In this document: positions 1 to 25,643 of the stretch, piece by piece
Position numbering within the stretch: the first letter of the stretch is position 1
How the letters are laid out: the number at the start of each line of letters is the position of its first letter
IMG/VR virus record: IMGVR_UViG_3300025732_000241
Location: 1-25,643 of that record
DNA: 25,643 nucleotides
Reading direction: 5' to 3' (one strand)
Source of the DNA: a virus
Program-made: the position numbers and the translations under genes
Notes under the pieces: generated by a model
The model's input: the letters and a program-made list of their open reading frames with translations, nothing else
Told to the model about the DNA's origin: nothing
Databases searched by the model: none

Positions 1-3000
1 AAAATTTCAACCTTAGTATCTCCAATAGAATATCTAAGATCTACCTCAGGTAAAACATTTTTGGTTTTTCCATCTATAACAATTAATTTTGGAGGAGTAT
101 TATATCCTCTTCCAGTGGATGTAATACCTATAGATTCGAATGAATTTAATGGTTCAACTTTTAAAATTTGTGGTAAGGATAAATTTGGTTTTAAAGTAAG
201 ATCCGATGGAAAACCAAACCCAATGTCATTAATTCTAGTGCCATTAATTTTTCCTATAGACTTACTAGAAGCTTCTAAAATAGCTCCACTACCATAATTT
301 GTAATAATTTTAGAAAAATCTGGAAGCGAATAATAATTCTTCCCGCGAGAGTCAATTTTAATTTCTGTTATAGGTCCAAACGCAGTTAAAGAATCTGTCT
401 CATAAGTTATTGAAGAAATTCCAGAAGAATATGAACTTTTTTCGGGAATATTAGTTATATTATATGTAAATACGGAAGATGCAATAGAAACTATTTGATG
501 TTTTCCGTTATATTCACTTTCTACAACTTGAATTTCATTATTGGTGTATACTGAAGAATCCTCTATAATTTGTTCTTTCTCTGCTGGAAGATTTACTCCA
601 GAATAAACTTTGTCAAGTTTATAATATAATTTTCTTGGAGTGTTATTATTTACAAGTAAAGAAACTTTGGCACCACTATCTATTCCAATAACTCCATATT
701 TTTTAACTTCAAATTCAGTGCTATTTTTTGTAGAATCAAAAATTTCTTTATAATTTGAATCGATATAGAAATTGAAATCAAAAGCTGGATATGTTACTGA
801 TCCACTTACATAAGAAAGTGATGAATCTGATAGATCAAAATTTACTATAGAATCTTTATAAACTTTTATTGGAGGATTTATTGGGGTTATTGTTCCACTC
901 GAAGTGGAAGTTATATTAATAACGTCTGGACTAAAATTTATAGAGTTATAATATGAATCAGATAATTTAATTTTATCCTTATCAAAAGATATTATGTAAT
1001 ATATTTTATTATTTTCTAATCCACCTGATGGCGAAGATGAATTATATACAACTTTATCTCCATTGCTAAATCCATGATTTTCAATAAAAATATAATTCTC
1101 AGTAGTATTAATTCCAGAAGAAGAGAATGTTTTTGGATTTATTAGTAGTCTTCTATTAAAATTATCATATTTGACAATAACTGTTGTTGATATTCCTGGA
1201 TTAACATTTACAAATACGTTATCACCATTTAATAATCCATGAGTTTGTGCTGTAGAAACAGTTACAATATTTTTATATACATTTCCAGTCAAACTTGAAT
1301 AATTTGTTTTAAAGCTGTGATACGTGTTAGTTCCTACTCCAGTAAAATATAAAGTGCTAATTGATCTATTAGTACTCGCAATACCAACAAATGTTCCAGT
1401 AGATCCAAGACCAACTTTTACTGTTGATATTCCAATTAAATCGTTTGATATTTTTGCAACATATACTGTTGAATTGTTTAATAATAAATTTGAAGTTGTT
1501 CCATTATTAGAAACTGATATCTCAGTTCCTCCATTTGACGAATATATTAAAGAATCTCCAGTTTCCAATTCATGATTTGGTATATAAATTGTTTTTGTTG
1601 GTATAAAAATTTGGGTTATACCAACTCCTGGATTTGAAAATTTAATTAGTGTTCCTATTCCAACTCCAAAACTTGTTCCAATTCCAAGAGACTCTATGGG
1701 GTCAAAATATAATTCTTTATTTGATTTTTGTGGGTAGTTGCTAAAATCACTTACATTTATAGAAAATCTTCTTGGGTTTTCATATAAAATATCACTATAA
1801 CTATGAGAAGAACCAACAGATCCATTAATAGATCTTAAAACTCTAATTCTTGAAGATTTTCTATCTATATTGAGAATTTTTACCTGCTCACTTCCTACGG
1901 TAAAGATGTCATTTTCCCTTACATTTGTATATGCAATATTTCCGGTAACAGAAAAATAAGTAACAATCCCTGTTATTGGAACAGAACCTATTCCCAATGG
2001 ATCGGATATTGCAAATGTATTTGAAGATACGCCTACAGTATAAAAGTCATTATTTAAAAATGATGAAGTATTTAATCCAGATATTGATATTTTATCTAGA
2101 TTTAAAAAATTATGTGGATAATTTGATTGTATTATAAATGAATTTTTTTTATTAGAATCTGGATAAATTTCAACAGAAGAGATTGAAGTTGTTGCAACGC
2201 TAATAGAATTTACTAATTTTCCACCAACTCTAGAAACTTTAGATGATAAACCAAATCCGCGAGTTCCATCAGAATCAAATACTATTAAGTCATTAACCTT
2301 ATAATTAAGACCTCCAGTGGAAATTGCAATATTTTCTACTGATCCAGAAGAAACATTTTTAATTTCTACAGTTTGATTCAATAAATTTGGGAAGGAAATA
2401 TATGAATATGATTCAATATCTTTGTAAATATTATATGGAGTTGTATTTCTAATCCAATTAGTTTTATTTAAATCAATATTATCTTGGTTTGATGATCTTT
2501 TGAAATTAAATTCATTCGGAACAGACTTAAATTTATTTCCAATTAAATATGGGAATTTTGGTAATATGTATCCACCGAAAGAATCTGAATTATTTTCCTC
2601 TATAGATGCAAAATAAGCATAAACTCCATTAGGAAAATCAGGAGTTACGCAGAATCTTCCATTATTTTCATCTAAAACTGAGTCATCATCAACATTATTG
2701 TATGTATAATCTTCAACAAAAAATCCAATAGGAAAGATTGATTGTGATGGTCTATTTGTATCTACAGGACCAGATTTGCTATATCCCGATTTCATTCGGG
2801 TTACTGTTCCTCCATCTTTTTTGGAATATCCATATGGACCATATATTGGATTTCCATCATATGCCCATCCAATTATTGGAGAGTGATCACTTGATAAAAT
2901 TTCTCTACCATTTCCATCCTTTCTAAGGTCTGGTTTACCATATAAAATTTTTCCACCAAATTCTTTAGAATAAACACCTTCCCTTAGACTTCTTGGAGCA

Positions 3001-6000
3001 TAAAGATGGGTAAATTCTAAGTCATACTCAGAATTTGGGTTATAGAAGAGTGTTCCATCATCTCTTTTTATGGTATTGAAATATTTTTCAAATAAATTTA
3101 TTGTCCAAGTTTTTAGTTTTGGACTAAATTCTGCCCTTTGACCGGAAGCAGTTACTAGAATAAAAGTACTGTTTCTCTCATATCCAGCACCACTTTCAAT
3201 AATATTAACGGATTTTATTTGTCCATTTTCTATGATTGGTGTTAGAACTGCCCCCCTACCATTTCCATTTGTAATTATTGATAAATTTGGTGGAGAATTA
3301 TAATCTTGTCCCGAATTATTGATTAAAACATCAACTATTTTTCCATTATTAACTACTGGCACCAGATCAGCTCCTGTGCCACTATTTAAACTAATCGTTG
3401 GATTTCTTTTAAAATTCAATACTTCAGATGATCCATAACCAATTCCACCACTTCTTAAATGAACATCTCCAATTTGTCCTCTAAAGATAGGTTGAATTTT
3501 TGCTGAAAAAGCATCAGTATTTGTTGAGGAAATTCCAACCTTTCCAATTACCTCAACAGAAATTTGTGGATAATTAAAGAAATGGGTTCCGGATCCAACA
3601 GACGTAAACCCAACATACTGTTTAGTTTGATAATAAAAATCTTGACCATCTGTAGTTAATCCAATTGGAGAAAGTTTAAATGTATCACTATTCACCGTAG
3701 TAACATAATAATTTGTATTATTGGATAGACCACCAATTGATAATCCATCTGTAGAATAGTTAATTACTTCTCCGGATTTAAAATCATGATTTTTTATATT
3801 AATTTCATTTGAATATATGTTTACTAAACTTGAGGTTGCTGTTCTTTTTTTATTTTCATAATTTTGTCCAGAATCTTCAATATTAATAGCAGCAATAACA
3901 GATTTCTTATTGTATGACTCAAAAATATGATTTCCAATTCCATAAGATGTCAAAGATATTGTATTAATTCCTGATATGGAATCCTCAAGAGTTTTGTGTA
4001 ACTTAATAGTATATAAATCTTGAGTTGAAACATAATATGAAGAATTTGTTGTTATACCCCCTATTGATTGTTGACCTTCTGTTTTATAAACCACTCTTTC
4101 ATAATTTCTAAATTTATGATAGGTTGTAAACCCAATACTATTATTTGAAATATTGACTAATTCGGATTTTGATTCTGTATTGAATATAATCTGATGATCA
4201 ATCAGTTTCATTACAGCATATGCTTTTGCTCCAGATCCATTGCCGCCACTTATATTAATTTTTGGAGTCTCTATATAATCAAATCCAGGATCTATAATTT
4301 TAATTGCTTGAAGAGATCCTTTTACTGAACAATATGCACTAGCACCTGTACCTACGGAATCAGAAATAGTTAAAATTGGAGGATTAATTATATCATAATT
4401 TTGTCCGGGATTTACTACTGCAATTTCTTCTATTGGTCCATAATAAATTTTATCCTTTGATTTATAGTTTAATATTTCAACACCATTAATTAAAATGCCA
4501 GTAGTTCCAGAATTTGTATAATATTCATTTCCATCAGAAGTTGGTGGTAGAATTTCTCTAAAAAGTTTTTGTGGACTTAATTTTTTTTGTAATTTTTCTT
4601 TTTGGTTATAAAAATCATAATCAATTATTTTTCCATCAGAAATAGATATTTGATTTTCATAGTAAATAAATTTTGAGTCCTGATCGGTATTTTTTATTGC
4701 TTCATATAAAAGAGCTCTACTTTTTGTAAATTTTAATCTATTTGATGATCCAATATTTGTTATATTTCCGTTAGAATTTACTCTAGCAACATAATAAACA
4801 CCTTCACTGAGAACAGGGGAGGAGGAACTTGGTTTATAATAAATTGAATCGCCAGTGTAAAATCCGTGATCAATTACATTTGAGTTAAAAACAAATGTAT
4901 CTCCAGAAAAAACACCAGAAAAATCTATAGATCTATCAAAACATTCAATTTTATATGAAGGAAGAGAGTGTGAAGCAACTAGCGTCTTTTCCTTATCTTT
5001 ATAAACATTTTGAACATCTGAACTTTGATTTGTTAAAAATTCATAAATTGTAGACTCAACTTTTTTTATTTTTCTTTTTATAAAATAAAATCTATTGACA
5101 TCAATTTCACCTTGTTCTCTAATTTGAAAAACTGTATTTGAAATAATATTACTAATTTTAGAATCTATACTAGATCCATCACTTGAAATTATAGTAATAG
5201 AATCTCCAACTACAAAATTATGATCAATTTCAGTTGTTAATTGATAAGTATAGTCGCTAAAATCTATTAATTGTATTGAAGAAACATTAAAACTTTTTGA
5301 AATATTAAAAATCCAATTATTTGAAACAACGTCTGAAGGATTTGCTCCTAAAGTTTTAACAACTCCAATATTGTTTGCTTCTTGATAATAAGTATCGCTA
5401 ATTATAGCAGTATTTTTTAATACAGACGTTACCCTAACTTTTATATCATTTCCGGTGTTTAAATTAGAATTGCCATAAGCAAATACATTTAACCAAATAT
5501 CAGATTCATCTGAAATAGTTTTAATTATATTTTCGCATCCAAAAAATTGATTTATACTCTTTGAGCTATATGAAATTACACCTTCAGTTCCATCAAAATA
5601 AGTTACTGACAATTCCCCAGATTTTGGAAAACCTATCGTAGAATCAACATCTAAAGTCTTTGTTCCAGGTAAAACATCACCTATTAGTTTTGTATTTGGA
5701 TGAACAGAAAAAGTTCCGTATAAAGCACCATCAACTCTGATGTCTCTATTATATCCTGCATCAAAACTTAATTTATAATAAGATTTATTAGAATCTGTAA
5801 GTATTTTTTCTACATTTGAAATCTGCGCATATCCTTTTGGAATATCAGGATATCTTTCATCATAATCTTGATATAAAGTTGAATTTACTAATTCATAAGG
5901 ATCACCACTGATACTTTCAACTAATAAATTATTGGAAATATTGTATTGTGCATAAGATGGTTTAATGAGATATTCTTGTGGACGTATGACCTTTACATCT

Positions 6001-6671
6001 TCTCCATATAATGCATTAAATAAAATTTTAAATGATAAATCAGTTCCTCTCGTAGAATAAAAATCTTTAGACTGTTTTAAGAAAAAGTACTTATCTAATC
6101 CACTATAAAACTCTCTATTTTCAAATCCAGGAGTTAACTGATATTTTAATTTATTGAAAAATTCTTTTAAGAAGAGAGAACTTAAATTAATAACTATAGT
6201 AGATTCTTCTTCTCCTTTTGAATTTATAAATTTTGCACTATGAGATTCTGATTCTGATGACTTAAATAATAATTCTTCTGGTTTATTTTCTGTTTTATAT
6301 GATGTAATACCACTAAATCCTCTAATACATCCAATAAAAGAATCTGCAGTTTTACTTTGATATGAAATAATCTCATTATCTATCTGAATCAGACCATATG
6401 AATCTGAAAATCCAATAGTACTCTCAACATTTATAATATCATCAATAAATGATACATCACTTCTTAGAGTAGTTGAATCAGAATTATCTTTTATTGTATT
6501 TAATTTTATGTAACTATCAATATTCTGAGCAAGATCAGCTGGAGCTCCTTGAAACTCTTGAGAAATATAATACTGCTTTAAAAACTCAGCAACAAGTGGA
6601 AACTCTTCCTTTACATATGAAGGAAGTTGATTTTGTAAAATATTATTAAATTGAATTCTTTTTTCCGTCAT
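1..6671 (-). CDS. giant virion structural protein, partial (C-terminus beyond window)
   Basis: One frame stays open from the ATG at 6671 to the window edge (2,223 codons); I checked it for stops at several points. The gene starts 4 nt after the gp6 stop, the place T4 gives to wedge protein gp7, but the sequence reads as the giant tail/baseplate-associated proteins of cyanomyoviruses. About residues 1220-1360 look like a YHYH-type domain (SPIIGWAYDGNPIYGPYG at about 1261). At least eight segments carry the pattern H-x-F/L-x-x-G-D-x-I/V (about residues 483, 601, 854, 964, 1518, 1700, 1809, 1864), followed by Tyr-rich beta strands, resembling E1-FCCH-like repeats seen in phage structural proteins. 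Glycine-rich repeats of the form GxGA..P.I.NG.I..V.I...G.GY..PP occur near residues 750-1200 and again near the left edge. No enzymatic motif seen. The exact wedge role is inferred from position. Confidence 0.85.
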   Translation of the reverse strand, partial: MTEKRIQFNNILQNQLPSYVKEEFPLVAEFLKQYYISQEFQGAPADLAQNIDSYIKLNTIKDNSDSTTLRSDVSFIDDIINVESTIGFSDSYGLIQIDNEIISYQSKTADSFIGCIRGFSGITSYKTENKPEELLFKSSESESHSAKFINSKGEEESTIVINLSSLFLKEFFNKLKYQLTPGFENREFYSGLDKYFFLKQSKDFYSTRGTDLSFKILFNALYGEDVKVIRPQEYLIKPSYAQYNISNNLLVESISGDPYELVNSTLYQDYDERYPDIPKGYAQISNVEKILTDSNKSYYKLSFDAGYNRDIRVDGALYGTFSVHPNTKLIGDVLPGTKTLDVDSTIGFPKSGELSVTYFDGTEGVISYSSKSINQFFGCENIIKTISDESDIWLNVFAYGNSNLNTGNDIKVRVTSVLKNTAIISDTYYQEANNIGVVKTLGANPSDVVSNNWIFNISKSFNVSSIQLIDFSDYTYQLTTEIDHNFVVGDSITIISSDGSSIDSKISNIISNTVFQIREQGEIDVNRFYFIKRKIKKVESTIYEFLTNQSSDVQNVYKDKEKTLVASHSLPSYKIECFDRSIDFSGVFSGDTFVFNSNVIDHGFYTGDSIYYKPSSSSPVLSEGVYYVARVNSNGNITNIGSSNRLKFTKSRALLYEAIKNTDQDSKFIYYENQISISDGKIIDYDFYNQKEKLQKKLSPQKLFREILPPTSDGNEYYTNSGTTGILINGVEILNYKSKDKIYYGPIEEIAVVNPGQNYDIINPPILTISDSVGTGASAYCSVKGSLQAIKIIDPGFDYIETPKINISGGNGSGAKAYAVMKLIDHQIIFNTESKSELVNISNNSIGFTTYHKFRNYERVVYKTEGQQSIGGITTNSSYYVSTQDLYTIKLHKTLEDSISGINTISLTSYGIGNHIFESYNKKSVIAAINIEDSGQNYENKKRTATSSLVNIYSNEINIKNHDFKSGEVINYSTDGLSIGGLSNNTNYYVTTVNSDTFKLSPIGLTTDGQDFYYQTKQYVGFTSVGSGTHFFNYPQISVEVIGKVGISSTNTDAFSAKIQPIFRGQIGDVHLRSGGIGYGSSEVLNFKRNPTISLNSGTGADLVPVVNNGKIVDVLINNSGQDYNSPPNLSIITNGNGRGAVLTPIIENGQIKSVNIIESGAGYERNSTFILVTASGQRAEFSPKLKTWTINLFEKYFNTIKRDDGTLFYNPNSEYDLEFTHLYAPRSLREGVYSKEFGGKILYGKPDLRKDGNGREILSSDHSPIIGWAYDGNPIYGPYGYSKKDGGTVTRMKSGYSKSGPVDTNRPSQSIFPIGFFVEDYTYNNVDDDSVLDENNGRFCVTPDFPNGVYAYFASIEENNSDSFGGYILPKFPYLIGNKFKSVPNEFNFKRSSNQDNIDLNKTNWIRNTTPYNIYKDIESYSYISFPNLLNQTVEIKNVSSGSVENIAISTGGLNYKVNDLIVFDSDGTRGFGLSSKVSRVGGKLVNSISVATTSISSVEIYPDSNKKNSFIIQSNYPHNFLNLDKISISGLNTSSFLNNDFYTVGVSSNTFAISDPLGIGSVPITGIVTYFSVTGNIAYTNVRENDIFTVGSEQVKILNIDRKSSRIRVLRSINGSVGSSHSYSDILYENPRRFSINVSDFSNYPQKSNKELYFDPIESLGIGTSFGVGIGTLIKFSNPGVGITQIFIPTKTIYIPNHELETGDSLIYSSNGGTEISVSNNGTTSNLLLNNSTVYVAKISNDLIGISTVKVGLGSTGTFVGIASTNRSISTLYFTGVGTNTYHSFKTNYSSLTGNVYKNIVTVSTAQTHGLLNGDNVFVNVNPGISTTVIVKYDNFNRRLLINPKTFSSSGINTTENYIFIENHGFSNGDKVVYNSSSPSGGLENNKIYYIISFDKDKIKLSDSYYNSINFSPDVINITSTSSGTITPINPPIKVYKDSIVNFDLSDSSLSYVSGSVTYPAFDFNFYIDSNYKEIFDSTKNSTEFEVKKYGVIGIDSGAKVSLLVNNNTPRKLYYKLDKVYSGVNLPAEKEQIIEDSSVYTNNEIQVVESEYNGKHQIVSIASSVFTYNITNIPEKSSYSSGISSITYETDSLTAFGPITEIKIDSRGKNYYSLPDFSKIITNYGSGAILEASSKSIGKINGTRINDIGFGFPSDLTLKPNLSLPQILKVEPLNSFESIGITSTGRGYNTPPKLIVIDGKTKNVLPEVDLRYSIGDTKVEI

Positions 6672-6675
6672 TTTA

Positions 6676-8604
6676 TTATAATCTTACTAAATTTCCGTTG
6701 CTGTAGCTTGATGTTACAATATAGTTAGATGCCGAAGGATCAAGACCTGAAGAAATATCATCAGGAACCATTTCAAATATACTATTATTAATATCTAGTT
6801 GCAAATACAAATCTTGCAATCCAACCACATCATTTGATTGTGGAATTGCAGAAATTTGAATAATACTTTGATTGTCTTTAATTTTTCCAGACAAAATATT
6901 AATAGGATTTAAGGTTATAATTCCTTTTTGATAATTTATAGTTCCTACATTTCTTTTTACTATCGTTGATGATGTAGAATTTGCATTTGGAACAGTAAAT
7001 AAGAATATAGAACCAGTAACTCTGTTAGTATCGGGAATATCTGAAAGATAAACAAATTCTTGAAATTCTGAAGTCTTAAATGCAGAAGATTTAATATTGT
7101 ATCCATCCATACTCTTAATATGGAATGCATTACCAAATCCAATCTGGTATTCTGCAAAACTATTTAAAACAACTCTCAGATCTCTTCTAATTTGAATTTT
7201 TGTTATATTAGAAGTTACTGATTCATGACTATCATCTATAATTTTTAAAAATTTACTATATTTGAATCTTGCTCCATACTTATTTAATTCTGTTGATTCT
7301 GCATACTTATTTGCATTTGTTTGTATAATACTAGAAACATATGAAGAACTTGGAGCAAAATTTGTATTATAATAAATTTTTGAATCTATTTCAATATAAA
7401 GATACTTTAGGTCTAAAATTTCTGGTACTATTCCTGCGACCGCATATTTTTTTAGATCTCTTTTAATATTCTCTTTAATTAAGTTTGGTAAAAAATCTCC
7501 GGTTCTTGGTTTTATACTAATAAAAACCTTTCCGTATTGTGGAGGTATTAGTTCTTCGCCACCAAATACTGATATTGATTCTGTTTCTGGATAAATTTTA
7601 TTCGGAATCAAAGTTTCATAATCATTTGCAGATAATGCTCTATTTTGAGAAGAGTATATCCTTGGAGCATATTTTTTTATTGATTCTACTGATTCTATAT
7701 TTTGTCCACCTTGAGATGAAACGCCAGTAGTTAATAATGATATTCCAGAAGAAACGTTATATTCTATGCCATTTCTTACATATGACAGTCTACCGGAGAA
7801 TGTGAATTGTGAAATTCCATTCGCACTATCTCCATTAGATACAATATAATTAACTTCAATGTAATTATTATTTTCTAACTTTTTGCCGAATAAAACTCCA
7901 TCTCCAAATATTAATTCATATCTTTCATCTTCTATTTCTTGTATATAATAAACTCTTGAATCTTTATTTACATCAAATACACTATCTTGAAGTCTGTACT
8001 TAACTGATGATGTTGAATTTACACTATCTTTTACTGTTACCGAAATTAAAGAAGTATCAACCCCAGCATTTGGTAAAATAAATCTTTGATTTGGATTATT
8101 TGAACTATAAGTAAAACTGCTGGTTAATAATGTCCCTTCATATAACTGAATATCATTAAATTCTGCTATTCCATCTATTACAGGAACTGTAATATCATCT
8201 AATATTGAAAATACAAAAGATTGATTGCCAAAAGATCCAGATGTACCTGCAACTGTTCCTTTTTTTAGTATTAATGCAGATGGTGTTGGAGATACATTAG
8301 TTGTATTTACAAAAAAAGTAACTGTTGCGAGAGCAGCTTTTCTTGATCTTGGTACATAACCAATATTCCTGGCTAGTGCAACAATATTTTCTCTGAGAGT
8401 TGCACTATCAATGAATACCTCATTTGCAACCATGTTTGCATTATATGAGGTGATGTATGTATTATACGACAAAACATCGAGAATTGTTGAAAGATTGGAT
8501 CCTTCAAAATCATAGTCAGTAAAATTTGAGTTCGATCTCAAATAGTCTTTTATTGATGTTTTAATCTGGTCAAAATCCAGATTTGAAAAGTTTACTAATG
8601 GCAT
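6676..8604 (-). CDS. 6: baseplate wedge protein gp6
   Basis: 642 residues, close to the usual length of T4-type gp6. The N-terminus (LVNFSNLDFDQIKTSIKDYL, then the LDVLSYNTY and NEVFIDSATLRENI stretches) is the typical opening of cyanophage gp6/baseplate-J-like wedge proteins. In T4, gp6 forms the continuous ring of heterodimers that joins the baseplate wedges and rearranges on sheath contraction. The ATG directly abuts the TAA of gp25 (no gap), which indicates translational coupling, and the next structural gene follows after 4 nt. Base composition is AT-rich like the rest of this late module. No truncation or frameshift seen. Confidence 0.93.
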   Translation of the reverse strand: MPLVNFSNLDFDQIKTSIKDYLRSNSNFTDYDFEGSNLSTILDVLSYNTYITSYNANMVANEVFIDSATLRENIVALARNIGYVPRSRKAALATVTFFVNTTNVSPTPSALILKKGTVAGTSGSFGNQSFVFSILDDITVPVIDGIAEFNDIQLYEGTLLTSSFTYSSNNPNQRFILPNAGVDTSLISVTVKDSVNSTSSVKYRLQDSVFDVNKDSRVYYIQEIEDERYELIFGDGVLFGKKLENNNYIEVNYIVSNGDSANGISQFTFSGRLSYVRNGIEYNVSSGISLLTTGVSSQGGQNIESVESIKKYAPRIYSSQNRALSANDYETLIPNKIYPETESISVFGGEELIPPQYGKVFISIKPRTGDFLPNLIKENIKRDLKKYAVAGIVPEILDLKYLYIEIDSKIYYNTNFAPSSSYVSSIIQTNANKYAESTELNKYGARFKYSKFLKIIDDSHESVTSNITKIQIRRDLRVVLNSFAEYQIGFGNAFHIKSMDGYNIKSSAFKTSEFQEFVYLSDIPDTNRVTGSIFLFTVPNANSTSSTIVKRNVGTINYQKGIITLNPINILSGKIKDNQSIIQISAIPQSNDVVGLQDLYLQLDINNSIFEMVPDDISSGLDPSASNYIVTSSYSNGNLVRL

Positions 8605-9006
8605 TTACCTAGTAGGTTGCAATACGAACTGTAACTGTTGAGGTGGAACATCTATACCAACAATTCTGTAAATGATTACAACATCAAAGGAATTGTTATC
8701 ATAATCTGGATTTGTTTGAACATCAATTAATCTCACTCTTGGTTCATAATTTGTAATTGAATTTTTTATTTCATCATTAATATTTGAAGCAGAAATTTCA
8801 TCTACATTTTCAAATAATGATTTACTTACTTTCGAACCAAAATCTTCATTAAAAAATTTTTCTCCGGGTAAGGTAAAAACTATATTGCGAACTGCACGAG
8901 CAATTGCACTTTCATTTTTAAGGGCAATCAAGTCATCATTCAGTGGGTTAGACTGAAAAGTCATACTAATATCCTTAAATCCCTTACTTACCCTTTCTAA
9001 AGGCAT
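8605..9006 (-). CDS. 25: baseplate wedge subunit gp25
   Basis: 133 residues, normal for gp25-like wedge proteins (the lysozyme-like T4 gp25 family, also found in contractile injection systems). It carries the typical internal pattern: ALKNESAIARAVRNIVFT, then PGEKFFNEDFGS, and the family's NYEPRV segment near residues 89-94. In T4 gp25 sits at the wedge core and nucleates sheath polymerisation. It is followed without a gap by gp6, matching the T4 order 25-6. Upstream, on the coding strand, the stretch 9010-9035 contains AATAAATA, which could serve as a late promoter. Confidence 0.94.
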   Translation of the reverse strand: MPLERVSKGFKDISMTFQSNPLNDDLIALKNESAIARAVRNIVFTLPGEKFFNEDFGSKVSKSLFENVDEISASNINDEIKNSITNYEPRVRLIDVQTNPDYDNNSFDVVIIYRIVGIDVPPQQLQFVLQPTR

Positions 9007-9036
9007 TTTTTATTATAAATCTATCTTATTTATTCA

Positions 9037-9195
9037 TCATTTTCGTACTTCATAAAGAGGCTCAGTTCCGTATTCCCAGTCATCATAATCATCATCATTA
9101 CGAATTTGGGAATGAATCTCATTTTGAAGCAAGAAATCGTGTTTTTTTGGTGTTAGGTCATCATTTGCGATTTCTCTTAACATTTTTGGGTCCAT
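9037..9195 (-). CDS. small acidic protein, 52 aa
   Basis: Short frame starting MDPKMLREIANDDLTPKKH and ending in an acidic patch with four consecutive Asp/Tyr-rich positions (NDDDYDDWEYG). The start is well supported: AGGAGT lies 6 nt upstream of the ATG at 9195, one of the few clear Shine-Dalgarno sequences in the window. It lies 30 nt upstream of gp25 and reads into the baseplate genes, so it is probably co-transcribed with them. I do not recognise a function; a position just before gp25 suggests a small late protein, but nothing shows that it is structural. Confidence 0.7.
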   Translation of the reverse strand: MDPKMLREIANDDLTPKKHDFLLQNEIHSQIRNDDDYDDWEYGTEPLYEVRK

Positions 9196-9261
9196 TTTTT
9201 ACTCCTGATTAGTGAAAATCAGAACTTTTTACGGGGTTTCTATCCCGAAAATGGAAAAAAT

Positions 9262-9269
9262 TATTTATT
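9262..9269 (-). promoter_or_regulatory. candidate T4-type late promoter
   Basis: AATAAATA on the minus strand, matching the ATAAATA core used by the gp55/gp33/gp45 late transcription system of T4-like phages. It lies directly after the stop codon of the 168-residue gene and about 67 nt upstream of the start at 9195. It could drive the 52-aa gene, gp25, gp6 and the giant gene as a late unit. The motif is short and the region AT-rich, so chance occurrence is possible. Confidence 0.4.
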
Positions 9270-9776
9270 TTATGGAATCCAATGATTATTTGGTTGCTCC
9301 CACCAAAAATGAAGGTCTTCTGTGTCGTCATCATAATATAAAGATACAAAATCACTCTTGAATTTACTATGAATATTCTCACATAATGCTATAGTATATG
9401 CATTTGCCGTTGATATTGACTTAATTATGTCCACTATCCAGGTATAATTACCTCCACGAATCACTCCTGCTTCAATTAAAACAAATTTTTTCCACTTATT
9501 AGACCATTTTTTGAAATTTTCTTCAAATTCTACTTTATACTCATGTACATTTTCGTCAGGAAAAGGTACATTTACTGATTCTATATGAAAAATCTCTCCA
9601 TCCATAGTCAATGAATGAGAGAGATGTTGTGTTACTATTGCAGAATAGTCAGGAGAGACCATTAAAAAACAAGTATCACTTGGATGAATGTTCAAGTTTG
9701 ATACTTTAATTCGATAAATCATCTCCTGAATTAAAGATTTTTCTTTATCTTCTGAGATAAAGAGAAGTTTTTTCAT
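9270..9776 (-). CDS. conserved-looking hypothetical protein, 168 aa; possible phosphoribosyltransferase-like fold
   Basis: The sequence KFVLIEAGVIRGGNYTWIVD (about residues 97-116) has the shape of the PRPP-binding loop of type I phosphoribosyltransferases (hydrophobic strand, acidic residue, then a GG-containing turn), but the usual adjacent Asp-Asp/Glu-Asp pair is not there (EA instead). The C-terminus is Trp-rich (FWWEQPNNHW). No signal peptide or membrane segment is visible. The start codon overlaps the stop of the 46-aa gene upstream by ATGA, so translation is probably coupled. An enzymatic role is therefore weakly supported; it may be a degenerate relative. Confidence 0.75.
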   Translation of the reverse strand: MKKLLFISEDKEKSLIQEMIYRIKVSNLNIHPSDTCFLMVSPDYSAIVTQHLSHSLTMDGEIFHIESVNVPFPDENVHEYKVEFEENFKKWSNKWKKFVLIEAGVIRGGNYTWIVDIIKSISTANAYTIALCENIHSKFKSDFVSLYYDDDTEDLHFWWEQPNNHWIP

Positions 9777-9913
9777 CTACCTTGTCCACGGTACTTTTTC
9801 TTTTTACCATTACGAGAAGTTGCACTCAATAGTGTACGAGCAGAACGTCCTTGACGAGTCTTCTTCGGTGCTCCTGGTTCAAAAAGAGTCTTGTTGCTTC
9901 CACCTTTAGCCAT
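9773..9913 (-). CDS. small basic protein, 46 aa
   Basis: Starts MAKGGSNKTLFEPGAPKKTR and ends in a Lys/Arg-rich tail (GKKKKYRGQGR). About one third of residues are Lys or Arg, so it is probably nucleic-acid associated or a basic virion component. From memory, near-identical small proteins recur at this place in cyanomyovirus genomes. The start lies 8 nt inside the 3' end of the upstream 52-aa gene and its stop overlaps the next start by ATGA, so three genes form an overlapping chain. Function unknown. Confidence 0.8.
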   Translation of the reverse strand: MAKGGSNKTLFEPGAPKKTRQGRSARTLLSATSRNGKKKKYRGQGR

Positions 9914-10064
9914 AAATTTCCTCCATTTCTAAATCATTTGGGTCAATGTCTTCTCCCGAGTAGAAACGCTCTGAGAAGTCTTGAAGAATCTCACTACAAT
10001 CTTCTGCAGTGAGATTCATATGTATTTTACGTCCTTTATAAAGTATATTATAAAGTCTTTCCAT
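9906..10064 (-). CDS. small acidic hypothetical protein, 52 aa
   Basis: Opens MERLYNILYKGRKIHMNLTA and continues with an acidic helix-prone stretch (AEDCSEILQDFSERFYSG) and a Glu/Asp-rich tail. From memory this LYN.LYKGR...NLTAEDCSEILQ pattern recurs in cyanophages as a conserved hypothetical. Its ATG shares a base with the TGA of the glycosyltransferase gene (TGATG at 10064), indicating coupling. It probably works with, or is merely transcribed with, its neighbours; no function can be assigned. Confidence 0.8.
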   Translation of the reverse strand: MERLYNILYKGRKIHMNLTAEDCSEILQDFSERFYSGEDIDPNDLEMEEIYG

Positions 10065-10834
10065 CAGATAATACGAGTTTTTTCGTGACCAACTCTAATA
10101 CGAGGATCGCACCAGATTTCAAATCCTGCATCTTTTGCATCAAGACAGAATGAAACATCTTCGCCACACATGTCTTGAACATTTCCAGATTCAAAAACTT
10201 GCATCTTAGGAGCAAACCAAGGATATTCGAGGTTTTCAAAAACTCCCTTCTTAATCAGCACCCAACCAAAACCAGTATAGTCTACAGTGAATGGTTTGCG
10301 GCGCTTGGAGATTGATTCGACAGTCTCATGATTCATCACTCCACCATTCTTACGGAAATCATCTTCCTCTAACCAGTGTGCGACAGAGGTTGTGTGTCCA
10401 TCCTCAGTTGCATACCAACCTGCGACAATTTCACGCTCTTCATTTTCTTCTGAGAGTGCAAGATCACACAATTGCCAGAACTTTTGAGAATCAAAAACAA
10501 TATCGCTATCAATCCAAAGCTGATAATCATATTCGAGTTTTCCATCCCATGGAACTTGCTTGGGACCACGAAGAACATTAGCACCCAAACACTTACAACG
10601 GGCGAAATTAACCATCGATGAGTAATCCTGAGAAATTTGAATACTCATTCCATTTTGTACAAGATCAAAACAAAGTTGTACAAATGCTTTTAGAAAAATA
10701 AATGAACATCCCCTCCCAGGTAAACAAAATACAATCGATTTACCCCTCATTCGTTCTTTGATAGAATCATAATCCCATTCTTCTGTTTTATTAGCGATAG
10801 GCGTTTTTGCCTTTACTGTAAATCCTTTTGCCAT
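10064..10834 (-). CDS. GT-A-type glycosyltransferase-like protein, 256 aa
   Basis: The segment YDYQLWIDSDIVFDSQKFWQ (about residues 102-121) has the hydrophobic strand ending in D-x-D (DSD) that binds the metal and nucleotide-sugar in GT-A glycosyltransferases. Downstream are the acceptor-side features YTGFGWVLIKKGVFE and CGEDVSFCLDAKDAGFEIWCDP, the latter resembling the ED..FC..A...G motif of family-2-like enzymes. It likely transfers a sugar to a phage or host surface molecule or to DNA; the substrate cannot be read from the sequence. A CTAAATA late-promoter-like site lies at 10871-10877 and an AAGG is upstream of the ATG. It heads the overlapping chain of four genes down to 9270. Confidence 0.72.
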   Translation of the reverse strand: MAKGFTVKAKTPIANKTEEWDYDSIKERMRGKSIVFCLPGRGCSFIFLKAFVQLCFDLVQNGMSIQISQDYSSMVNFARCKCLGANVLRGPKQVPWDGKLEYDYQLWIDSDIVFDSQKFWQLCDLALSEENEEREIVAGWYATEDGHTTSVAHWLEEDDFRKNGGVMNHETVESISKRRKPFTVDYTGFGWVLIKKGVFENLEYPWFAPKMQVFESGNVQDMCGEDVSFCLDAKDAGFEIWCDPRIRVGHEKTRII

Positions 10835-10870
10835 AAAGTTAAATTAACCTTCAGATCAATTTTATCGTTC

Positions 10871-10877
10871 TATTTAG
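10871..10877 (-). promoter_or_regulatory. candidate late promoter (CTAAATA)
   Basis: CTAAATA on the minus strand, about 37 nt upstream of the glycosyltransferase start. The same heptamer recurs at 13073-13079, 13355-13361 and, on the plus strand, 13549-13555, each just upstream of a gene. This recurrence in non-coding leaders supports it as the phage late-promoter core. Confidence 0.45.
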
Positions 10878-10889
10878 TAATTGTCAATG

Positions 10890-11090
10890 TCAGTACGAAG
10901 AATTCAAAGACATAATTTTATTAGTATATACTTCTACATACTCCAATTCTTCTACTGAAATACTTGCACCTAACAGATCAACCATTCTGTGTAACATCTC
11001 CCAAGTTTCAGAGAATTTTTCTTCTGATAAGCTGTGATAAATGCACTGACCCTTTGCATATATGTGATATATTTTTTCCTGCTTTTCCAT
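10890..11090 (-). CDS. conserved cyanophage hypothetical protein, 66 aa
   Basis: Sequence begins MEKQEKIYHIYAKGQCIYHS, followed by LSEEKFSETWEMLHRMVDLL. From memory, KIYHIYAK..C.YHSL.EE.F..TW is a family widespread in cyanomyoviruses and found in some picocyanobacteria, of unknown function. Soluble, mixed alpha/beta by appearance, no membrane segment. A palindromic TTTCCGGAAA precedes the start. Gaps of about 20 and 55 nt separate it from its neighbours. Confidence 0.8.
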   Translation of the reverse strand: MEKQEKIYHIYAKGQCIYHSLSEEKFSETWEMLHRMVDLLGASISVEELEYVEVYTNKIMSLNSSY

Positions 11091-11111
11091 AAAATTTTTC
11101 CGGAAATTTTT

Positions 11112-11258
11112 TTATTTCGTCATTGCATTATATATCATTACTATCAGAATTCCAAGGGGGACTCCGAATATTTTTAATATTTTCTCTGGATATCGTATCA
11201 ACCATCCCGCAAAGACAACCTTCCAGAAATTCCAATACGGGGTTTTTGATCTTCTCAT
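11112..11258 (-). CDS. small membrane protein, 48 aa
   Basis: Reads MRRSKTPYWNFWKVVFAGWL, then IRYPEKILKIFGVPLGILIV and a short polar end. It has a basic, aromatic N-terminus and one or two hydrophobic segments (about 12-22 and 29-43), fitting an inner-membrane peptide. A TAA lies in frame just upstream of the ATG, so the start is bounded. The longer frame at 11128-11313 on the same strand is its out-of-frame shadow. From memory, similar W-rich small membrane proteins occur in cyanophages. It is the first gene downstream of the promoter at 11409-11437. Confidence 0.7.
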   Translation of the reverse strand: MRRSKTPYWNFWKVVFAGWLIRYPEKILKIFGVPLGILIVMIYNAMTK

Positions 11259-11408
11259 ATTTCTGAAAAATTTTTTTTATGAGAGTGATAGAAAGGTCGA
11301 AAAAGACATACACTGTAGGTTAGGGACTTATCGATTTTTATAAACGCAACGCCGCGCCGCGGCTATAAGAATCGGCGGCAAATACCTGCCGTTTCACCTA
11401 TATCAACC

Positions 11409-11437
11409 ATCATAACATAAGAGTGCCACAGTGTCAA
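11409..11437 (-). promoter_or_regulatory. sigma70-type promoter, minus strand
   Basis: On the minus strand TTGACA (11437-11432), 17 bp, TATGAT (11414-11409), with TG one base before the -10 (extended -10). Transcription would start near 11402 and run left into the 48-aa and 66-aa genes. A host-type promoter of this quality is expected for immediate-early genes. Its -35 box lies within the hairpin at 11421-11453. Confidence 0.65.
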
Positions 11438-11453
11438 TCACCGCAGCACTCTC
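11421..11453 (-). repeat. 14-bp inverted repeat overlapping promoter
   Basis: On the minus strand AGAGTGCTGCGGTG, loop ATTGA, CACTGTGGCACTCT. It pairs over 14 positions, with three G-U or U-G wobbles. No T-run follows, so it is not a classic terminator. The hairpin includes the -35 box of the promoter at 11409, giving a promoter-plus-stem-loop arrangement. Confidence 0.55.
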
Positions 11454-11461
11454 ACTATACA

Positions 11462-11620
11462 TCAGAACGCGATTTCCTCAAGAGTAGGAACACTTTGCCC
11501 CAGAATAGGCATATCAACAACCTCAGCAACATTGTCGCTCACGATAACATCGAGAATGGACAGAATCTCATCCCCAGTATTACCTTGTGCCAGCATCGAA
11601 AGCATCAGGGACTTGGACAT
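11462..11620 (-). CDS. small hypothetical protein, 52 aa (paralogue of gene at 12348-12482)
   Basis: Starts MSKSLMLSMLAQGNTGDEIL and continues SILDVIVSDN, with a tail VPTLEEIAF. An in-frame ATG further upstream (11677) exists, but the MSKS start is preferred because the second copy at 12482 starts at the same residue and shares the same leader. The N-terminal 29 residues are nearly the same in both copies. Similar small proteins of the form TGNQILSVLDSI.. are, from memory, common in cyanophages. No Shine-Dalgarno is visible. Function unknown. Confidence 0.7.
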   Translation of the reverse strand: MSKSLMLSMLAQGNTGDEILSILDVIVSDNVAEVVDMPILGQSVPTLEEIAF

Positions 11621-11680
11621 AATAACGAAGAAAAGTGTTAGGAACTGTGTGGTGCCTAGTTTAGAGCCATCCGACATGGC

Positions 11681-11709
11681 TTGATTTGTTACCTGAGATG
11701 TGCTATAAT
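11681..11709 (+). promoter_or_regulatory. sigma70-type promoter of HNH gene, plus strand
   Basis: TTGATT (11681-11686), 17 bp, TATAAT (11704-11709), with TG before the -10 (TGCTATAAT). The start would be near 11716, leaving a leader of about 17 nt before the ATG at 11733. It decides the start of the HNH gene: the TTG at 11709 overlaps the -10 box and cannot be transcribed from here. Confidence 0.75.
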
Positions 11710-11732
11710 TGAGGCAATTTGTGTTAGAAACT

Positions 11733-12128
11733 ATGCGCCCAATTGATGACTATCCAGGGTATTATATCACAGAAGAAGGTGATATCTACTCGGATAAGTA
11801 TGGCGACTTAAGGAAACTGAAACCAGCAAGGAATTGTAGGGGTTACTTAAACACAATACTCAGAAAGAATGGGAAAAGTTATAATGAAAGAGTTCATAGA
11901 TTAGTGGCAAAAACTTATATCCCAAACCCCAATAATGCTCCAGAAGTAGACCATATTGACCGAGACAAACTGAACAATAGTGTGGATAATCTTCGTTGGG
12001 TTACTAGAAGTGAAAATATGAAGAATAGAGACTTCAGTAACAATAATCGTAGTCCACTGTTTATACAGTCTCGCCGTAACCAAGCATCTAAAAGACCCAG
12101 AAGAAGTGACGGGACATTCTGTGGTTAA
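11733..12128 (+). CDS. HNH homing endonuclease (NUMOD4 + HNH_3), 131 aa
   Basis: The start MRPIDDYPGYYITEEGDIYS is a NUMOD4 DNA-binding motif, followed by an HNH_3 domain: VHRLVAKTYIPNPNNAPEVD, then HIDRDKLNNSVDNLRWVTRS. The catalytic His is in VDHID and the Asn pair follows. These free-standing enzymes cleave homologous DNA lacking the gene and spread by repair. The gene runs against all neighbours, has its own host-type promoter, and lies between two paralogous small genes. The basic C-terminus (RRNQASKRPRRSDG) may contact DNA. A TTG at 11709 would add eight residues but lies in the promoter. Confidence 0.9.
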   Translation: MRPIDDYPGYYITEEGDIYSDKYGDLRKLKPARNCRGYLNTILRKNGKSYNERVHRLVAKTYIPNPNNAPEVDHIDRDKLNNSVDNLRWVTRSENMKNRDFSNNNRSPLFIQSRRNQASKRPRRSDGTFCG

Positions 12129-12149
12129 CTGCGACAGGAGTTGAGTATA

Positions 12150-12311
12150 TCAGTCTGCTACATCTTCATCAAGTAGGTTAATCCAAGCATACACACCAGC
12201 AAGATGCAAACTGTCAACAAATACTGTCGCTTGATTGATATTGGGGAACTCTACAGTACGTTCTACATTGTCCCGAACGTTAGTATAAGTGACGGTACGA
12301 ACTTGAGACAT
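12150..12311 (-). CDS. small hypothetical protein, 53 aa
   Basis: Begins MSQVRTVTYTNVRDNVERTV and continues EFPNINQATVFVDSLHLAGV, ending in an acidic LLDEDVAD. It looks like a compact alpha/beta domain. The leader CTTAACTAACAC lies just before the ATG and is shared with the gene at 14692, which supports the start. It is convergent with the HNH gene, whose stop is 21 bp away. No function recognised. Confidence 0.7.
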   Translation of the reverse strand: MSQVRTVTYTNVRDNVERTVEFPNINQATVFVDSLHLAGVYAWINLLDEDVAD

Positions 12312-12347
12312 TTGAGTGTTAGTTAAGAGAGAAACAGTAAGTGTTAA

Positions 12348-12482
12348 TCAGTTGGCAAAGACTTCAGCACAACTATCAATATTCTCCTGCTCAATATCAG
12401 CGACGATAACATCCAGAATGGAAAGGATTTCGTTGCCAGTAGAACCCTTAGACAGCAGAGAAAGAATAACGGACTTGGACAT
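12348..12482 (-). CDS. small hypothetical protein, 44 aa (paralogue of gene at 11462-11620)
   Basis: MSKSVILSLLSKGSTGNEIL, then SILDVIVADI, is nearly the same as the N-terminus of the 11462-11620 product, while the C-terminal 15 residues differ. At DNA level the shared block extends at least 25 nt into the leader (GTTCCTAACACTTT before the ATG), so the duplication included upstream sequence. Together the copies flank the HNH gene and the 53-aa gene. Function unknown. Confidence 0.7.
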   Translation of the reverse strand: MSKSVILSLLSKGSTGNEILSILDVIVADIEQENIDSCAEVFAN

Positions 12483-12561
12483 AATGAAGAAGGAAAGTGT
12501 TAGGAACCGTGTGTTGAGTGAGTGTCTTTATAGAGGCGCATCTCATTCCCCTTTGTATAAC

Positions 12562-12807
12562 TTAGTAGTCGAACACGTCGCTATTGATTTCGATCACATT
12601 TACCTTGGGGTCATCATAACGCACCCCATCAAGAGTTTGTGCATCAGAACCAATGCAATCACAGAAGGTTTGATAATCACCACACTCACGGGCAAGGTTA
12701 TACAAACCCTCATCATTACCGATCCAGAGAGCAACATTCCAGGTCTCATAATTCGTCCAACCGTTATAGGTGGTGTCGGTCATGTTGGTTTGGAAAGTGG
12801 TAGTCAT
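12562..12807 (-). CDS. DUF7249-like protein, 81 aa
   Basis: The motif YNGWTNYETWNVALWIGNDE (about residues 14-33) is the hallmark of a small protein family widespread in phages and some bacteria (annotated DUF7249, from memory), of unknown function. A second ATG at 12783 (MTDTTYNGWTN) is an alternative start. It is preceded at a distance of about 33 nt by copy 1 of the repeated leader element. The leader has no clear Shine-Dalgarno. Confidence 0.85.
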   Translation of the reverse strand: MTTTFQTNMTDTTYNGWTNYETWNVALWIGNDEGLYNLARECGDYQTFCDCIGSDAQTLDGVRYDDPKVNVIEINSDVFDY

Positions 12808-12839
12808 TTGGGGGAAACTTGAAGCGGGTTGTCCTTACA

Positions 12840-12869
12840 CTATAGAGACACTTTCAAGGCCCCAGAGTT
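12840..12869 (-). repeat. repeated leader element, copy 1
   Basis: Minus-strand GGGGCCTTGAAAGTG block with the 3' arm TGTCTC (consensus TGTCCC) and TATAGTG. It belongs to the class followed by TATAGTGTAAG and a short spacer rather than directly by ATG. The upstream gene's TGA stop (12872-12870) lies immediately before it. Confidence 0.9.
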
Positions 12870-13049
12870 TCAGTTACTCAGGCGTTCTTCGATATCACTG
12901 AGCATCTGTAAGATCACCTCACGACTATCCTCACCGTTCTCCTCTAACTGTTGCATAACGTCTTGCAGTTGTGGTAGAATAGCGGTGACACTTTCGGGCA
13001 CCCTTATCATCACTCCGTAACCCAGATTCTTATACTTTAGTGGTCTCAT
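12870..13049 (-). CDS. small hypothetical protein, 59 aa, with hairpin leader
   Basis: Reads MRPLKYKNLGYGVMIRVPES, VTAILPQLQDVMQQLEENGE, then a helical acidic C-terminus (LQMLSDIEERLSN), probably a small coiled-coil protein. The ATG at 13049 directly follows the right arm of a perfect 17-bp inverted repeat whose loop contains CTAAATA. The TGA stop lies at the start of repeat element copy 1. No Shine-Dalgarno visible. Function unknown. Confidence 0.65.
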   Translation of the reverse strand: MRPLKYKNLGYGVMIRVPESVTAILPQLQDVMQQLEENGEDSREVILQMLSDIEERLSN

Positions 13050-13100
13050 AGTTTTGATAGCATAACTGGGGTTATTTAGGGGGGTTATGCTATCAAAACT
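13050..13100 (-). repeat. 17-bp perfect inverted repeat with late-promoter-like loop
   Basis: Arms AGTTTTGATAGCATAAC (13050-13066) and its exact complement (13084-13100) with a 17-nt loop containing CTAAATA on the minus strand (13079-13073). It abuts the ATG of the 59-aa gene. Transcripts from upstream could form the hairpin; a late transcript starting about 6-7 nt after TAAATA would lack the left arm. Confidence 0.8.
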
Positions 13101-13112
13101 AAAAGTGCTGTT

Positions 13113-13286
13113 TCACCACTTAGAAGGGCAATCTAGATCCTCCACGTATGCTTCGCACCTCTCACTTGGTTCGAGTTTGAATAGCTTTTCCCAGTCAATT
13201 TGGTGTGGGTCAAAATCACTCAGAACGTTCATTTCCAGAGTGATTCTATAACGCTGCTTCTGTGCTTGATGATACGCAACCGACAT
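13113..13286 (-). CDS. small hypothetical protein, 57 aa
   Basis: Starts MSVAYHQAQKQRYRITLEMN, then VLSDFDPHQIDWEKLFKLEP and an acidic C-terminus. The DFDPHQIDWEK..ELEP pattern is, from memory, recurrent in cyanophage small proteins. The start is set by GGAGAG 7 nt upstream; the open frame extends further upstream only through the promoter region. It is the first gene downstream of the TTGACA/TATACT promoter at 13316-13345. Confidence 0.78.
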   Translation of the reverse strand: MSVAYHQAQKQRYRITLEMNVLSDFDPHQIDWEKLFKLEPSERCEAYVEDLDCPSKW

Positions 13287-13315
13287 AATCGCTCTCCGTT
13301 GGGTGTTATGAGGAC

Positions 13316-13345
13316 AGTATAAGATGCTATGGGGTAGTGTGTCAA
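13316..13345 (-). promoter_or_regulatory. sigma70-type promoter, minus strand
   Basis: On the minus strand TTGACA (13345-13340), 18 bp, TATACT (13321-13316), with a start expected near 13308 and the 57-aa gene beginning at 13286. A CTAAATA late-promoter-like site lies just upstream (13361-13355), so early and late promoters would be stacked. It diverges from the plus-strand promoter at 13417. Confidence 0.65.
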
Positions 13346-13351
13346 GTCTTG

Positions 13352-13416
13352 GGGTATTTAGGGGTCTTCCGGGGGATTCTGCGCGGGGATTGTGGGGATT
13401 TTGTGACAGCGGGGGA
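13352..13416. repeat. array of GGGGATT-like direct repeats between divergent promoters
   Basis: The plus strand carries GGGGTAT, GGGGTCT and four GGGGATT units within about 65 bp, in the same orientation, between the -35 boxes of two divergent promoters. The spacing is irregular (about 11-18 bp). This looks like an operator array or iteron set. GGGGTATTTAGGGG at its left end resembles GGGGTTATTTAGGGG in the hairpin loop at 13068. Confidence 0.55.
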
Positions 13417-13445
13417 TTGACAGATTTGTGCAAGGGTGTTATAAT
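13417..13445 (+). promoter_or_regulatory. consensus sigma70 promoter, plus strand
   Basis: TTGACA (13417-13422), 17 bp, TATAAT (13440-13445): perfect consensus boxes with optimal spacing. Transcription should start near 13452 and give a leader of about 125 nt before the HNH gene at 13577. The leader contains an 8-bp inverted repeat (13454-13461 with 13487-13494) and the start-proximal hairpin at 13540-13570. Confidence 0.85.
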
Positions 13446-13539
13446 GCGACCGCTAAGATAACGACCTCTAGAAGGATTTTAAGGACTTATCTTAAAAACT
13501 CATTATAATAAAAACTTCTATTTTAACAAGCGGAAAACT

Positions 13540-13570
13540 ATTTTACCACTAAATAAACCAGTGGTAAAAT
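13540..13570 (+). repeat. 11-bp perfect inverted repeat before HNH start, with late-promoter-like loop
   Basis: ATTTTACCACT (13540-13550), 9-nt loop, AGTGGTAAAAT (13560-13570), ending 6 nt before the ATG at 13577. CTAAATA spans the arm/loop junction (13549-13555). In transcripts from the 13417 promoter the hairpin would cover the ribosome-binding region; a transcript starting near 13562 would lack the left arm. Confidence 0.75.
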
Positions 13571-13576
13571 GTAACA

Positions 13577-14107
13577 ATGGAAAGCAGAATCAAACACCTA
13601 TCTAATGTTGAAGAACTCAAAGATTTCCAAGATTATGCTGTAGACACAGAGGGAAATGTTTGGTCTTTTAAGAATAATAAAATGAGGAAACTTTCTCCTG
13701 GTTGGAAGAAGAAAGGATATGGATATAGGACTGTATTATTGACAGATAAGCACGGAAGAAAGAAGAACTTTTTGGTTCATAGATTGGTGGCAATTAGTTT
13801 CATTCCAACTGTAAATGTATCACTGGAAGTGAATCATAAAAACAGAAACAGTAGTGATAACAGATTAGAGAATCTTGAGTGGGTTAATAGAGATGAGAAT
13901 ATGAAACATTTAAGCGAAACGAATGGTTTTTCGATTGATGAGTTTGTATTAGCAAAGGTGAAAGAAGTTCATTCAGCATCTATACGAAAAGGATTACCAG
14001 TTCCTGATGCTCACTCTTTTATGAATAGTATAATAGAAGGAGCACTTGAAAGTTACATCAACCAGTATGGATTACGCAAAGTAATGAATACACTTCCTCA
14101 TCCGTAA
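13577..14107 (+). CDS. HNH homing endonuclease (NUMOD4-like + HNH_3) with C-terminal extension, 176 aa
   Basis: Residues about 13-60 resemble NUMOD4 (LKDFQDYAVDTEGNVWSFKN). An HNH_3 domain follows: VHRLVAISFIPTVNVSLEVN, then HKNRNSSDNRLENLEWVNRD. The C-terminal 60 residues (from FSIDEFVLAKVKEVHSA) are not part of the usual two-domain pattern and could be an extra DNA-binding segment. The gene runs against its neighbours, has its own consensus promoter and a start-proximal hairpin, and is closed by the hairpin at 14118-14144. It is a free-standing homing endonuclease; no intron is evident. Confidence 0.88.
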   Translation: MESRIKHLSNVEELKDFQDYAVDTEGNVWSFKNNKMRKLSPGWKKKGYGYRTVLLTDKHGRKKNFLVHRLVAISFIPTVNVSLEVNHKNRNSSDNRLENLEWVNRDENMKHLSETNGFSIDEFVLAKVKEVHSASIRKGLPVPDAHSFMNSIIEGALESYINQYGLRKVMNTLPHP

Positions 14108-14117
14108 GCATAAAAAA

Positions 14118-14144
14118 AGAGAGCGGATTACCAGTCCGCTCTCT
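14118..14144 (-). terminator. rho-independent terminator of the minus-strand small-gene operon
   Basis: Perfect 10-bp stem AGAGAGCGGA / TCCGCTCTCT with a 7-nt loop. On the minus strand it is followed by seven T residues, so it terminates leftward transcription from the small-gene region. In the plus direction it lies 10 bp after the HNH stop and may also stop that transcript, though without a T-run. A 94-bp stretch (14145-14238) between it and the HTH gene holds nothing I can identify. Confidence 0.88.
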
Positions 14145-14238
14145 ATAACCCACCAACCACTATTGAATGAGAATTATCTATACTCTACGGAAGTCACTTT
14201 CTTTACATCACAGAGGCAAACTTCCTTCCTCTCTTGTA

Positions 14239-14523
14239 TCAAATAGCGACGGAAGTTCCGACTCTCATTTGATTTAGACTGTACTGAATATAACCGATTT
14301 CTTTATTCGCAAGAAACGCATTTTTCCAATGATAGTGTGCTTCACAGCAGTTATGAATCCCATAATAGTAATACCTAACTGATGTCTTTCCAATCTTCAG
14401 TTTATCTGCAATCTGTTGAGTCGTATAACCTTCTTTGTAAAGTTGATTGATTTGTTGACAGAAATCGTTTGAGCGTTGGGATGCTTTGCAGAACGAAATT
14501 GGTGCGACGGTAGGAACTTTCAT
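14239..14523 (-). CDS. helix-turn-helix DNA-binding protein, 94 aa
   Basis: Residues about 24-56 (QINQLYKEGYTTQQIADKLK, then IGKTSVRYYYYGI) form a clear HTH of the resolvase/sigma-region-4 type: first helix INQLYKEG, turn, helix TTQQIADKL, then recognition helix KTSVRYYYYG. The C-terminal third (CCEAHYHWKN..) has clustered Cys and His residues and may bind metal. It is the last gene of the leftward operon, before the terminator. It may be a transcription regulator or a relative of intron/endonuclease DNA-binding modules. A TAACAC sequence lies in the leader. Confidence 0.78.
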   Translation of the reverse strand: MKVPTVAPISFCKASQRSNDFCQQINQLYKEGYTTQQIADKLKIGKTSVRYYYYGIHNCCEAHYHWKNAFLANKEIGYIQYSLNQMRVGTSVAI

Positions 14524-14563
14524 TGTGCGTTTTAAGTGTAAATGAAGGAAGGTGTTTTGAGTG

Positions 14564-14692
14564 TTATGCTAGGTGGGCAGGTGATCCACAAGAGAGATAG
14601 AAACTCACCATTCTTTGTGCTTCATTGAGTGAATTAAATGACTGAACTCTCCACTCTTGAGTATAAGGAGTTTGGTAACGAATGAGGAACAT
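14564..14692 (-). CDS. small hypothetical protein, 42 aa
   Basis: Reads MFLIRYQTPYTQEWRVQSFN, SLNEAQRMVSFYLSCGSPAH, LA. It looks like a small alpha/beta fold similar in style to other SLNEAQRMV proteins of cyanophages. The leader CTTAACTAACACAA precedes the ATG, and within it lies the TAA stop of the upstream 45-aa gene, so only 5 nt separate them. No Shine-Dalgarno and no known function. Confidence 0.68.
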   Translation of the reverse strand: MFLIRYQTPYTQEWRVQSFNSLNEAQRMVSFYLSCGSPAHLA

Positions 14693-14697
14693 TTGTG

Positions 14698-14835
14698 TTA
14701 GTTAAGAGGCAAAGAATGAGAGTATTTGTAACCAGCAAGATTACCAAAGTTCTGAGTGATTGCTTTATACTCAGACCTTGCAATAATCGTCTTAAGTTGA
14801 TTCGTATTACAGTGTTGGAAAATATACTTTTTCAT
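14698..14835 (-). CDS. small hypothetical protein, 45 aa
   Basis: Reads MKKYIFQHCNTNQLKTIIAR, SEYKAITQNFGNLAGYKYSH, SLPLN. The IARSE.EA...FGN..GYK.SHS.P pattern is, from memory, a recurrent small cyanophage protein. Its ATG shares a base with the TGA of the 105-aa gene (TGATG at 14835), implying coupling. Its stop codon lies inside the TAACTAACAC leader of the next gene. Confidence 0.72.
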   Translation of the reverse strand: MKKYIFQHCNTNQLKTIIARSEYKAITQNFGNLAGYKYSHSLPLN

Positions 14836-15152
14836 CAGTTAAGAATCATACCCTCAGTGAAAGGAACTTTTTGACCGTTATCAATCACAAACCATTCGTA
14901 GTTTGATTGAACAATACGGGCACCATTTCCGTGCTCTGAGAGAATAGCATTAAGACGCGATTTGGTGGTGTTTGTTTTATACCCACAAGTGTAAAGTGCA
15001 AGAGAAGTTTCAAGAATCGTAGCGATATGATTGCCGTGCAGATACACATAGGAGGCATCACGTCGGGGAGAATAAACTACCTCAGTGTTGTCATTCTTCC
15101 AATTCTCAGAGTTGAGAATTGCTTTGTTCATTTGGCGTTCGATGAGTCGCAT
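14835..15152 (-). CDS. conserved phage hypothetical protein, 105 aa
   Basis: The opening MRLIERQMNKAILNSENWKN and the internal motifs VYLHGNHIA and TNTTKSRLNAIL belong to a family I remember from many cyanophages and other phages; it usually starts exactly at MRLIERQMN, which fixes the start at 15152. The C-terminus (VPFTEGMIL) also fits. Soluble, function unknown. It follows repeat element copy 2 after a spacer of about 30 nt. Confidence 0.85.
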   Translation of the reverse strand: MRLIERQMNKAILNSENWKNDNTEVVYSPRRDASYVYLHGNHIATILETSLALYTCGYKTNTTKSRLNAILSEHGNGARIVQSNYEWFVIDNGQKVPFTEGMILN

Positions 15153-15183
15153 GGTAGGAAGTTGGTTGGGTGTGATGCTTACA

Positions 15184-15213
15184 CTATAGGGACACTTTCA
15201 AGGCCCCAGAGTT
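15184..15213 (-). repeat. repeated leader element, copy 2
   Basis: Full consensus form (GGGGCCTTGAAAGTGTCCC, then TATAGTGTAAG). It is followed by about 28 nt of A/C-rich leader before the ATG at 15152. It lies just after the stop of the 96-aa gene (TAA at 15220-15218). Confidence 0.92.
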
Positions 15214-15217
15214 TTGA

Positions 15218-15508
15218 TTAACGAAAGGCACCGAGAGAGAGAAACTCAGAGGGAATTCGCTTCTCTGCGATACGCTTACCATTCACTTGGAAAGTATAGC
15301 GGAATTGACCTTTTACAGTCTTGGAAACTTTACAAGTCAGGCAAACTTCACCGTTTTTGTATGAAGGATTACCATCAACATAAAGAGGAAAATAGTGGTT
15401 GCATATGCCATCCAAGCGATAATCAACAACACCGTTGCGTTGTTGATAGTTTTCCATCGCAAGTTCCTCAGTGAGGGCGATAGATTTGAAGAGGTCGTTG
15501 ATGTTCAT
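15218..15508 (-). CDS. hypothetical protein, 96 aa
   Basis: Begins MNINDLFKSIALTEELAMEN and contains a beta-rich middle (YFPLYVDGNPSYKNGEVCLT, then CKVSKTVKGQFRYTFQVNGK). The motif GK.RFTFQVNGKRIA resembles small single-domain proteins of cyanophages. The ATG at 15508 follows repeat copy 3 directly and copy 2 begins right after its stop, so this gene forms a one-gene cassette bounded by two repeats. Function unknown. Confidence 0.78.
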   Translation of the reverse strand: MNINDLFKSIALTEELAMENYQQRNGVVDYRLDGICNHYFPLYVDGNPSYKNGEVCLTCKVSKTVKGQFRYTFQVNGKRIAEKRIPSEFLSLGAFR

Positions 15509-15509
15509 A

Positions 15510-15539
15510 CTATAGGGACACTTTCAAGGCCCCAGAGTT
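15510..15539 (-). repeat. repeated leader element, copy 3
   Basis: Consensus copy ending TATAGT directly before the ATG of the 96-aa gene. The TGA stop of the upstream 71-aa gene (15542-15540) lies immediately before it. Confidence 0.92.
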
Positions 15540-15755
15540 TCAGTTATCATATGCTTTCAGATGTATATTCTCCATCACAATCAATGACAATTCAAATAAC
15601 AAATCTGCGTCAATGTTACCGATCTTTTCTTGTATTGCATCAGGGATGATTTCGTGCATAAAATCAATCCAACGTTCATCCTGATAGATATACTCCATCA
15701 CTTCAGATGTCAGAGCAATGCCTAACTGTCGCGTGGTTTTGTTAGATAATGTCAC
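15540..15755 (-). CDS. conserved cyanophage hypothetical protein, 71 aa
   Basis: Core LGIALTSEVMEYIYQDERWI, then DFMHEIIPDAIQEKIG, is a pattern recurring in cyanophage genomes (from memory). Largely helical and acidic, no membrane segment. The start is a GTG at 15755 that overlaps the upstream TGA (GTGA), pointing to coupled translation. Its stop lies at the edge of repeat copy 3. Function unknown. Confidence 0.8.
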   Translation of the reverse strand: MTLSNKTTRQLGIALTSEVMEYIYQDERWIDFMHEIIPDAIQEKIGNIDADLLFELSLIVMENIHLKAYDN

Positions 15756-15910
15756 TGGTCAGAATTGGGTGATAGAATGTCAGCAGTTGTATGAAGTACA
15801 GTGGCAGTAGCATACCTTACTGACGGTGAAAAAATGATACCAAGGGTGAAAAGTAGTGCTAGAACTTTCACTTTATCAGGTGACTTGAATGTGAGACTTT
15901 TGCGAGACAT
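15752..15910 (-). CDS. small membrane protein, 52 aa
   Basis: Reads MSRKSLTFKSPDKVKVLALL, FTLGIIFSPSVRYATATVLH, TTADILSPNSDQ. A basic N-terminus is followed by a hydrophobic segment at about 15-30, as in a signal anchor or a secreted peptide with cleavage possible after the AT-rich stretch. The stop overlaps the GTG of the next gene by 4 nt. No Shine-Dalgarno is seen. Similar small membrane proteins occur in cyanophages; role unknown. Confidence 0.72.
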   Translation of the reverse strand: MSRKSLTFKSPDKVKVLALLFTLGIIFSPSVRYATATVLHTTADILSPNSDQ

Positions 15911-15941
15911 TTATGTTCGTGAGAATACAATTTAGAAAATC

Positions 15942-16085
15942 TCAGTTTTCTACAGTTACCCACTCACCTTCAACACTACAAAACTCCAGCAAATAATAGT
16001 CGATTGATACACCTTCGATTGCTGCATCTTGTACTGTCTCCTGATATTGTTGAGGAGTGAGAATAAAGAAATCAGTTTCAATCAT
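15942..16085 (-). CDS. small acidic hypothetical protein, 47 aa
   Basis: Reads MIETDFFILTPQQYQETVQD, AAIEGVSIDYYLLEFCSVEG, EWVTVEN. Strongly acidic, apparently soluble. The ATG overlaps the TGA of the upstream 47-aa gene (ATGA at 16085-16082). A 31-nt gap without features separates it from the membrane protein gene downstream. No family recognised. Confidence 0.7.
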   Translation of the reverse strand: MIETDFFILTPQQYQETVQDAAIEGVSIDYYLLEFCSVEGEWVTVEN

Positions 16086-16225
16086 TGTGCAATTTCTTCA
16101 GTGAGAGAGCAAACTTTTTCGTAGAGAGCATCAATATCTGTACCAAGCAATTCGCTTACTTCATCCCAATCATCATGAAACTCGATGAGAGATTGAAGGG
16201 CAGAGATTTCAGCGTTTGTAAACAT
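16082..16225 (-). CDS. small acidic hypothetical protein, 47 aa
   Basis: Reads MFTNAEISALQSLIEFHDDW, DEVSELLGTDIDALYEKVCS, LTEEIAQ. All-helical in appearance, acidic. It follows the 63-aa gene after 2 nt and overlaps the next start by 4 nt, so it sits inside a tightly coupled chain. Function unknown. Confidence 0.7.
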   Translation of the reverse strand: MFTNAEISALQSLIEFHDDWDEVSELLGTDIDALYEKVCSLTEEIAQ

Positions 16226-16227
16226 AA

Positions 16228-16419
16228 TCAGTCAAAGCGAGAGGTAGTCCAACCATCATGAAAACCTTCATAATGATCTACAGATCCTGCGATTCCTTCC
16301 TCAGTCAGTGCAAATTGAACTTTGGAATCACCGTCGTAAATATCATAACGAAACCATCCGTATTTGTTGGTTGGGACTATAGTGTAAGTCTTGTTTGTGC
16401 GAGGAGAAGTATAATTCAT
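16228..16419 (-). CDS. small hypothetical protein, 63 aa
   Basis: Reads MNYTSPRTNKTYTIVPTNKY, GWFRYDIYDGDSKVQFALTE, EGIAGSVDHYEGFHDGWTTS, RFD: a beta-rich, aromatic-rich small protein. The ATG at 16419 is chosen (5 nt after the upstream TGA). A TTG at 16428 overlapping that stop as TTGA is the alternative and would add three residues. Function unknown. Confidence 0.7.
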   Translation of the reverse strand: MNYTSPRTNKTYTIVPTNKYGWFRYDIYDGDSKVQFALTEEGIAGSVDHYEGFHDGWTTSRFD

Positions 16420-16424
16420 TTTTA

Positions 16425-16598
16425 TCAATATCCGTTCATAAAGTTAGCAAGTGCTTCCTGATACTGTTCCTCAGTGTGATAGGTTCGAGCACCAATCGTC
16501 AGAGGAAAGGTACGCTTCGGAGCAGAAACTTTAGGCAGATCACGACACTTATCGAGAACCTGCTGTTTGTAAGGATTGGCGTTGTGGTTAGTGTTCAT
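16425..16598 (-). CDS. small hypothetical protein, 57 aa
   Basis: Reads MNTNHNANPYKQQVLDKCRD, LPKVSAPKRTFPLTIGARTY, HTEEQYQEALANFMNGY. The C-terminal half (G.R.Y.TEEQYQEALANF) looks like a short strand-helix unit common in cyanophage small proteins. The ATG directly follows repeat copy 4 without any Shine-Dalgarno. It is the first gene of a six-gene cassette reaching to copy 3. Function unknown. Confidence 0.72.
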   Translation of the reverse strand: MNTNHNANPYKQQVLDKCRDLPKVSAPKRTFPLTIGARTYHTEEQYQEALANFMNGY

Positions 16599-16599
16599 A

Positions 16600-16629
16600 C
16601 TATAGGGACACTTTCAAGGCCCCAGAGTT
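16600..16629 (-). repeat. repeated leader element, copy 4
   Basis: Exact consensus copy ending TATAGT before the ATG at 16598. Upstream of it stands CTGA and the TAA stop of the 56-aa gene. Confidence 0.92.
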
Positions 16630-16633
16630 TCAG

Positions 16634-16804
16634 TTACTCATCAGCGAAATTGTTTACAAGAAAGTCCTCAAGTTCAGTCAGTTGAGAACTATTCAATGAG
16701 AGGATATACTCACTGATAATTGTTGCTAACAGGTCAGGATCTTGACGGCAAGATTCATACAAAAACTCTTCAAGTTCAACCAGTTTGTTTTTAGTCTGTG
16801 CCAT
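16634..16804 (-). CDS. small acidic helical protein, 56 aa
   Basis: Reads MAQTKNKLVELEEFLYESCR, QDPDLLATIISEYILSLNSS, QLTELEDFLVNNFADE. Two similar leucine-rich acidic helices are visible (LVELEEFLYE and QLTELEDFLVNN), suggesting an internal repeat or coiled coil. A GTG at 16825, overlapping the upstream stop as GTGA, would add seven residues (MISLPNP). ATG is preferred, but the overlap makes GTG credible. Function unknown. Confidence 0.7.
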   Translation of the reverse strand: MAQTKNKLVELEEFLYESCRQDPDLLATIISEYILSLNSSQLTELEDFLVNNFADE

Positions 16805-16821
16805 AGGATTAGGAAGGGAAA

Positions 16822-16983
16822 TCACCAGTTTATCAGCGTAGCTACGTTGCCAAGTTTATTCTGTTCATCTACAATCTCCATCGCATGATTATATGTTTTG
16901 ACGGTGATGTAGCGTGCTTTACCTTTAGTTTCTGGGAACAATCCCAGTTTGTCAATGATACGAACTGTGTTGGAGTGTTTCAT
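16822..16983 (-). CDS. small hypothetical protein, 53 aa
   Basis: Reads MKHSNTVRIIDKLGLFPETK, GKARYITVKTYNHAMEIVDE, QNKLGNVATLINW. The frame extends upstream, but the ATG at 16983 overlaps the TGA of the upstream gene (ATGA), which decides the start. Small alpha/beta, mildly basic. Function unknown. Confidence 0.7.
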   Translation of the reverse strand: MKHSNTVRIIDKLGLFPETKGKARYITVKTYNHAMEIVDEQNKLGNVATLINW

Positions 16984-17195
16984 TTCAGAACGATACGATA
17001 GTCGATGGATTTGATGCACCAACCTGTGGCACATGTGATCTCTTCAATTAGATCATCTTCATCACCTGCCTCCCAGATTTGACCGATTGTATCATTAGTT
17101 ACTTGTTGCTTGTAAGTATCATCAAGTTCGTCTGGGTAAGCATCATCATACTCATCAAAATCAAACTCAATTTCGGTGACTTGGAATTGCATCAT
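16980..17195 (-). CDS. conserved acidic hypothetical protein, 71 aa
   Basis: The N-terminus MMQFQVTEIEFDFDEYDDAY is highly acidic and the C-terminal half (IWEAGDEDDLIEEITCATGW, CIKSIDYRIVL) is a pattern I remember from many cyanophages, where it is of unknown function. Either of two adjacent ATG codons (17195 or 17192) may be used. The first overlaps the TGA of the upstream gene. The net charge is strongly negative. Confidence 0.82.
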   Translation of the reverse strand: MMQFQVTEIEFDFDEYDDAYPDELDDTYKQQVTNDTIGQIWEAGDEDDLIEEITCATGWCIKSIDYRIVLK

Positions 17196-17326
17196 TTGCA
17201 GTAGTTGGTGTTAATTTCGCAGAAACGATCTGCTTGGCGTTCTTGATACTCACTCACAGTTGCAAGAGCATTAGCACCAAGATGAATACCGAAGAAAAGT
17301 GTAGCAAACAGAAGTGCAATTCGCAT
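17192..17326 (-). CDS. small membrane or exported peptide, 44 aa
   Basis: Reads MRIALLFATLFFGIHLGANA, LATVSEYQERQADRFCEINT, NYCK. It has a clear N-terminal hydrophobic segment (3-22) with ANA-LA at the end that could be a signal peptidase site, followed by a polar tail with two Cys. It overlaps the upstream TGA by ATGA at 17326 and the downstream start at 17195. Role unknown. Confidence 0.72.
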   Translation of the reverse strand: MRIALLFATLFFGIHLGANALATVSEYQERQADRFCEINTNYCK

Positions 17327-17562
17327 CAGTTGAGAATACAGAAAGTGCCGCAATAACCACGAACCCAGTTTAGAGTTTCGGAGTAAGATGTGCGGGGATT
17401 GCTCATCTCCATCGTAGAACCATTGCGAGGATTGTGTGCAACAGCGACGTAGAGATTGTCACACTCTTTATCAGTAATCTGCTCAATCCACATGTGATTG
17501 ACTTTACCTTCCTTCCAATTTGTGTGGTAGGAGTAGATTTCGGAAACGATGGGGTTGCTCAT
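17326..17562 (-). CDS. hypothetical protein, 78 aa
   Basis: Reads from MSNPIVSEIYSYHTNWKEGK through a beta-rich middle (CDNLYVAVAHNPRNGSTMEM) to the C-terminus WVRGYCGTFCILN. The ATG at 17562 immediately follows repeat copy 5 with no Shine-Dalgarno. It opens a five-gene overlapping cassette ending at copy 4. Function unknown. Confidence 0.76.
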   Translation of the reverse strand: MSNPIVSEIYSYHTNWKEGKVNHMWIEQITDKECDNLYVAVAHNPRNGSTMEMSNPRTSYSETLNWVRGYCGTFCILN

Positions 17563-17563
17563 A

Positions 17564-17593
17564 CTATAGGGACACTTTCAAGGCCCCAGAGTT
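17564..17593 (-). repeat. repeated leader element, copy 5
   Basis: Exact consensus copy ending TATAGT before the ATG at 17562. It is separated by 8 nt from the upstream stop (TAA 17604-17602). Confidence 0.92.
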
Positions 17594-17601
17594 ACTGATA
17601 C

Positions 17602-17865
17602 TTACCAAGTTCCGCGTTGAATGTGAATCTTGCGAATCTCCTGATAAATGAACTTTTTGAGTTTGTCGTCTGTGGTATTATCAAACGCATAATACAGACG
17701 ATTTAGGTACTCATCCTGTGTGGGACATTTGACTACATCAGCAGCAGTCATTCCAAGTTCATTCAGTGTAGAACCTGCAGAAACTTTGTTCCTACCGAAG
17801 TTCCCAGATACGCGACCAGTTGTGCGAAGTTTGGGTTTAATCTTGGAGAGATTAGAATAGGTCAC
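17602..17865 (-). CDS. basic hypothetical protein, 87 aa
   Basis: Reads MTYSNLSKIKPKLRTTGRVS, GNFGRNKVSAGSTLNELGMT, then a helical C-terminus (EYLNRLYYAFDNTTDDKLKK, FIYQEIRKIHIQRG). The N-terminal 30 residues are strongly basic and glycine-rich, compatible with nucleic-acid binding. It starts with GTG at 17865, overlapping the upstream TGA (GTGA). Function unknown. Confidence 0.73.
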   Translation of the reverse strand: MTYSNLSKIKPKLRTTGRVSGNFGRNKVSAGSTLNELGMTAADVVKCPTQDEYLNRLYYAFDNTTDDKLKKFIYQEIRKIHIQRGTW

Positions 17866-18008
17866 TTCACAGAGTTGCGAGGGTTAATGTCAATCAATCG
17901 GTCAAGTGCATCACCAATAGTAGAGCGGGTTTGCTCATCTTTCAGTGATACTTTCTCATACACTTCGTAAAGGGAAGTGTAAATGTCGTCCCATTGAGTT
18001 TGTGTCAT
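17862..18008 (-). CDS. small acidic hypothetical protein, 48 aa
   Basis: Reads MTQTQWDDIYTSLYEVYEKV, SLKDEQTRSTIGDALDRLID, INPRNSVK. It appears to be two helices and is acidic. A second ATG directly upstream (18011) overlaps the TGA of the 56-aa gene as TGATG and would add one Met. It overlaps the next gene's GTG by 4 nt. Function unknown. Confidence 0.7.
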   Translation of the reverse strand: MTQTQWDDIYTSLYEVYEKVSLKDEQTRSTIGDALDRLIDINPRNSVK

Positions 18009-18010
18009 CA

Positions 18011-18181
18011 TCAGTCAACAACAGAGTAACAAGCAACCCAGGAAGGGACCCCAGAGAGTGATAGCGAACCATTGCGGGCATCGCAATAGTCTTGCGCGTC
18101 ATCTTCAGAGTAGAAAGGTCCAATATACTCTGGAGAATCCAGAGCGTTGGAATCAAAGCGGACGGTGAAAGTTTCAGTCAT
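18011..18181 (-). CDS. small acidic hypothetical protein, 56 aa
   Basis: Reads MTETFTVRFDSNALDSPEYI, GPFYSEDDAQDYCDARNGSL, SLSGVPSWVACYSVVD. The FYSEDDAQDYCDARN segment is a short helix pattern seen in several cyanophage small proteins. The ATG directly follows repeat copy 6. It heads a three-gene cassette down to copy 5. Function unknown. Confidence 0.73.
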   Translation of the reverse strand: MTETFTVRFDSNALDSPEYIGPFYSEDDAQDYCDARNGSLSLSGVPSWVACYSVVD

Positions 18182-18182
18182 A

Positions 18183-18212
18183 CTATAGGGACACTTTCAA
18201 GGCCCCAGAGTT
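18183..18212 (-). repeat. repeated leader element, copy 6
   Basis: Exact consensus copy ending TATAGT before the ATG at 18181. The stop of the 46-aa gene (TGA 18223-18221) lies 8 nt upstream. Confidence 0.92.
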
Positions 18213-18220
18213 ACTATCAC

Positions 18221-18361
18221 TCAAAACTTTGCATTAACACCAACGACCTTACAAGTTGGGTTCCTAATCAATGCAGTTTCCCTTGCATCTTTGGGTGTGC
18301 TAGCATACACTTCTTCAGTGAAGACTTTGCCACCTTGATAGAGTTTAACTTCGTATTTCAT
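18221..18361 (-). CDS. conserved cyanophage hypothetical protein, 46 aa
   Basis: MKYEVKLYQGGKVFTEEVYA, STPKDARETALIRNPTCKVV, GVNAKF matches a small family I remember from many cyanomyoviruses (MKYEVKLY.GGK.F.E.V.A..P.DA.ETAL.RNP...V..VNA.F). It is a compact strand-helix-strand fold of unknown function. It is the first gene behind the promoter/palindrome element at 18370-18473 and has no Shine-Dalgarno. Confidence 0.85.
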   Translation of the reverse strand: MKYEVKLYQGGKVFTEEVYASTPKDARETALIRNPTCKVVGVNAKF

Positions 18362-18369
18362 TGGTTTGT

Positions 18370-18473
18370 TTATACTTTGGAAAAAATCGTTGATTTCACT
18401 GCAGCGGATGACCTATCACACCTCTGCAGTGAAATTGCAGAAAAATTGGGTTTTTGGTTGAGTGGTGAACAGG
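18370..18473 (-). promoter_or_regulatory. promoter-plus-palindrome element A (about 100 bp)
   Basis: An AT-rich intergenic block alignable over its full length, at very roughly 70 percent identity by eye, with 24075-24171. Landmarks on the minus strand are CACCACT, CTGCAATT, an 11-bp inverted repeat TTTCACTGCAG/CTGCAGTGAAA (18394-18404 and 18424-18434), then ATTTTTTCCAAAGTATAA before the gene. A -35-like CTGCAA and, 17 bp on, a poor -10 (GATAGG) lie in the slots where copy B has good boxes. It probably initiates the cassette at 18361. Confidence 0.5.
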
Positions 18474-18498
18474 GTTCTCAGTGAGACGCAAATGAGAT

Positions 18499-18693
18499 TT
18501 AGAGGGTTTGGAAGTGTTGTGCTTCAGTGAGGTTAGAATACTTTTTCTTCAGATACTTCTGGAGAATAGTATCAATAACTGGATACCACTGTTCTTTATT
18601 ATTTAAGTGCGCAAGTCCTCGTGCATCGTTGAGAAAGAACAGAATACAGTTCTCTTCATCTTGCGTGAGATTGATGCGGTTGAGAATAGTCAT
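18499..18693 (-). CDS. hypothetical protein, 64 aa
   Basis: Reads MTILNRINLTQDEENCILFF, LNDARGLAHLNNKEQWYPVI, DTILQKYLKKKYSNLTEAQH, FQTL. Helical, soluble. The ATG lies 2 nt after the TGA of the 153-aa gene, so the two are a pair. Downstream comes the promoter/palindrome element A. Function unknown. Confidence 0.73.
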   Translation of the reverse strand: MTILNRINLTQDEENCILFFLNDARGLAHLNNKEQWYPVIDTILQKYLKKKYSNLTEAQHFQTL

Positions 18694-18695
18694 AA

Positions 18696-19157
18696 TCAGC
18701 GAGCGTAAGTGTACCCGCCGCTCCAGTCTGCGTTCTCAAACAACCATTCACGATCTTTAATCAAACGCAAATCATAGCGAACACCTTTAGCGGGAGATTT
18801 CCAACTGGAACTCTTATACAATTCTCCAGTATTCTTATCAATGAAACAGTGAACGGAGCGGGAACCTCCACCATCAACAAAGATAACCTTGTGATACTTT
18901 TTACCAGTTTCAATAACATAATCAATGGGACATTCGCCAGATTTAAGTTCATCAATCTTACGCTGATGATATTCAGAACTATGACTGTAGAATGTGATAG
19001 CAGGATTTTCTTCTTCCAACTCAATGTTGCGTTGATGTCCACGAATAGCATACTGGACATAATTATGTTTCAGTGCTTCAATCAGTGCGAGAGTGTACTT
19101 ATACACATTCTCTGCGATAGTTTGTTGTGCTTGGAGTTGCATTGTGGTTGTGCTCAT
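18696..19157 (-). CDS. conserved phage hypothetical protein, 153 aa
   Basis: The C-terminal half carries a pattern I remember as widespread in phages: YHKVIFVDGGGSRSVHCFID, KNTGELYKSSSWKSPAKGVR, YDLRLI, and finally ADWSGGYTYAR. The N-terminal 70 residues are helical. The ligand and activity are unknown; the V-H-C-F-I-D...TGE.YK..SW..PAK..RY core looks like a small single-domain beta protein. The ATG follows repeat copy 7 directly. Confidence 0.85.
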   Translation of the reverse strand: MSTTTMQLQAQQTIAENVYKYTLALIEALKHNYVQYAIRGHQRNIELEEENPAITFYSHSSEYHQRKIDELKSGECPIDYVIETGKKYHKVIFVDGGGSRSVHCFIDKNTGELYKSSSWKSPAKGVRYDLRLIKDREWLFENADWSGGYTYAR

Positions 19158-19158
19158 A

Positions 19159-19188
19159 CTATAAGGACACTTTCAAGGCCCCAGAGTT
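19159..19188 (-). repeat. repeated leader element, copy 7
   Basis: Differs from consensus by one C-to-T change in the 3' arm (TGTCCT in place of TGTCCC), which keeps G-U pairing with the GGGG arm. It ends TATAGT before the ATG at 19157. The upstream TGA stop (19191-19189) lies at its other edge. Confidence 0.92.
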
Positions 19189-19419
19189 TCAGACAGACAG
19201 ATTGTATTTGTCAATCATAATGTCTCGCACAAGTTCGCGGTCAATACTATCACCACAAAACTTATGACCTTTGATCTTACAAATCCTGATAACATCGTTG
19301 GTTGCTTTACGCACTACTGTACGATTTGCACCCATAGGATACAATCCATCAGGACCATAGAAAGACATCACATAACCAATGAAATCGTTGATGAACTCTT
19401 TAGAGAAAGTCACAGTCAT
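19189..19419 (-). CDS. conserved cyanophage hypothetical protein, 76 aa
   Basis: Contains FYGPDGLYPMGANRTVVRKA and CGDSIDRELVRDIMID, a pattern recurring in cyanophages (FYG..GLY.MGA......A.........F.GDS.DRE.VR). Soluble, helical. It overlaps the next gene upstream by ATGA at 19419-19416. Function unknown. Confidence 0.82.
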   Translation of the reverse strand: MTVTFSKEFINDFIGYVMSFYGPDGLYPMGANRTVVRKATNDVIRICKIKGHKFCGDSIDRELVRDIMIDKYNLSV

Positions 19420-19613
19420 TTCACAGAAAGATTGTTGAGAACGTTGCGGGCAAACTTCATAAAACCATACGAAGTTACACCGTCATAATCATAAACATCA
19501 AGCATTTCAGTTTGATTGTAAGTATTCACAATCAGCAGGCAAGCATCATACAATGCTGCTTGATGTTCTTCTTCAGACTTAAAAGAAATGGCACTATAAG
19601 AGGGAAGGGTCAT
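19416..19613 (-). CDS. hypothetical protein, 65 aa
   Basis: Reads MTLPSYSAISFKSEEEHQAA, LYDACLLIVNTYNQTEMLDV, YDYDGVTSYGFMKFARNVLN, NLSVK. The ATG at 19613 is chosen. A TTG at 19619, which overlaps the upstream TGA as TTGA, would add two residues. Helical with an acidic middle. Function unknown. Confidence 0.72.
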   Translation of the reverse strand: MTLPSYSAISFKSEEEHQAALYDACLLIVNTYNQTEMLDVYDYDGVTSYGFMKFARNVLNNLSVK

Positions 19614-19615
19614 AA

Positions 19616-19897
19616 TCAAACCAGAGAAAGTTCAGAAGCAGGTTCTACCTTAAATGTACCAAGTCGGTTGCAAGTGATACTCACAGCATTTGCAGGAGCA
19701 CCGAGTTCATCAACAACTTCCCACCAATCTTCACCTTCTTCAATGACAACATATCCGAAAGTTCCTGGTTGTGAGAGTTGCCGACGACCACACTGTTTTG
19801 CATCATTTACATCATCAAATCGTTGCTTACGATTAAACCAACCGTTTCGTGCAACATCATCAGAAGGACCGAAAGTAATGCAGAGAAAGTTAGACAT
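19616..19897 (-). CDS. hypothetical protein, 93 aa
   Basis: Reads MSNFLCITFGPSDDVARNGW, FNRKQRFDDVNDAKQCGRRQ, LSQPGTFGYVVIEEGEDWWE, then VVDELGAPANAV and a beta-rich end. It looks like an alpha/beta domain of the sort FGYVVIEEG.DWWEVVDE. No catalytic motif recognised. It lies 6 nt downstream of the 52-aa gene. Function unknown. Confidence 0.75.
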   Translation of the reverse strand: MSNFLCITFGPSDDVARNGWFNRKQRFDDVNDAKQCGRRQLSQPGTFGYVVIEEGEDWWEVVDELGAPANAVSITCNRLGTFKVEPASELSLV

Positions 19898-19903
19898 TGT
19901 GGT

Positions 19904-20062
19904 TCAGTTAGCGGGTTCAGTAATCCAAATTGCACGATCAGTTCCCATAGTAAACTGATTGTCCCAAATGAAATGAGTTGCTTGCTGATTGCTCATCTGA
20001 AACTCATTCATCAGAAAGTTTAGTGCTTCCTTGAATGTTTGGAAACGGTGTGTGGTTCTCAT
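19904..20062 (-). CDS. small hypothetical protein, 52 aa
   Basis: Reads MRTTHRFQTFKEALNFLMNE, FQMSNQQATHFIWDNQFTMG, TDRAIWITEPAN. A helix-helix-strand appearance. The ATG at 20062 directly follows repeat copy 8. It heads the four-gene cassette that ends at copy 7. Function unknown. Confidence 0.72.
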   Translation of the reverse strand: MRTTHRFQTFKEALNFLMNEFQMSNQQATHFIWDNQFTMGTDRAIWITEPAN

Positions 20063-20063
20063 A

Positions 20064-20093
20064 CTATAGGGACACTTTCAAGGCCCCAGAGTT
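20064..20093 (-). repeat. repeated leader element, copy 8
   Basis: Exact consensus copy ending TATAGT before the ATG at 20062. The GIY-YIG gene stop (TAA 20100-20098) is 4 nt upstream, so that endonuclease gene sits between this copy and the gene that would otherwise precede it. Confidence 0.92.
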
Positions 20094-20097
20094 ATAT

Positions 20098-20730
20098 TTA
20101 CAAATATCTAAACTTAAATCCTTTTGTTTGTTCTCTCATTCCTTTACAAACTTGACAAATTGATGATCTCGTAAAACTATTCTCTCTCGCCCATTCTGCT
20201 ATGTTAAAAACAACTTGTTCAGTTCCATCGGGGTAAGTAACAATATATTTTTTTGCTCTATTTGTATTGCCATATGGTCGGTGTGGATTTACATTCGCTT
20301 CCGTTCTTTTTCTAACTAAATCTTCTGGTTGTTTTCTTCCACGAAGTTGTGATGCTATTTTTTCTGTATGTTCTGGCGTTCTTGGTGGTTTTGGTTTTCT
20401 TAATTTTATCTTTGTTTCCTCTGACATCTCCCAAGTATTACCTTTCTGCGAAGGTGGTCTATTTCCACCTTCAGTCATATTATATTCTGCTTTATATTTT
20501 TTTATAAACTCATCTTCTCTTTGCAGTGCATCATCACCACAATATACTTGCTCAACAACAAAGTTATTTACACCATACTTTCTCATCGCATTATACAATT
20601 TTTGACTATTTCTTTTGTATTTTGAGTTTTTAATGTGTGTTTTGAATCTTTGTTCTACAGATAGAGTTGTAAAACCAACATAACACTTATTATTGAGTAT
20701 ATTTGTTATTTTGTAGAGGAACATTAGCAT
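20098..20730 (-). CDS. GIY-YIG homing endonuclease, 210 aa
   Basis: The N-terminal GIY-YIG nuclease domain is visible as FLYKITNILNNKCYVGFTT (the LYKITN and YVGFTT strands), the catalytic Arg in VEQRFKTHIKN, and REDEFIKKYKAEYNMTEGGN with the metal-binding Glu and final Asn. NUMOD3-like DNA-binding repeats follow (EETKIKLRKPKPPRTPEHTE, KIASQLRGRKQPEDLVRKRT), then a NUMOD1-like C-terminus (FNIAEWARENSFTRSSICQV). It is T4 Seg-like, a free-standing homing enzyme. Its composition is more AT-rich than its neighbours, a sign of insertion. The start is 20730 or the ATG at 20724 (MFLYKITN); both lie in or next to the hairpin 20723-20758. Confidence 0.93.
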   Translation of the reverse strand: MLMFLYKITNILNNKCYVGFTTLSVEQRFKTHIKNSKYKRNSQKLYNAMRKYGVNNFVVEQVYCGDDALQREDEFIKKYKAEYNMTEGGNRPPSQKGNTWEMSEETKIKLRKPKPPRTPEHTEKIASQLRGRKQPEDLVRKRTEANVNPHRPYGNTNRAKKYIVTYPDGTEQVVFNIAEWARENSFTRSSICQVCKGMREQTKGFKFRYL

Positions 20731-20758
20731 AAATTATTCTTGTATTATTTATGCTAAT
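20723..20758 (-). repeat. 12-bp perfect inverted repeat over GIY-YIG start, with late promoter
   Basis: Arms ATTAGCATAAAT and ATTTATGCTAAT (20723-20734 and 20747-20758) with a 12-nt loop. On the minus strand CATAAATA (20753-20746) is a late-promoter match inside the first arm, and the gene's ATG codons lie in and next to the second arm. Early read-through RNA would fold over the start codon; a late RNA starting about 6-7 nt downstream would not. The same design is established for T4 I-TevI. Confidence 0.8.
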
Positions 20759-20764
20759 TTCACT

Positions 20765-21679
20765 CTATTTAATCCAACTCTTTTCAAGAGTGAAGTTCAG
20801 TCTGCTAAACTCTTCACGGTTTACGATCTTGTAGGTGCCATAATCGTTGGTCATGACATAACCTTCGTGATCGCTCAATTCTCCACCAATTTCACACGAA
20901 ATATCAGTGTCACACTCAATGAAGCAGAACAAATCCATTTTGATAGATTCAACCAACTTCCACAAACGCATCAGGTTGATGTCAACATCATAATTTTCTG
21001 CAATTTCGTGCTCATCCACCTCTTTACCCTCACGGATGTAGGAATTGATGACTTTTTTGAGTTCTGCTGCTTGTTTTACATTCACGAACTCACAAAGAGT
21101 GCTCATTTGCTTCGCAAACTTACAGAAGTCCTCAATATCATCCAGATGCGGACAGATTTCTGCCTCGGGTTGTACCCATTTCACATCCAGAGTATCAACA
21201 AACTGTTTGGTAGTAGGTTGTGCGATAGCATTGCGAAGATCATTCTCACAGATATACTCAGTGTGAGGTGCAATAATTACACTTTGCTCGATTACTTCAG
21301 GAAACTTATAGGTAATCGTATTGGGGCGGTAGGTATTATCACCACCAAACCCAATAAAATCACCTTGATAAATGAACTTTGTGCGAGGCAGACTATCAAA
21401 ACAAGCGTGAAGAATATCTGCTACTTTGCCCTGATGGTTTGCATCAATTTCTTCATGAGAATGATTGATTTTGATTTTAACTTTGTTGAACACAGATTTA
21501 GTGCCCACAAAGAACTTACCATTGGCAGGATTGCGACCCCACACAATAGCAGGCGCTCCATCAATCTTGACAGAAACCTTAGACGGAGCAGTAAACCAAT
21601 CCAGAACCGATAGATCACCAGTTAGGATAGAATCTTCAGGGTGTTCGATATGTTTGTTCTGCATTTGCTTGTTGCTCAT
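20765..21679 (-). CDS. nucleotidyltransferase/ligase-fold protein, 304 aa
   Basis: Motifs of the covalent nucleotidyltransferase (ATP-dependent ligase/RNA ligase) superfamily appear in order: K-I-D-G at residues 38-41 within KVSVKIDGAPAIVWG (motif I, with the candidate adenylated Lys38), IYQGDFIGFG at 103-112 in the position of motif III, HEGYVM at 271-276 (motif IV) and the Lys in TYKIVNR at 284 (motif V). There is no obvious OB-fold domain after motif V. It may be an RNA- or DNA-end-joining enzyme, or a member of a phage family of unknown function with this fold (annotated DUF6267, uncertain). The ATG follows repeat copy 9 directly. Confidence 0.65.
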   Translation of the reverse strand: MSNKQMQNKHIEHPEDSILTGDLSVLDWFTAPSKVSVKIDGAPAIVWGRNPANGKFFVGTKSVFNKVKIKINHSHEEIDANHQGKVADILHACFDSLPRTKFIYQGDFIGFGGDNTYRPNTITYKFPEVIEQSVIIAPHTEYICENDLRNAIAQPTTKQFVDTLDVKWVQPEAEICPHLDDIEDFCKFAKQMSTLCEFVNVKQAAELKKVINSYIREGKEVDEHEIAENYDVDINLMRLWKLVESIKMDLFCFIECDTDISCEIGGELSDHEGYVMTNDYGTYKIVNREEFSRLNFTLEKSWIK

Positions 21680-21680
21680 A

Positions 21681-21710
21681 CTATAGGGACACTTTCAAGG
21701 CCCCAGAGTT
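21681..21710 (-). repeat. repeated leader element, copy 9
   Basis: Exact consensus copy ending TATAGT before the ATG at 21679. It begins about 16 nt after the end of a rho-independent terminator, so there is no room for an ordinary promoter between terminator and gene outside the element. Confidence 0.92.
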
Positions 21711-21726
21711 TCATTTACAATAAAAA

Positions 21727-21746
21727 AGACACCGTTGTAGGTGTCT
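21727..21746 (-). terminator. rho-independent terminator after the 84-aa gene
   Basis: On the minus strand AGACACC, 6-nt loop TACAAC, GGTGTCT followed by TTTTT: a 7-bp perfect stem plus T-run. It lies 10 nt after the TGA stop of the 84-aa gene (21759-21757) and directly upstream of repeat copy 9. Confidence 0.85.
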
Positions 21747-21756
21747 CAAATGTTTA

Positions 21757-22011
21757 TCAAACTGCTACACGACGAGCAATCAGTTGTTGATACTTTTCAG
21801 TGAGAAAATCAACAGTTTGCTTCACATAAGGAGAAACAGTTTGAGTAAACTTGCTCACATCTTCACGAAGTTTGTTAACTTCATATTGATGAATCTGCCA
21901 ACGAACCTTAATGTCTTGAATGTATTGCTGGCGAGTGATAAGAACTTCAGGAACTTTCACTTCAGGAGCAACAACAACAGCATCAGCGGGTTGTTTGCGA
22001 GCGCGAGGCAT
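21757..22011 (-). CDS. conserved cyanophage hypothetical protein, 84 aa
   Basis: Reads MPRARKQPADAVVVAPEVKV, PEVLITRQQYIQDIKVRWQI, HQYEVNKLREDVSKFTQTVS, then VDFLTEKYQQL. The RQQYI.DIK.RWQIHQYEV core is, from memory, conserved across cyanomyoviruses. It has a basic, proline/valine-rich N-terminus and a coiled-coil-like C-terminus. It lies between repeat copy 10 upstream and a terminator downstream, a one-gene unit. Function unknown. Confidence 0.82.
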   Translation of the reverse strand: MPRARKQPADAVVVAPEVKVPEVLITRQQYIQDIKVRWQIHQYEVNKLREDVSKFTQTVSPYVKQTVDFLTEKYQQLIARRVAV

Positions 22012-22025
22012 AGGGTCGGTTCAAC

Positions 22026-22973
22026 TTACACTACAGAGACACTTTCAAGGCCCCAATCAAAGTTTATCTCACTTTTGGGGAAGGTGCTTTCAATCCTTTG
22101 AAGAGATTTCTGATAATAAACCTCATCAAGTTCGCATCCAATAAACTTGCGATTGTGCATCTTACATGCCACACCAGTAGAACCAGAACCACCAAAAATA
22201 TCAAGAACTGTTTGCTCTGGATTGGATGATGTTAGGATCAATCTTTCCATCAATGGAATAGGTTTCTGTGTACTGTGGAACTTCTCAACCTTACGATCAT
22301 AGAAGTTTATATCACTCCACACATCTGTCAGTCCACGTTGTAGATTAAATGTGTAGACAAGTTCATCATACTCAGGCAAGTTCATGACTTCCTGTAACTT
22401 AGTCCAGTCATCTTTTGTGGGATAAACTCTATGCTCTCTCGGTTTCTTTTCTGATGCAATACATGCAAATGTACCTCCACCAGTTGTTGCTTTGCCAAGA
22501 AATCCATTCACATCAGATCCTTTCCATCCCAATCTTTTACGTTCAGATTGTAACAAATCGCGGATATGATCTCGCGCTTCATAGTGAAAGAAAAAGATGG
22601 ATTCGGTTGCAGTAGGAAACATTTTAAGTCTGTCACTGGTTCTACCAGCAACTGCCTGCATACCTTTATTAACTACAATTTGCTGGCGAAATGTGAATCC
22701 AGCACGTTCAATCACAGGCAAAAGTGTGCAGAGTTGCTGTGGGAAACCAAATAACCAAAAACTACAACTCCACTTTGCAACTCTGCCAAGTTCAGTGATC
22801 CACTGCTCACACCATTCATAGTATTGGTCTATAGTGAACCACTGATTGTCCCATTCATCGTTAACAACACGATAATAAGGAGGGTCCGTACATATTAAAT
22901 CTACGGACCTACTCTCTAGCGATTTAAGGAACTCAATACAATCTTGGTTCTTATAAATCAGTTCCTCACCCAT
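22026..22973 (-). CDS. DNA adenine methyltransferase, 315 aa
   Basis: An orphan amino-methyltransferase. DLICTDPPYYRVVNDEW carries the catalytic motif IV DPPY (residues 30-33). DIFGGSGSTGVACKMHNRKF (about 258-277) is the AdoMet-binding motif I, and FHSTQKPIPLMERLI is motif X-like just before it. Motif IV before motif I is the beta-class order; DPPY favours N6-adenine. It probably modifies phage DNA against host restriction. The start overlaps the zinc-ribbon gene by 16 nt. Oddly, the reading frame has no stop before the repeat element, so the last residues (DWGLESVSVV) are encoded by copy 10. Confidence 0.9.
   Translation of the reverse strand: MGEELIYKNQDCIEFLKSLESRSVDLICTDPPYYRVVNDEWDNQWFTIDQYYEWCEQWITELGRVAKWSCSFWLFGFPQQLCTLLPVIERAGFTFRQQIVVNKGMQAVAGRTSDRLKMFPTATESIFFFHYEARDHIRDLLQSERKRLGWKGSDVNGFLGKATTGGGTFACIASEKKPREHRVYPTKDDWTKLQEVMNLPEYDELVYTFNLQRGLTDVWSDINFYDRKVEKFHSTQKPIPLMERLILTSSNPEQTVLDIFGGSGSTGVACKMHNRKFIGCELDEVYYQKSLQRIESTFPKSEINFDWGLESVSVV
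22031..22055 (-). repeat. repeated leader element, copy 10 (5'-truncated, inside methylase ORF)
   Basis: Retains TGGGGCCTTGAAAGTGT, the variant arm CTC and GTAGTGTAAG, but the CTCT before GGGG is replaced (GATTGGGG). It is translated as the methylase C-terminus, and the element's TAA ends that gene. The next ATG (22011) follows about 15 nt later. Confidence 0.88.
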
Positions 22974-23731
22974 TCGCCACGTTCCTTACCAAAGTTCTTA
23001 GATTCTATCACAGATTCAGAATCTTTACAAGCAAACTTGGAAGGAATTTCCATAGGAATAGTGTTCTCAAGATCGAAGAAATCAAAGTCGAACTCTGTGC
23101 GATCATCATGAACAGTAAGCACACCAGTAAACTTCATTACGGGAAGACTAAGGTAAAAGTCAACACCATAGGGTTGAAAGTTGATATGATTAGACTTATC
23201 ACTATCAAGTTGTGCTTGAGCATAACGATCAAGGTGCTCGCTATTCTTATCGAGAGTCCAATAAGTAAAGCGGAATTGACGACACTTAGGATCATCAATC
23301 AGAGGTTCGACAAGAGAAAGGCGATACTCTTTCAGTTCTTCTTTATACTGAAAGTGTGCTTTTGCACTAATACCCCAACGACCATCACGAGGGTTGGTAA
23401 CTTTAGTGCCTTTCTGCTTAGATTTTGCCTTGAACGCTTCACATCCACAATGGGGGCAATATTCAGCAAAGAAAGAAACTTTCTTGCCACAATCAGAACA
23501 AAACTTAGACTGAACGTGAGAAGAGTTCTTACTTTCTCCACCATCACAAGCATCCCATCCACCACCACCAGTTCCGCCGCAAAGAGTGTCATTGATGATA
23601 GCACCGATAACCTCAGAAAGAGTATCATCGATGATTTTAACGGGTTGGTTGTACTGAGTATAATACTTAATCTGGGCAGGAAGACCAGCAGTGCAACCTT
23701 CGATAACCTGCTTAACAAATAGTTGAGTCAT
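22958..23731 (-). CDS. zinc-ribbon protein upstream of methylase, 257 aa
   Basis: A four-cysteine zinc ribbon is plain at residues 78-95 (FCSDCGKK, then YCPHCGCEAF; C78, C81, C92, C95). It is preceded by a glycine-rich linker (CGGTGGGGWDACDGGES) and an N-terminal helix domain. The C-terminal 150 residues (from RWGISAKAHFQYKEELKEYR) are alpha/beta with no motif I recognise. The gene overlaps the methylase start by 16 nt, so the two are made together. It may be an accessory or specificity factor, or a DNA-binding protein; no restriction-nuclease motif is clear. A promoter candidate (TG-T-TATACT) lies about 40-50 nt upstream. Confidence 0.78.
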   Translation of the reverse strand: MTQLFVKQVIEGCTAGLPAQIKYYTQYNQPVKIIDDTLSEVIGAIINDTLCGGTGGGGWDACDGGESKNSSHVQSKFCSDCGKKVSFFAEYCPHCGCEAFKAKSKQKGTKVTNPRDGRWGISAKAHFQYKEELKEYRLSLVEPLIDDPKCRQFRFTYWTLDKNSEHLDRYAQAQLDSDKSNHINFQPYGVDFYLSLPVMKFTGVLTVHDDRTEFDFDFFDLENTIPMEIPSKFACKDSESVIESKNFGKERGEWVRN

Positions 23732-23860
23732 TTGAAGTAGTCCGTATCAAGGTTAATTTGCCTTCATTTGAAGACTTTTTAAGTATAACAGAAAGAATGA
23801 GATTGAGTTGATTTGGTGGACAGTTTAGAAACCGTCTGCCACTCAAGTTCCTTCGTTATA
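23732..23860 (-). promoter_or_regulatory. leader of the zinc-ribbon/methylase pair with extended -10 promoter candidate
   Basis: A stretch of about 130 nt without a gene. The minus strand contains TGTTATACTT (extended -10 at about 23789-23780) but no good -35 box, the self-complementary CTTCATTTGAAG, and a partial echo of the repeat element (AAACTGTCC, near 23820). Repeat copy 11 lies at its upstream end. The promoter is tentative. Confidence 0.35.
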
Positions 23861-23890
23861 TTACTGGGACAGTTTTAAGGCCCCAGAGTT
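23861..23890 (-). repeat. repeated leader element, copy 11 (diverged)
   Basis: CTCTGGGGCCTTAAAACTG, then TCCCAGTAA on the minus strand. Here CTGGGGC can pair with GTCCCAG (7 bp), a longer stem than in the consensus. It is not followed directly by ATG: 129 nt separate it from the start at 23731. Confidence 0.85.
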
Positions 23891-23894
23891 AGAA

Positions 23895-24071
23895 TCACAA
23901 AGGAAGTTGTGCTACGCTTTTGCCTTTCTTCAGGTCTGTGATATACTTTCGTGCTGTTGCTTCAGTTTTACAAAGTTTCTCAAGTTGCTGACCATTATGA
24001 ATGATAATGTATCCTTTGTTGCTAAAAGGAATGGCAGCATATTCATCCTTAAACATTGTGAATCCTTCCAT
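23895..24071 (-). CDS. small basic hypothetical protein, 58 aa
   Basis: Reads MEGFTMFKDEYAAIPFSNKG, YIIIHNGQQLEKLCKTEATA, RKYITDLKKGKSVAQLPL. The C-terminal half resembles a DNA-binding helix pair (TEATARKYITDLKKGK). An internal ATG at 24056 is an alternative start. It stands alone behind the promoter/palindrome element B and in front of repeat copy 11. Function unknown. Confidence 0.73.
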   Translation of the reverse strand: MEGFTMFKDEYAAIPFSNKGYIIIHNGQQLEKLCKTEATARKYITDLKKGKSVAQLPL

Positions 24072-24074
24072 TTG

Positions 24075-24171
24075 TTATACTTTGCAAAAAATCGGGAATC
24101 TGGTTGCGACAAAGGCATCATAGCACCTTTGCGGTAGAATTGCAAGAAAATCGGGGTTTCCGTTCAGTGGT
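24075..24171 (-). promoter_or_regulatory. promoter-plus-palindrome element B (about 100 bp)
   Basis: Homologous to element A at 18370-18473. On the minus strand TTGCAA, 17 bp, TATGAT with TG before it (TGCTATGAT) makes a good sigma70 promoter. A 7-bp inverted repeat GCAAAGG/CCTTTGT (one G-T pair) brackets the -10 box. The element ends with CGATTTTTTGCAAAGTATAA just before the gene at 24071. It lies downstream of the helicase terminator, so it re-initiates transcription. The arms differ in sequence from those of element A while the palindrome position is kept. Confidence 0.62.
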
Positions 24172-24227
24172 GGCCTTGAGTCTACTGTGAGACTCGGCAG
24201 CGATCCTAGCAGGAGGCACAAAAAAAG

Positions 24228-24242
24228 GGGGGCAGCGCCCCC
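24228..24242 (-). terminator. rho-independent terminator after helicase gene
   Basis: On the minus strand GGGGGC, loop GCT, GCCCCC (with one more C) followed by TTTTTTT: a 6-bp all-GC stem and T-run. It lies about 25 nt after the stop of the helicase gene and before promoter element B. Confidence 0.9.
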
Positions 24243-24266
24243 AAGAGTATAAAGTTTGAAGTTAAA

Positions 24267-25511
24267 TCAGCGACGAACCACACTCACTGCTGCCTCACCC
24301 TTCTCGAACACAGTATCAACAACTGCCTGCACACTGCGAGCGGTAGCAATACCAACCTGAGAGTACACAGGAATACAAACCAGACCGAACGATTTGGTAT
24401 ATTGACTGAGGTTGCCAGGTTGAATAGCACCATCGCGCAGTTTCTTAGCATCATCGTGATGCAAACGGATGCAGCGTCCGACAGTCTGACTGATACCGAT
24501 GTAGTCCATATTACGCATAAACAACACCGCTTCAAGTCCGCTCACGTTGATACCTTCAGCAAGAATACTGTGGTGCAGAACAACAAACTTCTTACTATTA
24601 TCCTTACCCCAAGCACTCAGAGTGTCGAAGAATACCTCACGATTGACTTTCTTACCGTCAATCACAGCACCCGTCTTGGCAGTAATGAACATCCAAGAAT
24701 AACCGCGCTGTTCCAGTTCGTCACAGAAATCAGTTTCAGACACCAGAGCAACGATTTGCTTGGTTGCTTTAGCACAAATCAGAATCTTACCAACGTTGTT
24801 CTCATCAATCGTTTCAAGCAGATTCTCAGCATCGCGGTCAAAGTTGGTCTGCTTACCCTTCACCATCGGCAGTTGCTTGACGATAACTTTGGGGGGAACA
24901 ATATACCCACCTTCGACAAGTTCAGGAGCAGGAACTTTGCAGATCACCTGACCATAAACCTCAGACAAGTTCATCCCAGGTTTGCCCACAGCAAGCGAAT
25001 GTTTCGGAGTTGCAGTGAAGAAATAGCAGCGTCGTGCGTTAGCAGCAAAGTGCTCAGTTGCAGGGAAAAAGTGACGCTGAACGCTGTTATGTGCCTCGTC
25101 AAAGTAAATCGTATCCACATCAACTCCAGTACGCTCAAGGCGAGACAGGGAGTGATAGGTTGTGATAATCAACTTGTGGCGGGACTTATTGTTCTCTACC
25201 CACTGACGAATCAGACCAGGACGAGTAGAAGATTCGTGGTGAGTCTCTCCACTGTGAATATGAAACACAGCAGCGTTGGTGATAAACTCCAGGAACTCAG
25301 CAGAGAGTTGCTCAGCAAGCAGAATACGCGGGGCAACAACAACAATCGTTTGCGGAGTTTCAGACTGCAACTCACGCAGAGCATCATAGATCATCTTGAG
25401 AGTCTTACCGCCACCAGTAGGAACAATGATCTGACCTTTGGTGTACTTTTGCATAGAAGCAACAGCACGTTCTTGATGGGGACGGAGTTGGATTTGCATT
25501 GGAGTCATCAT
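24267..25511 (-). CDS. DEAH-box SF2 helicase, UvsW-like, 414 aa
   Basis: Superfamily 2 motifs in order: PTGGGKT (Walker A, residues 31-37), VVVAPRILLAEQL (Ia), ITTYHSL (Ic), DEAH (138-141), TATP (166-169, motif III), LAEGINVSGLEAVLFM (V) and QTVGRCIR (342-349, VI). The Q-like LRPHQERAV opens the protein. Shorter than T4 UvsW (about 500 residues), but similar short helicases are usual in cyanophages. It probably remodels recombination or replication intermediates and R-loops. Starts at 25511 or 25508 (MTPMQIQLRPHQ), behind repeat copy 12, and ends at a strong terminator. Confidence 0.9.
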   Translation of the reverse strand: MMTPMQIQLRPHQERAVASMQKYTKGQIIVPTGGGKTLKMIYDALRELQSETPQTIVVVAPRILLAEQLSAEFLEFITNAAVFHIHSGETHHESSTRPGLIRQWVENNKSRHKLIITTYHSLSRLERTGVDVDTIYFDEAHNSVQRHFFPATEHFAANARRCYFFTATPKHSLAVGKPGMNLSEVYGQVICKVPAPELVEGGYIVPPKVIVKQLPMVKGKQTNFDRDAENLLETIDENNVGKILICAKATKQIVALVSETDFCDELEQRGYSWMFITAKTGAVIDGKKVNREVFFDTLSAWGKDNSKKFVVLHHSILAEGINVSGLEAVLFMRNMDYIGISQTVGRCIRLHHDDAKKLRDGAIQPGNLSQYTKSFGLVCIPVYSQVGIATARSVQAVVDTVFEKGEAAVSVVRR

Positions 25512-25514
25512 ATA

Positions 25515-25544
25515 TTAAAAGGACAGTTTCAAGGCCCCAGAGTT
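25515..25544 (-). repeat. repeated leader element, copy 12 (diverged 3' part)
   Basis: CTCTGGGGCCTTGAAACTG, then TCCTTTTAATAT before the ATG. The GTG of the consensus is CTG here, as in copy 11. The upstream TGA stop (25547-25545) lies at its edge, as in copies 1, 3 and 7. Confidence 0.88.
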
Positions 25545-25643
25545 TCAATCTTCGCCTATTCCCATGCCAATGAGAATTGCAATAATAATACCGACAGGAA
25601 TAGCAATATACCAGTAAGTTACGATACCATAAAGAACAAGTCC
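25545..25643 (-). CDS. small membrane protein, partial (N-terminus beyond window)
   Basis: The frame enters from the right edge and reads GLVLYGIVTYWYIAIPVGII, IAILIGMGIGED to a TGA at 25547-25545. At least 20 consecutive residues are hydrophobic (about YIAIPVGIIIAILIGMGIG), so it is a membrane protein or ends in a membrane anchor. The stop sits at the edge of repeat copy 12. Only 32 residues are visible. Confidence 0.65.
   Translation of the reverse strand, partial: GLVLYGIVTYWYIAIPVGIIIAILIGMGIGED

Follow-up and report, generated by a model that had tools for sequence, protein, structure and literature searches.

How a homing endonuclease gene (HEG) that lies directly behind another phage gene could be held back until late infection is the question raised by this locus, in which a hairpin over the start of a GIY-YIG gene also holds a late promoter box. 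The window, i.e., the whole stretch of 25,643 nucleotides that was analysed, is a 25.6-kb fragment of a T4-like cyanophage with genes for a gp6-like baseplate protein, DUF6267, a methyltransferase and a helicase, and its best DNA matches are short stretches of 72-73% identity in the Synechococcus phages S-SM2 and Bellamy. The gene of interest (Table 1) encodes 210 aa when read from the ATG at 20730 and 208 aa from the ATG at 20724; it matches PF01541 with an E-value of 9e-10 (39.1 bits, cut-off 22.6), was assigned to the PHROG family phrog_314, homing endonuclease, and its protein matches the I-TevI structures with an E-value of 1e-4. Six relatives of the protein share 69-82% identity with it, L104/L105 add two more at 78%, and the catalytic residues Y6, Y17, R28, E72 and N84 are invariant across the family. 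Judged from this domain and from the catalytic Tyr, Tyr, Arg, Glu and Asn, the product is a free-standing GIY-YIG endonuclease, which agrees with the initial annotation of a free-standing endonuclease in a cyanophage, as do the two family matches and the T4-like cyanophage gene content.

Table 1. Coordinates of the features discussed (window positions unless another record is named)
Feature	Position	Strand	Remarks
Free-standing GIY-YIG homing endonuclease gene	20098..20730	(-)	PF01541, phrog_314
Host gene DUF6267/phrog_455	20765..21679	(-)	PF19782, E 9e-86; its 3' end is the insertion site
Hairpin 5' arm ATTAGCATAAAT	20747..20758	(-)	perfect 12-bp inverted repeat
Hairpin 3' arm ATTTATGCTAAT	20723..20734	(-)	ATG 20730 lies inside, as do bases 1 and 2 of ATG 20724
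12-nt hairpin loop	20735..20746	(-)	predicted late start about 20740 inside; basis: box -13..-6 spacing, sequence
Extended stem including lower helix TAGAG/CTCTA	20714..20767	(-)	mismatches allowed
Late promoter box CATAAATA	20746..20753	(-)	fits cyanophage late consensus NATAAATA
Second late box (GAATAAATA context)	9027..9034	(-)	20 nt upstream of a 133-aa gene
36-nt element copies (AAAGTG position)	21695, 20078, 19173, 18197, 17578, 16614, 15524, 15198, 12854; weaker 22045	(-)
S-SRM01 nested leaders	L153 9536, 12348, 17059; L154 4015		basis: folds
B23 nested leaders	L166 2542, L173 4260, L176 7303		basis: folds

The hairpin and the late box of the window are real. The perfect 12-bp inverted repeat that had been reported over the start of the GIY-YIG gene was found with both ATGs covered by it; counting this one, the window has three perfect inverted repeats with arms of 12 bp or more and loops of 3-20, where dinucleotide shuffles give 0.05 per window, and when mismatches are tolerated the repeat over the gene start comprises 24 nt at 83%. 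The RNA of positions 20700-20775 folds with -18.4 kcal/mol (z -6.2), which was reached by 0 of 200 shuffles; a search against Rfam gave no match. The late-promoter match described in the first arm is likewise present there, and the sequence that it fits, NATAAATA, is the published late promoter consensus of cyanophages (PMC2984593). The box inside the 5' arm is one of just three NATAAATA boxes in the window. ATAAATA itself occurs at three sites, all on the minus strand, compared with 10.8 expected for both strands, and the two other sites are minus-strand boxes beside baseplate genes. The 133-aa gene downstream of the 9034 box directly precedes the gene for baseplate gp6, which shows the motif to be a mark of late genes in this phage. 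The predicted +1 lies 6 nt past the box, inside the loop, in an AT-rich sequence (AATACAAGAATAATTT), and RNA that begins there would be without the 5' arm. An 8-bp box of the NATAAATA type about one turn upstream of the predicted start is the layout of a T4-type late promoter, although CATAAATA departs from the T4 consensus at one base, a point against the switch proposed below.

Of two in-frame ATGs within the stem or at its edge, the one at 20730 is missing in L104/L105 and the one at 20724 is kept in all close relatives. Because it is the only conserved one of the two, the ATG at 20724 is the likelier start, which would give a protein beginning with MFLYKITN. Neither a consensus nor a GGAG-like Shine-Dalgarno (SD) site was found in the leader of the window or in those of its relatives, only a weak AAGA in the loop, which sets the gene apart from I-TevI and segB and counts against the switch; the hidden element would therefore be the start codon itself rather than a ribosome-binding site. 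Read-through RNA from the DUF6267 gene, which is presumably transcribed early, would have both arms, and the HEG start codon in it would be locked in a stem whose length is between 12 and about 19 bp; as we propose, ribosomes could then not start on this RNA. Once the late sigma factor (a gp55 homologue) is active, RNA polymerase would start in the loop from the CATAAATA box and produce a late RNA in which the 5' arm is gone and a 16-nt leader to the ATG at 20724 remains, and this RNA would be translated. The predicted cost of opening the start region is 14.8 kcal/mol in the read-through RNA versus 1.0 kcal/mol in the late RNA, which is predicted to be unstructured, and no shuffled version of the upstream half, out of 300, gave a difference as large; together with the pairing kept in relatives, these values support the earlier claim that the start would be hidden on the read-through RNA and free on the late RNA. 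Since CATAAATA, the box, and TATTTATG, which holds the start codon, are reverse complements, one short sequence would be both promoter and lock. The timing and the effect of this switch, like the early read-through RNA, the use of the box by gp55 and the translational block, are what we infer from features read directly from the sequence, namely the pairing, its position, its conservation in relatives, its place inside the insert and the enrichment of such stems at cyanophage HEGs.

The place of the hairpin was defined by comparison with empty sites. DUF6267 is found in 465 phage records, nearly all of them cyanophages, and in the relatives without an HEG its last codon, TGG, is followed directly by the stop codon (L020, L047 and L079). 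In the HEG-bearing relatives, the cassette sits exactly between TGG and TAA: its end in L104, CAG followed by TAAGGGGGGACGTT, matches the empty L047, and its end in L101, CAG followed by TAACTGGGCCCTTGA, matches the empty L079. In the window, compared with the empty L020, the order is TGG, ATTAAATAG to TTTGTAAATA and then TAACTCTGGGGCC, and the new stop codon of DUF6267 comes from the cassette. These boundaries place both the hairpin and the promoter within the mobile unit, and we consider it likely that the HEG cassette bears its own switch for late-only expression.

Among six leader types (the window, L100, L101, L103, L104 and L106), 11-12 of the 12 pairs are kept despite changes, and pairing across them amounts to 98.6%, compared with 29-44% when the arms are slid. 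In the L103 leader the T4 box is perfect, TATAAATA, and the pair persists as G-U; the L104 leader shows an exchange of A-U for U-A as well as one C-A mismatch, and its predicted effect is smaller (d 2.1). A covariation test on these closely related leaders was not significant (83 of 500 shuffles) because there were few independent changes among them, and L005, in which the stem is absent and CTAAATA stands instead, counts against the proposed switch. The GIY-YIG relatives L108-L123, which are below about 43% identity, were left out as their leaders do not align.

The mechanism of a hairpin combined with a late promoter is established for I-TevI, and similar arrangements were reviewed for I-TevII/III, T4 segB and Aeh1 mobE (PMC2988022). 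In T4, which served as a positive control, the change in opening cost was highest for e (13.6 kcal/mol), I-TevII (12.5), gene 49 (11.0) and segB (10.1), with I-TevI next at 8.3, and segB came first when the genes were ranked by helix length; these top-ranked genes are known or proposed to be hairpin-controlled (PMC2988022, PMC3014915). The initial annotation had named I-TevI as the model, and its logic of a hidden start and a late start fits the sequence of the window; by sequence comparison, however, the free-standing T4 segB comes closer than I-TevI and is the nearest known case. Like the window gene, segB is a free-standing GIY-YIG gene in which CATAAATA of the 5' arm pairs with a TATTTATG that holds the start codon, its leader (GAACATAAATA to TATTTATGTTC) has the same core, its hairpin is of similar stability (-19.4 kcal/mol) and its late start is predicted in the loop. 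It differs in having an AGGAG SD sequence in the loop and in being located between tRNA genes and not at the 3' end of DUF6267, and the two proteins share only about 32% over the GIY-YIG domain. I-TevI, from the td intron, shares the start region hidden in read-through RNA and the late RNA without the 5' arm, but it is encoded in an intron whose splicing its hairpin protects as well, and it has an SD and an operator that is known. The mobE gene of Aeromonas phage Aeh1 is likewise a free-standing HEG with a hairpin that sequesters its ribosome-binding site (PMC2988022), but it is of the HNH family, follows the Aeh1 late consensus and is inserted within nrdA. The leaders of T4 lysozyme e and gene 49 resemble that of the window in that the long RNA is blocked and the late RNA open, although they belong to phage genes and not to mobile endonucleases. 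A consensus SD sequestered in the stem, which the window gene does not have, is a feature of the three T4 intron HEGs and is not universal in the class. The window hairpin very probably acts as initially annotated, which would place it in the segB/I-TevI/mobE class as a member from a cyanophage.

A survey of late-box genes in ten cyanophage genomes showed the box bridged by a perfect helix of 10 bp or more at 11 of 29 nuclease/HEG-like genes versus 0 of 288 others. A gene was called an HEG from its Pfam/PHROG hits or from homology to genes with such hits; a few of these calls are weak, and at least one EndoVII-type protein counted as HEG-like may instead be a nuclease of recombination. For cyanophage HEGs, PF01541 by itself is not sensitive enough. 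In S-SRM01 and B23, which were chosen for their HEG hits, such helices occurred at 9 of 21 nuclease/HEG-like genes and 0 of 72 others (p 3e-7), and the median changes in opening cost, for which 50 shuffles were used, were 4.1 and 1.1 kcal/mol, respectively (p 2.8e-4). In eight further genomes, chosen from DUF6267 hits alone, the helix measure, which was picked after the first survey, gave 2 of 8 versus 0 of 216 (p 1e-3), and the opening cost changed by 5 kcal/mol or more, a threshold fixed before this second test, for 4 of 8 versus 16 of 216 (p 0.003). This distribution suggests that similar switches may be present on many cyanophage HEGs and on almost no other late genes. A strong test case is the HNH/NUMOD3 gene of the cultured marine phage S-SKS1 (L200:18717-19148, minus strand), whose GATAAATA box is bridged by an 11-bp perfect helix (AGATGGGAGCA) and whose change in opening cost is 15.2 kcal/mol. 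Large changes in start accessibility were also predicted for two late-box genes that are not HEGs, S-SRM01 uvsW (L158:3290-4750; 7.6 kcal/mol) and the B23 tail tube gene (L164:4147-4866; 10.1 kcal/mol), which have no long bridging helix and may represent noise or an independent control.

The palindrome could instead be read as a DNA operator bound by a repressor of the late promoter, either the endonuclease itself or some other protein, in which case the RNA hairpin would be incidental. I-TevI does autorepress at an operator that overlaps its own late promoter (PMC2988022), and the inverted repeat of the window is centred next to the box. We nevertheless regard this reading as unlikely: the G-U changes in L103 and L104 (base pair 1) keep the RNA pairing yet break the DNA symmetry, the hairpin arm extends into the start codon and other cyanophage HEGs have stems of unrelated sequence at the same position. 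The targets of GIY-YIG enzymes are, moreover, usually not palindromic, and the operator of I-TevI resembles its homing site, a likeness that the window palindrome, by eye, does not show. An operator role could exist in addition to the RNA switch.

That the stem begins at the stop codon of DUF6267, and that RNase E cuts the T4 segB and segG RNAs (PMC2988022), would fit a terminator or an element for the processing or stability of the DUF6267 transcript, but such a role is improbable, given that the stem is AT-rich with no U run after it, is part of the insert and missing from the empty alleles, and that the nested leaders of other cyanophages (see below) have a terminator-like hairpin as a separate part. 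A terminator scan found none at the site, and the terminator reading of the window stem was rejected. Chance could also be invoked, as both the box and its complement are rich in A and T and a palindrome with TATTTAT can arise from NATAAATA itself; an AT-rich repeat that merely happens to hold CATAAATA is nonetheless very improbable in view of the shuffle results for the repeat and for the opening cost, the conserved pairing and the HEG-specific recurrence with unrelated stem sequences.

Other elements were observed in the window. A second start-codon hairpin on the minus strand (13049-13101) has an 18-bp perfect stem (-25.1 kcal/mol, z -9.7) that ends at the ATG of a conserved 59-aa ORF (MRPLKYKNLG..), which is not an HEG; its loop contains CCTAAATA in the window, and of 14 viral contigs whose arms are identical (L285-L299), several have CATAAATA at this place. 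As the sequence of the arms does not vary, the hairpin may alternatively be a protein site. Furthermore, a near-identical 36-nt element, AACTCTGGGGCCTTGAAAGTGTCCCTATAGTATGAGC, is found on the minus strand upstream of about ten genes, clustered around DUF6267. It is also present in S-SM2, SynMITS9220M01 and several IMG/VR contigs, did not turn up in the eight other named genomes examined and had no Rfam match; its TATAGT could be the -10 box of an early promoter.

Several cyanophage HEGs, including those of S-SRM01 and B23 in Table 1, have nested leaders in which an outer arm, a terminator-like hairpin, the late box, the second outer arm and the ATG follow one another, with outer-stem sequences that differ. 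These leaders were judged from the printed folds because the automatic terminator classifier missed clear cases. The nested form would block early RNA twice, by termination and at the level of translation. One 87-nt nested leader, composed of an outer stem, a terminator-like hairpin, TATAAATA and the ATG, is found with 87-98% identity before unrelated endonucleases at three insertion sites (L124-L135 and L139-L141, e.g., L126 around 1461-1550), and the proteins behind it, GIY-YIG in L124, EndoVII-like in L126 and NUMOD3-type in L127, are without detectable similarity. It looks like a portable expression module, which would work by the double block. We give about even chances to the broader proposal of a lock specific to cyanophage HEGs as a class, in simple and nested forms, with the 87-nt leader having moved between unrelated endonucleases and sites. 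No description of the class-wide specificity or of the portable nested leader was found in the open-licence articles searched, and these are the new part, whereas the switch of the window would belong to a known class.

The T4-style lock on selfish endonucleases would thus extend to cyanophages, with the promoter itself as the lock. The survey suggests a general, testable rule, i.e., that stems of 10 bp or more across a late box single out the endonuclease-type genes of the surveyed genomes, many of these genes carrying only a "hypothetical" annotation. If this is true, such stems could serve to locate mobile elements and to study why it costs the phage to express an endonuclease early.
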